From positions 5,977,501 through 6,041,500 of the forward strand of contig NZ_JBEJGX010000003.1 in the NCBI RefSeq assembly GCF_040253635.1: a stretch of DNA of 64,000 bases. Reading direction: 5' to 3'. The DNA comes from Streptomyces sp. Edi2. Its GTDB lineage: Bacteria > Actinomycetota > Actinomycetes > Streptomycetales > Streptomycetaceae. Positions 1 to 64,000 of this stretch are shown in pieces. The stretch's first letter is position 1. The number at the start of each line of letters is the position of its first letter. The notes under the pieces were generated by a model. That model was not told where the DNA came from, searched no databases, and saw nothing but the letters and a program-made list of their open reading frames with translations. Position numbers and translations under genes: made by a program.

Positions 1-1
1 G

Positions 2-1822
2 GGTGCGCCGGGGCCGGGAGGCGAGGGCCCGACGCCGCTCGCGCACACCGGGGAGCAGCCGCCCCCGGCACGGACGACCGATGCCGCGCACCCCGCGGCC
101 GCCGAGCCGCGCGCCTCCCATCCGGGGCTCCAGAAGCCCGGCCCGCCGCAGCCGTCTTCCGCCCCGGGGGCCGCCACCCGCACCGACGCACCGCAGACCG
201 ACGCGACGCATCCCGGCCCAGCGCATCCCGGCCCCGCCCAGCCCAACGCGCCGCAGCCGGACGCACCGCGGACCGCTGCCCGCCACGCCACCGGTCCGCA
301 GACCACTGCCCCGCATGCCACCGGCCCCCAGACCACCCCACAGACCACCCCTCTGGCCGCCGTCCCGGGCCCGACCGTCGGACCCGACGGCTCAGCGCAG
401 AACGGCCCGGACAGCCCGGAAGCTACGCACGGCCCGGACGGCCCCTTCGTCCCCCACCCCGGCGACGGCGGCCCCCGCCCGGCAGCCGCCACCGCCGCGC
501 CGTACGCGTCCCAGCCGCAGCCCTACCCCGGCCTGCCCGGCGACCACGGACCGGCCTGCCCCCAGGGTCAGCACCCGGCCCCCCAGGGTCAGCACCCGGC
601 CCCCCAGGGTCAGCACCCCGCCCCCCAAGGCGCCTGGCAGCACTACGACCCCTGGAGCGCGCCGCTGCAGGGCGGGCCCCTCGCCCCGTCCTCGCACGCG
701 CACGACCGGCGCCGCCGGCGCGGTCAGCTGGTCGCCGGCGCGGTGGCCCTCGCACTCCTCGCGGGCGGCATCGGCGGCTGCATCGGCGCCTACGTCGAGC
801 GCTACGGCGGGATCAACGACATCAGGCTGCCGCAGTCCGCCGGTGACGAGGGAGGCCGCAGGTCCGACAGTGTCGCCGGGATCGCGCACACCGCGCTGCC
901 CGGCGTCGTCACGATCCATGTGCGGGGCAGCGCCGAACAGGGCACCGGCACCGGCTTCGTCCTCGACCGCCAGGGCCACATCCTCACCAACAACCATGTC
1001 GTCCAGCCGGCCGGCAGCGGTGGCGAGATCTCGGTGACCTTCAGCGGCGGCCAGACGGCCAAGGCCAAGGTCGTCGGCCAGGACGGGGGCTATGACCTCG
1101 CCGTCGTCCAGGTGGAGGGCGTCACGGGACTGCATCCGCTCACCCTCGGCAACTCCGACTCCGTGCAGGTCGGCGACCCGGTGGTGGCGATCGGCGCACC
1201 CTTCGACCTCGCCAACACCGTCACCTCGGGGATCATCAGCGCCAAGCAGCGCCCGATCACCGCGGGCGGCGAGAAGGGTGACGGCAGCGACGTCTCGTAC
1301 GTGGACGCGCTGCAGACCGATGCGCCCATCAACCCCGGTAACTCCGGCGGCCCGCTGGTGGACGCCAAGGCGCGGGTGATCGGCATCAACAGCGCCATCC
1401 GGGCGGCCGACAGCGGCAGCGGCCCGGTCGGCGGCGCCCAGGGCGGCAGCATAGGGCTGGGCTTCGCCATACCGATCAACCAGGCCAAGCGGGTTGCCGA
1501 GGAGCTGATCAACACCGGCCGGGCGACCCATCCGGTGATCGGCGTGACCCTGGAGATGGAGTACGCCGGTGACGGGGCGCGGGTCGGCGAGCACAGCAAG
1601 AGCGGCAAGCCGCCGGTCATCCCGGACGGCCCCGGTGCCAAGGCCGGGATCAAGGCCGGCGATGTGATCACCAAGGTGGACGGCGCCCCGGTGCACAGCG
1701 GTGAGGAACTGATCGTCAAGATCCGCAGCCACCGGCCCGGCGACACGCTGGCGCTCACCCTCCGGAGGGGCGGCAAGGACCGCTCCGTACGGCTCAGCCT
1801 GGGTTCCTCCAGCACGGGCTGA
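2..1822 (+). CDS. HtrA/DegP-like membrane serine protease with PDZ domain (5' end outside window)
   Basis: The reading frame is open from base 2, so the start lies upstream and about 606 residues are visible. The first ~235 residues are a proline- and glutamine-rich cytoplasmic region. It ends in three copies of a 21-bp unit (561-623) giving PQGQHPA repeats. One membrane segment follows an RRRR stop (about residue 241-262). The extracytoplasmic trypsin-like domain has its triad in TNNHVV (His, ~995), YDLAVV (Asp, ~1094) and GNSGGP (Ser, ~1343). A single C-terminal PDZ domain spans about 1545-1800. Family knowledge: type II membrane HtrA proteases degrade or refold misfolded exported proteins, often under envelope stress. 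The next gene is tatB, which fits an export and quality-control neighbourhood. The substrate is unknown. Confidence 0.93.
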   Translation, partial: GAPGPGGEGPTPLAHTGEQPPPARTTDAAHPAAAEPRASHPGLQKPGPPQPSSAPGAATRTDAPQTDATHPGPAHPGPAQPNAPQPDAPRTAARHATGPQTTAPHATGPQTTPQTTPLAAVPGPTVGPDGSAQNGPDSPEATHGPDGPFVPHPGDGGPRPAAATAAPYASQPQPYPGLPGDHGPACPQGQHPAPQGQHPAPQGQHPAPQGAWQHYDPWSAPLQGGPLAPSSHAHDRRRRRGQLVAGAVALALLAGGIGGCIGAYVERYGGINDIRLPQSAGDEGGRRSDSVAGIAHTALPGVVTIHVRGSAEQGTGTGFVLDRQGHILTNNHVVQPAGSGGEISVTFSGGQTAKAKVVGQDGGYDLAVVQVEGVTGLHPLTLGNSDSVQVGDPVVAIGAPFDLANTVTSGIISAKQRPITAGGEKGDGSDVSYVDALQTDAPINPGNSGGPLVDAKARVIGINSAIRAADSGSGPVGGAQGGSIGLGFAIPINQAKRVAEELINTGRATHPVIGVTLEMEYAGDGARVGEHSKSGKPPVIPDGPGAKAGIKAGDVITKVDGAPVHSGEELIVKIRSHRPGDTLALTLRRGGKDRSVRLSLGSSSTG

Positions 1823-1938
1823 TCGTTTGCATGGTGTTGGTACGGGCGACTCCCGCCCGACGTACGGGGCCAGGTACCGTGATAGGCGGCCTGGCCCATA
1901 GGCCGACGAAGGCCGCGGATTACCCAAGGAGCTGCTAG

Positions 1939-2424
1939 GTGTTCTTCGATATAGGACCCCTCGAGCTGGTGGCGCTCGTGATCCTTGCGGTGCTCGTCTT
2001 CGGTCCGGACAAGCTGCCCAAGGTCATCCAGGACGTCATGGGCTTCATCCGCAAGGTGCGGGCGTTCTCCGACAGCGCCAAGGAAGACATCCGCAGCGAG
2101 CTCGGGCCGGACTTCAAGGACTTCGAGTTCGAGGACCTCAAGCCCAAGAACTTCGTGCGCAAGCATGTCCTGGACAAGGACGAGTACGGCCTCAAGGACC
2201 TTCAGGAGATCCGTAACGGCTTCGACCTGAAGAAGGAGATGGCCGAGGTCACCGACGCCGTCCACGGCCACGACAGCGCCTCTTCCGCCACGCCCTCGAA
2301 CGGGGCAGGTCCAAGCCTGTCCAAGGAGTCCCCGGCCGCCTCCGCCGGCCGCCCTGACCTGGTGAAGAAGAACGGAAGCCCTCAGCCGGACGAGCGTCCG
2401 CCGTTCGACGCCGATGCCACCTGA
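1939..2424 (+). CDS. tatB: Sec-independent (twin-arginine) translocase subunit TatB
   Basis: 161 residues. The GTG start follows AAGGAG (1926-1931) at good spacing. The N-terminus has the TatA/B signature: a short hydrophobic helix (residues ~5-22, ELVALVILAVLVFGP) with a conserved Glu and FGP hinge, then an amphipathic helix (DKLPKVIQDVMGFIRKVR) and a charged, disordered tail. The length and long tail fit TatB rather than TatA. TatB with TatC recognises twin-arginine signal peptides and passes folded proteins across the membrane. It sits 116 bp after the HtrA-like protease, a pairing I recall as conserved in streptomycetes. Confidence 0.93.
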   Translation: MFFDIGPLELVALVILAVLVFGPDKLPKVIQDVMGFIRKVRAFSDSAKEDIRSELGPDFKDFEFEDLKPKNFVRKHVLDKDEYGLKDLQEIRNGFDLKKEMAEVTDAVHGHDSASSATPSNGAGPSLSKESPAASAGRPDLVKKNGSPQPDERPPFDADAT

Positions 2425-2543
2425 CACACACCGGTATGACCGGCTGTGTTGACGCCTATGGCTATGCTCCGGGTGTCCGGGGTTCGGTCGCCTGAGGGGG
2501 GCGGGCCGCCCACGACGCAGGGCAACAAGGAGGCTCCGCGCAG

Positions 2544-3206
2544 ATGGAGACGACGAGTCGGACAGCGGCACAAGGGGTGTCCGCGGAGGCCGGCCGGAAG
2601 GTCGACGGCTATCTGCTGGCCGCGTTCCCGTGGTACGGCCTCGACGAGGCGTTCACCGGTCCGCGCTGGCTGATGCAGGTCGGCGCAGCCGCGGACGGCA
2701 CCGTCGAACACGGCGCCACCGGGCATGGCGAGGAGCCCACCATCAAGGTGGAACCGCCGCAGGACGAGCGGTTCGCGGTCGTGGTGACGGTCGCCAGCCG
2801 TCCCGTACGGCGCAGTGCCGACGGCACCGGTGTACTGGAGGCGACCTCGGTCTCGACGGCCGCCTGGCTCGCCGGCTCGGGCCTGCTCGCACAGACCTGG
2901 CCCACGCAGATGGACCGGACGCTGCGCCAGGACTGGCTGGATCAGCAGACGATGCTCGCCTGGGAGCTGGCCGACGACCTCGGCGGCGGGAGCTGGAGCG
3001 AGCTGATGCTGCCGGTGGACGGCGTGCCGACGTCCTTCGCCTACCGCGAGTCCGAGTACGGCTGGGTGCTGGCCGGCTCGGCGAGCGAGGGGGCCGAGGG
3101 GGCCGAGGGGCACGAGGGCGTCCACATCGGTGCCTACGGGCGGGGGATGAGCGCGTACGGGCTGGGCTTCTCGGTGATCAAGGATCTGACCGAGTACGAG
3201 GGCTGA
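2544..3206 (+). CDS. conserved hypothetical protein
   Basis: 220 residues, ATG start after a strong AAGGAGG (2528-2534). No signal peptide or membrane segment is visible. The protein is rich in Trp, Gly and acidic residues, with a low-complexity EGAEGAEGHEG stretch near residue 185. The C-terminal part (YGRGMSAYGLGFSVIKDL) looks like a folded beta-rich end. I do not recognise the family. It lies between tatB and mrp, convergent with mrp across a perfect bidirectional hairpin. It is probably cytoplasmic; no function can be assigned from sequence. Confidence 0.8.
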   Translation: METTSRTAAQGVSAEAGRKVDGYLLAAFPWYGLDEAFTGPRWLMQVGAAADGTVEHGATGHGEEPTIKVEPPQDERFAVVVTVASRPVRRSADGTGVLEATSVSTAAWLAGSGLLAQTWPTQMDRTLRQDWLDQQTMLAWELADDLGGGSWSELMLPVDGVPTSFAYRESEYGWVLAGSASEGAEGAEGHEGVHIGAYGRGMSAYGLGFSVIKDLTEYEG

Positions 3207-3242
3207 GCGGCAGCGCACGAAGAGCGCCGGACGGCAACGCAA

Positions 3243-3272
3243 AAGGGGCGGGCCCGCACGGGCCCGCCCCTT
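3243..3272. terminator. bidirectional intrinsic terminator between convergent genes
   Basis: Perfect 13-bp inverted repeat (3243-3255 with 3260-3272) with a 4-nt loop. The arm starts AAGGGGC, so both transcripts end in a short U/A flank. It sits between the stop of the hypothetical (3206) and the stop of mrp (3305) and can serve both. Confidence 0.85.
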
Positions 3273-3304
3273 GCGCGTCCGCCGGCCTCGCGGCGGATGC
3301 GCTC

Positions 3305-4465
3305 TCAGAACTTGTTGCGCGGGGTGATGCCCAGCGACATGCCCTGCAGGCCGCGCTGGCGGCCGCCCAGCTTGCCCGCGATGGTGCGGATCGCCGAGCC
3401 GGCGGGGGAGTCGGGATCGGTCAGCACGACCGGCTTGCCCTCGTCGCCGCCCTCGCGCAGCCGGACGTCGATCGGGATCGCGCCGAGCACCGGCACCTGC
3501 GTACCGGTCGTCTTCGTCAGGCCCTCGGCGACCCGCTCGCCGCCGCCGGTGCCGAAGACATCGACCATCTCGTCGCAGTGCGGGCAGGGCAGCCCGGACA
3601 TGTTCTCGACCACGCCGACGATCTTCTGGTGGGTCTGCACGGCGATCGAACCGGCCCGCTCGGCGACCTCGGCCGCGGCCTGCTGCGGGGTGGTGACGAC
3701 CAGGATCTCGGCGTTCGGGACGAGCTGGGCCACCGAGATGGCGATATCGCCGGTGCCGGGCGGCAGGTCCAGCAGCAGCACGTCCAGGTCGCCCCAGTAC
3801 ACATCGGCCAGGAACTGCTGGAGCGCACGGTGCAGCATCGGGCCGCGCCAGACCACCGGGGCGTTGCCCGGGGTGAACATGCCGATCGAGATGACCTTCA
3901 CGCCGTTCGCCGACGGCGGCATGATCATGTTCTCGACCTGGGTGGGCTTGCCGTAGGCGCCCAGCATGCGGGGTACGGAGTGGCCGTAGATGTCGGCGTC
4001 CACGACACCGACCTTCAGGCCGTCGGCCGCCATCGCCGCGGCGAGGTTGACGGTCACCGACGACTTGCCGACGCCGCCCTTGCCGGAGGCGACGGCGTAG
4101 ACCCGGGTCAGCGAACCGGGCTGGGCGAACGGCACCTCGCGCTCGGGGGTGCCCCCGCGCAGCGAGGCCGTCAGCTCCTTGCGCTGCTCGTCGCTCATCA
4201 CGTCCAGCTCGACGGCGACGGAGGTGACGCCCTCGACCCGCTCGACGGCCTCCCGCACATTGCTGGTGATCGTCTCGCGCATCGGACAGCCGGAGACCGT
4301 GAGGTAGACCACGACCGCCACCGCGCCGTCCGCCGCGATGTCCACCGATTTGACCATCCCCAGCTCGGTGATGGGGCGGTGGATCTCGGGGTCGTTCACC
4401 GTCGCGAGCGCTTCGCGGACCGCGTCCTCGCTCGGGGTGGCGCCTTCGGGCGTGTGGGTAGCCAT
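3305..4465 (-). CDS. mrp: Mrp/ApbC-type P-loop ATPase, Fe-S cluster carrier
   Basis: 386 residues from the ATG at 4465. A longer frame to 4582 exists, but homology begins here and the start sits exactly where a promoter predicts +1. Residues ~10-88 are a MIP18/DUF59 domain with a conserved Cys (SGCPMRET, residue 60). The NTPase domain has a deviant Walker A (SGKGGVGKSS, 127-136), a second lysine-containing switch (VDADIYGHS) and a CPHC pair (294-297) that in this family bridges a [4Fe-4S] cluster at the dimer interface. Family role: ATP-dependent scaffold or carrier delivering Fe-S clusters to apoproteins in the cytoplasm. It is transcribed without an SD sequence. Confidence 0.94.
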   Translation of the reverse strand: MATHTPEGATPSEDAVREALATVNDPEIHRPITELGMVKSVDIAADGAVAVVVYLTVSGCPMRETITSNVREAVERVEGVTSVAVELDVMSDEQRKELTASLRGGTPEREVPFAQPGSLTRVYAVASGKGGVGKSSVTVNLAAAMAADGLKVGVVDADIYGHSVPRMLGAYGKPTQVENMIMPPSANGVKVISIGMFTPGNAPVVWRGPMLHRALQQFLADVYWGDLDVLLLDLPPGTGDIAISVAQLVPNAEILVVTTPQQAAAEVAERAGSIAVQTHQKIVGVVENMSGLPCPHCDEMVDVFGTGGGERVAEGLTKTTGTQVPVLGAIPIDVRLREGGDEGKPVVLTDPDSPAGSAIRTIAGKLGGRQRGLQGMSLGITPRNKF

Positions 4466-4471
4466 GTAGAG

Positions 4472-4500
4472 ATAGTACGGCCGCGCAAAGCGCGTCCCAA
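4472..4500 (-). promoter_or_regulatory. promoter for a leaderless mrp transcript
   Basis: On the minus strand: -35 TTGGGA (4495-4500), a 17-nt spacer, -10 TACTAT (4472-4477), then six nucleotides to the ATG at 4465. This puts +1 at the A of the start codon. No SD precedes the ATG, which agrees with a leaderless mRNA. Confidence 0.65.
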
Positions 4501-4562
4501 AGGGGTGGTGGTGGGGCGACGGGAGGGCGGTACGGCGCGTGAGGGTGCCTCCGGAAAGCCCG

Positions 4563-5147
4563 TCAGCGGTCGCGTTCATCACTCTCCGCGCCGGCCGGCT
4601 GCCGCAGCTCCAGATCCCGCAGCATGTCCTGGAGCTCGGAGCGGATCCAGTCGCGGGTGGCGACCTCGCCCAGGCCGAGCCGCAGGGCCGCGATCTCCCT
4701 GGTCAGATACTCGGTATCGGCGATGGACCGCTCGTTCTGCTTGCGGTCCTGCTCGTGGGTGACCCGGTCGCGGTCGTCCTGGCGGTTCTGCGCCAGCAGG
4801 ATCAGCGGCGCGGCGTACGACGCCTGCAGGGACAGCGCCAGCGTCAGGAAGATGAACGGGTACTGATCGAACCTCAGGCCACTGGGCGCCGTGGTGTTCC
4901 ACAGGACCCACAGGATGATGGTGACGGTCATCCAGACGATGAAGCGGCCGGTTCCCAGGAAGCGGGCGATCTTCTCCGAAAGCCGCCCGAACGCCTCCGG
5001 GTCGTACTCCGGCAGGAACGTACGGCGCGGCGCGCGCGGCTGGTCGAGGCGCACCCGCGGCCGGTCCGCGCCCCGGCGCATCGCGGAGGCTCCGTTCGCC
5101 CGCGACCGCTGACCGGCGCCGTCCCGCTCCTCACCGGCCATGGGCAC
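4563..5147 (-). CDS. DUF1003 family membrane protein
   Basis: About 194 residues. Two in-frame ATGs (5147, 5141) are possible starts; both overlap the end of the upstream gene. A basic N-terminus leads into LSEKIARFLGTGRFIVW, then two transmembrane helices (~68-88 and ~98-118) separated by a short RFDQYPF loop. The C-terminal cytoplasmic part is helical, with the DUF1003 signature QNRQDDRDR and a likely coiled coil. Function is unknown for the family. The overlap with the MgtE-N/CBS gene suggests translational coupling and a shared role. Confidence 0.88.
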   Translation of the reverse strand: MPMAGEERDGAGQRSRANGASAMRRGADRPRVRLDQPRAPRRTFLPEYDPEAFGRLSEKIARFLGTGRFIVWMTVTIILWVLWNTTAPSGLRFDQYPFIFLTLALSLQASYAAPLILLAQNRQDDRDRVTHEQDRKQNERSIADTEYLTREIAALRLGLGEVATRDWIRSELQDMLRDLELRQPAGAESDERDR

Positions 5148-6438
5148 TCTCCCCCAGGGGCCGGTCGCCGTTCAGACCGGCCGTGGCCGGGTCGTGCAGC
5201 CCGTCCTCCCGCCAGTCGTCCGGCAGCAGGTGGTCCAGTACGTCGTCGACGGTGACCGCACCCAGCAGCGCCCCGCTCTCGTCCACGACCGGGGCGGCGA
5301 CCATGTTGTACGCGGCCAGATAGCTGGTCACCTCCGGCAGCGGGGTGTCCGGGGGCAGGGCCGGCAGATCGGTGTCGGCGATCGAGCTGACGAGGGTGAA
5401 CGGCGGGTCGCGCAGCAGCCGTTGGAAGTGCACCAGGCCCAGGTACTTGCCGGTGGGCGTCTCGTCCGGCGGCCGGCAGACGTAGATCTGGGCGGCCAGC
5501 GCGGGCGAGAGGTCCGGGTCGCGCACCCGCGCCAGCGCGTCCGCGACCGTCGCGTCCGGGCGCAGCACGATCGGCTCGGTGGTCATCAGCCCGCCCGCGG
5601 TCCGCTCCTCGTACGACATCAGCCGCCGCACATCGGCGGCCTCCTCCGGCCGCATCAGCGCCAGCAGCCGTTCCTTCTCCTCCTCCGGCAGCTCGGAGAG
5701 CAGATCGGCGGCGTCGTCCGGGTCCATCGCCTCCAGGACGTCGGCGGCCCGCTCGTCCTGCAGCTTGCCGATGATCTCGACCTGGTCGTCCTCCGGCAGC
5801 TCCTCCAGGACATCCGCCAGCCGGTCGTCGTCGAGCGCCGCGGCGACCTCGGCGCGCCGCTTGGCGGAGAGGTGGTGGAGCACGCCGGCGAGGTCGGCGG
5901 GCCGCAGCTGTTCGAAGGTGGCCAGCAGGCTCTCCGCGCCCTGCCCGTGCTCCTCCAGCGAGAAGCCGGTCACCGCCGACCACTCCACGGTCAGCGTCTC
6001 GCCCTTCCGCCGCAGCGCCCCGCCCTTGCCCTTCCGTACGAAGACCTTGTCGATCTCCCAGTCGCGGCGGGCCGGCAGCTGGGTGAGGCCGATGTCGAGG
6101 ACGGTGACCTCCTCGTCGGTCTCCACCAGGCGCACCCGCCGGTCGAGCAGTTCGCCGAGTACCAGCGTCTCGGACGCCCGCTGCTCGAAGCGCCGCATAT
6201 TGACCACGCCGGTGATGATGATCTGGCCGGACTCCACCCCGGTCACCCGCGTCATGGGCACGAAGATCCGGCGCCTGCTGATCACCTCGACGACCACCCC
6301 GAGCACCCGCGGGGGGCGGTCCCCGACCCGGAGCAGCGCGACGAGGTCCCGCAGCCGGCCGACCTGGTCGCCGTTGGGGTCGAAGACGGCGATGCCGGCG
6401 AGATGGGAGACGAAGACCCGGGGAGTCACCACTGCCAT
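5131..6438 (-). CDS. soluble MgtE N-domain / CBS-pair protein with PRC-barrel-like N-terminus
   Basis: 435 residues with no transmembrane segment. Residues ~5-145 hold two PRC-barrel-like stretches (NGDQVGRLRDLVAL and a later LLDRRVRLVETDEEV). Residues ~175-275 are the acidic, repeat-rich MgtE N-domain (LPEDDQVEI, MDPDDAADLLSELPEEE). A CBS pair follows at ~285-410 (MTTEPIVLRPDATVADAL; VVDESGALLGAVTVDDVLDHLL). In true MgtE channels these domains sense Mg2+ and gate a C-terminal pore, which is missing here. A corA gene lies 2 kb away. A Mg2+- or nucleotide-sensing regulatory role is an inference. Confidence 0.9.
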   Translation of the reverse strand: MAVVTPRVFVSHLAGIAVFDPNGDQVGRLRDLVALLRVGDRPPRVLGVVVEVISRRRIFVPMTRVTGVESGQIIITGVVNMRRFEQRASETLVLGELLDRRVRLVETDEEVTVLDIGLTQLPARRDWEIDKVFVRKGKGGALRRKGETLTVEWSAVTGFSLEEHGQGAESLLATFEQLRPADLAGVLHHLSAKRRAEVAAALDDDRLADVLEELPEDDQVEIIGKLQDERAADVLEAMDPDDAADLLSELPEEEKERLLALMRPEEAADVRRLMSYEERTAGGLMTTEPIVLRPDATVADALARVRDPDLSPALAAQIYVCRPPDETPTGKYLGLVHFQRLLRDPPFTLVSSIADTDLPALPPDTPLPEVTSYLAAYNMVAAPVVDESGALLGAVTVDDVLDHLLPDDWREDGLHDPATAGLNGDRPLGESAHGR

Positions 6439-6635
6439 GCAGAGTGCCGCCCTTTCTCCCGTTAAGCCCCGAAATAGGGCATCAATCCGGGTTCAGGCTA
6501 ACGCGCCCCGGCCCGCGCCGCCCCGGTGAAGGAGGCCGTAGGGTGACCGCCACGCTCCCCGCCGAAGACCGTGCGCGGCCCAGGTACGCTGCCGTACTGC
6601 TGTCGAGGTCACCCGCATCAGGAGGCACAGCCGAC

Positions 6636-7415
6636 GTGAGCGCAATTCCCCCGGGCGCCGGCCCCCGACCCCTGGCCGGAACCCGTCGTACGCGACGGGC
6701 CGCGCTCATGGGGGCGGCTTGTGCGGTACTGGCCGTGGCGGTGACGGGCTGCGGCGGGGAAGACCCGGACGCCGGCACCAACGGCGTGGGGAAGCTGTCC
6801 GCCGCGAAGATCGAATCCAAGGCGCGGGCCGCGGCCCAGCGGGCGGACACCGTGCACCTCTCCGGCAATGTCGTCAGCCAGGGCCGCACCTACAAGCTCG
6901 ACATGCGGCTGGCGAAGGGCGGTGCGAAGGGGGAGCTGACCACGAAGGCGGCCGCCTTCCAGCTGCTGCGGGTCGGCGATGCGCTCTATCTGAAGGCGAA
7001 TGCGGCCTTCTGGGCCGGCGAGAAGAGCGGCGGCTCGGGCAAGCCCAACCAGGCGGCGGGCAAGCTCGATGGCAAATACGTCAAGGTGCCCGCCGGCGAC
7101 CCGGTCTACCAGCGCTTCAGCGGCTTCACCGACAAGGACACCCTGCTCGCCGGCCTCCTCGGCCTGCACGGCAAGCTGACGACCGGCAACCGCAGCGATA
7201 TCGACGGGGTCCGCACCGTCCGGGTGGCCGCCGGCGCGGGCTCCGGCGGCACCCTGGACGTCTCCCTGGAGGGCACGCCCTACCCGCTGCGGCTCCAGCG
7301 CGCGGGCGGTGCGGGGGTGGTCCGGCTGGCCGACTGGGGCCGGAGCGTGGACCTCAAGGCCCCGCCCAGGAACCAGGTCGTGGATTACGGCTCCAAGATC
7401 TCCGGCAAGGGCTGA
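6636..7415 (+). CDS. secreted lipoprotein, LppX/LprG-like beta fold
   Basis: 259 residues from the GTG at 6636, chosen because AGGAGG (6620-6625) sits just upstream. The signal peptide has twin arginines (RRTRRAALMG), a hydrophobic core and a lipobox VTGC followed by GG, so Cys is the predicted lipidation site. The mature part alternates short hydrophobic strands (YKLDMRLA, FQLLRVGDALYLKAN, GTLDVSLEGTPYPLRLQRAG), like mycobacterial LppX/LprAFG-type lipid-carrying lipoproteins. It is anchored on the outer face of the membrane. The ligand is unknown; the fold assignment is from pattern only. It is divergent from the MgtE-N/CBS gene. Confidence 0.85.
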   Translation: MSAIPPGAGPRPLAGTRRTRRAALMGAACAVLAVAVTGCGGEDPDAGTNGVGKLSAAKIESKARAAAQRADTVHLSGNVVSQGRTYKLDMRLAKGGAKGELTTKAAAFQLLRVGDALYLKANAAFWAGEKSGGSGKPNQAAGKLDGKYVKVPAGDPVYQRFSGFTDKDTLLAGLLGLHGKLTTGNRSDIDGVRTVRVAAGAGSGGTLDVSLEGTPYPLRLQRAGGAGVVRLADWGRSVDLKAPPRNQVVDYGSKISGKG

Positions 7416-7521
7416 GAAAGGCCGGGAAAGCGCTGAAAACGGGCCGAATGAGGCCCGGGCCCCGGGAACGGGCCGCGGCCCTCACCGCCCGGGTTCAGCC
7501 CTTTGCGCCACCACCCGGGCT

Positions 7522-8061
7522 TCAGCCCTTGCGCCCCCGCCGCAGCAGCTTCGGCAGCGCCGCGGGCGCGGGACGCCGGGTGATCGCGGGGGTCGCGAGC
7601 GGCGGCGCGGCGTGGGAGTCCGCCGGCATCTGCCCGGGGCGCTGCTCCGCCGCCCAGGTCGGCTCCAGCCGCAGCACCCGGCACTCGCGCGCCCAGCGCT
7701 CCGTCAGGGTGTCGGCATCCGGCGCGTTGAGGCGCTTGCCCTTCAGCTCGTCGACGGCGGCCTGCCAGGCCTCGCTCCTGGGTGCCGGCTCGACGACGGT
7801 GGCCTGCCAGACGATCAGCCGGCCGCCCTTGTCCTTGCTGCGTACGGTGACCGTCGCTGTACCGCCGTCGGTGAGCCCGAGGTCGTCCAGCGGCTGTTCG
7901 CCGTCCCCGCCTCCGACGAGGCAGGCGGCTCCGTCGTGCCACAGATGCCACAGCGCCCGGGCCGGGCCGGTGTTCCCCCGCACCCAGATGAGGCCGGACT
8001 TCTTCGTGGCCTCTTCGATGAGCGCCCGATCCTGCAGGGCCTGCGACACGGTCTCCGTCAT
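7522..8061 (-). CDS. conserved hypothetical protein
   Basis: 179 residues. The ATG at 8061 has no SD but lies 7 nt after TAGGCT, so the mRNA is probably leaderless. The N-terminal half (SGLIWVRGNTGPARALWHLWHDGAACLVGGGDGEQP) recalls flavin- or F420-binding split-barrel proteins, but I see no decisive motif. The C-terminal 40 residues are basic and proline-rich. There is no signal peptide or membrane segment. Confidence 0.8.
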   Translation of the reverse strand: MTETVSQALQDRALIEEATKKSGLIWVRGNTGPARALWHLWHDGAACLVGGGDGEQPLDDLGLTDGGTATVTVRSKDKGGRLIVWQATVVEPAPRSEAWQAAVDELKGKRLNAPDADTLTERWARECRVLRLEPTWAAEQRPGQMPADSHAAPPLATPAITRRPAPAALPKLLRRGRKG

Positions 8062-8068
8062 ACGGCCC

Positions 8069-8074
8069 AGCCTA
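8069..8074 (-). promoter_or_regulatory. -10 box TAGGCT, leaderless start
   Basis: TAGGCT on the minus strand, then 7 nt, then the ATG at 8061. No convincing -35 is visible. Confidence 0.45.
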
Positions 8075-8244
8075 ATGGCCCCGGTCGTGGCGCTCCGGGG
8101 CCGCCCGGACGCCGGGACGCGGCGGCCCGGGGCGCGGCGGTCCCTGAGGCCGTGGACCCGGTTGCCGCCGGGTCCGGTGCCGAGCGGCCCGATGCCGCGG
8201 GGCCGGGGTCACAGCAGCCACCCCGGCCACTGTGGCCACAGCGG

Positions 8245-9372
8245 TCAGAGCCACCCGTTGCGCTTGAACCCGCGGTGGATGCCGAAGCAGATGGCGACCG
8301 TCACCAGCATCATCGCCGGATAGCCGAACTTCCAGTGCAGCTCGGGCATGTAGTCGAAGTTCATGCCGTAGATCCCGGCGATCATCGTGGGGACGGCGAA
8401 GATCGCCGCCCATGCCGTGATCTTGCGCATGTCCTCGTTCTGCGCGACGGCCGCCTGCGCGAGGTTGGCCTGCAGGATGGAGTTGAGCAGATCGTCGAAG
8501 GACAGCACCTGCTCGTTGACCCGCGCCAGGTGGTCGGCGACATCCCGGAAGTACTTCTGGATGTCGGAGTCGACCAGCCGCATCGGACGCTCGCTCAGCA
8601 GCTGCATCGGCCGCAGCAGCGGCGACACCGCGCGCTTGAACTCCAGTACCTCACGCTTGAGTTGGTAGATCCGCCCGGCGTCGCCGCCCTTGGGGGAGCC
8701 CTTGCCGCCGATGCCCTTGCCGTTGGTGCCCGAGCTGAAGACGTCGATCTCCACCTCGTCGATGTCGTCCTGGACCGCGCCCGCGACCGCCATATAGCCG
8801 TCGACGACCTGGTCGGCGATGGCGTGCAGCACCGCGGACGGCCCCTTGGCCAGCAGTTCCGGGTCGTCCTGCAGCCGGTGCCGCAGCGCGCGCAGCGAGC
8901 CCTGGCCGCCGTGCCGCACGGTGACGATGAAGTCCCGGCCGGTGAAGCACATCACCTCACCGGTCTCCACCACCTCACTGGTGGCGGTCAGCTCGGTGTG
9001 CTCCACGTAGTGGACCGTCTTGAAGACGGTGAACAGGGTCTCGTCGTAGCGCTCCAGCTTCGGCCGCTGGTGGGCGTGCACGGCGTCCTCGACGGCGAGC
9101 GGGTGCAGCCCGAACTCCTGGGCGATACCGGCGAATTCGGCCTCGGTGGGCTCATGCAGCCCGATCCAGGCGAAGCCCCCCTCGGAGCGGACCGAGGCCA
9201 TCGCCGCGGCCGGGGTGACGTGCTCGCTCACCCGGCGGCCCTCGCGGTACACGCCGCAGTCGACGATGGCGCTGTTGCTGCAGGCCGGGGCGGACTTCTC
9301 GTAGCTGTACGGGGTGCTGTCGCGCCGCCGGGACGGGCGGACGGCGGCGCGCAGGTCACGGATCATCGACAT
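8245..9372 (-). CDS. corA: CorA-family magnesium/cobalt transporter
   Basis: 375 residues from the ATG at 9372 (AAGGAG upstream). A longer frame to 9519 has no SD. The N-terminal ~300 residues form the cytoplasmic alpha/beta funnel. The stalk helix leads into two C-terminal transmembrane helices, with the CorA signature GMN at the end of the first (GIYGMNFDYMPEL). A basic tail (HRGFKRNGWL) follows the second helix, as the family requires. It forms a homopentameric channel for Mg2+ (also Co2+ or Ni2+). A glycine/lysine-rich insertion (SSGTNGKGIGGKGSPKGG) near residue 225 is unusual. The 5' leader may be structured (9395-9502). Confidence 0.95.
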   Translation of the reverse strand: MSMIRDLRAAVRPSRRRDSTPYSYEKSAPACSNSAIVDCGVYREGRRVSEHVTPAAAMASVRSEGGFAWIGLHEPTEAEFAGIAQEFGLHPLAVEDAVHAHQRPKLERYDETLFTVFKTVHYVEHTELTATSEVVETGEVMCFTGRDFIVTVRHGGQGSLRALRHRLQDDPELLAKGPSAVLHAIADQVVDGYMAVAGAVQDDIDEVEIDVFSSGTNGKGIGGKGSPKGGDAGRIYQLKREVLEFKRAVSPLLRPMQLLSERPMRLVDSDIQKYFRDVADHLARVNEQVLSFDDLLNSILQANLAQAAVAQNEDMRKITAWAAIFAVPTMIAGIYGMNFDYMPELHWKFGYPAMMLVTVAICFGIHRGFKRNGWL

Positions 9373-9394
9373 GGCAGGCTCCTTCACGGGCCGG

Positions 9395-9502
9395 CCGTCA
9401 GTGGCGAGCGCGGGGCGCAACGCTGCCCGGAACGTGGACGTACGAGGCGTCATCGGCTGTACGTCCGCAAAGCGGGCGGCGCTCGTGCGAGGGCACTGAC
9501 GG
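9395..9502 (-). promoter_or_regulatory. candidate structured 5' leader of corA
   Basis: Three nested complementary pairs lie 23-130 nt upstream of the corA start. They are a perfect 9-bp outer stem (9395-9403 with 9494-9502), a 7-bp second stem (9405-9411 with 9479-9485) and an 8-bp inner hairpin (9436-9443 with 9459-9466). In the minus-strand transcript the SD lies just 3' of the outer stem, a layout typical of cis-regulatory RNA. It matches no Mg2+ riboswitch class that I can recognise. Upstream of it (9503-9885) I see nothing else distinct. Confidence 0.35.
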
Positions 9503-9885
9503 CAGTTCGCAGAAAACACGGAACAAAGAGTCGAAGGCGCTCTTCCGTCATCTACATCCGGCGCAAAGGTGCTTCCCTGGTTTCGCCGCTGAACGGCGGG
9601 GTACGGAAGCTCTCGGATCAGGAGATTCGCTGCGCGAAGGGGATGACAGGAGAACTATCGGTACTGCACGGTCGACTCGGATCCACCGCAGCCCCACCTC
9701 CTCCGGCCGGTCCCCGTTGGGGGACGACGTCATTCCCTGAGCAGACGGCAAGGCTATCAGCCGCCTGCGGTGTTACGGCGCCGCTTTGCCCGTTCCATAC
9801 GAAGAACGAACGACGCTGCGCCGGGTCCCGGACGGAGCCCGGGGGAAGCCCGTGGAGCGGTGACGGCCGGGCGAAGGCTCCGGCC

Positions 9886-9891
9886 TATGCT
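9886..9891 (+). promoter_or_regulatory. -10 box TATGCT, leaderless start
   Basis: TATGCT, then 6 nt, then the ATG at 9898. A -35-like GTGACG lies 20 nt upstream, which is long spacing. No SD is present. Confidence 0.45.
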
Positions 9892-9897
9892 CACGGC

Positions 9898-10482
9898 ATG
9901 TCTGACGTTCTTGAGCTGGTCGAGGCCCGGTTGCGGACGACCCTGGGCGAGCCGGACGCGCGCGCCGCCGTCACGTTCCTCGGCACCGACCGTATCGAGG
10001 TCCTCCGCTTCGTGGACAACGGGGTGGTGCGATACGCCACGCTCGGGATGTCCGCGCAGCCCATGGCCGATCCCACCGCCGTGCTGGCCGATCCGCTGCG
10101 CGGTCCGCGCGCCGAACTCCTGCTGTCCGTACGCGCCGGCCGCGTGGAGAGCGACAAGGTGCTCAGGCCGCTCGCCGTGCTCGCCGCGTCGCCGCAGGTC
10201 GAGGGGGTGGTGGTGGCTCCCGGGGCCTCGCTGGACGTGGGGGAGCCGCTGTGGCCGGGGGCGGCTTTCACCTCGGTTCTGGTCGCCTCGCCCGGGGGCC
10301 TCGTCGAAGACCTGGCGCTCGACGAGCCGAGGGAGCCGGTCCGCTTTCTGCCGCTGTTGCCGATGACGCCCAACGAGGCCGCCTGGAAGCGGGTGCACGG
10401 CGCCGAGGCCCTGGAGAAGCGCTGGCTGGAGCACGGTACGGATCTGCGTGACCCGCTGCGTGCGGGCGTATCGCTCGACTGA
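9898..10482 (+). CDS. suppressor-of-fused (SUFU) domain protein
   Basis: 194 residues. The sequence fits the bacterial suppressor-of-fused domain throughout: VEARLRTTLGEPDARAAVTFLGTDRIEVLRF, then VRYATLGMSAQPM, a central RAELLLSV strand, and a C-terminal LLPMTPNEAAWKRVHGAEAL with the conserved SUFU LLPIT-E-like element. It is cytoplasmic with no membrane segment. The eukaryotic domain binds Gli transcription factors. Bacterial versions have been linked to polymorphic-toxin immunity but most are uncharacterised. Here it stands alone with no toxin neighbour, so it is more likely a housekeeping version. Confidence 0.88.
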   Translation: MSDVLELVEARLRTTLGEPDARAAVTFLGTDRIEVLRFVDNGVVRYATLGMSAQPMADPTAVLADPLRGPRAELLLSVRAGRVESDKVLRPLAVLAASPQVEGVVVAPGASLDVGEPLWPGAAFTSVLVASPGGLVEDLALDEPREPVRFLPLLPMTPNEAAWKRVHGAEALEKRWLEHGTDLRDPLRAGVSLD

Positions 10483-10507
10483 GCCGCGCGCGACGGTACG
10501 ACGACGC

Positions 10508-10545
10508 ACGCCCCGTCCACCCTCCGAAGAGGGCGGACGGGGCGT
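10508..10545. terminator. bidirectional intrinsic terminator
   Basis: 11-bp perfect arms (10508-10518 with 10535-10545) extended by an inner 5-bp stem (CCCTC/GAGGG) around a CGAA loop. It lies between the SUFU gene and the convergent MFS gene. Confidence 0.85.
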
Positions 10546-10596
10546 CAGTTTCCGTACGCGGGCGGACCACAGGGTGTGCGCGGGGCCCGGTCCGCC

Positions 10597-11859
10597 TCAG
10601 TCGGCGAAGACCGCGACCGCTTCCTGTCCGGCGTGCCGCGGTACCGGCGCCCCGGCCTCGGTGGTCAGCGCGCGGCGCCGGACGGCGACGATGCCGGCGC
10701 CGGTCACCGCGGCCCCGGCCGCGACCACGAAGGGGAGGTGGATATCGGTCCACTCCTCGATCTTGGGCGCGAGGAACGGTGCGGCCGCCGCCGCGAACCA
10801 CCGGACGAAGTTGTAGCCGGCGCTCGCCACGGGGCGCGGCGCGTCCGAGACGCCCAGGGCCAGCTCCGTGAAGACGGTGTTGTTCAGACCGATGAAGGCG
10901 CCGGAGAGGACCGTGCAGGCGATGGCGGTGGTGTGGTCGCCGTAGCCCAGGACGATCAGGTCGGCCGCGAGCAGCAGCAGTGAGCCGCCCAGCACCTTCA
11001 GCGAGCCGAAGCGGTGCTGCAGCCGGGGTGCCACGATCACCGAGAACACCGCGAGCAGCACTCCCCAGGCGAAGAAGACCCCACCGGACTTGTACGGCGA
11101 CATGTCCAGCACGAACGGGGTGAAGGCCAGCACCGTGAAGAACGCGTAGTTGTAGAAGAACGCGGCCACGGCGGTGGCGGCCAGGCCGCCGTGGCCGAGC
11201 GCCTTGAGCGGGTCGAGGAGCGAGGTCCTGGCCGCCGGCTTCGGCTGCTCCTTGAGGAAGGCCGTGATGGCGAGGAAGCCGATGGCCATCAGGGCGGCGG
11301 TGCCGAAGAACGGGTAGCGCCACTTCATATCGCCGAGGATCGCGCCGAGCAGCGGGCCGCAGGCCATGCCGAGGCCGAGCGCGGACTCGTAGAGCAGGAT
11401 CGCCGCCGCGGAACCCCCGGCCGCCGCGCCCACGATGACCGCCAGCGACGTCGAGACGAACAGGGCGTTGCCCAGGCCCCAGCCGGCCCGGAAGCCGACG
11501 AGCTCGCCGACCGACCCCGACATGCCGGAGAGCGCGGCGAAGACCACCACCAGCGCCAGACCGGCCAGCAGCGTCTTGCGGCCGCCGATGCGGCTGGAGA
11601 CGAAGCCGGTGACGAGCATCGCGACGGCGGTGATCAGGAAGTAGGAGGTGAAGAGGAGGGAGACCTGGCTGTTGGTGGCGTGCAGGCCCCGCGCGATCGA
11701 GGGGAGGATCGGGTCGACGAGGCCGATGCCCATGAAGGCCACGACCGAGGCGCCCGCCGTGGCCCATACGGCCTTCGGCTGGCGGAGGAGGGACGTGCCG
11801 CCCTCGTCGAGCGGATCGTCCGCGCCGCTGCCGTGGCTGCTGCCCTTCGTGCCGCTCAT
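10597..11859 (-). CDS. MFS transporter, drug-efflux-like
   Basis: 420 residues, ATG start after GAAGGAG. Twelve predicted membrane helices. The cytoplasmic loop 2-3 has GFVSSRIGGRKTLLAG, the MFS motif A (G-x-x-D/S-R-x-G-R-R/K). Helix 5 has GPLLGAILGD, resembling the antiporter motif C of exporters. This suggests proton-coupled efflux of small molecules. The substrate is unknown. The AT-rich upstream region (11930-11982) probably carries its promoter and operator. Confidence 0.9.
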   Translation of the reverse strand: MSGTKGSSHGSGADDPLDEGGTSLLRQPKAVWATAGASVVAFMGIGLVDPILPSIARGLHATNSQVSLLFTSYFLITAVAMLVTGFVSSRIGGRKTLLAGLALVVVFAALSGMSGSVGELVGFRAGWGLGNALFVSTSLAVIVGAAAGGSAAAILLYESALGLGMACGPLLGAILGDMKWRYPFFGTAALMAIGFLAITAFLKEQPKPAARTSLLDPLKALGHGGLAATAVAAFFYNYAFFTVLAFTPFVLDMSPYKSGGVFFAWGVLLAVFSVIVAPRLQHRFGSLKVLGGSLLLLAADLIVLGYGDHTTAIACTVLSGAFIGLNNTVFTELALGVSDAPRPVASAGYNFVRWFAAAAAPFLAPKIEEWTDIHLPFVVAAGAAVTGAGIVAVRRRALTTEAGAPVPRHAGQEAVAVFAD

Positions 11860-11929
11860 GCTGCGGATCTCCTTCCCGTTGCCGGTTGCGTACCCCTGAT
11901 CCCCGTGGTCTCGCCGGACCGCCGAGATC

Positions 11930-11982
11930 GTTGATGTTTACACACAATAAGTTAGGTACGCTAAAGAGTGCAAGTGGCAACT
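11930..11982 (-). promoter_or_regulatory. AT-rich promoter/operator region of the MFS gene
   Basis: A locally AT-rich island of about 50 bp in a GC-rich context, 70-120 nt before the MFS start. On the minus strand it offers TTGCAC-N17-TTATTG and TTGCCA-N16-TACCTA promoter options. A near-palindrome (AGTGC...GCAACT, 11967-11982) overlaps the -35 options. A MarR- or TetR-type operator is plausible, but no regulator gene is adjacent. Confidence 0.35.
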
Positions 11983-12110
11983 ACTTTCCCGGCCGGACGG
12001 GGCGCGCGGCCGGGAAGTGGCCAAATACGCGGCGGCGTACGTGATTCGGGGCACACCGGTGGGGTGATCGTCCTTGACGCGGCGGCGGGCCAGGAGGACC
12101 GTGGAGGGCT

Positions 12111-12749
12111 ATGAGGGGCGAACCCAGTTGCCCGAAGTGCGGAGGCCGGGTGCGGGCGCCCGGTCTCTTCTCCGACACCTGGCAGTGCGCGCTGCACGGC
12201 ACCGTGCACCCACTCCAGCCCGTCGTCCCGCCGAGCGTCGAAGCGCTCGGCGTTGTCGTGCACCGCGCGCAGGTGCCCGTGTGGATGCCCTGGCCGCTGC
12301 CGGTCGGCTGGCTGTTCACCGGCGTGGCCTGCGCCGGTGACGACCGCAGCGGCGGCCGCGCGACCGCGGTGGCCTGCACGGGCCCCGGACCGCTCGGCGG
12401 CCCCGGCGAACTGCTGCTGATCGCCGAGGAGCTGGGCGTCGGCCTCGGCTCGCGCTACGCCGGTATCGACGGTCCCGACCCCGGCCCCCATATGTGCGTG
12501 GACAAGCCGCCGCATGCCAAGGTGCTCGCCGCCGGCCGCCCGACCGCCCTGTGGCACGTCGACGGTGCGCCTGCGGACCGTGCGGTCTTCGCGGGCGAGG
12601 CGCGCGGGCTGTGGCTCTGGGCGATCGCCTGGCCCGAGCAGTCGGGGCTGCTGCTCTACGACGAGCTGGTGCTGACCGATCTGCGCGAGGCGGGCGCCGA
12701 GGTGGACCTGCTGCCGTGCGGGGCCATCTCGCCGCGGATTCTGGGCTGA
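12111..12749 (+). CDS. DUF6758-like protein with N-terminal zinc ribbon
   Basis: 212 residues. The ATG is preceded by a GGAGG-like sequence. The N-terminus has CPKCGG and, 21 residues on, a single CALHG, a probable zinc ribbon (CxxC...CxxH). The rest is Trp- and Gly-rich with no membrane segment (WLFTGVACAGDD, GPGPLGGPGELLLIAEELGVGLGSRYAG). It matches the streptomycete family I recall as DUF6758, which is found beside the PHP gene. Function is unknown. Confidence 0.82.
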   Translation: MRGEPSCPKCGGRVRAPGLFSDTWQCALHGTVHPLQPVVPPSVEALGVVVHRAQVPVWMPWPLPVGWLFTGVACAGDDRSGGRATAVACTGPGPLGGPGELLLIAEELGVGLGSRYAGIDGPDPGPHMCVDKPPHAKVLAAGRPTALWHVDGAPADRAVFAGEARGLWLWAIAWPEQSGLLLYDELVLTDLREAGAEVDLLPCGAISPRILG

Positions 12750-12832
12750 GGGGCGGCCGCCGGAGACGGAGATCCGGAGACGGAGATGTGGTCGCCGAAG
12801 GCACGGCTGTCCCAGGCATGGCTGCCGGAGAG

Positions 12833-12894
12833 GGGCCGCCGGAGCCACTGCCGTCGAAGATGCGGGCCGCCGGAGCCACGGCCGTCGAAGATGC
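12833..12894. repeat. tandem duplication of a 31-bp unit
   Basis: Two adjacent 31-bp copies (12833-12863 and 12864-12894) differ at one base. They sit in the 322-bp gap before the PHP gene, which also has a shorter GGAGACGGAGAT duplication near 12770. I see no gene or terminator in this gap. Confidence 0.85.
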
Positions 12895-13071
12895 GGACGC
12901 CGGTGACGTGGGCGCCGGGGTGGCCTCCCTCACCGTCCGGAGGGCCTTGGGCGCTCCCGGCCGCCCGGTATCCTTCTGGGGTCCCCTGCGGTGTACCGTC
13001 ACCCGGCCTCCTGCCGGGTCCCGTCCCGTATCTGTCCCGAATCCGCCCCGCAGCAGTCTGGAGTCCGCGTC

Positions 13072-13926
13072 GTGCGCATCGATCTGCACACCCACTCCAC
13101 GGCGTCCGACGGGACGGACACCCCCGCGGAGCTGGTGCACGGCGCCGCGGCCGCGGGGCTGGACGTCGTCGCGCTGACCGACCACGACACCGTCGGCGGG
13201 CACGCCGATGCGCGGGCCGCACTGCCCGCGGGGCTGACGCTGGTCACCGGCGCCGAACTCTCCTGCCGGCTCGACGGGGTGAGTCTCCATATGCTCGCCT
13301 ACCTCTTCGACCCCGACGAGCCGGAGCTCGCCCGCGAGCGCGAGCTGGTGCGGGACGACCGGGTGCCGCGGGCCCAGGGGATGGTCGCCAAGCTGCGGGA
13401 GCTCGGTGTGCCGGTCACCTGGGAGCAGGTCGCCCGGATCGCCGGCGACGGCGCCGTGGGACGGCCGCACATCGCCACCGCCCTCGTCGAGCTGGGCGTG
13501 GTCGGCTCCGTCTCGGACGCCTTCACCTCCGAGTGGCTGGCCAACGACGGGCGGGCGTACGTGGAGAAGCACGAGTTCGACCCGTTCGACGCGATCCGGC
13601 TGGTCAAGGCCGCCGGCGGGGTCACCGTCTTCGCGCACCCGCTGGCCGTCAAGCGCGGCTCCTGCGTACCGGAGAGCGCGATCGCCGAACTCGCCGCGGC
13701 CGGCCTCGACGGCATCGAGGTCGACCACATGGACCACGACGAGCCGACCCGCGCGCGGCTGCGCGGCCTGGCCGCCGACCTCGGCCTGCTGACCACCGGT
13801 TCCAGCGACTACCACGGCAGCCGCAAGACCTGCCGCCTCGGCGAATACACCACCGACCCCGAGATCTACGGCGAGATCGTGCGCCGCGCGACCGGCGCCT
13901 TCCCCGTTCCCGGCACGGGCGGCTGA
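13072..13926 (+). CDS. PHP-domain phosphoesterase
   Basis: 284 residues from the GTG at 13072, directly before the catalytic core. Metal-binding motifs appear in order: DLHTHSTASDG (residues ~3-13), LTDHDT (~36), GAELSC (~60), FAHP (~187) and SSDYHG (~245). These are the standard PHP His/Asp ligands for a trinuclear metal site. Homologues include 3',5'-nucleoside bisphosphate phosphatases and related phosphoesterases, so hydrolysis of nucleotide phosphates in the cytoplasm is likely. The exact substrate cannot be read from sequence. Confidence 0.92.
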   Translation: MRIDLHTHSTASDGTDTPAELVHGAAAAGLDVVALTDHDTVGGHADARAALPAGLTLVTGAELSCRLDGVSLHMLAYLFDPDEPELARERELVRDDRVPRAQGMVAKLRELGVPVTWEQVARIAGDGAVGRPHIATALVELGVVGSVSDAFTSEWLANDGRAYVEKHEFDPFDAIRLVKAAGGVTVFAHPLAVKRGSCVPESAIAELAAAGLDGIEVDHMDHDEPTRARLRGLAADLGLLTTGSSDYHGSRKTCRLGEYTTDPEIYGEIVRRATGAFPVPGTGG

Positions 13927-14160
13927 GCCCGCCGCGGCCCGGCGGCCGCCGCGCACGCCCCGTAGCCCGGGACGCCACCGGCACCTGCCCGGTGCCGCCG
14001 AGCGGTGCGGATACCGCCCTGCGCCCGCCGTTGCCCGCCCGCCACCACCCCTTCTCTCCTTCCTGTCCTCCCTTCTTCCTTCCTTGGCTGCCTTACGGAT
14101 CCGCGCCCGCGCGCCGCCCGTGAGCGCTCGTCCCGTACCACCTCTCGCAAGGCCTTCACC

Positions 14161-14766
14161 GTGTTCGACATCGCTGTCTTCAGTACGCTCTTCGTCACCC
14201 TCTTCGTGATCATGGATCCGCCGGGTATCACCCCGATCTTCCTGGGCCTGACCTCCGGCCGGCCCGCCAAGGTGCAGCGCCGGATGGCCTGGCAGGCGGC
14301 CACCGTCGCGTTCTGCGTCATCGCCGTCTTCGGCCTCTTCGGCCGGCAGATCCTGGGGCGGCTGCACATCTCGACGCCCGCGCTGATGATCGCGGGCGGG
14401 CTGCTGCTCCTGCTGGTCGCGCTGGATCTGCTGACCGGGAAGTCGGAGGAGCCGACCCAGACCAAGGACGTCAATGTGGCGCTGGTGCCGCTGGGCATGC
14501 CGCTGCTGGCCGGGCCGGGCGCGATCGTCTCGGTGATCCTCGCGGTGCAGCACGCGCACGGTTTCGCCGCCCAGCTCTCCGTCTGGACGGCGATCGCGGC
14601 GATCCATGTGGTGCTCTACCTCGTGATGCGGTTCTCGCTGGTGATCATCCGCGTGATCAAGGACGGCGGAGTGGTCCTGGTGACGCGGCTGGCGGGCATG
14701 ATGCTCTCCGCGCTGGCGGTGCAGCAGATCATCAATGGCGTGCTGCAGGTGATCCAGGGAGCCTGA
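14161..14766 (+). CDS. MarC family integral membrane protein
   Basis: 201 residues, GTG start. Six membrane helices with the MarC/SNARE-like signature FVIMDPPGITPIFLGLT in the first loop and a second P-rich re-entrant stretch (LVPLGMPLLAGPGAIVSVI). The length matches the family. Despite the name, MarC is not an established antibiotic-resistance pump; its transport substrate is unknown. It follows the PHP gene by 234 bp with only a weak AAGG as SD. Confidence 0.9.
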   Translation: MFDIAVFSTLFVTLFVIMDPPGITPIFLGLTSGRPAKVQRRMAWQAATVAFCVIAVFGLFGRQILGRLHISTPALMIAGGLLLLLVALDLLTGKSEEPTQTKDVNVALVPLGMPLLAGPGAIVSVILAVQHAHGFAAQLSVWTAIAAIHVVLYLVMRFSLVIIRVIKDGGVVLVTRLAGMMLSALAVQQIINGVLQVIQGA

Positions 14767-14806
14767 GGCCCTTCCCGGGGCCCGGGGGCCGGCCGCGGAC
14801 ACCGCA

Positions 14807-14853
14807 GCGCCCCCGTACGGCGTACTGAGCTGTCAGTCGTCATACGGGGGCGC
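14807..14853. terminator. bidirectional intrinsic terminator
   Basis: Perfect 11-bp arms (14807-14817 with 14843-14853). The loop holds a second short stem (ACTGA/TCAGT). It is shared by marC (+) and the small convergent gene (-). Confidence 0.7.
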
Positions 14854-14922
14854 TCGTGCGGTTGCGGCCGTGCGCGGGCTCGGCCGGCGGCGTGCTCGCG
14901 CCGTCGGGCGGCGGAGCGGGTG

Positions 14923-15075
14923 TTAGCGGGCGGCGGTGCCGGCCGGGCGGATGTAGATGCGCTGGCCCGTTGCGGCGGCCTGCTGCACGATCCGGTTGAC
15001 GGAGGCGGCGTCCACGACGGTGCTGTCCACGGCGACACCGTCGACATCGTCCAGGCGCATGATCTCGAAGCGCAT
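14923..15075 (-). CDS. small conserved protein, 50 residues
   Basis: The start is the ATG at 15075, chosen because AAGGGAG sits 6-12 nt upstream; a longer frame to 15183 has no SD. Protein: MRFEIMRLDDVDGVAVDSTV followed by VDAASVNRIVQQAAATGQRI and an IRPAGTAAR end. It looks like a compact alpha/beta mini-protein. I recall near-identical short proteins in other streptomycetes but no function. Confidence 0.8.
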   Translation of the reverse strand: MRFEIMRLDDVDGVAVDSTVVDAASVNRIVQQAAATGQRIYIRPAGTAAR

Positions 15076-15278
15076 ACGGCTTCTCCCTTCGTCTGATCCT
15101 CCTGCGGAGAACTCTTGGGTATACGAGCGGCCCGGCGTCGCTGCCGGGCGCTCCGTCCACGTATAACGACCTGCCCAGTGCAATCATTCCCTACGCTAAA
15201 GAAAAATTTCGACGGCCTAAGTACGAGGCTTCGGCGCGCTTGTGCCCGCGGAGCGGCCGCCCGGAGAATGGGTCCGGT

Positions 15279-16205
15279 ATGAACGACGTCCAGCCCACGG
15301 GCCACACCGACCTCACCGCGCTCGCCGCCGGGATCGAGCGCACGAACGAGCTGCTCACCCGGGTGCTCGCGGAGGTCTCCACCACCCCGTCCACCCATGC
15401 GGCCTTCGTGGACGCGGGCTATGTCTACGCCGCGGCGGGACGGCTGGTCACCGGCACGGAGGACCGCAAGGCGTTCGATCTCGACGCCGAAGGGATCATC
15501 GAGGCCTTTATCGACAAGGCCCGGATGATCTTCCCGGACAGCCGGCTGCTGCGCGTCTACTGGTACGACGGTGCCCGCCGCCGGATCCACACCCAGGAGC
15601 AGCAGCGGATCGCCGAGCTGCCCGATGTGAAGATCAGGCTCGGCAACCTCAACGCCAACAACCAGCAGAAGGGCGTCGACTCCCTGATCCGCTCCGACCT
15701 GGAGTCGCTGGCCCGGCACCGCGCGATCAGCGACGCGGTGCTCATCGGCGGCGACGAGGACCTGGTCTCCGCGGTGGAGGCGGCGCAGGGCTATGGCGCA
15801 CGGGTGCATCTGTGGGGCATCGAGGCCTCGGGCGGCCGCAATCAGGCCGAGCCGCTGCTGTGGGAGGTCGACAGCGCGCGCACCTTCGACCTGGAGTTCT
15901 GCAAGCCGTACGTCACCCGGCGGATCGGCGTCGAGTGCGGCGACCAGATGACGGGCGAGGGGCCCGCGCCCAGCCGTGCGGAGGTCCGCTTCGTCGGCGC
16001 GCAGGTCGCCGCGCAGTGGCTCTCGGAACGCGGCCGCGAATGGGTGGCCGGGCTGCTGCCGGGCCACCCGTATCTGCCCGGCGCCGTCGACCAGGAACTC
16101 CTGACCGCCGCGGAGGCGCTGCTGCGGCACTCCCTGCGCAGCCATGCCGATCTGCGGCGGGTCCTGCGCGACGGCTTCTGGGACCACGTCCAGGGGCAGT
16201 ACTAG
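15279..16205 (+). CDS. NYN/PIN-like nuclease domain protein
   Basis: 308 residues from the ATG at 15279. After a short helix, the NYN core shows its acidic residues: AAFVDAGYVYAAAG (residue ~42), WYDGARRR, KGVDSLIRSDLESLA and VLIGGDEDLVSAV. This is the four-Asp pattern of LabA-like NYN domains (PIN fold), so metal-dependent RNA cleavage is likely. A C-terminal helical region of ~100 residues (EVRFVGAQVAAQWL..., LLRHSLRSHADLRRVL) is probably an OST-HTH-like or accessory domain. It is cytoplasmic. The divergent 203-bp gap before it is AT-rich around 15180-15225 and probably holds promoters for both sides. Confidence 0.88.
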   Translation: MNDVQPTGHTDLTALAAGIERTNELLTRVLAEVSTTPSTHAAFVDAGYVYAAAGRLVTGTEDRKAFDLDAEGIIEAFIDKARMIFPDSRLLRVYWYDGARRRIHTQEQQRIAELPDVKIRLGNLNANNQQKGVDSLIRSDLESLARHRAISDAVLIGGDEDLVSAVEAAQGYGARVHLWGIEASGGRNQAEPLLWEVDSARTFDLEFCKPYVTRRIGVECGDQMTGEGPAPSRAEVRFVGAQVAAQWLSERGREWVAGLLPGHPYLPGAVDQELLTAAEALLRHSLRSHADLRRVLRDGFWDHVQGQY

Positions 16206-16293
16206 GCCCGGACCAGGCTCGTCACCGGCGCCGGCAGCGGGCCCTGCCGGGGCACTCCCCGCTGCGCCGCGGCCCGCAGGCCGTGCCGGCCGC

Positions 16294-16773
16294 TCAGGCC
16301 CTCGCCAGCAGCTCGGTGAGGCGGTCGAAGAAGCCCGTCCAGCCCGCCTCCGCCTGGCGGTACTGCTCGGAGGTGAGGTTGCCGCCGAGCTGGCGGAAGG
16401 CCATCTCCGTACGGTCACCGAGATCGGTCAGGGTGACCCGGACGATCTCGCCCTCGGAGCTCGGTGCGGCCGCGTCCTTGAGGGTGAACTCCAGCCGTTC
16501 CGGGGCGGCGACCTCGCGGTAGACCCCGGAGAACGGCAGCTCACCGCCGTCCGGCGTGCGCATGACCAGCGTCCAGACCCCGCCGGGCCGGGCGTCCATC
16601 GTCATCCGCTCGACCGGCACCGCCAGCTCCCCACCGAACCAGTACGCAAAGTGCTCCGGCGTCGTCCACGCCTCGAAGACCAGCTCACGGCGGACGTCGA
16701 AGGTCCGGGTGAGCGCGATGCCGTGGGGGTCGTCCTCGGCGCCGGCCGGGGGAGTCGACGGATTCTCGGTCAT
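16294..16773 (-). CDS. SRPBCC/AHSA1 domain protein
   Basis: 159 residues from the ATG at 16773 (GAAGGG upstream). Typical AHSA1-like START fold: RTFDVRRELVFEAWTTPEHFAYWFGG, then the RPGGVWTLVMR strand, FSGVYREVAAPERLEFT, and the C-terminal helix GNLTSEQYRQAEAGWTGFFDRL. Such proteins bind hydrophobic ligands and are often encoded with ArsR regulators; none is adjacent here. It is cytoplasmic. Confidence 0.9.
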   Translation of the reverse strand: MTENPSTPPAGAEDDPHGIALTRTFDVRRELVFEAWTTPEHFAYWFGGELAVPVERMTMDARPGGVWTLVMRTPDGGELPFSGVYREVAAPERLEFTLKDAAAPSSEGEIVRVTLTDLGDRTEMAFRQLGGNLTSEQYRQAEAGWTGFFDRLTELLARA

Positions 16774-16921
16774 GGTCGGGCCCTTCGTGCGAAGCGGTGC
16801 CGGCCGGGCGCCGGTGGGGGCCCGCCTGCCTCGATGCTCGCCGAACCACCCCGTGCTGTCCTGGCGACGCCGTCCGCTCGGTCCACACGGGCGGCGGCGA
16901 TACCCGACGGCCGGGCGGCGC

Positions 16922-17788
16922 TCAGCCCACACCGCTCCAGAACCCGGCGAGCGCCTCGGCCGTCTTCTGCGGCCGTTCGGCGTTGGGGGAGTGTTCGGCG
17001 CCCTCGATGACGGTGCGCCGGGCGGACAGCCGCTCGGCCATCGCATCCATCGACGGCACCGGCCAGGCGTAGTCGACGGCGCCGGAGACGACATGCGTGG
17101 CAAGCCCCGTACGGGCCAGCTCCGCCACCCGGTCGGGCTCCGCCAGCATCTGACGGCCGGTCGCGATCAGCTGCTCGGGAACGGTGTTCAGCCAACGGCG
17201 ATACAGGAACGCGCCGATCTCCGGCGGCGTCGACGCGTCCGCCGCCTCCGGAGGGTCCAGCTCGCGCATCGCCCGCCAGACGCTCTCCATGTCGAGCGTG
17301 CCCAGCGCCTCGATCAGCATCCGCACCCGGGCCTGCTGGGACGCCTCGATGGCGGCGGGCCCGGAGCAGAGCACGGTCAGCGAGCGGAACGGGGCCGCGT
17401 CGAGCAGTACGGCGGCCCGGGTGACCAGCCCGCCCAACGAGTGCCCCAGCAGATGCACAGGACCGCCGTCCGGCTCCCGCAGGGCCCGCGCCTGGGCCAG
17501 CACATCGAGCGCCAACTCCCTTTGCGCGTACGCCCGTTCATCGCGGGGGCCGGAGGATTCGTGCTGCCCGCGCCCGTCCACGGCGACCGCCCGGAACCCG
17601 GCCGCGGCGAGCGGAGCCAGCAGGGCGATGAAGTCCTCCTTGCTGCCGGTGAATCCCGGCACCAGCAGGGCGGTCCCGATCGGCGCGGCCTCGGGCCGGG
17701 CGTCGTGCACGGCGAACGCGCCGCGCTCGGTGTCGAGTCGGTACGCACGGGCGCACGCGGGCAGTGTGAGGGTGGGCGGCCTGCTCAT
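16922..17788 (-). CDS. alpha/beta-hydrolase
   Basis: 288 residues. Oxyanion region VPGFTGSKED, nucleophile elbow GHSLGG (Ser ~115), acid in SGAVDYAWPV, and His in EGAEHSPNAE near the C-terminus: a complete triad. It resembles esterases and haloperoxidase-like hydrolases; the substrate is unknown. The ATG at 17788 lies 6 nt after TAACCT with no SD, so it is probably leaderless. Confidence 0.92.
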   Translation of the reverse strand: MSRPPTLTLPACARAYRLDTERGAFAVHDARPEAAPIGTALLVPGFTGSKEDFIALLAPLAAAGFRAVAVDGRGQHESSGPRDERAYAQRELALDVLAQARALREPDGGPVHLLGHSLGGLVTRAAVLLDAAPFRSLTVLCSGPAAIEASQQARVRMLIEALGTLDMESVWRAMRELDPPEAADASTPPEIGAFLYRRWLNTVPEQLIATGRQMLAEPDRVAELARTGLATHVVSGAVDYAWPVPSMDAMAERLSARRTVIEGAEHSPNAERPQKTAEALAGFWSGVG

Positions 17789-17794
17789 GGAGTG

Positions 17795-17800
17795 AGGTTA
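17795..17800 (-). promoter_or_regulatory. -10 box TAACCT, leaderless start
   Basis: TAACCT on the minus strand, 6 nt before the ATG at 17788. No clear -35 is visible. Confidence 0.45.
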
Positions 17801-17833
17801 TCCGGGCCGGGCGGAAAACCGGGCCGGGGACGC

Positions 17834-17874
17834 CGACGACCCGGCGCCCGCACAGTGCGGGCGCCGGGTCGTCG
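17834..17874 (-). terminator. strong intrinsic hairpin after the DEAD-box gene
   Basis: Perfect 19-bp inverted repeat (17834-17852 with 17856-17874) with a 3-nt loop, 32 bp after the helicase stop codon. It insulates the hydrolase promoter downstream. Confidence 0.88.
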
Positions 17875-17905
17875 CGCCGGGATCCCGGCGTCAGCCGGGG
17901 GAGGC

Positions 17906-20236
17906 TCAGCTCTCGGGCGTGGCCTCGGCGGCGGGCGCCTTGGCGCGGGTGCGGCGGCGCACCGGCTTGGCCTCGGTGGTCTCCGTCGCCTCCGCGGCCG
18001 GCTTGGCCGCGGCCTTGCGGGTCCGCTTGGGCTTGGCCGGGGCGTCCTCGGCGGCGGGTGCGTCCGCCACGGCCTTGGCGGTGGCCGCGGCCTTCCGGGT
18101 GCGCTTGGGCTTGACCGGGGCGTCCTCGGCGGGTGCGGCCTCGGCGGTGTCGGCGGCGCTCTCGGCGGCCGGCTTGGCCGCGGCCTTGCGGGTCCGCTTG
18201 GGCTTGGCGGGCGCCTCCACGGCGGCCTCGGCCGTGTCCGCCACGACCTCGGCGGCCTTGGGGGCTGCCTTGCGGGTCCGCTTCGGCTTGGCGGGAGCCT
18301 CCACCGCGGCGTCCGCGGTGTCCGTGACGGTCTCCGTCACCGCGGCCGGTGCCGTCGCCGCGGCGGCCTTGGCGGTGCTGCGGGTCCGGCGGCGCGGCTT
18401 GGCCGGCGCCTCGGCGGGCTCGGCCACGGCCGCGGACTCGGCGATGACCGCCGCGCCCTTCGCCGCCGCGAGCGCGCTCGCCGCGGTCTCCACGGTCTGG
18501 AAGCTCCCGCTGTCCTCCGGACGGACGGGGCGGGCCCGGCGGCGGCGCGGCTTCACGGGCTCCGCCGGAGCCTCGGCCGCCACGGGGGCAGCCTGGGTCA
18601 CCTTGGGGGCAGCCTGGGCTGCCTTGGGAGCGGCCTGGGTCACCTTGGGCTCAGCCTGGGTCGCCTTGGCAGGGGCGCCCCCGGCCTCGGTGGCCGGAGC
18701 CGGGACGGCCGCTGCGCCCGAGGCCTGGCTGCCGCGGGTCCGGCGACGCCGGCGCGGCTGGCGCGGCCCGGCGGTCTCCGCACCTTCGGTGCCCTCGGCG
18801 ACGGCAGGGGACGCGGTCGCCTGCGCCTCGGCGGCGGCCGCCCCGTCCAGCGACGTACCGCCACGGGTACGGCGGCGCTGCCGCGGTGTACGGGTGCGCT
18901 GGGGGCGCTCCTCCTCGACGACGGCGCCCTTACGGGGACCACGGCCGCGGCCGCCGGTCTCGCCCAGGTCCTCGACCTCTTCCGCTGCCAGCCCGGCGCG
19001 GGTGCGCTCGTCGCGCGGCAGCACGCCCTTGGTACCCGCGGGGATGTTCAGCTGCTCGTACAGGTGCGGCGAGGTGGAGTAGGTCTCCTCCGGCTCGTCG
19101 AACGCCAGGTCCAGCGCCTTGTTGATCAGCTTCCAGCGGGGGATGTCGTCCCAGTCGACGAGGGTGACCGCGGTGCCCTTGGCGCCCGCGCGGCCCGTAC
19201 GGCCGATGCGGTGCAGGTAGGTCTTCTCCTCCTCGGGCGACTGGTAGTTGATGACGTGCGTCACGCCCTCGACGTCGATACCGCGGGCGGCGACGTCGGT
19301 GCAGACCAGGACATCGACCTTGCCGTTACGGAAGGCGCGCAGCGCCTGCTCACGGGCGCCCTGGCCGAGGTCGCCGTGCACCGCGCCGGAGGCGAAGCCA
19401 CGGCGCGCGAGCTGGTCGGCGATATCGGCGGCGGTCCGCTTCGTACGGCAGAACACCATCGCCAGGCCCCGGCCCTCGGCCTGCAGGATGCGGGCGACCA
19501 TCTCCGGCTTGTCCATGGAGTGGGCCCGGAAGACGTGCTGGGCGGTGTTGCGGACGGTCTGGCCCTCGTCGTCCGGCGCGGTGGCGCGGATGTGCGTGGG
19601 CTGCGACATGTAGCGGCGGGCCAGGGAGATGACCTGGCCGGGCATGGTCGCGGAGAACAGCATCGTCTGGCGCTTGGCCGGCAGCAGCTGGATGATCTTC
19701 TCGACGTCGGGCAGGAAGCCCAGGTCGAGCATTTCGTCGGCCTCGTCCAGCACCAGGCTCTTGACCTGGGAGAGGTCGAGCTTGCGCTGACCGGCGAGGT
19801 CGAGCAGCCGGCCGGGCGTGCCGACGATGACGTCGACGCCCTTCTTCAGCGCCTCGACCTGCGGCTCGTAGGCCCGGCCGCCGTAGATCGCCAGGACGCG
19901 GACATTGCGCACCTTGCCTGCGGTGAGCAGGTCGTTGGTGACCTGCTGGCACAGCTCACGGGTGGGCACGACCACCAGGGCCTGCGGCGCCTCGGTCAGC
20001 TGCTCGGGCTTGGCGCGGCCGGCCTCGACGTCGGCGGGGACCGTGACGCGCTCCAGGAGCGGCAGGCCGAAGCCCAGGGTCTTGCCCGTGCCGGTCTTGG
20101 CCTGGCCGATCACGTCGTTGCCGGAGAGGGCGACGGGGAGCGTCAGCTCCTGGATGGGAAAGGGGGAAATGATGCCGACGGCTTCCAGGGCCTCGGCCGT
20201 CTCGGGGAAAATGCCGAGGTCTCGAAATGTAGACAG
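17906..20236 (-). CDS. DEAD-box ATP-dependent RNA helicase with long basic repeat tail
   Basis: 776 residues if started at the CTG at 20236, which follows AGAAGAGG with 7-nt spacing and gives MSTFRDLGIFPETAEALEAV, the usual N-terminus. The first ATG/GTG (20113) would delete the Q motif (PFPIQ, residue ~29) and abut motif I. Motifs: AKTGTGKT, PTRELCQQ, TPGRLLD, DEADEMLD, SAT, DVAARGIDVEG, HRIGRTGRAG. From ~residue 400 the tail is disordered, with recurring KPKRTRKAA/RRRRTRG blocks, probably RNA-binding. Family role: ATP-driven RNA duplex unwinding in ribosome assembly or mRNA turnover. Confidence 0.92.
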   Translation of the reverse strand: MSTFRDLGIFPETAEALEAVGIISPFPIQELTLPVALSGNDVIGQAKTGTGKTLGFGLPLLERVTVPADVEAGRAKPEQLTEAPQALVVVPTRELCQQVTNDLLTAGKVRNVRVLAIYGGRAYEPQVEALKKGVDVIVGTPGRLLDLAGQRKLDLSQVKSLVLDEADEMLDLGFLPDVEKIIQLLPAKRQTMLFSATMPGQVISLARRYMSQPTHIRATAPDDEGQTVRNTAQHVFRAHSMDKPEMVARILQAEGRGLAMVFCRTKRTAADIADQLARRGFASGAVHGDLGQGAREQALRAFRNGKVDVLVCTDVAARGIDVEGVTHVINYQSPEEEKTYLHRIGRTGRAGAKGTAVTLVDWDDIPRWKLINKALDLAFDEPEETYSTSPHLYEQLNIPAGTKGVLPRDERTRAGLAAEEVEDLGETGGRGRGPRKGAVVEEERPQRTRTPRQRRRTRGGTSLDGAAAAEAQATASPAVAEGTEGAETAGPRQPRRRRRTRGSQASGAAAVPAPATEAGGAPAKATQAEPKVTQAAPKAAQAAPKVTQAAPVAAEAPAEPVKPRRRRARPVRPEDSGSFQTVETAASALAAAKGAAVIAESAAVAEPAEAPAKPRRRTRSTAKAAAATAPAAVTETVTDTADAAVEAPAKPKRTRKAAPKAAEVVADTAEAAVEAPAKPKRTRKAAAKPAAESAADTAEAAPAEDAPVKPKRTRKAAATAKAVADAPAAEDAPAKPKRTRKAAAKPAAEATETTEAKPVRRRTRAKAPAAEATPES

Positions 20237-20677
20237 AATCTTGCCTCTTCTGTGAGACGCGGCGTGAGGCGGCGAAGGGGGTCGTACCGCACCTTCGTAC
20301 GAGTTCGTACGGGGCCGGCCTGATGATGCGGCCGGTGGGGCGGGACCACTGCCAACGCTCAGGCACTCCTGCCGCGAGCGGTCTCCCTCTTGCCGTGCGT
20401 ATGTCTGCTACGCGCCGCGTCAGAGGGCGGTCGGTTTGGAGCCGATCGGGCCACCGACCGGGCATCCGCTTCGTGGAACGACCCACCGATACTCGGCAGG
20501 TCCAAATACCACTGTACCCCGGATACGGCGCGCTCATCCGAAGGCTTGTATGAGTGAGGAATACATCACGGCCCGGCGCGGCACCGGGACACCGGCCACG
20601 ACCGCCGTTCGTACGGGGGAACCGGAGTGGCTGACCAGGGCCTTCCCCGGACGGCCGAGCGGGCTATTGTGCCGGTC
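20237..20677. other. divergent intergenic region, 441 bp
   Basis: It holds the 5' leader of the DEAD-box gene (minus) and the promoter of the ferritin-like gene (plus). An octamer TTCGTACG is directly repeated (20295-20315). No protein-coding frame with an SD is convincing, and no terminator is seen. Confidence 0.4.
20665..20670 (+). promoter_or_regulatory. -10 box TATTGT, leaderless start
   Basis: TATTGT, then 7 nt, then the ATG at 20678. No SD and no clear -35. Confidence 0.45.
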
Positions 20678-21415
20678 ATGGGAACGCCTGACAACGCCGC
20701 CGCTGACGCGCGCACACACACCGGGATCGCCGCCCAGGACTGGGCGCAGGCATCCACCGAGCCCCAGTACCGGGCCGCCGTGATCGATCTGCTCGGCGCG
20801 CTCGCCTATGGCGAGCTGTCCGCCTTCGAGCGCCTGGCGGAGGACGCCAAGCTCGCGCCGACGATGGACGACAAGGCCGAGCTGGCCAAGATGGCCTCGG
20901 CCGAGTTCCACCACTTCGAGCGGCTGCGGAAGCGGCTTGCGCAGATCGAGGCGGAGCCGAACGAGGCGATGGAGCCGTTCGCCGCCGCGCTGGACGAGTT
21001 CCACCGCCAGACCGCGCCGTCGGACTGGCTGGAGGGCCTGGTCAAGGCCTACGTCGGCGACTCGATCGCCAGTGACTTCTACCGCGAGGTCGCGGCCCGG
21101 CTGGACTCCGACACCCGCGATCTGGTGCTGGCCGTACTCGACGACACCGGGCACGCCACCTTCGCCGTGGAGAAGGTGCGCGCGGCCATCGAGGCCGAGC
21201 CGCGGGTCGGCGGCCGTCTCGCGCTGTGGGCCCGCCGGCTGATGGGCGAGGCGCTGTCGCAGGCGCAGCGGGTCGTCGCGGACCGCGATGCGCTCTCCAC
21301 GATGCTGGTGGGCGGGGTGGCCGACGGCTTCGACCTGGCCGAGGTGGGCCGGATGTTCTCGCGGATCACCGAGGCGCACACCAAGCGGATGGCGGCGCTG
21401 GGCCTCGCGGCCTGA
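20678..21415 (+). CDS. ferritin-like fold protein, MiaE-like family
   Basis: 245 residues. It is all-helical with ferritin-type metal ligands: LAYGELSAFERLAED (Glu), MASAEFHHFERLRKRL (E-x-x-H) and a second pair in the C-terminal half (DDTGHATFAVEKVRAAIE). It matches the actinobacterial family annotated as tRNA-(ms2io6A)-hydroxylase-like (MiaE_2). A di-iron oxygenase or storage role is inferred; tRNA hydroxylation is not proven for this family. Divergent from the DEAD-box helicase, beside DUF3107. Confidence 0.85.
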   Translation: MGTPDNAAADARTHTGIAAQDWAQASTEPQYRAAVIDLLGALAYGELSAFERLAEDAKLAPTMDDKAELAKMASAEFHHFERLRKRLAQIEAEPNEAMEPFAAALDEFHRQTAPSDWLEGLVKAYVGDSIASDFYREVAARLDSDTRDLVLAVLDDTGHATFAVEKVRAAIEAEPRVGGRLALWARRLMGEALSQAQRVVADRDALSTMLVGGVADGFDLAEVGRMFSRITEAHTKRMAALGLAA

Positions 21416-21439
21416 CCCGCGAGGGGCGCGCCGGGCGGT

Positions 21440-21730
21440 TCAGGCCGTCCGGTGCCCCTTCAAGGGGGTGGCCGGCCGCCGAAAGCGCCGGCGCGGCGGG
21501 CGCGCCACGACCGACAGCAGGGCCGCGCCCACGGCGATCGCGGCCACCATCACCTGGACGGGGTGGCCCGGGCCGAGGATCGAGCGGGTCAGCAGCGCGC
21601 CGAGCAGCGCCGCGACCGGGCCGGTCGCCAGGGTGAGGGCGCGTGCGGGGAAACGGTCGGGCAGCCATCGCGTGGCGGACAGGGCGGTGGCGAAGCCGAT
21701 GAGCACGGCGCCGAGCGCTTCCCAGATCAT
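21440..21730 (-). CDS. small membrane protein
   Basis: 96 residues. The ATG at 21730 has an excellent SD (GGGAGGG, 6-nt spacing). Three hydrophobic segments: ~5-22, ~32-52 and ~58-76, then a strongly basic tail (RPPRRRFRRPATPLKGHR) likely on the cytoplasmic side. No family recognised. Its stop is 25 bp from the stop of the convergent ferritin-like gene. Confidence 0.75.
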   Translation of the reverse strand: MIWEALGAVLIGFATALSATRWLPDRFPARALTLATGPVAALLGALLTRSILGPGHPVQVMVAAIAVGAALLSVVARPPRRRFRRPATPLKGHRTA

Positions 21731-21923
21731 GCTGTTCCCTCCCGTGTGACGGTGCCGATCAGCTGAACAAATCGGTCACAGGCGGTCGTACCCAGGGGGC
21801 ACCGGCAGCAACCCTCCCTGCGCAGGTCCCGTGCCTGATCAGCCCAGCCGGACCGACTCGAACGGCCTGATCTGCGGAAAGGCGGCGGGCAGGGGCCGGA
21901 AACGGGCGGGGGAACAGCGCGGT

Positions 21924-21994
21924 GAAACCGGGGCGATCCGGCAAGATCCGCGGAGAACCGGGGCGATCGGGCGAGGTCCGGGAGAACCGGGGGG
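21924..21994. repeat. imperfect ~30-bp tandem repeats
   Basis: Units beginning GAAACCGGGGCGATC or GAACCGGGGCGATC recur about every 30 bp (starts ~21924, ~21954, ~21983; the last is partial). They lie in the 384-bp gap between the small membrane protein and DUF3107. I see no gene here. Confidence 0.6.
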
Positions 21995-22038
21995 AACCGG
22001 TGAGACGCGACGGGCCGGCGCGCGGAAGGCGGCAGGAA

Positions 22039-22080
22039 AAGGGCGGCGGCCCGGAGTGAGATCTCCGGGCCGCCGCCCTT
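22039..22080 (-). terminator. intrinsic terminator after DUF3107
   Basis: Perfect 18-bp inverted repeat (22039-22056 with 22063-22080), loop TGAGAT, 35 bp past the DUF3107 stop. Confidence 0.88.
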
Positions 22081-22114
22081 GTCACCTGCGGGCGCCGCAT
22101 CGGGCGCCCCCTGC

Positions 22115-22342
22115 TCAGAGCGCGCCGAAACCGACCTTGCGGGCGGTGGGCTCGCCGATCTCCACATAGGCCAGCCGGTCCGCCGGGACCAGGACCTTGC
22201 GACCGTGGTCGTCCACCAGGCTCAGCAGCTGTGACTTGCCGCCCAGCGCGTCGGACACCGCGCTCTCGACCTCTTCGGCAGACTGCCCGCTCTCCAGAAC
22301 GATCTCGCGGGGTGCGTGCTGCACGCCGATCTTGACCTCCAC
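22115..22342 (-). CDS. DUF3107 protein
   Basis: 75 residues from the GTG at 22342, preceded by GGAGGG. Protein begins VEVKIGVQHAPREIVLESGQ and has the DUF3107 pattern (ESGQSAEEVESAVSDAL, DDHGRKVLVPADRLAYVEIG). It is a small actinobacterial alpha/beta protein, always in this neighbourhood in my recollection. Function is unknown. A weak 7-bp hairpin (22372-22389) lies between it and the upstream tetR gene. Confidence 0.88.
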   Translation of the reverse strand: MEVKIGVQHAPREIVLESGQSAEEVESAVSDALGGKSQLLSLVDDHGRKVLVPADRLAYVEIGEPTARKVGFGAL

Positions 22343-22481
22343 GGCTTTTGTCCCTCCGACGGTCCGGGGATCCCCAGCGTCAGCTGGGGGAGGATGCGCG
22401 GTCATCGCGCCGTACGCAGCACACATTAGCCCGGTCCGGGGACGCGCAGGACGCCCTGGACCACGCCTGCAGCGAACACGG

Positions 22482-23123
22482 TCAGTGCGTGTCGCTGCCG
22501 TGCAGCGGGAAGCCGGCGATGCCCTTCCACGCGAGCGAGGTCAGCAGCTGCACCGCGGTGTCCCGCGGCACCTTGCTCTCCGAGGACAGCCAGTACCGGG
22601 CCACGACCTGGGAGACGCCGCCCAGGCCCACGGCGAGCAGCATCGACTCGTCCCGCGACAGGCCGGTGTCCTCGGCGATCACCGCGCTTATGGCCTCGGC
22701 GCACTCCAGCGACACCTTGTCCACGCGCTCGCGGACCGCCGGTTCATTGGTGAGGTCCGACTCGAACACCAGTCGGAAGGCGCCGCCCGGGTCCTCCACG
22801 TAGGCGAAGTAGGCGTCCATGGTGGCGGCGACCCGCTGCTTGTTGTCGGTCGTCGACGCCAGCGCCGTGCGCACCGACTGCAGCAGGGCCTCGCAGTGCT
22901 GGTCCAGCAGGGCGAGGTAGAGATCCAGCTTGCCCGGGAAGTGCTGGTAGAGCACGGGCTTGCTGACGCCCGCCCGCTCGGCGATGTCGTCCATCGCGGC
23001 CGCGTGGTAGCCCTGTGCGACGAAAACCTCCTGGGCGGCGCCCAGAAGCTGATTGCGCCGGGCCCGTCGTGGCAGGCGTGTGCCCCGCGGGCGCGTCGCC
23101 TCGGTCTGCTCGATGGCGCTCAC
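22482..23123 (-). CDS. TetR-family transcriptional regulator
   Basis: 213 residues from the GTG at 23123, chosen for the GGGAGG 4 nt upstream. The N-terminal DNA-binding domain reads RRARRNQLLGAAQEVFVAQG, then AAAMDDIAERAGVSKPVLYQHFPGKLDLYLALL, the classical TetR helix-turn-helix. The C-terminal ligand domain (~70-205) is helical, with a ligand-pocket pattern of the TetR_C family. The target is unknown. It lies upstream of DUF3107 on the same strand. Confidence 0.93.
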   Translation of the reverse strand: MSAIEQTEATRPRGTRLPRRARRNQLLGAAQEVFVAQGYHAAAMDDIAERAGVSKPVLYQHFPGKLDLYLALLDQHCEALLQSVRTALASTTDNKQRVAATMDAYFAYVEDPGGAFRLVFESDLTNEPAVRERVDKVSLECAEAISAVIAEDTGLSRDESMLLAVGLGGVSQVVARYWLSSESKVPRDTAVQLLTSLAWKGIAGFPLHGSDTH

Positions 23124-23271
23124 GCTGCCTCCCAGAAGTTGTTCCGTACGCGGTCCGTGCAAGGTGGTGCACCGCGCCCGCCATCGTACTTTTGGGTAAC
23201 CCGGCTGTGCGCGGTCGAGGCCGAGAATTTCTGCCCGGCACCCCTCGCGGAAGCCGACAAAACCTCCCGGG

Positions 23272-23490
23272 TCATCGGTATTCGTCTTCGTTGAGCTCCA
23301 CGACGCGGGCCTGTTCGGCGAGATCCGCCTCGTTCGCCTCGTCCGGATCGTGGGCGGTCAGCGGCTCGTCCCGCTGCGGTGCGAGATCGGCGTACTGCTC
23401 GGCGGTGTCCGCTTCGGGGGCTTCGACGTCGATATCGGTGGCGTCGCTCTCGTCCGTGAAGGTCTCCGGGTCTGTCGGGTCGACGCGCAT
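23272..23490 (-). CDS. small acidic protein, 72 residues
   Basis: ATG at 23490 with GAGGAG 5 nt upstream. Protein MRVDPTDPETFTDESDATDI continues with an Asp/Glu-dominated sequence (about one third acidic) and ends ARVVELNEDEYR. It is probably disordered. I recall this type as conserved in streptomycetes, but no family or role is known to me. It lies upstream of tetR, same strand. Confidence 0.7.
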   Translation of the reverse strand: MRVDPTDPETFTDESDATDIDVEAPEADTAEQYADLAPQRDEPLTAHDPDEANEADLAEQARVVELNEDEYR

Positions 23491-23650
23491 GGTGGCTCCT
23501 CTTTCCCGCGTGCTCGTTCGTCGGCTGGTGCCTTTGGCATGAAAGCAGGGGCCGGGGCGGCTGCCCTCGCCTACGAGCGTAGGAGAGTGGCCGCGGCAGC
23601 GCGATGCGGTGTGTGACCGCGGACACACGATCGGGGGCGTGATCGTCTCG

Positions 23651-23656
23651 TAACAT
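23651..23656 (+). promoter_or_regulatory. -10 box TAACAT, leaderless start
   Basis: TAACAT, then 7 nt, then the ATG at 23664. No SD. Confidence 0.45.
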
Positions 23657-23663
23657 CGTTCCC

Positions 23664-24707
23664 ATGTCTTCGACCGAGTCGCCGGACACCGCGACCGCCG
23701 CTTTCCCGGTGCCACCGGCCGGCCCCGGCCGGCACGGCGGGGCGGAGACGGTGCGCACCGTGACCCTGCCGGGCCTGACGCTGACCGTACGGGCACCCGC
23801 CGGGCCGCCCGCGCACGGCGACGAGGGAGACGAGCGAGCGGAGGAGGCCGCGGGCGGTGGCGCCGCGGAGGAGCGCGAGCCCGCGCTCTACGTCCACGGC
23901 CTCGGCGGCTCCTCGCAGAACTGGTCGGACCTGATGCCGCTGCTCGCCGACCGGGTGGACGGCGAGGCGGTCGACCTGCCCGGCTTCGGCCACTCGCCGC
24001 CGCCCCACGACGGCAACTACTCCGTCTCCGCGCAGGCCCGGGCGGTCATCCGCCACCTCGACGCGGCCGGGCGCGGCCCCGTCCACCTCATCGGCAACTC
24101 CATGGGCGGTGCCGTGTCGACCCGGGTGGCGGCGGTGCGGCCCGACCTCGTCCGCACCCTGACGCTGGTCTCCCCGGCGCTGCCCGAAGTGCCGCCGCAG
24201 CTGACCGCGGTGCCCACGGCGCTGCTGGCCGTCCCCGGTATCGTCGGGCTCTTCGGCCGGCTCACCCATGACTGGACGCCCGAGCGCCGCACCCGCGAGG
24301 TGCTGGCGCTCTGTTACGGCGACCCCGGCCGGGTCAGCCCGGAAGGGTTCAACGCCGCGGCCGAGGAGTATGCGCGACGGCTGGAACTCCCGTATTTCTG
24401 GGAGGTGATGCAGCGCTCGGCCCGTGGTCTGGTGAACGCCTACACGCTGGGCGGACAGCATAATTTGTGGCGTCAGGCAGAGAGAGTTCTCGCCCCCACC
24501 CTTCTCGTCTACGGTGGACGCGACCGCCTGGTCTCCTACCGGATGGCGCGGCGGGCGGCCGCGGCGTTCCGCGGTTCGCGACTGCTGACGCTGCCGGAGG
24601 CGGGGCATGTGGCGATGATGGAATACCCGGAGACAGTGGCGCGGGCCGTCCGCGAACTGCTCGACAGTGAAGTGACCGATGTGACCGCTGATGCGGGCAG
24701 GAGCTGA
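23664..24707 (+). CDS. alpha/beta-hydrolase
   Basis: 347 residues. HG-x-G oxyanion motif YVHGLGGSSQNW, nucleophile GNSMGGA (Ser ~149), acid in YGGRDRLVSYRMA, and His in EAGHVAMMEYPE: an intact triad. The first ~75 residues are a low-complexity Ala/Gly/Glu-rich extension. It resembles esterases and C-C hydrolases; the substrate is unknown. The DUF3152 gene starts 8 bp after its stop, so the two are likely co-transcribed. Confidence 0.92.
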   Translation: MSSTESPDTATAAFPVPPAGPGRHGGAETVRTVTLPGLTLTVRAPAGPPAHGDEGDERAEEAAGGGAAEEREPALYVHGLGGSSQNWSDLMPLLADRVDGEAVDLPGFGHSPPPHDGNYSVSAQARAVIRHLDAAGRGPVHLIGNSMGGAVSTRVAAVRPDLVRTLTLVSPALPEVPPQLTAVPTALLAVPGIVGLFGRLTHDWTPERRTREVLALCYGDPGRVSPEGFNAAAEEYARRLELPYFWEVMQRSARGLVNAYTLGGQHNLWRQAERVLAPTLLVYGGRDRLVSYRMARRAAAAFRGSRLLTLPEAGHVAMMEYPETVARAVRELLDSEVTDVTADAGRS

Positions 24708-24715
24708 CACGCCCC

Positions 24716-26164
24716 GTGGGACGCCATAGCCGCCGAGGCCGGCCGGAGACCGTTGCGGAAAGCCCGGAGACGGCAGGTCCGCCCGGCAACACCCCTCCGG
24801 GAGACGGTGCGCCCGGCTCCGGGCAGGGCTCCGGACGCCGCAGACGCGAGCCGTTCGGCGGCGATGCGGTGCGCGGCGGACACCCCGAACAGCACGAGCC
24901 GGGCGGTGGCTGGGGCGCGTTCCCCGGAGCGCCGTCCTCCCCGGTGGCCTCCGGTCAGGGTGCGCCGAGGATTCCCCGCCCGCGGGCGGAGGCGCCCGGT
25001 GCCCCGCTGGTCGCCCCGCCGGGCACCGGCCCGGGGCCGCGGCGCGACTACGTGGATGCCTTCGACGCCAGGTCGTTCCCGGGGGGCCGGGGCGGCGCGG
25101 ACGACCCGGACGACGATGTGTTCCGGGCCGGTGCGCCCCGGACGGCGGGGCCGGCGGCCGGAGTGCACGGGGCCGGCGGGGACGGCATGCCTTCGGGCGG
25201 CCGCTTCCCGGGGCGGTCGGGGGCCTTCGACCGCGACGAGGCCGACGTGCCGTACCCGCGGACCGCATCCGGCGCGGACGGCGGCGAGCCGGGCGACCCG
25301 GCCGACCGGGACCCGGCCGAAGGATTCGCGGGCGAGGAGTCGCGGCACGGCAGCAAGAAGGGCGGCATGGGCCGGACGTTCACCGGTGCGGCGGCCGCGG
25401 CGGTGACCACCGTCCTCGCCGTCGTCATCGCGGGCCAGGTCGCCGAACAGCACAAGGAGGGCGGCGACCCCCAGACGCGCAGCGGCAACGACCGTACCGA
25501 CGGGGTCGGCGACGAAGCCTCCAGGTCGCGTTCCCGGCCCACCCAGGACGCCAAGCCTGCCAGTTATGACGAGCAGATGGCGCAGGTCTTCCCGCTGGAC
25601 GCGCGTCTGGCCGGCAGCGGCAAGTTCAGGCCGACCGGCGGCGACGCCAAGGCGCCGGGCCACGGCAAGGTGATGCGCTACCGCGTTGATATCGAGGAGG
25701 GGCTGCCGCTGGACGGCAAGCTCTTCGCCGAGGCGGTGCACAAGACCCTCAACGATGAGCGCAGTTGGGCGCACGGCGGGCAGCGGACCTTCCAGCGGGT
25801 GGCATCCGGGAACGCCGACTTCGTGATCACGCTGGCGAGCCCGGGGACCACGGCGGCGTGGTGCGCCAAGTCCGGTCTCGACACCAGCGAGGGAAATGTC
25901 TCGTGTGACTCGGCGGCGACCGACCGCGTGATGATCAACGCCTACCGCTGGGCACAGGGCGCCAAGACCTATGGCCAGGACAAGATGTTCGCCTACCGCC
26001 AGATGCTGATCAATCACGAGGTCGGCCACCGCCTCGGGCACAACCACGAGGTCTGCTCCCGGCAGGGCGCACTGGCCCCGGTGATGATGCAGCAGACGAA
26101 GTTCCTGACGACGGACGGGGTGACCTGCCGGCCCAACTCCTGGCCGTTCCCCACCCAGAAGTGA
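24716..26164 (+). CDS. DUF3152 zincin-like membrane-anchored metallopeptidase
   Basis: 482 residues, GTG start 8 bp after the hydrolase stop. The first ~215 residues are a disordered Pro/Gly/acidic region. A single membrane anchor follows (AAAAAVTTVLAVVIAGQVAEQ, ~222-242). The C-terminal DUF3152 domain (~320-482) contains HEVGHRLGHNHE, a full HExxHxxGxxH zincin site, and paired Cys (WCAKSG, VSCDSA, EVCSRQ, VTCRPN) suited to disulfides outside the cell. A type II extracellular zinc protease is inferred; no substrate is known. Confidence 0.9.
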   Translation: MGRHSRRGRPETVAESPETAGPPGNTPPGDGAPGSGQGSGRRRREPFGGDAVRGGHPEQHEPGGGWGAFPGAPSSPVASGQGAPRIPRPRAEAPGAPLVAPPGTGPGPRRDYVDAFDARSFPGGRGGADDPDDDVFRAGAPRTAGPAAGVHGAGGDGMPSGGRFPGRSGAFDRDEADVPYPRTASGADGGEPGDPADRDPAEGFAGEESRHGSKKGGMGRTFTGAAAAAVTTVLAVVIAGQVAEQHKEGGDPQTRSGNDRTDGVGDEASRSRSRPTQDAKPASYDEQMAQVFPLDARLAGSGKFRPTGGDAKAPGHGKVMRYRVDIEEGLPLDGKLFAEAVHKTLNDERSWAHGGQRTFQRVASGNADFVITLASPGTTAAWCAKSGLDTSEGNVSCDSAATDRVMINAYRWAQGAKTYGQDKMFAYRQMLINHEVGHRLGHNHEVCSRQGALAPVMMQQTKFLTTDGVTCRPNSWPFPTQK

Positions 26165-26265
26165 GCGGGCGGCGCAACGGCGGGCGCCACGGGCGGTGGC
26201 CCGTGACCCTCGCATAGCGCGTCGAAACGCCCTTTGGGGCGGAAAGTTACGTGCGTTCACCCCTT

Positions 26266-26303
26266 CCGGTGGCGCGATGGACAACCGTCCATCGCGCCAC
26301 CGG
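26266..26303 (+). terminator. intrinsic terminator after the DUF3152 gene
   Basis: Perfect 16-bp inverted repeat (26266-26281 with 26288-26303), 6-nt loop, followed by CCCTTTG. It separates the DUF3152 gene from the glycosyltransferase operon. Confidence 0.85.
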
Positions 26304-26396
26304 CCCTTTGCATAGCTTCTTCCCGCAGGTGGCGGCCGTGCCGCCGGCACGCCAGGGACGTCGATATGGCTGATATGGGAGGACGGGGGTGCACCC

Positions 26397-28466
26397 GTGC
26401 GCATTGGACTGCTCACCGAAGGTGGTTACCCGTATGCGTCCGGTGAGTCGCATGCGTGGTGCGACCGGCTCGTGCGCGGGCTCACCGGCCATGACTTCGA
26501 GGTCTACGCCCTGAGCGCCGAGCCCCGCCGGGACGCGCCGCCACGGCCCGAACTGCCGCGCCACGTACGGCTGGTACGCAGTGCGCCCCTGGAGGACGGC
26601 TTTCCCGCCGGGCGCCGCCGGGCCGGCGAACCGCGCAGGGGCCGCACCCCCGGACGGCGCGAGCGCCGCCGCTTCGCCGAGTGCTTCGGCGATCTCGTGG
26701 CGGCCTTTGCCACGGCGCCTCCAGGAGGCGAGCCGGCCACCCCGGTGGTCCCCGCCCGGGGCGCCGCCCACGGGGGAGCGCCGGCCGGGTATCCGCCCGC
26801 CGTCCCCGGCGGTACCCCCGATGAGGTGGTGACCAGTAAAGCGGACCGTTTCGCCGGCGGTCTCTACGGGCTCGCCGAACTCGCCCGCGAGCACCGGGGA
26901 CTGCCCGCGCTGCTGCACTCCGAGGACGCCGTACGCCTCCTGGAAGCCGCCTGTCACGGGCCCCGCGCGCTGCCCGCCGCGCCGGGCGCACAGGTCAACG
27001 ATCTGCTGGCCGTCACCGCCGGGCTCGCCCGAGCGCTGCGGCCGCTGTCCCTGGACTGGTACGGCGACCGGCACACTCCCGGGCTCGGCGGTGTGGACCT
27101 CTGCCATGCCACCTCCGGTGGCGCGGCCGCCCTCCCCGGGCTGCTGGCCAAGCACTTTTTCGCCACCCCGCTCCTGGTCACCGAGTACGGCGTACGGCTG
27201 CGCGAGCACTATCTCGCGCGCGCCTCCGCACCACTGAGTGCGCCGGTGCGCGCGCTGCTCGCCGCTTTCCAGGGCGCACTGGCCGCCGAGACCTATGCGC
27301 AGGCCGCGCTGATCACCCCCGGCAACACCCACGCCCGGCGCTGGCAGGAGCGCTGCGGCGCCGACCGCGCCCGGCTGCGCACGGTCTACCCGGGCATGGA
27401 CGCCGCCCCCTTCGCCGCGGTCGCGGACGCCGGCGCGGACGACTCCAAGACGCTGGTGTGGGTCGGCAGCATCGAGCCCGCCAAGGACCTCATCGGGCTG
27501 CTGCACGCCTTCGCCGAGATCCGCAGGGCCGAACCGGAGGCCACCTTGCGGATCGTCGGCGGCGTCGGCCGCGACCCGCAGGCGCCCGGATATCTCGCGC
27601 AGTGCCAGGCGCTGGCCGCCCAGCTCTTCCCCGACGAGGCGGCCGACTCCCGCAGCGTCGGCGAGAACCCGGTCAGCTTCGAGGAGATCGGCAGCCCCGA
27701 GGTGCCGGACCTGGCGGACGCCTACGCCTCCGGCGCCGTGGTGGTGCTCTCCAGTGTCATCGAGGGTTTTCCGCGCTCCCTGGTGGAGGCGATGTTCTGC
27801 GGCCGCGCCACGGTGTCGACCGATGCCGGTGCGGTCTGTGAGGTCATCGGGGGCACCGGTCTGGTGGTGCCGCCCCGTAACCCCCGCGCCCTTGCGGAGG
27901 CCTGCACCACGCTGCTCGGCGACCCGGACCGCAGGGCCAGGCTGGGTGCGGCGGCCCGGGCGCGGGCGCTGGAGCTGTTCACCGTCGAGCAGAATGTCGC
28001 GGCATTTCGTGGCATCTACCTGGAGTTGATCTCCCATGCCCCGGCCCTCCCGGCCGCCTGCCGTGCGCGGGACGCCCGGGGCGTCCCGCAGCCCTTCGCC
28101 CGTCCCGCCGAGTCCCATGTCCCCGGCCGCTGGGCCGCGACCGGTGCCGCCACCCGCGCCGCCGCGCCCGGCGCCCGGGACGCCGTCCCCGCTGCCCGGG
28201 ACGCCGTGTCAGCCACCTCGGCTGCCGTGCCCGCGGGCCGTACGCCCAGCTGGGCCGTCCCCGCACAGGAGCGGACCGCCGTGCTGCCGGTGCCGGCCGG
28301 TGGAGGCGCGGAGGCCGGCGGAGGCGCGGAAGGCGGGGGAGTGGCGGAGGGCGGGGGAGCGACCGGCGTCCGAGGGGCGAGACGGTCGGTGAGATGGGGA
28401 GCGGCCGGCGATCGGACAGGCGTGACCGGCGCGGAGGAGAGAGCGAAAGAGAGAGGGCAGTGGTGA
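26397..28466 (+). CDS. PelF-like GT4 glycosyltransferase with DUF3492 N-domain
   Basis: 689 residues, GTG start. The N-terminus MRIGLLTEGGYPYASGESHAW with WCDRLVRGLTGHDFEVYAL is the DUF3492 signature found in PelF. The C-terminal GT4 catalytic domain (~345-545) shows LVWVGSIEPAKDLIGLLHAF, ATLRIVGG, and the nucleotide-binding EGFPRSLVE (E-x7-E). The last ~140 residues are disordered (Ala/Pro/Gly, RxAxDAV repeats). PelF in Pseudomonas polymerises UDP-HexNAc for Pel polysaccharide. Here a UDP-sugar cell-surface glycan is likely but the product is unknown. The next gene starts inside its stop (GTGA). Confidence 0.88.
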   Translation: MRIGLLTEGGYPYASGESHAWCDRLVRGLTGHDFEVYALSAEPRRDAPPRPELPRHVRLVRSAPLEDGFPAGRRRAGEPRRGRTPGRRERRRFAECFGDLVAAFATAPPGGEPATPVVPARGAAHGGAPAGYPPAVPGGTPDEVVTSKADRFAGGLYGLAELAREHRGLPALLHSEDAVRLLEAACHGPRALPAAPGAQVNDLLAVTAGLARALRPLSLDWYGDRHTPGLGGVDLCHATSGGAAALPGLLAKHFFATPLLVTEYGVRLREHYLARASAPLSAPVRALLAAFQGALAAETYAQAALITPGNTHARRWQERCGADRARLRTVYPGMDAAPFAAVADAGADDSKTLVWVGSIEPAKDLIGLLHAFAEIRRAEPEATLRIVGGVGRDPQAPGYLAQCQALAAQLFPDEAADSRSVGENPVSFEEIGSPEVPDLADAYASGAVVVLSSVIEGFPRSLVEAMFCGRATVSTDAGAVCEVIGGTGLVVPPRNPRALAEACTTLLGDPDRRARLGAAARARALELFTVEQNVAAFRGIYLELISHAPALPAACRARDARGVPQPFARPAESHVPGRWAATGAATRAAAPGARDAVPAARDAVSATSAAVPAGRTPSWAVPAQERTAVLPVPAGGGAEAGGGAEGGGVAEGGGATGVRGARRSVRWGAAGDRTGVTGAEERAKERGQW

Positions 28467-28732
28467 GGGTGACGGCTGTGCTGGACGTGATGTGTGCGAT
28501 GGGCCTGGTGGGCGTGGCACTGGTGACGGGCATGACGGATGTGGCGCACGGCGGGAGCCGGCCCGGGCTCGGGTACAGGCTCCGGCGCGACCGCCGTCCC
28601 GGCCGCCCGGTGTACGCCGACCACACCGTCCCCGGCGGCCGCGGCCGCCCCACCCGGCGGCGTATGCCGCACCCCGGCCCCCGCACGGACGGCTGTGCGG
28701 CGGCGGCCCGGGGGAGAGGGGACAGGCTGTGA
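28463..28732 (+). CDS. small protein with N-terminal hydrophobic helix
   Basis: 89 residues from the GTG at 28463, which overlaps the preceding stop by 4 bp (GTGA) and has GAGAGGG upstream. Residues ~5-28 form one hydrophobic segment (VLDVMCAMGLVGVALVTGM). The rest is Arg/Pro/Gly-rich and probably disordered. No family recognised. Its stop overlaps the next start by 4 bp, so it is translationally coupled on both sides, supporting a real operon member. Confidence 0.7.
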   Translation: MRVTAVLDVMCAMGLVGVALVTGMTDVAHGGSRPGLGYRLRRDRRPGRPVYADHTVPGGRGRPTRRRMPHPGPRTDGCAAAARGRGDRL

Positions 28733-30006
28733 CCACTCCCGACCCCGGCGCCACTCGCGCCGCGCCGGCCATGGCGGACGGGGACGCCGCCCGCCCCGCG
28801 GCCGCCATGGCGGAGGGGAACGCCACCCGAACCCCGCCGCCGGCCAAGGAGACCACCGCCCGCCCGCCGCGCCGCGGCCCCGCCGACCCCGTACGGTCCC
28901 TGATGCACCGCCACCAGGAGCTGTGCGCGCGTGCCGTCGACGCGCTGGAGATCGCCGCCGGCCTGGAGGCGCACGGCGTCACCGACCGGACGGCCGCTCG
29001 CTTCCGGCACCGCGACGTCTTCTCGCTGGCCGAAGAGCTCTACGCCCGGGTGCCCCGCGCCGACGCGCCGGACGCCGGGCCGGACGGGCAGCCCCGCCCG
29101 CCCGCTCCCGTCTCCGCCCCCGCGCGGGGCTCGCACGCCGTGCGCGGGGCGCTGCAGCTGCTGCCCGGCGCCGTCTGCGTCGCGGCGGTCGCCGCCCTCG
29201 CCTCGGCCGGTGCGGCGACTCCCGCCGTACGCACCTGCGTCGGCGCGGCGGGCGGTGTGCTGGTCGCCCTCGCCGTCCGGCTGGCCGTCCGGTCCGGGCC
29301 GCTGCGACTGCGCCACCGGGGCGCCGGATCCTGGACCGCCGGCCTGTGGGTCTGCTGGACGGCCGGATACGCGGTCTACGGCGACTGGCTGCTCGGACAG
29401 CTGCTGGCGGGCGGCCCCGACCTGCCCGACGCCATGCCCCGGGCCGCCGTCGCCACCGCCGTGGCCCTGGCCTTCGCCCTCGCACCCGCGGCCGGCTGCG
29501 CCCACTGGTTCGCGGCGCGCGGGCGGCGCGGGCTGGCCGCCAGCCGCGGCCTCGGAGAACTCGCCGCCCGTGTCCGGCCGCTGCTGCTCGCCGCCACCCT
29601 GCTCTTCCTGGGCGCGCTGGTGGCCCTGCTCCTCGGCGCGGACGCGGCCTTCGGGAGCGACGGCCCGACGGCACTGGCCGCGGCGGCCGCCCTGGGGGTG
29701 CTGCTCTTCCTCGCCCGGCTGCTGGCCGTGCACGGCTTCCCCCGCGCGGCCGCGACGGGCCTGGCCTCGGCCGCCGCGCTGGAAGCCCTCGCGCTGTCCC
29801 TGGTGCTCATCGCCCGGCTCCCCGGCCTGCCCCCGCTCGACGTACCGGTCGAAGCGCTCACCACCGCCGTGGGACCGGCCGCCGTACCCGCCGTGGCCTG
29901 CACGGCCGCCGCCGCCGGGCTCCTCTTCTACGGCCTGCGGGCGCTCACCGGCGCCTGCGCGCACTGGCCGGCCCCCTCCGGCCCGGCGGAGGCGCACCGG
30001 CCGTGA
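28729..30006 (+). CDS. multi-pass membrane protein of the glycan operon
   Basis: 425 residues from the GTG at 28729 (GTGA overlap; SD GGGGAGAGGGG). The first ~130 residues are soluble and include a helix-rich DPVRSLMHRHQELCARAVDALE. About eight transmembrane helices follow (~137-410) with few charged residues. No transporter signature is recognised. Given the PelF-like partner, a flippase, polymerase partner or PelG-like role is possible but not shown. Confidence 0.82.
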   Translation: MTTPDPGATRAAPAMADGDAARPAAAMAEGNATRTPPPAKETTARPPRRGPADPVRSLMHRHQELCARAVDALEIAAGLEAHGVTDRTAARFRHRDVFSLAEELYARVPRADAPDAGPDGQPRPPAPVSAPARGSHAVRGALQLLPGAVCVAAVAALASAGAATPAVRTCVGAAGGVLVALAVRLAVRSGPLRLRHRGAGSWTAGLWVCWTAGYAVYGDWLLGQLLAGGPDLPDAMPRAAVATAVALAFALAPAAGCAHWFAARGRRGLAASRGLGELAARVRPLLLAATLLFLGALVALLLGADAAFGSDGPTALAAAAALGVLLFLARLLAVHGFPRAAATGLASAAALEALALSLVLIARLPGLPPLDVPVEALTTAVGPAAVPAVACTAAAAGLLFYGLRALTGACAHWPAPSGPAEAHRP

Positions 30007-30284
30007 CCCTCCGCACGCACCCCGGCTGGCCCCCTGGCCCCCGGCCCCCTGCCCTCGGACTCCCTGCCTCCGGACTCCCCGCCCTCGGATTCCCCCTCCC
30101 CGGACTCCCCGTTCCCCCACACGGGCACCCCCACCACGCACCACCCCCGGAGCGGCACCCCGAAACGGCCGCTTCGACCCCTGACCCGCGGACCTCACCC
30201 CCCACCTGCCCCCCGCCCCCGGGGCGGAGGCCGACTCCGCGGAAGCCGACGTACTTCCCTCGATCCGCCTTAGGAGCACGACAT

Positions 30285-30335
30285 ATGAACGTCCAGCCGA
30301 CCACACGCCACGCGCACCGGGGGGTCGCACGATGA
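30285..30335 (+). CDS. short upstream ORF (16 codons) coupled to the epimerase gene
   Basis: ATG at 30285 with AGGAG (30272-30276) 8 nt upstream, encoding MNVQPTTRHAHRGVAR. Its TGA stop overlaps the epimerase ATG by 4 bp (ATGA). The SD is better than that of the epimerase itself, which lies inside this ORF. The ~280 bp before it (30007-30284) are C-rich. A longer in-frame reading from 30003 exists, but it is proline-rich, contains a TTA codon, and looks non-coding. Confidence 0.55.
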   Translation: MNVQPTTRHAHRGVAR

Positions 30336-31288
30336 GGGTGCTGCTCATCGGTGCCAACGGCTACCTGGGCCGTTATGTCGCCGACTGCCTGCTCGCCGAC
30401 CCCGCCGTCCAGCTCACCGCCCTCGGGCGGGGCGACGACGCCGACGTCCGCTTCGACCTGGCCACCGGCAGCCCCGGTGCGCTCACCCGCTTCCTCGACG
30501 CGGTCCACCCCGGTGTCGTCGTCAACTGCGCGGGGGCCACCCGCGGCGGCGCCCGCGAACTGACCCGGCACAACACCGTCGCGGTCGCCACCATCTGTGA
30601 GTCGCTGCGCCGCAGCAGCTGCGGCGCCCGGCTCGTCCACCTGGGCTGCGCGTCCGAGTACGGGCCTTCCCAGCCCGGCTCCTCCACCGCCGAGGACGCG
30701 GTGCCGCGCCCCGGGGGGCCGTACGGCGTCAGCAAACTGGCCGCCACCGAACTGGTCCTGGGCTCCGGCCTCGACGCCGTCGTGCTGCGGATCTTCTCGC
30801 CGGTCGGCCCCGGCACCCCCGCCGGTTCACCGCTGGGCCGGCTCGCCGAGGCGATGCGCCGCGCCATGCAGTCCGGCGACAACGAACTCAAGCTCGGCGG
30901 GCTCGGCGTACAGCGGGACTTCGTCGACGTCCGCGATGTCGCGCGGGCGGTGCACGCCGCCTCGCTGTCCGCCGCGCAGGGCGTCGTCAACATCGGGACC
31001 GGCCGGGCCGTACGGCTGCGCGAGGCCGCGTCCGTGCTCGCCCGGGTCGCCGGCTTCGGCGGCGCGCTGCACGAGATCGACTCCCCGCCGGCCCGGCTGG
31101 TCATCCCCGGCCCGTCCCCCGAGCACCCGGTCGGCTCGCCGCCCGCCACCTACCCCTACCCGGACGGCTGCGGCACCTGGCAGCAGGCGGATGTCCGCAC
31201 CGCCCGTGACCGGCTCGGCTGGCGTCCGCGGATCGGGCTGGAGGAGTCCCTGGCCGACATCTGGATGGAGGCCGCCTGCCGTATCTGA
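30332..31288 (+). CDS. NAD-dependent epimerase/dehydratase
   Basis: 318 residues, ATG at 30332. Extended SDR: Rossmann GANGYLG at the very N-terminus, catalytic YGVSK (Tyr ~131) and substrate-domain RDFVDVRDVARAVHAA. It is likely a nucleotide-sugar epimerase or dehydratase supplying a sugar for the PelF-like transferase in the same operon. Translation is coupled to the 16-codon upstream ORF. Confidence 0.9.
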   Translation: MRVLLIGANGYLGRYVADCLLADPAVQLTALGRGDDADVRFDLATGSPGALTRFLDAVHPGVVVNCAGATRGGARELTRHNTVAVATICESLRRSSCGARLVHLGCASEYGPSQPGSSTAEDAVPRPGGPYGVSKLAATELVLGSGLDAVVLRIFSPVGPGTPAGSPLGRLAEAMRRAMQSGDNELKLGGLGVQRDFVDVRDVARAVHAASLSAAQGVVNIGTGRAVRLREAASVLARVAGFGGALHEIDSPPARLVIPGPSPEHPVGSPPATYPYPDGCGTWQQADVRTARDRLGWRPRIGLEESLADIWMEAACRI

Positions 31289-31430
31289 CCGGCCGCCGGG
31301 CCGCCGGGGCGGCGCCAGGGGTGTCTCCCGGAGACGCCTGGGCGTCACTGCCCGGTTACTGGGACGGATTCGTCTCGCGCATCGGAACAGGTGTCTCGGA
31401 ATGAAGAAGGGCGTGGCAGTGTTGCGGGGA

Positions 31431-31476
31431 GAGCAAGCTCCCCCACTCTCGGCTCCGCTCGGGCGGGGGGAACCCC
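31431..31476. repeat. short interspersed palindromic element
   Basis: GAGCAAGCTCCCCCACTCTC followed by GGCTCCGCTCGGGCGGGGGG, partly self-complementary. From memory, near-identical segments recur between genes in many Streptomyces chromosomes. It lies 26 bp before the moeZ start, so it would be in the moeZ 5' leader. Confidence 0.5.
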
Positions 31477-31501
31477 ATCTAGACCGACCAACGGAGTTCC
31501 C

Positions 31502-32680
31502 GTGTCGCTGCCACCCCTGGTCGAGCCCGCTTCCGAGCTCACCGTCGATGAGGTCCGCAGGTACTCCCGCCACCTGATCATCCCGGATGTCGGGATGGAC
31601 GGGCAGAAGCGGCTGAAGAACGCCAAGGTGCTGTGTGTCGGCGCCGGTGGCCTGGGCTCGCCCGCGCTGATGTATCTGGCCGCGGCCGGCGTGGGCACGC
31701 TCGGCATCGTGGAGTTCGACGAGGTCGACGAGTCGAACCTGCAGCGCCAGATCATCCACAGCCAGGCGGACATCGGCCGCTCCAAGGCGGAGTCCGCGAA
31801 GGACACCGTCCTGGGCATCAACCCGTACGTCACGGTCAATCTGCACCAAGAGCGCCTTGACTCCACCAACGTCATGGAGCTCTTCGCCCAGTACGACCTG
31901 ATCGTGGACGGCACCGACAACTTCGCCACCCGCTACCTGGTCAACGACGCCTGCGTGCTGCTGAACAAGCCGTACGTCTGGGGCTCGATCTACCGCTTCG
32001 ACGGCCAGGCCTCGGTGTTCTGGAGCGAGCACGGCCCCTGCTACCGCTGCCTGTACCCGGAGCCCCCGCCGCCGGGCATGGTGCCCTCCTGCGCCGAGGG
32101 CGGCGTCCTCGGTGTGCTGTGCGCCTCCATCGGCTCGATCCAGGTCAACGAGGCCATCAAGCTGCTCGCCGGCATCGGCGACCCGCTCGTCGGCCGGCTG
32201 ATGATCTACGACGCACTGGAGATGACCTACCGCCAGGTCAAGGTCCGCAAGGACCCCGACTGCGCCATCTGCGGTGAGAACCCGACCGTCACCGAGCTCA
32301 TCGACTACGAGGCCTTCTGCGGCGTCGTGTCCGAGGAGGCCCAGGAGGCGGCGGCCGGCTCGACGATCACTCCCCGGCAGCTCAAGGAGTGGATCGACGG
32401 CGACGAGAAGATCGAGATCATCGACGTCCGCGAGCCGAACGAGTTCGAGATCGTCTCGATCCCCGGCGCCAAGCTGATCCCCAAGAACGAGTTCCTGATG
32501 GGCACCGCCCTCCAGGACCTGCCGCAGGACCGGAAGATCGTTCTGCACTGCAAGACGGGTGTCCGCTCCGCCGAGGTCCTGGCCGTACTGAAGTCCGCGG
32601 GCTTCGCCGACGCCGTGCACGTCGGCGGCGGCGTCATCGGCTGGGTCAACACCGTCGAGCCGGAGAAGCCGGTCTACTGA
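31502..32680 (+). CDS. moeZ: MoeZ-type E1-like adenylyltransferase/sulfurtransferase
   Basis: 392 residues from the GTG at 31502 (CGGAG upstream). ThiF/MoeB domain: VGAGGLGSP nucleotide loop, DEVDESNLQRQIIH, DGTDNFATRYLVND, and zinc-binding CYRCL plus CAICG. The C-terminal rhodanese domain (~285-390) carries the active Cys in LHCKTGVRSAEV. It activates ubiquitin-like sulfur carriers (MoaD, ThiS, CysO, QbsE-like) by adenylation and transfers sulfur to them. In actinomycetes one MoeZ commonly serves several pathways. moaE lies 30 kb away in this window. Confidence 0.95.
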   Translation: MSLPPLVEPASELTVDEVRRYSRHLIIPDVGMDGQKRLKNAKVLCVGAGGLGSPALMYLAAAGVGTLGIVEFDEVDESNLQRQIIHSQADIGRSKAESAKDTVLGINPYVTVNLHQERLDSTNVMELFAQYDLIVDGTDNFATRYLVNDACVLLNKPYVWGSIYRFDGQASVFWSEHGPCYRCLYPEPPPPGMVPSCAEGGVLGVLCASIGSIQVNEAIKLLAGIGDPLVGRLMIYDALEMTYRQVKVRKDPDCAICGENPTVTELIDYEAFCGVVSEEAQEAAAGSTITPRQLKEWIDGDEKIEIIDVREPNEFEIVSIPGAKLIPKNEFLMGTALQDLPQDRKIVLHCKTGVRSAEVLAVLKSAGFADAVHVGGGVIGWVNTVEPEKPVY

Positions 32681-32732
32681 CCAGACCCACGGCCTGCACC
32701 GGCCGGGGCCTCCACCGAGGCCCGTGAGTCCT

Positions 32733-32777
32733 GCGCAAAGGCGCCGGTCCGTACCGCACGGACCGGCGCCTTTGCGC
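32733..32777. terminator. bidirectional intrinsic terminator
   Basis: Perfect 20-bp inverted repeat (32733-32752 with 32758-32777), 5-nt loop, containing AAAGG/CCTTT flanks. Between moeZ and the convergent membrane protein. Confidence 0.92.
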
Positions 32778-32831
32778 GGTGCGCCGCACGTACGGGCGGG
32801 GTTTCCCGTCCGGCGCGGCGGCGGCTTCCGC

Positions 32832-35800
32832 TCAGATCTCGCCCTTGTGGGTGAGGTAGTTGAAGGCCACCCAGCCCGGCAGCACCGGCAGCCAGAAGAC
32901 CATCAGGCGGAACAGCAGCACCGCCGGGAACGACGTATCGGCGGCGAGCCCGGAGACCGTCAGCGCACCGATCAGCGCGCCCTCGACGGCACCCACACCG
33001 CCCGGCGTCGGCGCGGCCGAGCCCAGCGCGTTACCGGCCAGGAAGGCCACCGCGATGCTCGCGTAGCTGATCGTGTCGCCGCCGCCGAACGCGCGGATCG
33101 AGGCGTCCAGGCACATCACGTTCGCCGCCGTCAGCAGCAGCATCCCGCCGATGCCGGTGACCAGCTTCCCGGGCCGCTGCAGGATGTCCAGCATCCGCGG
33201 GACCACCCCCGCGAACAGCGACCGCACCCGGGTCGAGACGAACTTCCGCAGCGCCGGCACCGCCGTGACGATCAGGACCAGTACGGCCACGGTCAGCAGT
33301 CCGGCGATGACCGTACGGGACGGCGAGATCGTCGGGGTCTGCTCCTGGGTGCCGGTCAGGTAGCCGAAGACCAGCAGCAGCAGGACATGGCTGCCCAGAC
33401 CGAACAGCTGGGACGCGCCGACGCTCGCCACCGCCAGCCCGGGCCGGACCCCGGCGCGCTGCAGGAAGCGGGTGTTGAGCGCCACTCCGCCGATCGCGGC
33501 CGGCGCCACCAGCTTCACGAAGTTGCCCGCGATCTGCGCGATCACCGTCCGGACGAACGACACCCGCTCCGTGACGAACCCCAGCAGGCTCATCGCCGCC
33601 GCGATATACGTCAGCCCCGAGAAGAGCATCGCGACCAGCACCCACTCCCAGCGGGCCTTGTTGACCATGTCGCCGAGGTTGAAGTTGGTGAGCTGGGACA
33701 GCAGGAGGTACACGGCGAAGGCGCCGGCGATCCAGGTGATCAGGATGCGCGGGCTGAGCCGTTCCAGCTTCGCGGGTTCGATCACCGCCGTCGGACGGAT
33801 CAGCAGCACCTGCCGGCGGATCTGGGCGAGCAGGTCCTCCTCGCGGGCCTCCTCCGAGGCATCGTCCAGGGCCCGCTTCTCGGCGGTCTTCTCCGCATGC
33901 CGCTCGGCCCGCATCGTCTTGCGGTCCTTGGGGCCCTCCGCCTCTCGTGACTCCCGTGCCTCCTTGGCGGCCTGGGAGGCCTCCAGCACCGCCTCGCGCT
34001 CCCGCTTGGCGCGCTCACGGGCGAGCTGGCGCAGCGTCGCGCGGGTGGTGCGGCTCAGCGCGATCGGCTGCAGCAGCGGCAGGCTGTCGGCGACCGCGTC
34101 CGGGCCCAGCACCTCGACGGCCGCGGCCACCGCGCGCTCGGCACCCACCCGCAGACCGCAGGTGGCCAGCAACTGGGCGATGTCCATCCGCAGCACGAGA
34201 TCACCGGCCGCGATCTCGCCGCCGCGCAGCTCGGTCAGGACGATGGTGCCGGAACGATCCATCAGCAGCGCGTCCCCGACCAGCCGCCGGTGCGCGATGC
34301 GCCGCGACTGCAGCGCCTCGACCTGCCGCCATGCGCTGTGCATCAGCGCGTCGGTGATCTCCTCGTCGGCCAGCGAGTCGAAGGTGCGGCCGCCGATGTG
34401 CTCGTAGACCAGCATCACCGCGTCCGGGCCGAGCTCGGAGGTGGCGATCAGCTTGGGGGCGTGGGCGCCGGCCGCGATGGCCGCGTACGCCAGCAGCGCC
34501 TCTTGCTCCAGCGCCTGGCGCAGCGACTGCAGACTGCGGCGCTGGTTGATGCCGCGCAGCGAGAGCCGGCGCCACACGCGGTAGAAGAAGCCGTGCGCCT
34601 GCTGCTCGCGGTCGACGACGGTGACATCGATCGGCGGCCCGTCCTCCAGCGTGACGAGGTAGCGGCGGCCGCGGTCGGGGTGGTCCCAGTGGTCGGTGGT
34701 GCCGGCGTCCTCCGCACGCAGCGCCGAGACCGGGTGGAAGCCGACCCGGCGCAGTCCCGCGAGCAGGTTCTGGCCGGTGGGGCGGACATTGGGGGAGCCG
34801 ACCGCGTAGAGGGTGCCGTAGGCGACGGTCCACCCGATCAGCACGGTCGTGATGATCGCGAACGGGGTGGTGTACCGCCCGACCAGCACCGCGAACGCGT
34901 CCAGCAGCAGCACGCACCACATCGCGACCCGCCAGCGCGGCCGCCGGGACATGCCCACCGCCGTCATATAGGCGATCACCGGGGCCAGATAGCTGTGCAC
35001 CGGAGCGGAGAGCGAACCGTTCTCCAGGGGCTGGGTCAGCGCGTCCCGGATGGAGACGGGCGCGGCATCGGCCACCCACAGATCGGCGGCCAGCGACACC
35101 CCGTGGGCGAGGACGGCGGCCAGCACCCCGTCCGCGATCCGCAGCCCGTCGCGCTTGATCAGCCGCTCCACGGCGAACGCCACCGGCACGATCAGCACCG
35201 CGACGCTGGAGGTCAGCCCCGCCAGGTTGATCAGCAGCGGGGGCGCCGCCTTCGCGCCGGTGCCGATGTCCCGTGCCAGGCCCTGGGTGGTGCCGTGGGC
35301 GAAGGTGGCGAGCCCCAGGACGAGGGCGATCCCGGCGATGCCGAGCAGCAGGCGCAGCAGGTCGGCGGGGCGGTGCACCCGGGCGGGCAGCAGCGGTTCG
35401 TCGCCGGAGACCCGGTCGACGTGGAACTCGCCGTACTCGTCGGAGCTCAGGTCGGAACGGTGCGAGCCCGTGTGGGGCTTGTCCGGAGCGGCGTGGGGCC
35501 TGTCCGGAGCCGTGGGGGGAGCCGGCTGGGGCTTGCCCAGGGGCGTGCCGGCCTCCGGCTCCTCGCGCCGCTCGCGCGCGGCCGGTCCGTCCTGTCCCTG
35601 CTCGGGCTCCTTGCCGTTCCGCTCCTCCTCGCTCTTCTCCTCGTCCCGCTCGGTTGGCTCGGGCTCCTTGGGCTCTTCCGGCCTCTCGGACGCCCCGGGT
35701 CGTTCGGCCTTCTCGATCGTGCTCGCCTTTTCGGTAGCGGAAGCCGTGCCCGGCCTCCGTTGGTGCGTCCCCTGTGGCGCCGCCTGCTGCCGCTTCGGCC

Positions 35801-35927
35801 GCTCGGTCGGTGCGGCCGGTCCGGGCGCGGTGCCTGCGGCGTCGACGGCCAGTGCCTCAGGGGTGCCCGCCTCCCGTGGAGGCGCCGCACCCTGCTGCTC
35901 GGCTGTCTCTTCTTGATCTCGTATCAC
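32832..35927 (-). CDS. large membrane protein: TM domain, kinase-like domain and UPF0104/LPG-synthase-like flippase domain
   Basis: 1031 residues, GTG start with poor SD. Residues 1-160 are an acidic/Pro-rich tail. Residues ~165-395 contain about six membrane helices. Residues ~400-620 resemble a degenerate kinase (LLAYAAIAAGAHAPKLIATS, AVMLVYEHIGGRTF, MDRSGTIVLTELRGGEIA). A charged coiled-coil Lys/Arg/Glu region (~625-715) follows. Residues ~730-1031 are the lysylphosphatidylglycerol-synthase TM/UPF0104 domain (NFVKLVAPAAIGGVALNTRFLQRAG; TPGGVGAVEGALIGAL). A lipid-linked sugar or lipid flippase role is inferred. Confidence 0.85.
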   Translation of the reverse strand: MIRDQEETAEQQGAAPPREAGTPEALAVDAAGTAPGPAAPTERPKRQQAAPQGTHQRRPGTASATEKASTIEKAERPGASERPEEPKEPEPTERDEEKSEEERNGKEPEQGQDGPAARERREEPEAGTPLGKPQPAPPTAPDRPHAAPDKPHTGSHRSDLSSDEYGEFHVDRVSGDEPLLPARVHRPADLLRLLLGIAGIALVLGLATFAHGTTQGLARDIGTGAKAAPPLLINLAGLTSSVAVLIVPVAFAVERLIKRDGLRIADGVLAAVLAHGVSLAADLWVADAAPVSIRDALTQPLENGSLSAPVHSYLAPVIAYMTAVGMSRRPRWRVAMWCVLLLDAFAVLVGRYTTPFAIITTVLIGWTVAYGTLYAVGSPNVRPTGQNLLAGLRRVGFHPVSALRAEDAGTTDHWDHPDRGRRYLVTLEDGPPIDVTVVDREQQAHGFFYRVWRRLSLRGINQRRSLQSLRQALEQEALLAYAAIAAGAHAPKLIATSELGPDAVMLVYEHIGGRTFDSLADEEITDALMHSAWRQVEALQSRRIAHRRLVGDALLMDRSGTIVLTELRGGEIAAGDLVLRMDIAQLLATCGLRVGAERAVAAAVEVLGPDAVADSLPLLQPIALSRTTRATLRQLARERAKREREAVLEASQAAKEARESREAEGPKDRKTMRAERHAEKTAEKRALDDASEEAREEDLLAQIRRQVLLIRPTAVIEPAKLERLSPRILITWIAGAFAVYLLLSQLTNFNLGDMVNKARWEWVLVAMLFSGLTYIAAAMSLLGFVTERVSFVRTVIAQIAGNFVKLVAPAAIGGVALNTRFLQRAGVRPGLAVASVGASQLFGLGSHVLLLLVFGYLTGTQEQTPTISPSRTVIAGLLTVAVLVLIVTAVPALRKFVSTRVRSLFAGVVPRMLDILQRPGKLVTGIGGMLLLTAANVMCLDASIRAFGGGDTISYASIAVAFLAGNALGSAAPTPGGVGAVEGALIGALTVSGLAADTSFPAVLLFRLMVFWLPVLPGWVAFNYLTHKGEI

Positions 35928-36083
35928 CAGTCACCGTCCGGAAGATGGTGGCACGGCCGACCGGTGGAGGGGGGCATCAGGGTGCATTTCGGGGGTGCGG
36001 GAAGCGGAACGCCCTCCCATCACCGGGGCAGTCGCGCCTTGCCGCCGACCTCTTGAAGGCGCCGGACCGTGTGTCCGATCCCA

Positions 36084-36106
36084 TTGTCGGTGCCGTACGG
36101 CAGGAT
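36084..36106 (+). promoter_or_regulatory. PafBC-type (RecA-NDp) promoter of the ATL gene
   Basis: TTGTCGGTG (36084-36092), 8 nt, CAGGAT (36101-36106), then 7 nt to the ATG at 36114. This matches the mycobacterial RecA-independent DNA-damage motif TTGTCRGTG-N8-TAnnnT with one deviation (C for T in the -10). Confidence 0.55.
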
Positions 36107-36113
36107 GGACCGA

Positions 36114-36620
36114 ATGAGTGGGACCGGAGATGAGGCGGCGGGTGAATTCCCCGCAAACCCGGAAGATCCGGAGTACCCGGAGTACGCGGAACGGGTCCTG
36201 GCGGTTGCCGAGCTGATCCCGGCGGGCCGGGTGATGACGTACGGCGATGTCGCGGAGTGGCTCAAGGAGGAGGAGCAGCCCGAAGGGCTGGTGGCGGAGG
36301 GCGGTGGCGGGCGAGGGACGGGCGGGCCGCGGCAGGTGGGGCGGGTGATGGCGCTCTACGGCGCCGCCGTGCCCTGGTGGCGGGTGGTGCGCGCGGACGG
36401 CCGGCTGCTGCCCGGCAGTGAACTGCGCGCCCTGGGGCACTACCGCGACGAGGGCACCCCCTTGCGGACGGCCCCGCATGCCGCCGAGGACCACATACCG
36501 CGGCTCGACATGCGGCGGGCCCGCTGGGACGGGCGCCAGGACGGAGACGCGGACGGCGGCGTGGGTGGTGGCGCGAACGGTGGCGCGGGCGGTGCTGCGG
36601 ACGGCGGCGCGGCTCCCTAG
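36114..36620 (+). CDS. alkyltransferase-like (ATL) DNA-binding protein
   Basis: 168 residues. The start is ATG 36114, placed at the predicted +1; ATG 36105 is the alternative. MGMT-type DNA-binding fold: YAERVLAVAELIPAGRVMTYGDVAEWL with the helix-turn-helix, then RQVGRVMALYG and PWWRVVRADGRL. The alkyl-acceptor Cys of MGMT (PCHRV) is Trp, so this is an ATL protein. ATLs bind O6-alkylguanine and flag it for nucleotide excision repair. A Gly/Ala/Asp-rich tail (~142-168) is extra. It lies upstream of adnA. Confidence 0.9.
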   Translation: MSGTGDEAAGEFPANPEDPEYPEYAERVLAVAELIPAGRVMTYGDVAEWLKEEEQPEGLVAEGGGGRGTGGPRQVGRVMALYGAAVPWWRVVRADGRLLPGSELRALGHYRDEGTPLRTAPHAAEDHIPRLDMRRARWDGRQDGDADGGVGGGANGGAGGAADGGAAP

Positions 36621-36813
36621 CGCCGACGGCACCGCGCGACGGGCCGTGGCAGGCTCAGCGGCCCGGACGCGGCCTGGCGTAGCGTCGGGCACTGCCGTCA
36701 CGACGACGGCTCCGCCGCGCACCGCGCAGCCGGACCACCCCTGACCGGCGGCCCGCGGCGCCGCGCACCACGCACGCACCACGACCAGCACCTCCTCAGG
36801 ACCGGCGATCCAC

Positions 36814-39800
36814 GTGAGTTCCTCCTTCTCGGCCTCCCCGGCCATCCCGCCGGCGCCGCCCCACCGGGTGGCGCCGCGGGGTGCCGCAGGCACGTACCGG
36901 CTGGTGCGCACCCCGCCGGGGCGGGTGGCTCCTCCTGCGTTGGACGCAGCCCAGCGCGCCGTGGTTGACCACCGGCAGGGGCCGCTGCTGGTGCTGGCCG
37001 GACCGGGCACCGGAAAGACCACGACCCTGGTGGAGTCGGTGGCCCGCCGGGTGCGGGCCGGCGGCGACCCCGAGCGGATCCTCGTCCTGACCTTCAGCCG
37101 CAAGGCCGCCGTCGAACTCCGCGACCGGCTCGCGGCCCGGCTGGCCGACCTGGAGAACCCGGTCGGCGGCGCGCCCGCCACAGGGGGCGGACCACGGGCG
37201 GGCATCCCGCAGGCGACGACCTTCCACTCCTTCTGCTACGCCCTGGTCCGCGCCCATCAGGACGCCGACCTCTTCGCCGACCCGGTGCGGCTGCTGTCCG
37301 GACCCGAGCAGGATCTCGTCGTCCGCGAGCTCCTGGCCGGACAGGCGGAACTGGCCGGCGCCGGCCGTGCCCCGGTGAACTGGCCGGACGAGCTGCGGGC
37401 CTGCCTGACCACCCGCGGCTTCGCCGACGAGGTCCGTGCGGTGCTCGCCCGCAGCCGCGAACTGGGCCTGGGCCCGGACGCCCTCGGCGCCTTCGCCCGG
37501 CGCACCGGCCGCCCCGACTGGAGCGCCGCGGCCGGCTTCCTCGCCGAATACCTCGACGTCCTGGACGCCCAGGGCGTACTGGACTACGCCGAACTGGTGC
37601 ACCGCGCGGTGCTGCTCGCCGAACGCACCGACGTCGCGGCGCACCTGGCCGCCTCCTATGACGCGGTCTACGTCGACGAGTACCAGGACACCGACGTCGC
37701 CCAGGTACGGCTGCTGCGCGCGCTCGCCGGCAACCACGGAGCGACGGGGGCGCCGGGCTCCCCGGGACGCACCCTCGTCGCCTTCGGCGACCCCGACCAG
37801 TCGATCTACGCCTTCCGGGGCGCCGACGTCAACGGCATCCTCGACTTCCCCGAGACCTTCCGCCGCGGGGACGGCACCCCCGCCCCGGTGGCCGTGCTCG
37901 GCACCTCCCGGCGCTCCGGCGCCGCGCTGCTCGCGGCCACCCGGCTGCTGACCCGCAGGATGCCGCTCACCCGCCTCCCGGCCCGGACGGTACGCGCCCA
38001 CCGCGAGCCGGTGCCCGTACGGGACGGCGGCCGCGTCGAGGTGTACACGTACCCGACGCCCGGCAGCGAGCTCGACAACATCGCCGACATCCTGCGCCGC
38101 GCCCATCTGGAAGACGGCGTGCCCTGGCGCGAGATGGCCGTCCTCGTACGCGCCGGGGGGCGCTCACTCCCCGCGGTACGCCGTGCGCTCACCTCGGCCG
38201 GGGTACCCCTCGACATCGACGGCGACGATCTGCCGCTGCGCCACGAACCCGCGGTCGCCCCCCTGCTGACGGCACTACGGGCGGCGGCGCGGGCCGCGCT
38301 GGGGCAGGGTCCGGCGGGGGCCGGGGCAGGCGGGACCGGCTCGGACGGGGCCGGCTCGGACGGAGCCGGCCCGGACGGTGCTGGCCTGGACGGTGCCGGT
38401 CCCGGCGGTCCTGGCGAGGCGGGAGCTGCCGCGGGCGCCGTCGGTGAGGCCACTTCCGGAGACGTCCCCTCCGGTACGGCCGCCCCCGATGACGCCTCGT
38501 TCGCCGAGGTCACCCCCGATGACGACCCGTTCGCCGAGGTCGATCCTGATGGCGCCCTGTTCGCCGAGGCCGATCCTGATGACCTCCCGTTCGCCGAGGC
38601 CGCCCCCGATCCGGCCTCCGACCCGGCCCCCGCCGGAGTCGCCGCCCGCCCCGTACTCGATGCCGAAACCGCCCTCGACCTGCTGACCTCCCCCCTCGGC
38701 GGCATGGACTCCGCCGATCTGCGACGGCTGGGCCGGGCCCTGCGCGAGGAGGAACGGGCCGCCGGACAGACACCTCCGCGGCCCTCCGACGAACTGATCG
38801 CCCAGGCGCTCGCCGAACCGCAGCGCCTGGTGGCGCACGACCCCGCCTACGCCCGCGGCGCCCAGCGGCTCGGGCTGCTGCTGCGCAAGGCCCGCGAACT
38901 GCTGGCCGGCGGCGGCACCGCGGAACAGGCGCTGTGGGAGCTGTGGGACGGCACCCCCTGGCCGCAGCGCCTGGAGCGGGCCGCCCACCGCGGCGGTGCC
39001 GCCGGGCGCAACGCCGACCGCGACCTGGACGCCGTCGTCGCCCTCTTCGAGACCGCCGCCCGCGCCGAGGAGCGCACCGGCGGCCGCGGCGCGCTCAACT
39101 TCCTGGAAGAACTCGACGCCCAGGACATCGCCGCCGACACCCTCACCCGCCGCGCGGTGCGCCCCGACGCCGTACGGCTGATGACCGCACACCGCGCCAA
39201 GGGCCTGGAATGGCGGCTCGTCGTCGTCGCCGGAGTCCAGGAAGGCCTCTGGCCCGACCTGCGCCGCCGCGGATCGCTCCTGGAAGCCGACCGGATCGGC
39301 CGCGACGGCCTGGCCGAACCGCTCACCCCGGGCGCGCTGCTCGCCGAGGAACGCCGGCTGTTCTACGTCGCCGCCACCCGGGCCCGCGAACGCCTGGTCG
39401 TCACCGCGGTGAAGGCCGCTGCCGACGACGGCGACCAGCCCTCCCGTTTCCTGACCGAGCTGGGCGTCACCCCCCAGGACGTCACCGGCCGCCCGCGCCG
39501 CCCCCTCTCGGTGGCCGCGCTCGTCGCCGAGCTGCGCGCCACCACCGTCGACCCGGATGCCACCCCCGCGCTGCGCGAGGCCGCCGCCCAGCGGCTCGCG
39601 AAACTGGCCGCCCTGCACGACGACGATCACCACCCCCTGGTACCGGCTGCCCACCCGGACAACTGGTGGGGCCTGTTCGAACCCACCCACAGCACCGTCC
39701 CGCTGCGCGACCGCGACCGTCCCGTGGTCCTCTCCGGCAGCGCCCTCGACCAGCTCGCCAACACCTGCTCCCTCCAGTGGTTCCTGGGCCGCGAGGTCAA

Positions 39801-40578
39801 GGCGGACACCCCCGCCACCGCCGCCCAGGGCTTCGGCAACGTGGTGCATGTGCTCGCCGACGAGGTCGCCTCCGGCCGCACCCCCGCCGATCTGTCCGTC
39901 CTGATGGAGCGCCTGGACTCCGTATGGGACTCCCTCGCCTTCGACGCCCCCTGGAAGTCACGCCAGGAGAAGGAGTCCGCCCGCGCCGCCCTGGAGCGCT
40001 TCCTGCGCTGGCACGTCATGGAACGCGAGACCCGTGGCCGGGACACCGCCGCCACCGAGCACGGCTTCGACCTCACCCTCCGGGCCGGCGCCTACGAGGT
40101 CCGCATCCGCGGCAGCATGGACCACGTCTCCCGGGACGCGCAGGGCCGGGCGTATGTCGTCGACTTCAAGACCGGCAAACAGAAGCCGACCGGCCCCGAG
40201 GTCGCCCGCCACCCCCAGCTCGCCGTCTACCAGCTCGCGGTGCGCGAGGGCGCGGTCGACGACGCCTTCGACGGCCGCACGCCGCAGCTGGGCGGCGCGG
40301 AACTGGTGCATCTGCGGCTGGGCGCGGCCCAGAAGGAAGGCGGCGACGCCCTGCCCGCCGTACAGGCACAGCAGCCGCTGGAGGCGGCGGCCCCCTCGGC
40401 GGACGAAGGGGGCGCCCCGGCGGAGGCCGGGGGCGAGTGGGTCGGCGAACTGCTCGCCACCGCGGCGGGCCGCGTACTGGAAGAGCGGTTCACCCCGACC
40501 ACCGGCACCCACTGCACCCACTGCACCTTCCGGGCATCATGCAGCGCACAGCCGGAGGGACGGCACGTCGTCGAGTGA
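36814..40578 (+). CDS. adnA: AdnA-like UvrD-family helicase/nuclease subunit
   Basis: 1254 residues, GTG start. SF1A motifs: AGPGTGKTTT, FSRKAAVELRDR, DEYQDTD, FGDPDQSIYAFRGAD, MTAHRAKGLEWRLVVVAG and YVAATRARERLVV. The C-terminal RecB-like nuclease: GNVVHVLADE, VVDFKTGKQKP (PD-(D/E)xK) and a Cys set NTCSLQW ... HCTHCTFRASC, i.e. C...CxxCx5C as in AddB/Cas4 [4Fe-4S] nucleases. A low-complexity insert (~490-610) has four 10-residue repeats. With AdnB it would resect DNA double-strand breaks. adnA/adnB assignment is by order and similarity to mycobacterial AdnAB. Confidence 0.9.
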   Translation: MSSSFSASPAIPPAPPHRVAPRGAAGTYRLVRTPPGRVAPPALDAAQRAVVDHRQGPLLVLAGPGTGKTTTLVESVARRVRAGGDPERILVLTFSRKAAVELRDRLAARLADLENPVGGAPATGGGPRAGIPQATTFHSFCYALVRAHQDADLFADPVRLLSGPEQDLVVRELLAGQAELAGAGRAPVNWPDELRACLTTRGFADEVRAVLARSRELGLGPDALGAFARRTGRPDWSAAAGFLAEYLDVLDAQGVLDYAELVHRAVLLAERTDVAAHLAASYDAVYVDEYQDTDVAQVRLLRALAGNHGATGAPGSPGRTLVAFGDPDQSIYAFRGADVNGILDFPETFRRGDGTPAPVAVLGTSRRSGAALLAATRLLTRRMPLTRLPARTVRAHREPVPVRDGGRVEVYTYPTPGSELDNIADILRRAHLEDGVPWREMAVLVRAGGRSLPAVRRALTSAGVPLDIDGDDLPLRHEPAVAPLLTALRAAARAALGQGPAGAGAGGTGSDGAGSDGAGPDGAGLDGAGPGGPGEAGAAAGAVGEATSGDVPSGTAAPDDASFAEVTPDDDPFAEVDPDGALFAEADPDDLPFAEAAPDPASDPAPAGVAARPVLDAETALDLLTSPLGGMDSADLRRLGRALREEERAAGQTPPRPSDELIAQALAEPQRLVAHDPAYARGAQRLGLLLRKARELLAGGGTAEQALWELWDGTPWPQRLERAAHRGGAAGRNADRDLDAVVALFETAARAEERTGGRGALNFLEELDAQDIAADTLTRRAVRPDAVRLMTAHRAKGLEWRLVVVAGVQEGLWPDLRRRGSLLEADRIGRDGLAEPLTPGALLAEERRLFYVAATRARERLVVTAVKAAADDGDQPSRFLTELGVTPQDVTGRPRRPLSVAALVAELRATTVDPDATPALREAAAQRLAKLAALHDDDHHPLVPAAHPDNWWGLFEPTHSTVPLRDRDRPVVLSGSALDQLANTCSLQWFLGREVKADTPATAAQGFGNVVHVLADEVASGRTPADLSVLMERLDSVWDSLAFDAPWKSRQEKESARAALERFLRWHVMERETRGRDTAATEHGFDLTLRAGAYEVRIRGSMDHVSRDAQGRAYVVDFKTGKQKPTGPEVARHPQLAVYQLAVREGAVDDAFDGRTPQLGGAELVHLRLGAAQKEGGDALPAVQAQQPLEAAAPSADEGGAPAEAGGEWVGELLATAAGRVLEERFTPTTGTHCTHCTFRASCSAQPEGRHVVE
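38491..38610 (+). repeat. four 30-bp tandem repeats inside adnA
   Basis: Units 38491-38520, 38521-38550, 38551-38580 and 38581-38610 encode DDASFAEVTP, DDDPFAEVDP, DGALFAEADP and DDLPFAEAAP. They follow a 15-bp repeat tract encoding GSDGA/GPDGA (38336-38410). Confidence 0.92.
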
Positions 40579-40820
40579 GCGGGGCCGCGGCGCTTGGCTT
40601 GTTTCCCACGTTGTCGGCTTCCCCGCCGTGAGGGTTTCTCTTGTTTCGCCTGCGGCGGGCCGGTCCGCTGCGCTTTGCCTCGGACCGTTTTTGGCTTTGG
40701 CCGCCGTGGGAGTTCGCCGCCGTGGCGCCTGCGGCGGGCGTGGGTGGTCGGGTGCGGTGCCGCTCCTCCGGACTCCGTCCTGCGGCGCGGCCCCTCCCGT
40801 GAGTGGGTGGAAGAACCTGC

Positions 40821-40856
40821 GTGGGGGTGCACGTGATCGTTTACGTGCACCCCCAC
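40821..40856 (+). terminator. hairpin downstream of adnA, possible terminator
   Basis: Perfect 14-bp stem (40821-40834 with 40843-40856), loop GATCGTTT. It is 243 nt after the adnA stop; no U-tract follows. Confidence 0.5.
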
Positions 40857-40886
40857 CGGCCTTCACCTCCCTCCACCACGGGAGGG

Positions 40887-41006
40887 GACGGGCCGGAGGG
40901 GCAGGGTGTCCGGGCTTTGCTTCCGAAGATCAAAATAAAGAGCAAAGGCGGAGCGCAGCGAAGCGTAAAGCGAAGCAGTCCGGACACCCTGCCCCTCCGG
41001 CCCGTC
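40887..41006. repeat. perfect 27-bp inverted repeat with 66-nt loop
   Basis: Arms 40887-40913 and 40980-41006 are exactly complementary. The loop contains CAAAATAAAG and GCGAAGCGTAAAGCGAAG. It forms the centre of the adnA-adnB intergenic structure. Confidence 0.92.
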
Positions 41007-41194
41007 ACCGCACCCACAGCCCCGCGCAGCGGCCCCGCCCGCCGCCAGGCGCAACGGCGGCGAACTCCCACGGCGGGACAGTCGAAAGCGGGGTGAGGCA
41101 AAGCGCAGCGGACGGGCCCGCCGCCAGGCGCAACAAAGAGAAACCCCCACGGCGGGACAGCCGAAAACGTGGGAAGCAAGCCAAGCGCAGCGGA

Positions 41195-41217
41195 TTGTCA
41201 GTGGCGACCGCTACGGT
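41195..41217 (+). promoter_or_regulatory. PafBC-type (RecA-NDp) promoter of adnB, leaderless
   Basis: TTGTCAGTG (41195-41203), exactly 8 nt, TACGGT (41212-41217), then 7 nt to the GTG at 41225. This is a perfect match to TTGTCRGTG-N8-TAnnnT and predicts +1 at the start codon. Confidence 0.7.
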
Positions 41218-41224
41218 TTTTGTT

Positions 41225-44200
41225 GTGTCAGCTCGCCTCACCGACCCCGAGCAGCTCAAGCAGCTGCTCGGCATCCCGTTCACGCCGGAGCAGACGGAGT
41301 GCATCACCGCCCCGCCCGCCCCGCAGGTCATCGTGGCCGGAGCCGGTTCGGGCAAGACCACGGTGATGGCCGCGCGCGTGGTGTGGCTGGTCGGCACCGG
41401 GCAGGTCGCCCCCGAGCAGGTCCTCGGGCTGACGTTCACGAACAAGGCGGCCGGCGAGCTCGCCGAACGCGTCAGGGCCGCGCTCCTCGCCGCCGGAGTC
41501 ACCGACCCGGACGCGCTCCCGGCCGATGCCGGCGCCACCGCCACCGGCCGGTCCGACGGGCAGCCCACGGGAGAGCCGCGGATCTCCACCTACCACGCCT
41601 TCGCCGGCCAGCTCCTCAAGGACCACGGCCTGCGCATCGGCCTGGAGCCCAGCGCCCGGCTCCTCGCCGACGCCACCCGCTTCCAGCTCGCCGCCCGTAC
41701 GCTCCGTGCCGCCCCCGGCCCCTACCCCGCCCTCACCACCTCCCTGCCCTCCCTCGTGGAGGACCTGCTCGCCCTGGACGCCGAGCTCGCTGAACACCTC
41801 GTGGACCCCGCCGCGCTCCGCACGTACGACACCGAGCTCCTGGCCGCCCTCGACGGCGTGAAACTCACCAACGCCGACCTGCGCAAGGCCCCCGAGACCG
41901 CCCGCGGCCGCCTGGAACTGCTCGACCTCGTCACCGCCTACCGGGCCGAGAAGCGCCGCCGCGACCTCCTCGACTTCGGCGACCAGATCGCCCACTGCGC
42001 GACCCTCGCCACCACCCGCCCCGAAGTCGGCCGGATCCTGCGCGACGAATTCCGCGTCGTCCTGCTCGACGAGTACCAGGACACCTCCGTTGCCCAACGG
42101 CTGCTGCTGTCCGGCCTCTTCGGTGCCGGCACCGACACCGGCACCGACACCGGCACCGGCACCCCCACCGGGCATGCGGTCACCGCCGTCGGCGACCCCT
42201 GCCAGGCCATCTACGGCTGGCGCGGCGCCTCCGTGGCCAACCTCGACGACTTCCCCGTCCACTTCCCCTTCCAGGACGGCACCCCCGCCCGCCGGTACGC
42301 CCTCAGCGAGAACCGCCGCAGCGGCGGCCGCCTCCTCGACCTCGCCAACGGCCTCGCCGCGCCCCTGCGGCGGATGCACGAGGGCGTCGAAGCACTGCGC
42401 CCCGCCCCCGGCGCCGAGCGCGACGGCACCGTCCGCTGCGCCCTGCTGCCCACCCACGCCGAAGAGCTCACCTGGCTCGCCGACTCCCTCGCCCACCTCG
42501 TCCGCACCGGCACCCCGCCCGGCGAGATCGCCGTGCTGTGCCGCACCGCCGGTGATTTCGCCCGCATCCAGGGCGAACTGGTCGCCCGGGACCTCCCCGT
42601 GGAGGTCGTCGGCCTCTCCGGACTGCTGCACCTGCCCGAGATCGCCGACCTCGTCGCCGTATGCGAAGTGCTCCAGGACCCCACGGCCAACGCCGCCCTG
42701 GTCCGCCTGCTGATCGGCCCGCGCTGGCGGATCGGCCCCCGCGACCTGGCGCTCCTGGGCCGCCGCGCCCGCACCCTCGTCCACCACACCGCCCCGTCCG
42801 ACGACCCGGGGCAGCGCCTCGCCGAGGCCGTCGAAGGCGTCGACCCGGCCGAGACCATCTCGCTCGCCGACGCCCTCGACACCTTCCTGGAGGCCGAAGG
42901 ACCCGGCGACGGGCTTCCCTTCTCTCCCGAAGCCCGGGTGCGCTTCGCCTACCTGGCCGCCGAACTGCGCGACCTGCGCCGCTCCCTCGGCGACCCCCTC
43001 ATGGACGTGCTCCACCGGGTGCTGGCCGCCACCGGCCTGGAAGTCGAGCTGTCCGCGTCCCCGCACGCCCTCGCCGCCCGCCGCCGCGAAACCCTCGGTA
43101 CCTTCCTCGACATCGCGGCCGGATTCGCGGCCAAACAAGGCGGCGAATCCCTCGACGGCGACGCCACCCTGCTCGCCTTCCTCGGCTTCCTGCGCACCGC
43201 CGTCCAGCACGAAAAGGGCCTGGACAGCTCCCTTCCCGGCGGCGACAACACCATCAAGGTCCTCACCGCCCACAAGTCCAAGGGCCTGGAATGGGACGTG
43301 GTCGCCGTACCCGGCCTGGTCGCCAAGCAGTTCCCCAGCGAACAGGCCCGTGAGTCCTGGACCAGCCGGCCCAAGGTCCTCCCGCACGCCCTGCGCGGCG
43401 ACGCCGCCACCCTCCCCGACGTCGGGGAATGGGCCGCCCGCGGCCTGAAATCCTTCAAGGAGGCGATGAAGCAGCACCAGGAGACCGAGGAACTGCGCCT
43501 CGGCTATGTCACCTTCACCCGTCCCCGCTCCCTGCTGCTCGGCTCCGGCCACTGGTGGGGCCCCCAGCAGAAGCGACCGCGCGGCCCCTCCGCCTTCCTG
43601 GAGGCGCTGCGCGAGCACTGCGAGGCGGGACACGGCGAGATCGAGCACTGGGCCGGGGCCCCCGAGGACGGCGAGGAGAACCCCGCCCTCGCCGAGGCCG
43701 CCACCGAACAGGCCTGGCCGCTGCCCCTGGACCCCACCGCCACGGCCCGCCGCCGCGCCGCCGCGGCCACCGTCCGCGCCCATCTGGAACGCCGTACGGG
43801 GGAGGGGTCCGCCGCCTTTGCCGCCGCCCCGCCGTCCCTGTCCGCCCACGACCCCGACTGGCCGCCGCCACCGGCGGATGACGGCTTGGACGCCGATCCG
43901 TTCGACATGCCGGAGGCCGCCCCCTTCGACGAGGCCGACCCCTTTGACGAGGCCGACCCGTTCGACGACGACGCTCCGCTCACCGCCCAGCCGGGCGCAG
44001 CCCCCGCCGCCGATGCCGCGCCGCACGACACCTCCGAAGCCGGCCCGGCCCCGCTCCGTGCCCACATCGGTGCCCAGCGCTCCACCGAGCCCGACCTCAC
44101 GGCAGGTACGGACGCCGGCATCGCCCACGCCGGCGAGACCGCGCCGCACACCCTCCTCCCCGAGGAGCGGCGCACCGTCGGGTCCTGGGACCGCGATCTG

Positions 44201-44881
44201 GACGCCCTCGCCGCCGAGCTGCGCCGCTCCCGCGCCACCGTCCGCGACGTCCCGCTGCCCTCCGCGCTCAGCGCCACCCAGCTGCTCCGCCTCGCCGCCG
44301 ACCCCGACGGCTTCGCCCGCGAACTGGCCCGCCCCATGCCGCGCCCGCCGCAGCGCGGAGCACGCCGGGGCACCCGCTTCCACGCCTGGGTCGAGTCCCG
44401 CTTCGAAGAGCTGACGCTGCCCCTGCTCGGCCCCGACGAGCTGCCCGGCGCCGAAGCGGGCGAGGAAGCCGCCATCGTCGACGAACACGACCTCGAGGCC
44501 CTCAAGGAAGCCTTCGCCCGCACCCCCTACGCCCACCGCACCCCCTTCCGCGTCGAAGCCCCCTTCCAGCTCACCCTCGCGGGGCGGGTCATCCGCGGCC
44601 GGATCGACGCCGTCTACAAAGAGCCCGGCCCCGACGGCGACCGCTTCGAGATCGTCGACTGGAAAACCGGCCGGGCCCACAGCGCCGACCCCCTCCAGCT
44701 GGCCGTCTACCGCCTCGCCTGGGCCGAGCGGTACGGCCTGGAGCCGTCCGCCGTCGGCGCCGCCTTCCTCTACGTCCGCAGCGGCGAGGTGGTCCGGCCC
44801 GCCCGGCTGCCCGGCCGCGCCGGACTCGAACGCATCCTGCTCGGCGAGACCGCCGACCGGCGTCCCCCACAAGGCCGATAG
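41225..44881 (+). CDS. adnB: AdnB-like UvrD-family helicase/nuclease subunit
   Basis: 1218 residues from the GTG at 41225, at the predicted transcription start. SF1A motifs: VAGAGSGKTTVMAARVVWLV, TFTNKAAGELAERV, DEYQDTS, VGDPCQAIYGWRGAS, TAHKSKGLEWDVVAVPGL and YVTFTRPRSLLL. The C-terminal nuclease has GTRFHAWVESRF, DAVYKEPGPDGDRFEIVDWKTGR and QLAVYRLAWAE, a complete PD-(D/E)xK core with no Cys cluster. Linkers are low complexity: GTDTGTDTGTGTP at ~305 and an acidic DPFDEADPFDEADPF stretch at ~890-915. With AdnA it forms an ATP-driven end-resection nuclease. Confidence 0.92.
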   Translation: MSARLTDPEQLKQLLGIPFTPEQTECITAPPAPQVIVAGAGSGKTTVMAARVVWLVGTGQVAPEQVLGLTFTNKAAGELAERVRAALLAAGVTDPDALPADAGATATGRSDGQPTGEPRISTYHAFAGQLLKDHGLRIGLEPSARLLADATRFQLAARTLRAAPGPYPALTTSLPSLVEDLLALDAELAEHLVDPAALRTYDTELLAALDGVKLTNADLRKAPETARGRLELLDLVTAYRAEKRRRDLLDFGDQIAHCATLATTRPEVGRILRDEFRVVLLDEYQDTSVAQRLLLSGLFGAGTDTGTDTGTGTPTGHAVTAVGDPCQAIYGWRGASVANLDDFPVHFPFQDGTPARRYALSENRRSGGRLLDLANGLAAPLRRMHEGVEALRPAPGAERDGTVRCALLPTHAEELTWLADSLAHLVRTGTPPGEIAVLCRTAGDFARIQGELVARDLPVEVVGLSGLLHLPEIADLVAVCEVLQDPTANAALVRLLIGPRWRIGPRDLALLGRRARTLVHHTAPSDDPGQRLAEAVEGVDPAETISLADALDTFLEAEGPGDGLPFSPEARVRFAYLAAELRDLRRSLGDPLMDVLHRVLAATGLEVELSASPHALAARRRETLGTFLDIAAGFAAKQGGESLDGDATLLAFLGFLRTAVQHEKGLDSSLPGGDNTIKVLTAHKSKGLEWDVVAVPGLVAKQFPSEQARESWTSRPKVLPHALRGDAATLPDVGEWAARGLKSFKEAMKQHQETEELRLGYVTFTRPRSLLLGSGHWWGPQQKRPRGPSAFLEALREHCEAGHGEIEHWAGAPEDGEENPALAEAATEQAWPLPLDPTATARRRAAAATVRAHLERRTGEGSAAFAAAPPSLSAHDPDWPPPPADDGLDADPFDMPEAAPFDEADPFDEADPFDDDAPLTAQPGAAPAADAAPHDTSEAGPAPLRAHIGAQRSTEPDLTAGTDAGIAHAGETAPHTLLPEERRTVGSWDRDLDALAAELRRSRATVRDVPLPSALSATQLLRLAADPDGFARELARPMPRPPQRGARRGTRFHAWVESRFEELTLPLLGPDELPGAEAGEEAAIVDEHDLEALKEAFARTPYAHRTPFRVEAPFQLTLAGRVIRGRIDAVYKEPGPDGDRFEIVDWKTGRAHSADPLQLAVYRLAWAERYGLEPSAVGAAFLYVRSGEVVRPARLPGRAGLERILLGETADRRPPQGR

Positions 44882-44884
44882 GCT
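44879..44884 (+). promoter_or_regulatory. -10 box TAGGCT, leaderless start of the M20 gene
   Basis: TAGGCT overlaps the end of adnB, then 7 nt, then the ATG at 44892. A GACCG -35-like element lies about 18 nt upstream. No SD. Confidence 0.5.
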
Positions 44885-44891
44885 CGGGCGT

Positions 44892-46292
44892 ATGAGCACA
44901 ACCCCGGACAGCGCCGTCCGCGCGTACATCACCCTGCACCGCGAAGCGTTCCTCGAGGACCTCGCCGAGTGGCTGCGCATCCCCTCCGTGTCCGCCGACC
45001 CCGAGCGCGCCGGCGACGTACGCCGCAGCGCCGAATGGCTCGCCGCGAAGCTCTCCGACACCGGCTTTCCCACCACCGAGATCTGGGAGACCGACGGCCT
45101 GCCCGCGGTCTTCGCCGAGTGGCCCTCGGGGGACCCGTCCGCGCCGACCGTGCTCGTCTACGGTCACCACGACGTCCAGCCCGCCGCCCGCGAGGACGGC
45201 TGGCACACCGACCCCTTCGCCCCGCAGACCGTCGACGGCAAGCTCTACGCCCGCGGCGCCGCCGACGACAAGGGCCAGGTCTTCTTCCACACCCTGGGCG
45301 TGCGCGCCCACCTCGCCGCGACCGGCCGCACCGCCCCCGCCGTCAATCTCAAGCTGCTCATCGAGGGCGAGGAGGAGTCCGGCTCACCGAACTTCCCGGC
45401 CCTGATCGAGAAGCACGCCGACCGCCTCGCCTGCGACGCGGTGATCGTCTCTGACACCGGCATGTGGTCCAGGGACACCCCCACGGTGTGCACCGGCATG
45501 CGTGGCCTGACGGACTGCCAGATCGACCTCTACGGCCCCGACCAGGACCTTCACTCCGGCTCGTTCGGCGGCGCCGTCCCCAACCCCGCCACCGAGGCCG
45601 CCCGGCTGGCCGCCGCGCTGCACGACGACGACCGCCGGGTCGCCGTCCCCGGCTTCTACGACGGCGTGATCGAGCTCACCGACCGCGAGCGGGAACTCTT
45701 CGCCGAGCTGCCCTTCGACGAGGAGGAGTGGCTGCGCACCGCGCACTCCCACGCCCCCCTCGGCGAGGCCGGCAGCACCACCCTGGAACGCATCTGGGCC
45801 CGCCCCACCGCCGAGGTCAACGGCATCGGCGGCGGCTACCAGGGCCCCGGCGGCAAGACCATCGTGCCGTCCACCGCACAGCTCAAGCTGTCCTTCCGGC
45901 TGGTCGCGGGCCAGAGCGCGGTCGCCGTGCAGCAATCCGTACGCGACTGGGTCGCCGCACGCCTCCCGGCCGGCATCCGCCACGAGATCACCTTCTGGGG
46001 CGCCACCCGCCCCTGCCTCACCCCGCTCGACCACCCCGCGCTCCAGTCCCTCGTCCGCGCCATGGGCCTGGCCTTCGAAGACAAGATCCGCTTCACCCGC
46101 GAGGGCGGCTCCGGACCGGCGGCCGACCTCCAGGACGTCCTCGGCGTCCCGGTCCTCTTCCTCGGCATCTCCGTGCCGTCCGACGGCTGGCACGCACCGA
46201 ACGAAAAGGTCGAGCTCGACCTGCTGATGAAGGGCGTCGAGACCGCCGCCCTTCTGTGGGACGACCTGGCGGAGACCTGGCGCCCGGCCTGA
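44892..46292 (+). CDS. M20-family dipeptidase/metallopeptidase
   Basis: 466 residues. Zinc site: VYGHHDVQP (His/Asp), LYARGAADDKG (bridging Asp), LLIEGEEESGS (catalytic Glu-Glu), VVSDTG (Asp) and a C-terminal His in SDGWHAPNEKV. Full length for the carnosinase-like dipeptidase group (PepV/CNDP type). It probably hydrolyses dipeptides in the cytoplasm. The dimerisation domain lies at ~205-370. Confidence 0.93.
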   Translation: MSTTPDSAVRAYITLHREAFLEDLAEWLRIPSVSADPERAGDVRRSAEWLAAKLSDTGFPTTEIWETDGLPAVFAEWPSGDPSAPTVLVYGHHDVQPAAREDGWHTDPFAPQTVDGKLYARGAADDKGQVFFHTLGVRAHLAATGRTAPAVNLKLLIEGEEESGSPNFPALIEKHADRLACDAVIVSDTGMWSRDTPTVCTGMRGLTDCQIDLYGPDQDLHSGSFGGAVPNPATEAARLAAALHDDDRRVAVPGFYDGVIELTDRERELFAELPFDEEEWLRTAHSHAPLGEAGSTTLERIWARPTAEVNGIGGGYQGPGGKTIVPSTAQLKLSFRLVAGQSAVAVQQSVRDWVAARLPAGIRHEITFWGATRPCLTPLDHPALQSLVRAMGLAFEDKIRFTREGGSGPAADLQDVLGVPVLFLGISVPSDGWHAPNEKVELDLLMKGVETAALLWDDLAETWRPA

Positions 46293-46366
46293 CCGCACGC
46301 GCCCCCGTAACGCTCCGCGCCCGTACGCAGCAATCACCCACGCCACAGGGGGAGTTGGAAACAGCA

Positions 46367-47302
46367 GTGACCACCTGGACCGACCACACAGCCGGCCGGC
46401 CGCTCACCTTCAGCGCGCCGAGCGGAATCGACCGCTCCGCCCATCACCGGCTCGACGAGGCATGGCTGGCGGCGGCCTGGAGCCACCCGACGACGCGTGT
46501 CTTCGTGGTGTCCGGCGGGCAGGCGCTGATCGACGACACCCCTGACGGCCGCACCGAGCTGATCACGACGCCGTCGTTCGAGGCGCCGCTGACCGAGGCC
46601 CACCGCTACTACCTCGGCACCGACGGCGAGGGTGTCAGCTACTTCGCCCTCCAGAAGGACTCGCTGCCCGGCCGCATGGACCAGTCCGCGCGCCCGGCGG
46701 GCCTGCGCGAGGCCGGTCTGCTGCTGTCGCCCCGTGACGCGGGCCTCCTCGTGCACGCCGTTGCCCTCGAAAACTGGCAGCGCCTGCACCGCTTCTGCTC
46801 ACGCTGCGGTGAGCGCACCGTTATCGCAGCGGCGGGCCACATCCGCCGCTGCCCGGCGTGCGGCGCCGAGCACTACCCGCGCACCGACCCGGCCGTGATC
46901 ATGCTCGTCACCGACGAGGACGACCGCGCCCTCCTGGGCCGGCAGGTCCACTGGCCCGAGGGCCGGTTCTCCACCCTTGCCGGCTTCGTCGAGCCGGGTG
47001 AGTCCATCGAGCAGTCGGTGGCCCGCGAGGTCTTCGAGGAGGCCGGCGTCGTCGTCGGCGAGGTCGAGTACATCGCCAGCCAGCCCTGGCCCTTCCCCTC
47101 CAGCCTGATGCTGGGCTTCATGGCGCGCGCCACGTCGTCCGAGATCCAGGTCGACGGCGAGGAGATCGAAGAGGCCCGCTGGTTCTCCCGCGAGGACCTG
47201 CGCGCCGCCTTCGACTCCGGCGAGGTCCTGCCGCCCTACGGCATCTCCATCGCCGCCCGCCTCATCGAGCTCTGGTACGGCAAGCCGCTGCCCAAGCCGT
47301 GA
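46367..47302 (+). CDS. nudC: NudC-like NAD(H) pyrophosphatase
   Basis: 311 residues from the GTG at 46367 (GGGGGAG upstream). N-terminal NUDIX-like domain, a zinc ribbon FCSRCGERTV...RRCPACGAEHYPRTDP (four Cys), and the Nudix box GFVEPGESIEQSVAREVFEEAGV with SQPWPFPSSLMLGF, the NADH-specific SQPWPFPxS motif. It hydrolyses NAD(H) to NMN(H) and AMP and, by family knowledge, removes NAD caps from RNA. It follows the M20 gene by 74 bp. Confidence 0.95.
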   Translation: MTTWTDHTAGRPLTFSAPSGIDRSAHHRLDEAWLAAAWSHPTTRVFVVSGGQALIDDTPDGRTELITTPSFEAPLTEAHRYYLGTDGEGVSYFALQKDSLPGRMDQSARPAGLREAGLLLSPRDAGLLVHAVALENWQRLHRFCSRCGERTVIAAAGHIRRCPACGAEHYPRTDPAVIMLVTDEDDRALLGRQVHWPEGRFSTLAGFVEPGESIEQSVAREVFEEAGVVVGEVEYIASQPWPFPSSLMLGFMARATSSEIQVDGEEIEEARWFSREDLRAAFDSGEVLPPYGISIAARLIELWYGKPLPKP

Positions 47303-47436
47303 ACACCCGACGGCGAGCCGGGGGAGCAGCCGCACGGCGGCGCGCACCCCGGACGCCGTCGGGCGGCAGGCGGTAGGCAGAAGGCGGCACGCAGCGGACA
47401 ACAGGCTGTCGACAGCACGACAGCGCCCAGCAGCCA

Positions 47437-47483
47437 GCAGGCCGTCGGCCGGTCCCACATGGGGGATCCGGCCGACGGCCTGC
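47437..47483. terminator. bidirectional intrinsic terminator
   Basis: 16-bp perfect arms (47437-47452 with 47468-47483), loop 47453-47467. Between nudC and the convergent mycoredoxin gene. Confidence 0.82.
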
Positions 47484-47547
47484 CGCGTACACGGGGGGGC
47501 GCAGCCGTCAGACCATCAAGCCATCCGGCCGTCAGGTCATCCGGCCG

Positions 47548-47790
47548 TCAGGCCCCGACCTTCTCCTTGACCTGCGCCAGGGACGGGTTGGTCAGCGTCG
47601 AGCCGTCGGGGAACCGCACGGTCGGCACCGTCTGGTTGCCGCCGTTCGCCTTCTCCACGAACGCCGCGGACTCCGGGTCGTGCTCAATGTTGATCTCGGT
47701 GTACGCGATGCCCTCGCGGTCCATCTGGCCCTTCAGCCGACGGCAGTATCCGCACCAGGTCGTGCTGTACATCGTCACAGTGCCCGCCAT
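47548..47790 (-). CDS. mrx1: mycoredoxin (glutaredoxin-like, mycothiol-dependent)
   Basis: 80 residues, ATG with AAGGAG upstream. Glutaredoxin fold: VTMYSTTWCGYCRRLKGQMD with the CGYC active site (Cys13/Cys16), then TVPTVRFPDGSTLTNPS with the cis-Pro loop. Actinobacterial Mrx1 reduces mixed disulfides with mycothiol, which streptomycetes use in place of glutathione. The upstream coding strand carries a potential G-quadruplex (47905-47935). Confidence 0.93.
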   Translation of the reverse strand: MAGTVTMYSTTWCGYCRRLKGQMDREGIAYTEINIEHDPESAAFVEKANGGNQTVPTVRFPDGSTLTNPSLAQVKEKVGA

Positions 47791-47904
47791 GCGTCCCGCG
47801 CTCCTTCGTCAAGTCTTGATCCGAAACCGCCCGACGCCCTACTCGGCACTCGGCGCGGCCAAGCACCACAACGTACGACGTGCCCGGGGCATTCCCCGGG
47901 GGGA

Positions 47905-47935
47905 CCCCACCCCCACCCCACCCCCACCCCGCCCC
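47905..47935 (-). other. potential G-quadruplex upstream of mycoredoxin
   Basis: On the minus (mrx1 coding) strand, six runs of 4-5 G separated by single bases: GGGG C GGGG T GGGGG T, then GGGG T GGGGG T GGGG. Single-nucleotide loops favour a stable parallel G4. It is 115-145 nt upstream of the mrx1 start. Confidence 0.6.
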
Positions 47936-48018
47936 ACTCCGCCCTCACCGCCCCACCCCGCGAGACCGCCCCCACCGGCCCCCGCACCGCGTCAGCCCCA
48001 CCGCGCTACCCTCCAGCC

Positions 48019-48078
48019 GCTGCCGCTGCCGCTGCCGCTGCCGCTGCCGCTGCCGCTGCCGCTGCCGCTGCCGCTGCC
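48019..48078. repeat. hexanucleotide microsatellite (GCTGCC)10
   Basis: Ten perfect tandem copies of GCTGCC in the 442-bp gap between mrx1 and uvrD2. The rest of the gap holds the C-rich tract and no convincing gene. Confidence 0.95.
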
Positions 48079-48220
48079 GCCCGCTGCTCTCCGCTCGCCG
48101 CTGAGAAAAGCAAAGCATCATCCGCTCCCGCGTGCCGGAAGCTGTCCACAGGGCATGTGATGCGTACGACCGGGGTGCGGCGGCTGTGGACGGGCTTCCC
48201 GGGCGGCCGCGCGGACCTGG

Positions 48221-48226
48221 CAGCAT
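48221..48226 (+). promoter_or_regulatory. -10-like CAGCAT, possible leaderless start of uvrD2
   Basis: CAGCAT, then 6 nt, then the GTG at 48233. The first base is a mismatch to TAnnnT. No SD. Confidence 0.35.
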
Positions 48227-48232
48227 GGCGGG

Positions 48233-50461
48233 GTGACAGCAGCAACGGACTCCTCTCTTTTCCCGCAGGTGCCTGACTCGGCCGACGGGGTGCTCGACGG
48301 GCTCGACCCCGAGCAGCGCGAGGTCGCCACGGCTCTGCACGGTCCCGTCTGCGTGCTGGCCGGCGCCGGCACGGGCAAGACCCGCGCGATCACCCACCGG
48401 ATCGCCTACGGGGTGCGGGCCGGGATCCTGCAGCCCGCGAGTGTGCTGGCGGTCACGTTCACGGCTCGCGCGGCGGGCGAGATGCGCGGCCGGCTGCGGC
48501 AGCTCGGCGCGGGCGGGGTCCAGGCCAGGACGTTCCACTCCGCTGCCCTGCGGCAGCTCCAGTTCTTCTGGCCGAAGGCCGTCGGCGGGGATGTCCCGCG
48601 GCTGCTGGACCGCAAGATCCAGGTCGTCGCCGAGGCCGCCGCCCGTTGCGGCATCCGGCTGGACCGCAATGAGCTGCGCGATGTCACGGCCGAGATCGAA
48701 TGGTCCAAGGTCACCCAGACCGTGCCGGCCGACTACCCGGCCGCCGTCACCAAGGCCGGCCGCGAGGCCCCTCGTGATCCGGCCGAGGTCGGACAGATCT
48801 ACCGCACCTACGAACAGCTCAAGCGCGACCGCGGCAGCATCGACTTCGAGGATGTGCTGCTGCTCACGGTCGGTGTGCTGCAGGACCGGCACGACATCGC
48901 CGAGCAGGTCCGGGCCCAGTACCAGCACTTCGTCGTCGACGAGTACCAGGACGTCAGCCCGCTCCAGCAGCGGCTGCTGGAGCTGTGGCTGGGGGACCGC
49001 GACACCCTCTGTGTGGTCGGCGACGCCGGCCAGACGATCTACAGCTTCACCGGCGCCACCCCCGACCACCTCCTCAACTTCCGCACCCGCCATCCGAACG
49101 CGACGGTCGTCAAGCTCGTCCGTGACTACCGCTCCAGCCCCCAGGTCGTGCACCTCGCCAACGGTCTGCTCTCCCAGGCCAAGGGGCGCGCCGCCGAGCA
49201 GCGCCTGGAGCTGGTCTCGCAGCGCGAGGCCGGGCCCGAGCCCGTGTACACGGAGTACGCCGACGAGCCCGCCGAGGCCGAGGGCACCGCCCGCCGGATC
49301 CGTGACCTGATCGCCGCCGGCGTGCCCGCCGGGGAGATCGCGGTGCTCTTCCGTATCAACGCCCAGTCCGAGGTCTACGAGCAGGCGCTGGCCGACGCCG
49401 GCGTGCCGTATCTGCTGCGGGGCGCCGAGCGGTTCTTCGAGCGGCCCGAGGTGCGTGAGGCAGGCGTCAAGCTGCGCGGCGCCGCCCGCTTCGGTGCCAA
49501 CGACGCGCTGCTCGACGACGCCATGGACCTGCCGTCCGAGGTGCGGGCCGTGCTCAGCGACATGGGCTGGACGAGCAGGCCGCCGGCCGGCTCCGGGGCG
49601 GTACGGGACCGCTGGGAGTCCCTGGCGGCGCTGGTCCGCCTGGCCGAGGACTTCGCCAAGGCCCGGCCCGCGGCCACCCTCGCGGACCTCGTCGCCGAGC
49701 TGGACGAGCGGGCCAACGTCCAGCACGCCCCGACGGTCGAAGGGGTGACCCTGGCGTCCCTGCACGCCGCCAAGGGCCTGGAGTGGGACGCCGTCTTCCT
49801 GGTCGGCCTCACCGAGGGCATGCTGCCGATCACCTACGCCAAGACGGACGAGCAGATCGAGGAGGAGCGCCGGCTGCTCTATGTCGGCGTCACCCGCGCC
49901 CGGGTGCATCTGGGCCTGTCCTGGTCGCTGGCGCGCTCTCCCGGCGGGCGGGCCTCCCGCCGCGCAAGCCGCTTCCTGAGCGGCCTGCGGCCCGGGTCCG
50001 GGGCGGCCGCCGGCCGCCGGACGCCGGGCGCGCTCTCCGGGGGCGTCGAGCGCGGCGAGGGGGCGGCGGTGGTGACGCGGCGCCCCCGGCACCGCAGCCC
50101 GGCCCGCTGCCGGGTCTGCAACCGGACCCTCACCGACGCGGGCGAGATGAAGCTGATGCGGTGTGAGGACTGCCCCTCGGAGCTCGACGAGGCGCTTTAC
50201 GAGCGGCTGTGCGGGTGGCGGGCCGAGCAGGCGGCGCGTTCCCGGCAGCCCGCTTACTGCGTCTTCACCGACAAGACCCTGATGGCGATCGCGGAGGCCG
50301 TTCCGGGAACCGAAGCGGAGCTTGCGGTCATCTCAGGAGTGGGGCGGCGGAAGTTCGACCGCTACGGCAGTGACGTGCTGGCAATCTGTGCCGGCGAGGA
50401 GCTCGTGGGGACCTCGGAGGACGGCTCCGGGGACGCCGCGGAAAACTCGTCGGAAAAATAG
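48233..50461 (+). CDS. uvrD2: UvrD2-type DNA helicase with zinc motif and HRDC domain
   Basis: 742 residues, GTG start. SF1A motifs: LAGAGTGKTRAITHRIAYGV, TFTARAAGEMRGRL, VVDEYQDVSPLQQRLL, VVGDAGQTIYSFTGA, LHAAKGLEWDAVFLVGL and LLYVGVTRARVHLGLSW. The C-terminus has a tetracysteine zinc site (CRVCNRTL ... RCEDC) and an HRDC domain (~665-725). This is the actinobacterial UvrD2 layout; in mycobacteria the gene also lies next to whiB7. It is an ATP-dependent 3'-5' helicase. The wblC promoter overlaps its stop codon. Confidence 0.95.
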   Translation: MTAATDSSLFPQVPDSADGVLDGLDPEQREVATALHGPVCVLAGAGTGKTRAITHRIAYGVRAGILQPASVLAVTFTARAAGEMRGRLRQLGAGGVQARTFHSAALRQLQFFWPKAVGGDVPRLLDRKIQVVAEAAARCGIRLDRNELRDVTAEIEWSKVTQTVPADYPAAVTKAGREAPRDPAEVGQIYRTYEQLKRDRGSIDFEDVLLLTVGVLQDRHDIAEQVRAQYQHFVVDEYQDVSPLQQRLLELWLGDRDTLCVVGDAGQTIYSFTGATPDHLLNFRTRHPNATVVKLVRDYRSSPQVVHLANGLLSQAKGRAAEQRLELVSQREAGPEPVYTEYADEPAEAEGTARRIRDLIAAGVPAGEIAVLFRINAQSEVYEQALADAGVPYLLRGAERFFERPEVREAGVKLRGAARFGANDALLDDAMDLPSEVRAVLSDMGWTSRPPAGSGAVRDRWESLAALVRLAEDFAKARPAATLADLVAELDERANVQHAPTVEGVTLASLHAAKGLEWDAVFLVGLTEGMLPITYAKTDEQIEEERRLLYVGVTRARVHLGLSWSLARSPGGRASRRASRFLSGLRPGSGAAAGRRTPGALSGGVERGEGAAVVTRRPRHRSPARCRVCNRTLTDAGEMKLMRCEDCPSELDEALYERLCGWRAEQAARSRQPAYCVFTDKTLMAIAEAVPGTEAELAVISGVGRRKFDRYGSDVLAICAGEELVGTSEDGSGDAAENSSEK

Positions 50462-50492
50462 TTTGCGCGCGCGGAGCGCATCCCCATAGCCT
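50452..50492 (+). promoter_or_regulatory. wblC (whiB7) promoter with AT-rich activator site
   Basis: AT-rich GGAAAAATAG (50452-50461), -35 TTGCGC (50463-50468), 18-nt spacer, -10 TAGCCT (50487-50492). WhiB7-bound RNA polymerase is known to need an AT-rich patch just upstream of the -35, so autoactivation is expected. It overlaps the uvrD2 stop codon. Confidence 0.6.
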
Positions 50493-50606
50493 TCACAAGC
50501 AACGGAGACAACGGTTTCTTTCCGAGATCCGATGGATCCGTGCTGTACTTGAACACCCTGGAACGGGATTCCCGGTCCACCGAGACGCCGAGAGGAGGCG
50601 AGCCCA

Positions 50607-50930
50607 GTGATCAGCATCATCGAGACCAACAAAATGACCGATCTCTCGGTCGTCGCCACCTGCCCGCTCGGCTCCTCGCTCCTTGGTACCGGTATGTCCG
50701 GCTTCGGCCGTCCGTCCGGTATCGGGGTCGCGCGCCCCGAGGCCCTCGCTGTGCTGACGCGCGGCGAGCGTAGCGAGCGACCGACCGAGGCACCTGCGGT
50801 AGCAGCGGCGGCATCGGCGAATGCCTTTGTCTTCGCGGCGGCCAATGGTGCCGGATCCCGGAAGCAGTACCAGACGCAGCATGAAACGTGGGCCTACCGC
50901 GGCCACGAACCCTGGAGAGATCCAGCCTGA
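50607..50930 (+). CDS. uORF in the wblC leader (107 codons)
   Basis: GTG at 50607 with a strong SD GAGAGGAGG (50590-50598). Protein begins VISIIETNKMTDLSVVATCP; the middle is Ala/Arg-rich with a GERSERP segment from a GCGAGCGTAGCGAGCG repeat. The last codons (YRGHEPWRDPA) contain CCGCGGCC (50897-50904), which can pair with the attenuator's left arm. It is likely a regulatory uORF whose translation state decides readthrough into wblC. The leader otherwise has no second gene. Confidence 0.65.
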   Translation: MISIIETNKMTDLSVVATCPLGSSLLGTGMSGFGRPSGIGVARPEALAVLTRGERSERPTEAPAVAAAASANAFVFAAANGAGSRKQYQTQHETWAYRGHEPWRDPA

Positions 50931-50957
50931 TCGGCACGATCAGGTCGGCACCTTCCA

Positions 50958-50998
50958 GGGCCGCGGAACCCACACCGGGATCCGCGGCCCTTTTGTTT
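50958..50998 (+). terminator. intrinsic attenuator of wblC
   Basis: Perfect 10-bp stem (50958-50967 with 50981-50990), 13-nt loop, followed by TTTTGTTT (50991-50998), the only clear U-tract terminator in the window. It lies 28 nt after the uORF stop and 51 nt before the wblC start. CCGCGGCC at 50897-50904 is a competing (antiterminator) partner for the left arm. Confidence 0.85.
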
Positions 50999-51048
50999 GC
51001 CCACGAGCCCGCCACCAGCCGGGCCGAACAGACGAGGAACACACCACC

Positions 51049-51402
51049 GTGCAACTGCAGACGCACACCCCGTCCGTAGCCACCGACCTGATCCCTCCGC
51101 CCGACCCTCAGGAGAACTCCTTGCTTCCCCTCACCGAGCTCGACGACGAGATCGACCGCCTCGGCGCCGCTGTTCCGTGCCGGACCTACGACCCCGAGGT
51201 CTTCTTCGCCGAGTCCCCGGCCGACGTCGAGTACGCCAAGACGCTGTGTCAGACCTGTCCGGTCCGCGAGGCCTGCCTCGCCGGTGCCAAGGACCGCCGT
51301 GAGCCGTGGGGCGTCTGGGGTGGCGAGCTCTTCGTCCAGGGCGTCGTCGTGCCGCGGAAGCGTCCGCGTGGCCGTCCGCGCAAGAACCCGGTCGCGGCAT
51401 GA
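51049..51402 (+). CDS. wblC: WblC/WhiB7 Fe-S transcription factor
   Basis: 117 residues from the GTG at 51049 (GAGG upstream). Four cluster Cys (44, 67, 70, 76; PCRTYDPEVFFAE and LCQTCPVREACL), the WhiB turn GVWGGELF (88-95), and the WhiB7-specific AT-hook RGRPRK (107-112). It binds a [4Fe-4S] cluster and the primary sigma factor, activating intrinsic antibiotic-resistance genes when translation is stressed. Position downstream of uvrD2 and the attenuated leader are also WhiB7 hallmarks. Confidence 0.96.
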   Translation: MQLQTHTPSVATDLIPPPDPQENSLLPLTELDDEIDRLGAAVPCRTYDPEVFFAESPADVEYAKTLCQTCPVREACLAGAKDRREPWGVWGGELFVQGVVVPRKRPRGRPRKNPVAA

Positions 51403-51716
51403 ACACCCTCAGCACAGGAACGATCGACCGTCCCCTCACCCGGGACCCCCAGAAGCAGGACCACACGATGAACCCCTCTCTCACCGACACCCCCGTCCTT
51501 GTGAACACCGACGCGACAGAGTCGCGGCAGAACAGGAACCTCGCCATGCAACTCATCCCAGAAGCCCTGGCGCGTGCGCATATGCACCAACGCCTCCAGG
51601 AGGCCGAATCGGAACGCAGGGCTCATCGGCTCGCGGCCGCGCGGCGTATGCAGCGGCGCGCCGAGCGCGCGTCGCTCCGTGCCCGCCGGGCGCTGGCGAT
51701 GGCCGTGATGCAGTAA
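51399..51716 (+). CDS. small basic protein coupled to wblC
   Basis: 105 residues from the ATG at 51399, overlapping the wblC stop by 4 bp (ATGA). An internal ATG at 51468 with an AGCAGGA upstream would give 82 residues. The C-terminal half is a long basic helix (ARAHMHQRLQEAESERRAHR, then LAAARRMQRRAERASLRARR). No family recognised. Co-transcription with wblC suggests it belongs to the stress response, but nothing proves it. Confidence 0.65.
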   Translation: MNTLSTGTIDRPLTRDPQKQDHTMNPSLTDTPVLVNTDATESRQNRNLAMQLIPEALARAHMHQRLQEAESERRAHRLAAARRMQRRAERASLRARRALAMAVMQ

Positions 51717-51801
51717 GGCGCTGATGCCGCCACCCATGGGGTCCGCCCGACAGGGCGGGCCCCGCAGTGCGTTGCATCCCGTTTCGCGGGGCCGGCGGGG
51801 A

Positions 51802-51807
51802 TATCGT
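51802..51807 (+). promoter_or_regulatory. -10 box TATCGT, leaderless start
   Basis: TATCGT, then 6 nt, then the GTG at 51814. No SD. Confidence 0.45.
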
Positions 51808-51813
51808 CGGCTG

Positions 51814-52011
51814 GTGGACCAGAAGACGCATGAACGCGCGGAGTTGGCCGACGGGAACACGGTGTGCGCCGGCTGCGGCGCGGTCGCCGAGGGCGCCGGG
51901 CCGACCTGGACCTGCTCCGTCGAGAACGGTGAGCGCCGCTACTTCTGCGACACCTGTGCGCGGGAGAACATCCGGGCCATCGAAGGGCGTCTGGATTCCA
52001 GCTGGTGGTGA
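51814..52011 (+). CDS. small zinc-ribbon protein, 65 residues
   Basis: GTG at 51814, placed at the predicted transcription start; a longer frame from 51724 lacks support. Protein VDQKTHERAELADGNTVCAG continues with C-G and has CAGCG ... TWTCSVENGERRYFCDTC, five Cys forming a likely zinc ribbon. It ends RENIRAIEGRLDSSWW. No family name known to me; conserved small zinc proteins of this type are frequent in streptomycetes. Confidence 0.78.
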   Translation: MDQKTHERAELADGNTVCAGCGAVAEGAGPTWTCSVENGERRYFCDTCARENIRAIEGRLDSSWW

Positions 52012-52033
52012 GGCCGGGCCGAGGCCGAGCCGC

Positions 52034-52100
52034 CGCCGAGGCCGAGCCACCGCCGAGGCCAGGCCACCGCCGAGGCCAGGCCAGCGCCGAGGCCGGCTAG
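52034..52100. repeat. 17-bp tandem repeats (about 4 copies)
   Basis: Units 52034-52050, 52051-52067, 52068-52084 and a partial 52085-52100 share CGCCGAGGCC. They lie in a 225-bp gap between convergent genes; the gap also holds the terminator at 52170-52212. Confidence 0.88.
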
Positions 52101-52169
52101 TGCCGGGTCGGCCCCCGCCTGGGCAGGCGACGGCCTGGGGCGGCGACCGCCTGGGCCGGCTGACCCCGG

Positions 52170-52212
52170 GCCCGTCCCGTCGGCTCCGGCCGGCGGAGCA
52201 GACGGGACGGGC
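52170..52212. terminator. bidirectional intrinsic terminator
   Basis: 12-bp perfect arms (52170-52181 with 52201-52212) with an inner GCTCC/GGAGC stem. Serves the ABC1 gene (-) and possibly the zinc-ribbon gene (+). Confidence 0.8.
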
Positions 52213-52236
52213 CTGCCCGGCGCCGCCGGGTCCCGC

Positions 52237-53676
52237 TCAGACCGTGGTCTCCTCGACGGACTCCTTCCCGAGGTCCGCGCCGATCCCGTCGTCCCCGAGG
52301 GCCTGGATACCGGCGACGTCCGGGCCGGCCGGCTCCTCCTCGGGCACAAAGCCGGGCAGCCACGCCTCCAGCTCGTCGCGCAGCCGTACCGTCGCCCCCA
52401 GCTGGCACAGCACCCCGATCGTGCTCAGGGTCACCCGGTGGATCAGGAGGTACGCGGGCGGCAGATTGAGCTGTTTGCCCAACTGGTGGGCGGGGGAGCG
52501 CGGATCGCCGATCCGGGTGGCCTGATGGCGCATCCAGCCCCGGGTGAAGGTGAACTCGTCCACCAGGGCGGGTTCGATGATCGGCAGGAGGTAGTCCAGC
52601 ACCGCGTCCGGGTCCAGCTCGATGGACTCCTTGACGAAGCCCTCCTCGCACAGCAGCTGGTAGACGGCGTCCGCCTCGCCCTCCAGCGTCATCCGCAGCG
52701 AGGTCCCGATCGTCGGCGGCAGCCCCTCGGGCAGCCGGTCGACGGTGCCGAAGTCCAGCACCCCCAGCCGCCACTCCTCGACCGGGCCGTCCGGGAAGTC
52801 CCCGGCCAGCAGCCGGAAGTTGCCCGGGTGCGGGTCGGCATGCAGCAGGCCCGTACGGGCGGGGCCGGAGAAGAGGAAGCGGGCCAGCAGCTGACCGGCC
52901 CGGTCCCGCTGTTCGTCGGTGCCGTCCGCGATCACCTCCGACAGCGGCACCCCGTCCATCCACTCCGTCACCAGCACCTCGTCGCACTGGTGGACCACGG
53001 CCGGCACCACCACATCCGGGTCGTCGGCGAACTCCTCGGCGTGCGCCCGCTGGGCCGCCGCCTCCAGGGAGTAGTCCAGCTCCTCGGACACCCGGTCGCG
53101 CAGCTCGGTGATCAGCGGTTTGACGTCCATGCCCGGGATCAGCGGGCCCAGCAGCCGGGCGAACCGGCTCAGCTGTGCCAGGTCCGACAGCAGCGCCTGG
53201 CCGGCACCCGGATACTGCACCTTGACGGCCACCTCGCGGCCGTCGTGCCACACCGCACGGTGGACCTGTCCGATCGAGGCCGCCGCGGCCGGCTTGTCCT
53301 CGAACTCTTCGAACAACTCCCGCCAGTCCTCACCGAGCCGTTCCGCCAGTACGGAGTGCACCGTGCTGGTCGGCATCGGCGGTGCCGCCTCCTGAAGCTT
53401 CGTCAGGGCGGCGCGGTAGGGGCCGGCGATCTCCTCGGGCAGCGCCGACTCGAAGACGGACAGTGCCTGCCCGAACTTCATCGCCCCGCCCTTCAGCTCG
53501 CCGAGCACCTTGAAGAGCTGTTCCGCGGTGCGCTGTTGCAGCTCCCGGCCGACGATCTCGGCGGATCTGCCGCCGATCCGCTTGCCCAGGCCCCAGGTGG
53601 CACGGCCGGCGAACCCCAGTGGCAGCGCGGCCAGCTTGGCGGTGCGGGTGACCGCCTTGCGGGGAAGATCAGACAT
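52237..53676 (-). CDS. ABC1/UbiB-family atypical kinase
   Basis: 479 residues from the ATG at 53676 (GGAGGGG 4 nt upstream). Motifs: KxGQ in GAMKFGQALSVFESALP, AASIGQVHRAVW (Ala-rich nucleotide loop), VAVKVQYPG (Lys), SEELDYSLEA, LLHADPHPGNFRLL (catalytic loop) and VLDFGTVD (metal Asp). UbiB/ADCK proteins bind ATP and support lipid or quinone metabolism at membranes; no clear membrane helix is present here. Substrate unknown. Confidence 0.93.
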   Translation of the reverse strand: MSDLPRKAVTRTAKLAALPLGFAGRATWGLGKRIGGRSAEIVGRELQQRTAEQLFKVLGELKGGAMKFGQALSVFESALPEEIAGPYRAALTKLQEAAPPMPTSTVHSVLAERLGEDWRELFEEFEDKPAAAASIGQVHRAVWHDGREVAVKVQYPGAGQALLSDLAQLSRFARLLGPLIPGMDVKPLITELRDRVSEELDYSLEAAAQRAHAEEFADDPDVVVPAVVHQCDEVLVTEWMDGVPLSEVIADGTDEQRDRAGQLLARFLFSGPARTGLLHADPHPGNFRLLAGDFPDGPVEEWRLGVLDFGTVDRLPEGLPPTIGTSLRMTLEGEADAVYQLLCEEGFVKESIELDPDAVLDYLLPIIEPALVDEFTFTRGWMRHQATRIGDPRSPAHQLGKQLNLPPAYLLIHRVTLSTIGVLCQLGATVRLRDELEAWLPGFVPEEEPAGPDVAGIQALGDDGIGADLGKESVEETTV

Positions 53677-53732
53677 GTGCCCCTCCAACTCACACTGTCC
53701 CCCAACCGGGGTTACTCCGTCATTGTGGCGTG

Positions 53733-54860
53733 TCACGGCCGAGGATCCGAGGCGCCCGCCGCACCGGGTGAACCGGCAGCGCCGCAGCCGCACTCCGGAT
53801 GCGGCTCGATCCGCACCGTCTGCACGGTGGCACACGGTGCGGCGAGCTCCATCCGCGCCCCTGTGCACGGCGGCAGTTCACCGTCGAGGAACGTCAGCGC
53901 CTGGACGGCGGCGACCCCCGCGACCGCGGTGGCCAGCGCGGCATCGCAGGCCGGCACCGCGGGGGAACCACGTCCCGACCGCCACTGCGCCAGCAGCCGC
54001 GGCCAGGCCGGCTCCGCGTCCGTACGGCGCAGTTCATCGCAGCGGGCACAGGCCGAACCTCCGGGCAGTACCAAGGGACCCACCACACCCGTGCCCTCGA
54101 TCACCCCCGCGTAAAGATGCGGGATTCCGGCGGTGAGCAGCGGCTCGGAGAGCACGGGGTCGGGGGCGTAGGCACCGAGCCCGTCGCGCGGGGCGAGCAC
54201 CACCAGGGACAGTCCGGGTTCGCCGGATTCGCTGACCGGGCCCTTCGGCCGCGGGGTACGGCCCCAGGGGGAGCAGCGGGTGACCAGCCGTCGGGCGGCG
54301 GCGTTGCGCCGCTCACCGGTCTGCTCGGCAGGCAGCGCACCGGGCATCACGTCCCACGGCTGGACCGTGCCACCGTCGAACACCTCCACCCGGCCGATCC
54401 CCGAGGCCGAGAGCAGCGCCGCGATCGCGGCGCCGACCCGCCCCGCCCCCTTGACCTTGGCCCTGACCGCCCGGCGCGCCCCCATCCGGTCCAGGGCGCC
54501 CGCGGGCTCCGGATGCCGTACCGACAGGGACGCCAGGTCGGGCCGCAGCTGTTCGAAGGCGGCGTGGTCCGCCCGTACGGCCTCGGCCGGCGGGCCGCCG
54601 GCGGTGGGGGCCTCCAGCAGCCCGGCCGCGCCGAGCCGGTCCACCACACCCCGTACGTGCTCGGGCGGGAGGTCCAGTAACGCGGCCTCCTCGATCAGTT
54701 GCTGCAGGGTGCGGGTGCCGTCGATCAGCGAGAGGAAGCTTCCGGTCGCCGTATCGACCGGGCCGACCACCAGCGCATGCGCCGGCGCCACGCCGAATCG
54801 CACCGTTTCCCTGTCCCGCCAGCCGCGCCGCAGCGCTGGCTTGAGCATCGGATGCCGCAT
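53733..54860 (-). CDS. ThiF/E1-like protein, divergent
   Basis: 375 residues from ATG 54860; ATG 54848 is an alternative. An N-terminal ~90-residue domain (DTATGSFLSLIDGTRTLQQLIEEAALLDLP) resembles the RRE/PqqD-like helical region of TOMM-type E1 proteins. The ThiF core keeps the GxGxxG loop (VKGAGRVGAAIAALLSASGIG) and acidic strand end (VEVFDGGTV) but lacks the usual Arg/Asn/Gln adenylation residues. A CARC and a C-terminal ECGCG could bind zinc. Adenylation activity is doubtful. No precursor peptide gene was seen nearby. Confidence 0.8.
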   Translation of the reverse strand: MRHPMLKPALRRGWRDRETVRFGVAPAHALVVGPVDTATGSFLSLIDGTRTLQQLIEEAALLDLPPEHVRGVVDRLGAAGLLEAPTAGGPPAEAVRADHAAFEQLRPDLASLSVRHPEPAGALDRMGARRAVRAKVKGAGRVGAAIAALLSASGIGRVEVFDGGTVQPWDVMPGALPAEQTGERRNAAARRLVTRCSPWGRTPRPKGPVSESGEPGLSLVVLAPRDGLGAYAPDPVLSEPLLTAGIPHLYAGVIEGTGVVGPLVLPGGSACARCDELRRTDAEPAWPRLLAQWRSGRGSPAVPACDAALATAVAGVAAVQALTFLDGELPPCTGARMELAAPCATVQTVRIEPHPECGCGAAGSPGAAGASDPRP

Positions 54861-55024
54861 CTCCGCCCCGTCCTTCGTCGTCCGGCTCCCAGCATGCGCC
54901 GTGTCGCGGATTCCTGCGGAAGTTATCCACAGGCAGGGGGTGCCGGTCGTACAAGCGGTGCACGCCATGGAGTGGTTCGGTGGCGAACCGTCCGCGGGGC
55001 GGGACTTCCCGCACCGCCAGCGGG

Positions 55025-55030
55025 TAACGT
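55025..55030 (+). promoter_or_regulatory. -10 box TAACGT, leaderless start
   Basis: TAACGT, then 7 nt, then the GTG at 55038. No SD. Confidence 0.5.
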
Positions 55031-55037
55031 CGGGCGC

Positions 55038-55661
55038 GTGCCCGCCGACCCTTCCCACGGCCCAGGGGAAACACCCCTGCGCCGCGCCGCCGACACATCG
55101 CGCGGGGCTCCTCCGAGCCCCCAGGCCCGCGGGTCGGGCACCAGTGCCGTCGAGGTGCGCCGCAGCTCACGACGGCGCAGAACGGTCTCGGCGTACCGCG
55201 AGGGCAACCGCACGGTGGTCCTGATCCCGGCCCGTATGTCCGAGGCCGAGGAGCGGCGTTGGGTCACCGTCATGCTCGACAAGCTCGCCGCCCAGGAAAG
55301 CAAGCGGATGCTGGGCGACGACGAGCTGGCCCGGCGTGCCGAGCGGCTGTCCGGCCAGTATCTGGACGGCCGCGCCTGCCCCGCGTCGGTGCGCTGGGTG
55401 ACCAACCAGAACACCCGCTGGGGATCGTGCACCCCCGCGGAGGGCAGCATCCGCCTGTCGCACCGCCTCCAGGGCATGCCGGAATACGTCATCGACTACG
55501 TCCTGCTGCACGAACTCGCGCATCTGCTCGTCCCCGGCCACGGCCCCCGGTTCTGGCGGCTGCTGGAGGCCTACCCCCGTACGGAGCGGGCCCGCGGCTA
55601 CCTCGAAGGGGTGGTGGCGGCCGACCGGCTGCCCCATCTGCCCGTCGCCCGCGACGAGTGA
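55038..55661 (+). CDS. M48/YgjP-like zinc metallopeptidase
   Basis: 207 residues from the GTG at 55038, at the predicted transcription start. The N-terminal ~45 residues are disordered and basic. The core has TVSAYREGNRTVVLIPARMS, VRWVTNQNTRWGSCTPAEGSIRLSHRL, and the zinc site HELAHLLVPGHGPRFW (HExxH with a third His in GH). This is the YgjP/WLM (DUF45) layout, cytoplasmic with no membrane segment. In other bacteria such proteins are linked to DNA-protein crosslink or SUMO-like peptidase folds; function here is unknown. Divergent from the ThiF-like gene. Confidence 0.88.
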   Translation: MPADPSHGPGETPLRRAADTSRGAPPSPQARGSGTSAVEVRRSSRRRRTVSAYREGNRTVVLIPARMSEAEERRWVTVMLDKLAAQESKRMLGDDELARRAERLSGQYLDGRACPASVRWVTNQNTRWGSCTPAEGSIRLSHRLQGMPEYVIDYVLLHELAHLLVPGHGPRFWRLLEAYPRTERARGYLEGVVAADRLPHLPVARDE

Positions 55662-55774
55662 CCGCGGCACTGGACGGCATCCGCCGCGCCCCGGCATCGC
55701 CTGCTGTCGGCGCCAGCGGTTAGCCTGGCCGCGCAGAAGGAACTCACAGCCGGAGCGGGGGATGGACGTTACGT

Positions 55775-57406
55775 ATGGCCAGGGAATTCCAGCGCGGCCA
55801 CAAGGCCAAGATCGGTGATCTGACGGCGGGAACGGATCTGTACGTCGGCGTGCAGATCGCCGGACCCGGCCTGACCTTCGACATCAGCTGCTTCGGCCTG
55901 GACGCCGACGAGCGGCTGTCCGACGACCGGTACTTCATCTTCTTCAACCAGCCCAAGTCGCCCGAGGAGTCGGTCCAGCTGCTCGGGGCGCAGGCCGGCG
56001 ACAGCGAGTCCTTCCGGGTCACGCTCGACAAGATCCCGCCGCATATCCACAAGCTCTCCTTCACCGCAGCGCTCGACGGTGCCGGCCAGGTCTCGCAGAT
56101 CGGCCCCGGCTACCTCCGGATCGTGGCCGGCGGCGAAGAGGTGGCCCGCTACTCCTTCGACGGCAGCGAGTTCAGCACCGAACGCGCCGTCATGCTTGGC
56201 GACTTCTACCTCAAGGATGTCTGGCGGTTCGCCGCGGTCGGCCAGGGCTTCGACGGCGGCCTCGAGGCGCTGCTGAAGAACTTCGGCGGCGAGGTCGCCG
56301 AAGAGGCCGAGGCGCCGGCGCCGCCCACCACGGCACAGGGCGCGCCCGGCTTCGCACCGCCGTCCGGCGCGGCGGCCCCCGCGCCGTCCTTCGGGGCGCC
56401 CGCCGCCCCCGCCCCGCAGCAGCCCGCGCCCGACTTCGGCCCGCCCCAAGCGCCCCATGCCAGGCCCCAGCCCACCGTCCCGCAGGTGCACAACGCGCCC
56501 ACCATCGCCGCGCCGCTGGCCCCGCCCGGTGTGCCCGGCCCGCCCGGGCAGCAGCCGCCGGCCCCGTACGGCCAGCCGGCGCCCGGTCAGGAGCCGTACG
56601 GGCAGCCGCAGACCGCGCCCGGCGGCTTCCCCGGCCAGCAGGCCCCGCCCTACGGTCAGCCCGCCCCGTACGGGCAGCCGGGACAGCAGCCTCCGGGCGC
56701 CTCTTACGGCGGCGGCCAGGGCCCCGCGATACCCCAGGGCGGTGGCCCCGGCCTAGGTGTCGTGCTGGACAAGTACAAGGAGGCCCCCACCGGTCAGCGC
56801 TGGACCCCGCAGAACAGCAAGCTGATCCGCGTCGACCTCGGCGTGGACGGCCAGCCGGTGCTGGCCCGCCAGGGCAGCATGGTGCTCTACCAGGGCAAGG
56901 TCGACTTCGGCTACAAGGGCGCCGGTTTCCGCGGCCGGATCGTCGGCAACGCCACCGGCCAGGAAATGCAGCTGATGCGCTGCACCGGCCAGGGGCAGGT
57001 CTTCTTCGCCGAGAACAGCGCCCACGTCCACCCCATCGAGCTGCAGGGCGACGCCATCTGCGTGTCCGCCGACGCCGTCCTCGCCTTCGATGAGTCGCTG
57101 CAGCACGAGGTCCGCAGGATCGAGGGCCACGGCATCCCCGGTGGCGCCCTGTTCACCATGCAGTTCCAGGGGACCGGCACCCTCGTCATCAAGACCCAGG
57201 GCACCCCGGTCGTGCTGCCGGTCACCCCGACCACCTTCGCCGACGCCAACGCCATCGTGGCCTGGTCCGCGGCCTCGCAGGTGATCATCTCCAGCCAGGT
57301 GAGCCTGCGCCGGCACGCCTTCCCCGGCCACTCCGGCGAGACCGTGAACCTCCAGTTCCGCGGCGCGCCCGGCAACTTCATCGTCGTCCAGCCCTACGAG
57401 GTCTGA
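55775..57406 (+). CDS. TerD-AIM24 fusion protein
   Basis: 543 residues, ATG 55775. Residues ~1-180 are a TerD domain (TAGTDLYVGVQIAGPGLTFD, YFIFFNQPKSPEESVQLLG, acidic Ca2+-binding-type FDISCFGLDADERL). A Pro/Gly/Gln linker (~185-325) has PYGQP repeats. Residues ~328-543 are an AIM24 domain (SKLIRVDLGVDGQPVLARQGSMVLYQGK ... FMIVQ-type end). TerD proteins bind Ca2+ and act in tellurite or stress responses; AIM24 domains are bacterial beta-helical proteins of unknown role. The fusion ties the two families together. Confidence 0.9.
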   Translation: MAREFQRGHKAKIGDLTAGTDLYVGVQIAGPGLTFDISCFGLDADERLSDDRYFIFFNQPKSPEESVQLLGAQAGDSESFRVTLDKIPPHIHKLSFTAALDGAGQVSQIGPGYLRIVAGGEEVARYSFDGSEFSTERAVMLGDFYLKDVWRFAAVGQGFDGGLEALLKNFGGEVAEEAEAPAPPTTAQGAPGFAPPSGAAAPAPSFGAPAAPAPQQPAPDFGPPQAPHARPQPTVPQVHNAPTIAAPLAPPGVPGPPGQQPPAPYGQPAPGQEPYGQPQTAPGGFPGQQAPPYGQPAPYGQPGQQPPGASYGGGQGPAIPQGGGPGLGVVLDKYKEAPTGQRWTPQNSKLIRVDLGVDGQPVLARQGSMVLYQGKVDFGYKGAGFRGRIVGNATGQEMQLMRCTGQGQVFFAENSAHVHPIELQGDAICVSADAVLAFDESLQHEVRRIEGHGIPGGALFTMQFQGTGTLVIKTQGTPVVLPVTPTTFADANAIVAWSAASQVIISSQVSLRRHAFPGHSGETVNLQFRGAPGNFIVVQPYEV

Positions 57407-57421
57407 GGGAGCCCGCACGTC

Positions 57422-58105
57422 ATGAACCAGCAGCAGCTGTCGGGCTACGCCCCGACCCCGCCCGCCGCCCGTATGGAGAACCACGGCAGCGCCATGGTGA
57501 AGATCGCCATGCAGAGCGGCCAGGATGTCTTCGCGCGCACCGGCTCGATGGTCGCCTACGAAGGCTTCGTCCAGTACGAGCCGAACCCACCCGCCGTCCG
57601 CCAGATGGCCTCCCAGTGGCTCACCGGCGAGGGCGCACCTCTGATGAAGTGCTCCGGAGACGGTCTGCTCTACCTCGCCGACTACGGCGCCGACGTGGTC
57701 TGCATCAACCTCGACGGCGACTCGCTCTCCGTCAACGGCACCAACCTCCTCGCCTTCGACGCGCAGCTCCAGTGGGGCGTGCAGCGCGTCAAGGGCATGG
57801 CGAAGTTCGCCGGCCAGGGCCTCTTCAACGTCGGGATCTCCGGCACCGGCTGGGTCGCCCTGACCTCCCGGGGCACGCCCCTCGTCGTCGACTGCGGCCG
57901 CGGCGAGGACGAGACCTATGTGGACCCGGACGCCCTGGTCGCCTGGTCGACCCACCTGAAGATGAAGGGCAAGCGCAGCTTCAAGGCGTCCTCGATGATC
58001 GGACGCGGCAGTGGCGAGGCCTACCAACTGGGCTTCTCCGGCCAGGGCTTCGTCGTCGTCCAGCCCAGCGAGGACAGCACCGACCGGCTCCGGGCCCGGG
58101 GCTGA
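57422..58105 (+). CDS. AIM24 family protein
   Basis: 227 residues, ATG 57422, 15 bp after the TerD-AIM24 stop with GAGGGAG upstream. The whole protein is an AIM24 beta-barrel: QSGQDVFARTGSMVAYEGF, GEGAPLMKCSGDGLLYLAD, VNGTNLLAFDAQLQWGVQRV, GFVVVQPSE. It is paralogous to the AIM24 part of the previous gene and to the next gene. No signal peptide. Confidence 0.92.
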   Translation: MNQQQLSGYAPTPPAARMENHGSAMVKIAMQSGQDVFARTGSMVAYEGFVQYEPNPPAVRQMASQWLTGEGAPLMKCSGDGLLYLADYGADVVCINLDGDSLSVNGTNLLAFDAQLQWGVQRVKGMAKFAGQGLFNVGISGTGWVALTSRGTPLVVDCGRGEDETYVDPDALVAWSTHLKMKGKRSFKASSMIGRGSGEAYQLGFSGQGFVVVQPSEDSTDRLRARG

Positions 58106-58125
58106 GGGGGAGGACCGAACACGCC

Positions 58126-58884
58126 ATGCAGAGTCCGCTTTTCGCCTTCACCGAGGCACAGACCCAGGACCGCTACGTCCTGCAGAACAGTCAGCTGCTG
58201 CGCGTCGCCCTCCAGGGCCACGAGGACCTCCTCGCCCGTAAGGGCGCCATGGTCGCCTACCAGGGGCTGCTCGAATTCGACGGCAACTACACGACGCCCG
58301 GCCAGCAGCGCGCCCGCGCGCACTCCGGCGAAGGCCTCGATCTGATGCGCGTCTCCGGGCAGGGCACGGTCTATCTGGCCAACCTCGCCCAGTACGTCCA
58401 TGTCGTCGACGTCGACCACGACGGCCTGACCGTCGACAGCAGCTATGTCCTGGCGCTGGACTCCGGCCTCCACTGGGAGGTCGTCTCCGTCGACAGCCAG
58501 TACGGCATCTCCGGCACCGGCAAGTACCAGCTCAACATCTCCGGACGGGGCCAGGTGGTCCTGATGACCTCGGGCGAGCCGCTGATGCTGCAGGTCACGC
58601 CCGACAAGTACGTCAACGCGGACGCCGACGCGGTGGTGGCCTGGTCCGCTTCGCTGCGGGTGCAGATGCAGGCGCAGACGCACTCCTCCGGGGTGATGCG
58701 CCGGCGCGGCAACACGGGCGAGGGCTGGGAGCTCAGCTTCCTCGGCCAGGGCTACGCACTGGTGCAGCCCAGCGAGCTGCTGCCGCCGCAGAACGCCGTC
58801 GTCGGCTCCGGTGTGGCCGCCCAGTTCGGTATGGGCCAGCAGGGCGCGCGGGGCATGAACCAGGGCAACATCTTCACCAACTGA
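58126..58884 (+). CDS. AIM24 family protein
   Basis: 252 residues from the ATG at 58126 (GGGGGAGG upstream), 20 bp after the previous stop. AIM24 features: NSQLLRVALQGHEDLLARKGAMVAYQG, GEGLDLMRVSGQGTVYLAN, DSSYVLALDSGLHWEVVSV, GYALVQPSELLP, and a short Gly/Gln/Asn tail. Third of three AIM24 paralogues in one operon, possibly forming a hetero-oligomer. Confidence 0.92.
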   Translation: MQSPLFAFTEAQTQDRYVLQNSQLLRVALQGHEDLLARKGAMVAYQGLLEFDGNYTTPGQQRARAHSGEGLDLMRVSGQGTVYLANLAQYVHVVDVDHDGLTVDSSYVLALDSGLHWEVVSVDSQYGISGTGKYQLNISGRGQVVLMTSGEPLMLQVTPDKYVNADADAVVAWSASLRVQMQAQTHSSGVMRRRGNTGEGWELSFLGQGYALVQPSELLPPQNAVVGSGVAAQFGMGQQGARGMNQGNIFTN

Positions 58885-58916
58885 GCTCCTGAGAGACGCC
58901 GTTGACGCAGGTGCTT

Positions 58917-58946
58917 CGGTGCCCGCCCCGGGAAGGGCGGGCACCG
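58917..58946. terminator. bidirectional intrinsic terminator
   Basis: 12-bp perfect arms (58917-58928 with 58935-58946), 6-nt loop, between the AIM24 operon and the convergent Nudix gene. Confidence 0.82.
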
Positions 58947-58974
58947 AGGCGCGTGTGCGGCCGGGAGCTGCCGT

Positions 58975-59556
58975 TCAGCGGGCCGGTTCGCCCCGCCCTC
59001 CCGCGGAGAGCGCGGGCGTCGTCGTCTGGAGAAGAGCCCGGGTGCGCTCGACCAGCTGCACCACCGATGTGTCGGCGACGCCGGGCACCTCGTCGTAGGC
59101 GAACCACCGCAGATCCAGTGACTCGTCACTGATCGCGGCCACCGCGTCCGCCGGAGCCAACGCCGCGTACTGGACGTCCAGATGCACCGCGCACGGCGTG
59201 TGATGGCGGTCCAGCCGCACCGGGCCGCCGGGCAGCAGCGTCAGCCCCTGCGCGATCCCCGACTCCTCGCGCGCCTCCCGCAGCGCCGCCCCGGCCAGCG
59301 AGGCGTCCTCCGGCTCGCAGTGGCCGCCCATCTGCAGCCACATCTCCAGCTTGCGGTGCAGGGTGAGCAGCACCCGGCCGCCGGCCGGGTCGATCACCAG
59401 CGCGCTGGCCGTGAGGTGCCCGTCCTTGCAGGGCTTCCACATGCCGTCCTGATGGGCGGCGAGATGGTCCAGATACGCCAGCCGCAGCTGTTCCTGTCCG
59501 GTCGACGGCGCGGGCCACTCCTTGAGCACCCGCGCCGCGTCCTCGCGCAGACTCAC
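58975..59556 (-). CDS. Nudix hydrolase
   Basis: 193 residues, GTG at 59556 overlapping the upstream zincin stop by 4 bp (GTGA). Nudix box GGHCEPEDASLAGAALREAREESGI fits G-x5-E-x7-REUxEExGU. Substrate selection cannot be read from sequence; the family covers oxidised nucleotides and NDP-X compounds. The coupling to an F420-associated zincin gene is a conserved pair I recall from streptomycetes. Confidence 0.93.
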   Translation of the reverse strand: MSLREDAARVLKEWPAPSTGQEQLRLAYLDHLAAHQDGMWKPCKDGHLTASALVIDPAGGRVLLTLHRKLEMWLQMGGHCEPEDASLAGAALREAREESGIAQGLTLLPGGPVRLDRHHTPCAVHLDVQYAALAPADAVAAISDESLDLRWFAYDEVPGVADTSVVQLVERTRALLQTTTPALSAGGRGEPAR

Positions 59557-61031
59557 TTGCCGCCGTCACCCTTGCTCTCGCCGGACGCCTCGTCCGGGCC
59601 GTCGTCCTCCCCGGCGGGCTTGCCCGGGGCCGGCTTGTCCAGATCGGGCTTGCCGCCGCTCGCGGCCTCGCCGAGCATCTTGTCGAGCTCGGAGAAGTCC
59701 GGCTGCTCGTGGTGCACGAACCCGTCCGGGTCGTCCAGGTCCGCCGCCGTCGGCAGCATGTCCGGGTGCTCCCACAGGCCGTCGCGGCCCTCCAGGCCCC
59801 GCGAGTCCGTCAGCGACGCCCACAGCCGCGAGGCGTCCCGCAGCCGCCGCGGACGCAGCTGCAGACCGATCAGCGTCGAGAACGTCTGCTCGGCGGGGCC
59901 GCCGCTGGCCCGGCGCCGGCGCAGCGTCTCACGGAGCTTGTCCGACGACGGCAGATGCGGCTTGGCGGCGGCGTGCACCACCGCGTCCACCCAGCCCTCG
60001 ACGAGGGCCAGGGCGGTCTCCAGGCGGGCCAGCGCCGCCTTCTGCTCCGGGGTGTCCTCGGGCTGGAACATGCCCTGCTGAAGGGCGTTCTGCAGCTCCT
60101 CGGGATGCTGCGGATCGATCTGGCCGACCACGTCCTCCAGCTTGGTGGTGTCGACCTTGATGCCGCGCGCATAGCCCTCGACGGCACCGAAGAGATGTGA
60201 GCGCAGCCACGGCACATGCGCGAAGAGCCGCTGGTGGGCGGCCTCGCGCAGGGCCAGATACAGCCGCACTTCCTCTTCCGCGACGCCCAGGCCCTCGCCG
60301 AACCTCGCGATGTTCCCCGGCAGCAGCGCGGCCTTGCCGGCCGGCCCCAGCGGAAGCCCGATGTCCGTCGAACCGACGACCTCGCCGGCCAGTACGCCCA
60401 GCGCCTGGCCGATCTGGGTGCCGAACATCGCGCCGCCCATGGAGCGCATCATCCCGAGCAGCGGGCCCGCCATGGCCTGCATCTCCCCGGGCAGGACATC
60501 GCCCATGGCCGATCCGACGCGCTCGGCGAGCGGATTGACCAGGTCCTTCCACACCGGAAGGGTCTCCTCGACCCACTCCGCGCGGCTCCAGGCCACCACG
60601 GAGCCGGAGCCCGACGGCAGCGACGTCACACCGTCCAGCCACAGGTCGGCGAGGCGTACGGCCTCCTCGACCGCGCTGCGCTCACCCGGCGACAGGCTCG
60701 CGTCCTTGCTGCCGTCCTCGGCGCCCTGCGCGACGGTCTGCCGCGCAATGTCCTTGGCCATGTCCCAGTTCACCGGGCCGCCCTCGTAGGAGAGCATCTG
60801 TCCGAGCTTCTGGAAGGCGGCGCCCAGGTCGCCAGGGTTCATCTCGCCGCCGGGGCCGCCCATGCCGCCGAAGAGCGCCGCGAACGGATTGTCCGCGCCG
60901 CCGCTCCCGCCGCCGAACCCGAAGGGGTCCGCGGGGCCCTGGCTACCTCCCTGGCCGCCCTTCTTCTTGCCGTTGTCGCCGTCCTCCGGCTCCTCCGGCG
61001 GAAGGCCGAATCCAAATGGGGTGTCACTCAC
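59553..61031 (-). CDS. zinc-dependent metalloprotease, F420-associated zincin_2 family (DUF2342)
   Basis: 492 residues from the GTG at 61031 (GAGG 7 nt upstream); ATG 61089 would add 19 residues. Begins VSDTPFGFGLPPEEPEDGDN with a Gly-rich stretch. Core: PVNWDMAKDIARQTVAQG, EWVEETLPVWKDLVNPLAERV, and the helix LREAAHQRLFAHVPWLRSHLFGAVEGYARGI carrying the family His residues. Actinobacteria-specific, described as coenzyme F420 biosynthesis-associated. Proteolytic activity is not established. A Lys/Glu/Asp tail ends the protein. Confidence 0.88.
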   Translation of the reverse strand: MSDTPFGFGLPPEEPEDGDNGKKKGGQGGSQGPADPFGFGGGSGGADNPFAALFGGMGGPGGEMNPGDLGAAFQKLGQMLSYEGGPVNWDMAKDIARQTVAQGAEDGSKDASLSPGERSAVEEAVRLADLWLDGVTSLPSGSGSVVAWSRAEWVEETLPVWKDLVNPLAERVGSAMGDVLPGEMQAMAGPLLGMMRSMGGAMFGTQIGQALGVLAGEVVGSTDIGLPLGPAGKAALLPGNIARFGEGLGVAEEEVRLYLALREAAHQRLFAHVPWLRSHLFGAVEGYARGIKVDTTKLEDVVGQIDPQHPEELQNALQQGMFQPEDTPEQKAALARLETALALVEGWVDAVVHAAAKPHLPSSDKLRETLRRRRASGGPAEQTFSTLIGLQLRPRRLRDASRLWASLTDSRGLEGRDGLWEHPDMLPTAADLDDPDGFVHHEQPDFSELDKMLGEAASGGKPDLDKPAPGKPAGEDDGPDEASGESKGDGGK

Positions 61032-61223
61032 GGGTTTCCTCGGCTCGTAGGGCCGCCGACCAGGTGGCCGACGGCGGCTGCCCGACATCACCTCCAGCGT
61101 AGACACCTGGACCGCTTCGGGGCTCGGTGCTTCGCTGTCCCGGTGGCTGGGGCAGGATGGACGCCACCTGGTGCGTACGCATGACCACACGTCCGCACTG
61201 AAGACAACCGCTGGAGACGCCCG

Positions 61224-62375
61224 GTGAGTTCCCCAGATCCGACCGTTCGCGCAGCGCGAAACGCTGCGGCCCAGACCGAGAAGGCAGGCAATGGCGCAGG
61301 TGGGGCCACGGACCGGCCGCTGCGCCGGCCCGTGGTGGCCGTCACCGGAGCCGCCTCCGGAGTCGGTGCGCTGCTCACCCGTGCCCTGGTCGCCTCCGAC
61401 GAGGTCAAGGAGGTGGTGGCCATCGATGAGCGGCGCGGCGACGTCGCCGAGGCACACTGGCACGTCCTGGACGTCCGGGACCCGGCCATCGCCGACAAGC
61501 TGCGCGGCGCGGACGTCGTCGTCCACCTGGCGCTCGACCTCGACCTGGAGACCGACGACGCGGCGCGCACCGCCTACAACGTGCGCGGCACCCAGACCGT
61601 GCTCACCGCCGCCGCGGCCGCCGGTGTCCACCGGGTGGTGCTGTGCACCTCCGCCATGGTGTACGGGGCGCTGCCCGACAACGACGTTCCCCTGGCCGAG
61701 GACGCCGAGCTGCGGGCCACCGCGGACGCCACCGGTGTCGGCGACCTCCTGGAGATCGAGCACCTGGCGCACCGTGCGCCCCGCGCGCACCCCGGCCTGA
61801 ACGTCACCGTGCTGCGCCCCACCGTCCTGGTGGGCGGCACGGACACCGCACTGACCCGCTACTTCGAATCGCCCCGCCTCCTGGTCGTCGCCGGGTCCCG
61901 CCCCGCCTGGCAGTTCTGCCATGTCGAGGACCTGGTCAGCGCCCTGGAGTTCGCCGCGCTGGAGAAGGTCGACGGCGAGCTCGCGGTGGGCTGCGACGGC
62001 TGGCTGGAGCAGGAGGAGGTCGAAGAGCTCTCCGGCATCCGGCGCATGGAGCTGCCGTCCTCGGTGGCCCTGGGCGCCGCCGCCCGCCTGCACCGCATCG
62101 GCCTGACGCCGTCCCCCGCGGGCGACCTGGCGTACACGATGCATCCATGGGTGGTCAGCGGCAGCCGGCTGCACGAGGCGGGCTGGCGCCCCCGGTGGAC
62201 GAACGAGGAAGTGCTCGCCGAGCTCCTGGAGGAGGTCGCCGGACGGCACACCGTTGCGGGCCGCAGGCTGGGCCGCAAGGACGCCACCGCCGCGGGCGCG
62301 GCCGGTGCCACGGTCGCCCTCCTGGGCACCGCCGCACTGGTGCGCCGTGCCCGTAAGGCCCGCCGCCGCATCTGA
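61224..62375 (+). CDS. NAD-dependent epimerase/dehydratase-like SDR
   Basis: 383 residues, GTG 61224 with GGAG 7 nt upstream. Rossmann VTGAASGVGALLTRALV (residue ~39), VHLALDLDLETDD, CTSAMVYGALPDN. The usual YxxxK is not obvious, so catalysis may be lost or altered. FCHVEDLVSALEFAAL marks the substrate domain. The C-terminus has a hydrophobic stretch (AAGAAGATVALLGTAALV) followed by RRARKARRRI, suggesting membrane attachment. Function unknown. Confidence 0.85.
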   Translation: MSSPDPTVRAARNAAAQTEKAGNGAGGATDRPLRRPVVAVTGAASGVGALLTRALVASDEVKEVVAIDERRGDVAEAHWHVLDVRDPAIADKLRGADVVVHLALDLDLETDDAARTAYNVRGTQTVLTAAAAAGVHRVVLCTSAMVYGALPDNDVPLAEDAELRATADATGVGDLLEIEHLAHRAPRAHPGLNVTVLRPTVLVGGTDTALTRYFESPRLLVVAGSRPAWQFCHVEDLVSALEFAALEKVDGELAVGCDGWLEQEEVEELSGIRRMELPSSVALGAAARLHRIGLTPSPAGDLAYTMHPWVVSGSRLHEAGWRPRWTNEEVLAELLEEVAGRHTVAGRRLGRKDATAAGAAGATVALLGTAALVRRARKARRRI

Positions 62376-62398
62376 GGGGGAACCGGGCCCGCCGGGCC

Positions 62399-62425
62399 GG
62401 AGAAGTCTCCGCTGGAGACTTCTCC
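62399..62425 (+). terminator. intrinsic terminator after the SDR gene
   Basis: 12-bp perfect stem (62399-62410 with 62414-62425), loop GCT, 24 bp after the stop codon. Confidence 0.88.
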
Positions 62426-62482
62426 ATACGGCGCCCGGGACGACCGGCGGAATCGGCAATACCCCGCCGTGCCCGCGTACGG

Positions 62483-62488
62483 CACGAT
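62483..62488 (+). promoter_or_regulatory. -10-like CACGAT, possible leaderless start of moaE
   Basis: CACGAT, then 6 nt, then the ATG at 62495. First base mismatches TAnnnT. No SD. Confidence 0.35.
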
Positions 62489-62494
62489 GGGGGT

Positions 62495-62974
62495 ATGTCT
62501 GGCACGCCTTCCCCTTCGTCCCCCGGCCGCGACCACCCCGGTGAGCAGGCCGCGCCGGACCCGATCAGGCTCCTGGAGATCCGCGAGCGCGCGCTGTCCG
62601 TGGACGAGGTGTTCGCGGCCGTGGGGGACTCGGCGGCCGGCGGTACGGCCCTGTTCGTCGGCACGGTCCGCTCGCACGACAACGGCGCCGACGTCGAGGG
62701 CCTGGGCTACTCCGCGCACCCGACGGCCGAGGCGGAGATGCGCCGGATCGCCGAGAAGGTGATCGCCGACTTCCCGGTGCGGGCGCTGGCCGCCGTCCAC
62801 CGTGTGGGTGATCTGGGCATCGGTGATCTGGCAGTGGTGGTCGCGGTGTCCTGCCCGCACCGCGGCGAGGCGTTCGAGGCCTGCCGCAGGATGATCGACG
62901 ACCTCAAGCACGAGGTGCCGATCTGGAAGCACCAGATGTTCTCCGACGGGACCGAGGAATGGGTCGGCGTGTAG
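62495..62974 (+). CDS. moaE: molybdopterin synthase catalytic subunit MoaE
   Basis: 159 residues, ATG 62495. An N-terminal ~25-residue tail precedes the MoaE domain: RALSVDEVFAAVGDSAAGGTALFVGTVR, LGYSAHPTAEAEMRRIAEKV, VHRVGDLGIGDLAVVVAVSCPHRGEAFEACRRMIDDLKHEVPIWKHQMFSDG. The conserved Lys of IWKHQ and PHR region form the active site. With MoaD-thiocarboxylate it converts cPMP to molybdopterin. moeZ, which charges MoaD, is also in this window. Confidence 0.95.
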   Translation: MSGTPSPSSPGRDHPGEQAAPDPIRLLEIRERALSVDEVFAAVGDSAAGGTALFVGTVRSHDNGADVEGLGYSAHPTAEAEMRRIAEKVIADFPVRALAAVHRVGDLGIGDLAVVVAVSCPHRGEAFEACRRMIDDLKHEVPIWKHQMFSDGTEEWVGV

Positions 62975-63219
62975 CGCTGTCTTCTGGGGGTGGAGGTCGG
63001 GCGACGGGAGGGCGGGTGGGGGCGTAGCGTCGTCTTCTGGTCGGGCCGGCGTGCTCCGGGAGCGGGGTCCTGCCCGGTGCGTAAGGGCGCTCTCCCGGGG
63101 CAGGCGACATGACAGACGCGCAGGCAGTGGCCCTGTGGCCACGGGGTGCGGGCCTTAGAACATGAGGCCGAACCGGTGCCTTGTGTTCCGGTTGCGTAAC
63201 CCGCCCCCTGGCGTGAGCG
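62975..63219. other. intergenic stretch after moaE
   Basis: Contains a short direct repeat (GTGTAGCGCTGTCTTCTGG near 62970 and GCGTAGCGTCGTCTTCTGG near 63022), suggesting a partial duplication of the moaE 3' end. No gene, SD-led frame or strong terminator seen. Confidence 0.4.
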
Positions 63220-63251
63220 TTGACCCAGCAGATGGTTAATCTGCTTATTCG
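63220..63251 (+). promoter_or_regulatory. promoter region with palindromic operator candidate
   Basis: TTGACC (63220-63225) followed by the palindrome AGCAGAT-GGTTA-ATCTGCT (63227-63245) and then TTATTC/TATTCG. The palindrome covers the spacer of a putative promoter for the 60-residue membrane protein 37 bp downstream. Confidence 0.45.
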
Positions 63252-63287
63252 TCGATCGCGGTCGTACAAGGGGTTGGGAGGTCGCTG

Positions 63288-63470
63288 ATGGGTGCGCTCC
63301 TCTGGTTGCTGATTCCGGTCGGTGCGGGGCTGATTGCCGCGGTGTGGAGCAGCTGGGCCCTACGGAACCGCAAGGCCGGGGATGTCGCAGAACTCGCGGG
63401 CTACGCCCGGTTCCGTGACGCCATGGAAAAGGAGCACGCCGTTCCCGACCCCGCCTCGGATCCCGTCTGA
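63288..63470 (+). CDS. small membrane protein, 60 residues
   Basis: ATG with GGGAGG 6 nt upstream. One membrane helix (residues ~3-24, LLWLLIPVGAGLIAAVWSSW) and a charged cytoplasmic tail (RNRKAGDVAELAGYARFRDAMEKE). Conserved in streptomycetes in my recollection, upstream of the PDZ protein. Function unknown. Confidence 0.8.
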   Translation: MGALLWLLIPVGAGLIAAVWSSWALRNRKAGDVAELAGYARFRDAMEKEHAVPDPASDPV

Positions 63471-63621
63471 CGTTCCCGCTGACGTCACCGCTGACGTTCC
63501 TGCCGGGTGCGGACAAGCCGAGCGCCACTCCTAGCGATGACCCTCGCGTACGGGCGGGCCCACGGCCGGGTGTTCGACCTCGTACGGACGGCCCGGCGGG
63601 CCGGTTGTCATACCCGTCCCG

Positions 63622-63627
63622 TACTGT
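63622..63627 (+). promoter_or_regulatory. -10 box TACTGT, leaderless start of the PDZ gene
   Basis: TACTGT, then 6 nt, then the ATG at 63634. TTGTCA lies 11 nt upstream (63605-63610), the spacing of PafBC-type promoters, but the GTG of the consensus is missing (TAC). Confidence 0.5.
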
Positions 63628-63633
63628 CGTTCC

Positions 63634-64000
63634 ATGCCACGCCGCACCGCGACGCTGCTCGCCTCGATCCTGATGCTGATCGCGCTGCTCTGCGCCGGGG
63701 TACTGATCCCCGTGCCCTACTCCGAGATGTCACCGGGGCCGACGGTCAACACCCTCGGTGATCACGACGGCGAGCCGGTGCTGCAGATCTCCGGCCGCAA
63801 GACGTATCCGACGACCGGTCATCTCAACATGACCACCGTCCGCGTCACCGGCCCCGACTACCGCATGAACCTCTTCGAGGCGGTGTTCGGCTGGCTCGAC
63901 CACGACAACGCCGTGGTGCCGCACAAGACGCTCTACCCCGAGGGACAGACGGCCGAGCAGGCCGACCAGGAGAACGCCGAGGAGTTCAGCCAGTCCCAGG
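63634..64000 (+). CDS. YlbL/Lon-like PDZ protease, 3' truncated by window end
   Basis: 122 residues visible. N-terminal membrane anchor (RTATLLASILMLIALLCAGVLIPVPY) then YSEMSPGPTVNTLGDHDGEPVLQISGRKTYPTTGHLNMTTVRV, the hallmark of YlbL-like proteins, which continue with a PDZ and a Lon-type Ser-Lys protease domain. The catalytic part lies beyond the window. Extracytoplasmic quality control is inferred. A 163-bp gap before it has a CTGACGT direct repeat (63468-63500). Confidence 0.88.
   Translation, partial: MPRRTATLLASILMLIALLCAGVLIPVPYSEMSPGPTVNTLGDHDGEPVLQISGRKTYPTTGHLNMTTVRVTGPDYRMNLFEAVFGWLDHDNAVVPHKTLYPEGQTAEQADQENAEEFSQSQ

Follow-up and report, generated by a model that had tools for sequence, protein, structure and literature searches.

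Damage-inducible promoters that resemble the one described here are best known from mycobacteria, where the published consensus of the RecA-NDp promoters is tTGTCRgtg, 8 nt and TannnT (PMC5656591). These promoters use a -26 element and have no -35 (PMC11804915, PMC10936776); the helix-turn-helix of PafB is described as engaging the -26 motif and PafC as contacting domain 4 of SigA, with single-stranded DNA as the activating ligand (PMC11804915). The mycobacterial PafBC regulon is reported to include both adnA and adnB (PMC8922275, PMC8223512). In Streptomyces, the UV-inducible recA promoter of S. rimosus is given as TTGTCAGTGGCN6TAGggT with variants, and the regulon predicted in S. coelicolor and S. 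avermitilis holds 67 S. coelicolor genes, including a DNA-repair group (PMC2375139). The passage that describes this regulon ties no regulator to the motif and mentions neither adnB nor leaderless starts. A 2022 study of the SOS response in S. venezuelae stated that an initial search suggested the PafBC motif to be unconserved, and it left a RecA/LexA-independent response open (PMC9380542). The second gene of a repair operon can also have its own leaderless promoter, as for recX of Mycobacterium tuberculosis, whose species-variable promoter lies inside recA and is constitutive (PMC3062782).

Here, we analyzed a stretch of 64 kb from Streptomyces sp. Edi2 (the window), in which a promoter motif of the mycobacterial type, with a -26 element and no conserved -35, directly precedes adnB, and the genes behind its other copies in the genome are of the same kind as those of the mycobacterial regulon. 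Unlike the sampled actinobacteria outside Streptomycetaceae, in which the box is found at adnA and has a degenerate -10, Edi2 has a perfect box at adnB. The arrangement resembles recX in that the second gene has its own putative leaderless promoter, but the adnB promoter appears from its sequence to belong to a damage-inducible class. The motif class, the Streptomyces regulon and mycobacterial adnAB as PafBC targets are already in print (PMC2375139, PMC8223512, PMC8922275, PMC8151990), and a literature search that covered largely papers available without subscription turned up neither a box at adnB nor a difference between adnA and adnB.

The promoter motif at the start of adnB

The gene at 41225-44881 (+ strand) encodes a protein of 1218 aa with UvrD helicase and PDDEXK_1 nuclease domains. 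Among solved structures it matches best to chain B of AdnAB in 6ppu, 6ppr, 7sjr and 6ppj (E values from 2.4e-191 to 6.6e-167). Upstream, the gene at 36814-40578 (+ strand) encodes 1254 aa with the same two domains and matches best to chain A of the AdnAB structures. The names adnB and adnA, for subunits B and A of the helicase-nuclease, thus hold, as the earlier note had called them. The -26 box TTGTCAGTG, a PafB-type recognition element, lies at 41195-41203 (+ strand) and is followed by an 8-nt spacer (41204-41211), the -10 hexamer TACGGT (41212-41217, + strand), a further 7 nt (41218-41224) and the GTG start codon of adnB (41225-41227). The earlier note had described this as a perfect mycobacterial motif 7 nt ahead of the GTG, and we confirmed both the motif and the consensus it was compared with, which matches the published one (PMC5656591). 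When both strands were scanned, the adnB site was the sole perfect match to TTGTCRGTG-N8-TANNNT in the window. With up to two mismatches, five matches were found against 1.14 expected, and enrichment at this looser level is modest.

The box is conserved ahead of adnB throughout the family. A named set of 78 loci was used, from which five loci from outside Streptomycetaceae and four unsuitable ones (L094, L097 and L101, which begin at or near the gene, and L102, which has a run of N) were removed, leaving 69; one of the named loci (L065) was placed by hand. The form NTGTC-N12-TANNNT, which contains the core TGTC, was found in 68 of the 69, with the full consensus in 19. The single miss (L109) has a three-mismatch form with TAGCGT 7 nt before GTG. 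Among 34 further Streptomycetaceae loci, 31 of them from other genera and some overlapping the named set (identical rows in the tree), the box was found in 32 (31 by script and L239 by eye). Positions that played no part in the selection are near-fixed in the 68 aligned loci, box position 7 being G in 100%, position 9 in 99% and one spacer position in 96%; variation falls mainly on positions 1 and 8, which may explain why searches elsewhere with the mycobacterial motif were disappointing. As a negative control, permuted boxes in the strict form gave no match at adnB.

The position of the box also supports a leaderless adnB transcript, as had been proposed. The distance from the -10 to the start codon is 7 nt in 57 of the 68 named loci with a box, 8 nt in six and 6 nt in four, with one unscored, so that the codon stands 6-8 nt past the -10 in all 67 scored loci, and none of 67 loci has GGAG, GAGG or AGGA within 15 nt of the start. 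From the 7-nt distance, transcription is predicted to start at the GTG or one base earlier (41224-41225, + strand). No conserved -35 and no conserved column was seen in the 40 nt above the box in the 68 aligned loci, where information content is mostly below 0.4 bit and reaches 0.5 at one A. A search of 35900-41400 for a sigma-70-type promoter pair found none, and a terminator scan found only short stems, which overlap the box on the + strand.

For LexA, no CGAACNNNNGTTCG with up to two mismatches was found in 40070-44481, a search that degenerate LexA boxes, such as some in S. venezuelae, would escape. The LexA box scan gave 50 matches against 39.6 expected, with none near adnB. Since LexA is reported to target several recA, dnaE2 and ruvC genes of Streptomyces as well, presence of the motif is compatible with LexA control. 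Taken together, sequence, spacing, conservation and the genomic company described below support the assignment of the adnB site to the RecA-NDp/PafBC type of promoter.

Copies of the motif in the genome and the candidate regulator

A motif scan of the genome had been suggested by the earlier note, and it yielded 41 perfect copies in 9.81 Mb (6 contigs), before recA, ruvC, uvrB, ung and rarA among others, while the reversed pattern was absent from both strands. One sequence, present on two contigs, was counted twice among the 41, leaving 40 distinct copies. A coding-like open reading frame starts 5-8 nt past the -10 at 22 of these 40; offsets 6 and 7 stand out with 9 and 11 starts, and every other offset from -10 to 59 has at most two. 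For 30 of the 40 loci, a Pfam search with the candidate gene identified uracil-DNA glycosylase (UDG), MgsA/RarA, RuvC, UvrB, O6-methylguanine transferase (MGMT), Pol III alpha, an AlkZ-like glycosylase, MazG, DnaX and RecA, with adnB as the eleventh. The remaining loci have genes without an evident repair link, such as an amidase, an ABC transporter and an aldolase, or no clear gene. At recA, the copy reads TTGTCAGTGGC-AGGCGT-TAGCGT, in agreement with the UV-inducible recA promoter of S. rimosus as PMC2375139 quotes it.

Perfect copies are not restricted to Edi2. In a sample of 296 genomes of the class, at least one was found in 220, and all 31 Streptomyces genomes of the sample, this one included, have 8-52 each against 0 or 1 for the reversed control. 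These copies in every sampled Streptomyces genome, together with their place right before start codons, suggest that a RecA/LexA-independent damage response very probably exists in Streptomyces, and they supply a ready list of targets for studying it. Two genomes of one genus (G153 and G135, genus g32, family f17) have 119 and 63 perfect copies, several-fold above their kin; the box is perhaps carried there by a repeated element. At another locus (L041, 458-2086, - strand), a gene that matches the Wadjet component JetA2 (PADLOC, E 9e-288) has a perfect box 49 nt upstream, a hint that a plasmid-defence system may be under damage-linked control. The same motif also occurs near the end of a chromosome contig (L001).

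As to the regulator, two adjacent WYL genes at locus L127 match PafB and PafC of M. smegmatis, the chains of 7p5x (E 1.2e-57 and 2.7e-55), and the PafB helix FxRMFERDK is common to the L127 protein and the M. smegmatis protein. PafB was detected in 291 and PafC in 288 of the 296 genomes of the class, counts in which some matches may be other WYL proteins, and both are kept in 31 of 31 sampled Streptomyces. The three genomes without PafB and PafC have 0, 1 and 0 motif copies, a comparison of little power; because PafBC is present in nearly all genomes of the class, its presence or absence says little about a link with the motif. Judged by analogy with mycobacteria, PafBC is the likely activator of the adnB promoter.

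Boxes at adnA and at its upstream neighbour

The earlier note missed that in many other actinobacteria the predicted box is at adnA and not at adnB. The core box was found at adnB in none of 33 loci from other actinobacteria (28 from other families and five from the named set). Three loose matches at adnB in this group were rejected, being adnA boxes assigned to the wrong gene. One outgroup locus (L172) has a box with one mismatch before adnB, with an ATG 7 nt on. At adnA, NTGTC (usually NTGTCGG) with a degenerate -10 such as TGGGAT was found in 21 of 32 loci, 6-9 nt ahead of an in-frame adnA start; the eleven other orders of these four bases scored 0.2 on average and never more than 1. These are weaker forms, seen only with a loosened -10, and TAnnnT was found in 0 of the 32.

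Within Streptomycetaceae, a leaderless box directly before adnA was found in none of 56 named loci and in none of two other groups (0/3 and 0/26). Two short contigs without adnA (L042 and L045) were set aside from this count, the match there being adnB itself. Several genera of the family keep a box-like element farther upstream of adnA (L246, for example, with one mismatch), which indicates that loss of the adnA box is incomplete in the family. Among the loci L234-L267, several other Streptomycetaceae show a conserved GGATCGTAGGCT before adnA, accompanied at the same short spacing by a TTGAC/TGTC-like box; this may be what is left of the ancestral adnA promoter. In the AdnB tree, the Streptomycetaceae group in a single branch (support 100), and the adjoining rows L134 and L135 carry the box at adnA. 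This was a quick tree with several long branches; every Streptomycetaceae row in it was labelled adnB, and the adnA label of four outgroup rows was assigned by eye. The simplest reading of these sequences is that the box was gained once at adnB in Streptomycetaceae and was lost or decayed at adnA.

The gene upstream of adnA (36114-36620, + strand) encodes an alkyltransferase-like protein with an O6-alkylguanine transferase DNA-binding domain (PF01035, E 5e-12). It has Trp at the position expected for the acceptor Cys. A variant box, TTGTCGGTG-N8-CAGGAT (36084-36106, + strand), stands 7 nt before the ATG at 36114. The CAnnnT form was found before this gene in 56 of the 64 Streptomyces loci that hold it, in 11 of 22 from other Streptomycetaceae and in 0 of 11 elsewhere, and permuted boxes gave at most two matches in the Streptomyces loci. 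When the -10 was relaxed to YANNNT, a pattern chosen post hoc, the window showed no matches beyond the boxes of adnB and of the alkyltransferase-like gene (0.01 expected). With a -10 that starts with C, the variant makes up a second promoter subtype.

Control of adnB and supply of the two subunits

We propose that adnB is transcribed from a RecA-NDp promoter of the PafBC type, with a start at or beside the GTG that gives a leaderless mRNA, that the box has shifted from adnA to adnB, and that the switch of adnA is weaker or indirect; we put the probability of this whole proposal at roughly three in four (0.77). By extension from the mycobacterial work, single-stranded DNA would activate PafBC, PafB would read the -26 box and PafC would bring sigma domain 4 past the absent -35, turning adnB on without LexA cleavage. 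The ancestral box would have stood at adnA and driven both genes; in Streptomycetaceae a box would then have arisen at adnB, with that of adnA lost or decayed and the alkyltransferase-like gene upstream bearing a weaker leaderless variant. As a result, adnB would have its own damage switch and adnA would probably keep a weaker or indirect one.

A leaderless damage promoter of the same shape could instead answer to another activator in Streptomyces, such as a different WYL protein, ClgR or an extracytoplasmic sigma factor. There are 14 WYL-domain matches in the genome, ClgR is reported to recognise the P1 region of mycobacterial recA (PMC5656591), and our literature search met no PafBC data from Streptomyces. 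However, the motif is identical to the PafBC consensus, the genes that follow it (recA, ruvC, uvrB and adnB) match the mycobacterial PafBC regulon (PMC8223512), and PafB and PafC are both retained throughout the sampled Streptomyces, so we consider a different activator unlikely. A plain housekeeping promoter, with constitutive leaderless expression of adnB through the -10 and induction coming from elsewhere (LexA or read-through from adnA), seems more improbable still. Such a basal promoter would be needed if adnAB is essential in Streptomyces, as reported in the title of Zhang 2014 (cited in PMC5869714), and the gap between adnA and adnB is below 150 nt in many relatives, compatible with read-through. 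Against this, the -26 box matches the -10 in conservation, yet a leaderless sigma-A promoter could do without it, and the search around adnB, within its limit for degenerate sites, met no LexA-like site. Chance resemblance in a GC-rich intergenic region can be given almost no weight: two-mismatch matches in the window are only about four times the chance rate, but the counts of 41 against 0 for the reversed pattern in the genome, the absence of permuted boxes and the fixed place of the box in 68 of 69 loci with unconserved sequence upstream refute it.

The PafBC-type promoter at adnB leaves the behaviour of adnA to be considered. It had been claimed that adnB, but not necessarily adnA, is induced by damage, and this agrees in part with the sequences, in that no leaderless box was found directly before adnA in Streptomyces. 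That adnA is left out is doubtful, since the variant box precedes the alkyltransferase-like gene, from which read-through could serve adnA. We take the adjacent S. coelicolor genes sco5183 and sco5184 to be adnA and adnB. Labelled ATP-dependent DNA helicases, these genes rose together on TopA depletion (log2 1.70 and 1.54), alongside recA, recX, dnaE2 and lexA, and the authors credit LexA (PMC6637917). This joint rise adds to the doubt about adnA and speaks against a strongly unequal supply of AdnA and AdnB; that the two are made in unequal amounts under stress is a guess.

In Edi2, the sequence between the two genes is taken up by a palindromic element of about 610 nt (40579-41194, no strand assigned), whose outer arms (40585-40642 and 41136-41193) are 58 nt long, 90% complementary and located at its ends. 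As RNA it folds far better than 20 shuffled sequences (z -25.7), and the hairpin may stop adnA transcripts. At least 51 matches to one arm were found in the genome, with 40 of 125 candidates scored, and they make up at least 15 paired copies in which the minus arm is always on the left; further copies occur in the loci L193-L203. These copies may represent a family of mobile or terminator-like repeats. In the near relative S. inhibens, adnA and adnB are 133 nt apart, with no such arm before the box. Since the palindrome ends exactly against the -26 box, the promoter has outlasted replacement of all the sequence upstream of it.

A broader reading, tentative and in our view rather doubtful, is that Streptomycetaceae moved the damage switch of an obligate two-subunit repair complex from its first gene to its second. 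AdnA would then be near-steady or indirectly induced, leaderless and LexA-free production of AdnB would gate the number of AdnAB complexes after damage, and in Edi2 the palindrome would further cut adnB off from adnA transcription. The predicted shift is of interest as a regulatory switch changing gene within a two-subunit operon, in a family with adnAB reported to be essential, and it makes the stoichiometry of AdnA and AdnB under damage directly testable. Among the named Streptomyces loci, the gap between adnA and adnB ranges from tens of bases up to 2005. Many of these gaps are 800-1200 nt long and have long open frames and no palindrome; an additional gene may lie there between adnA and adnB.
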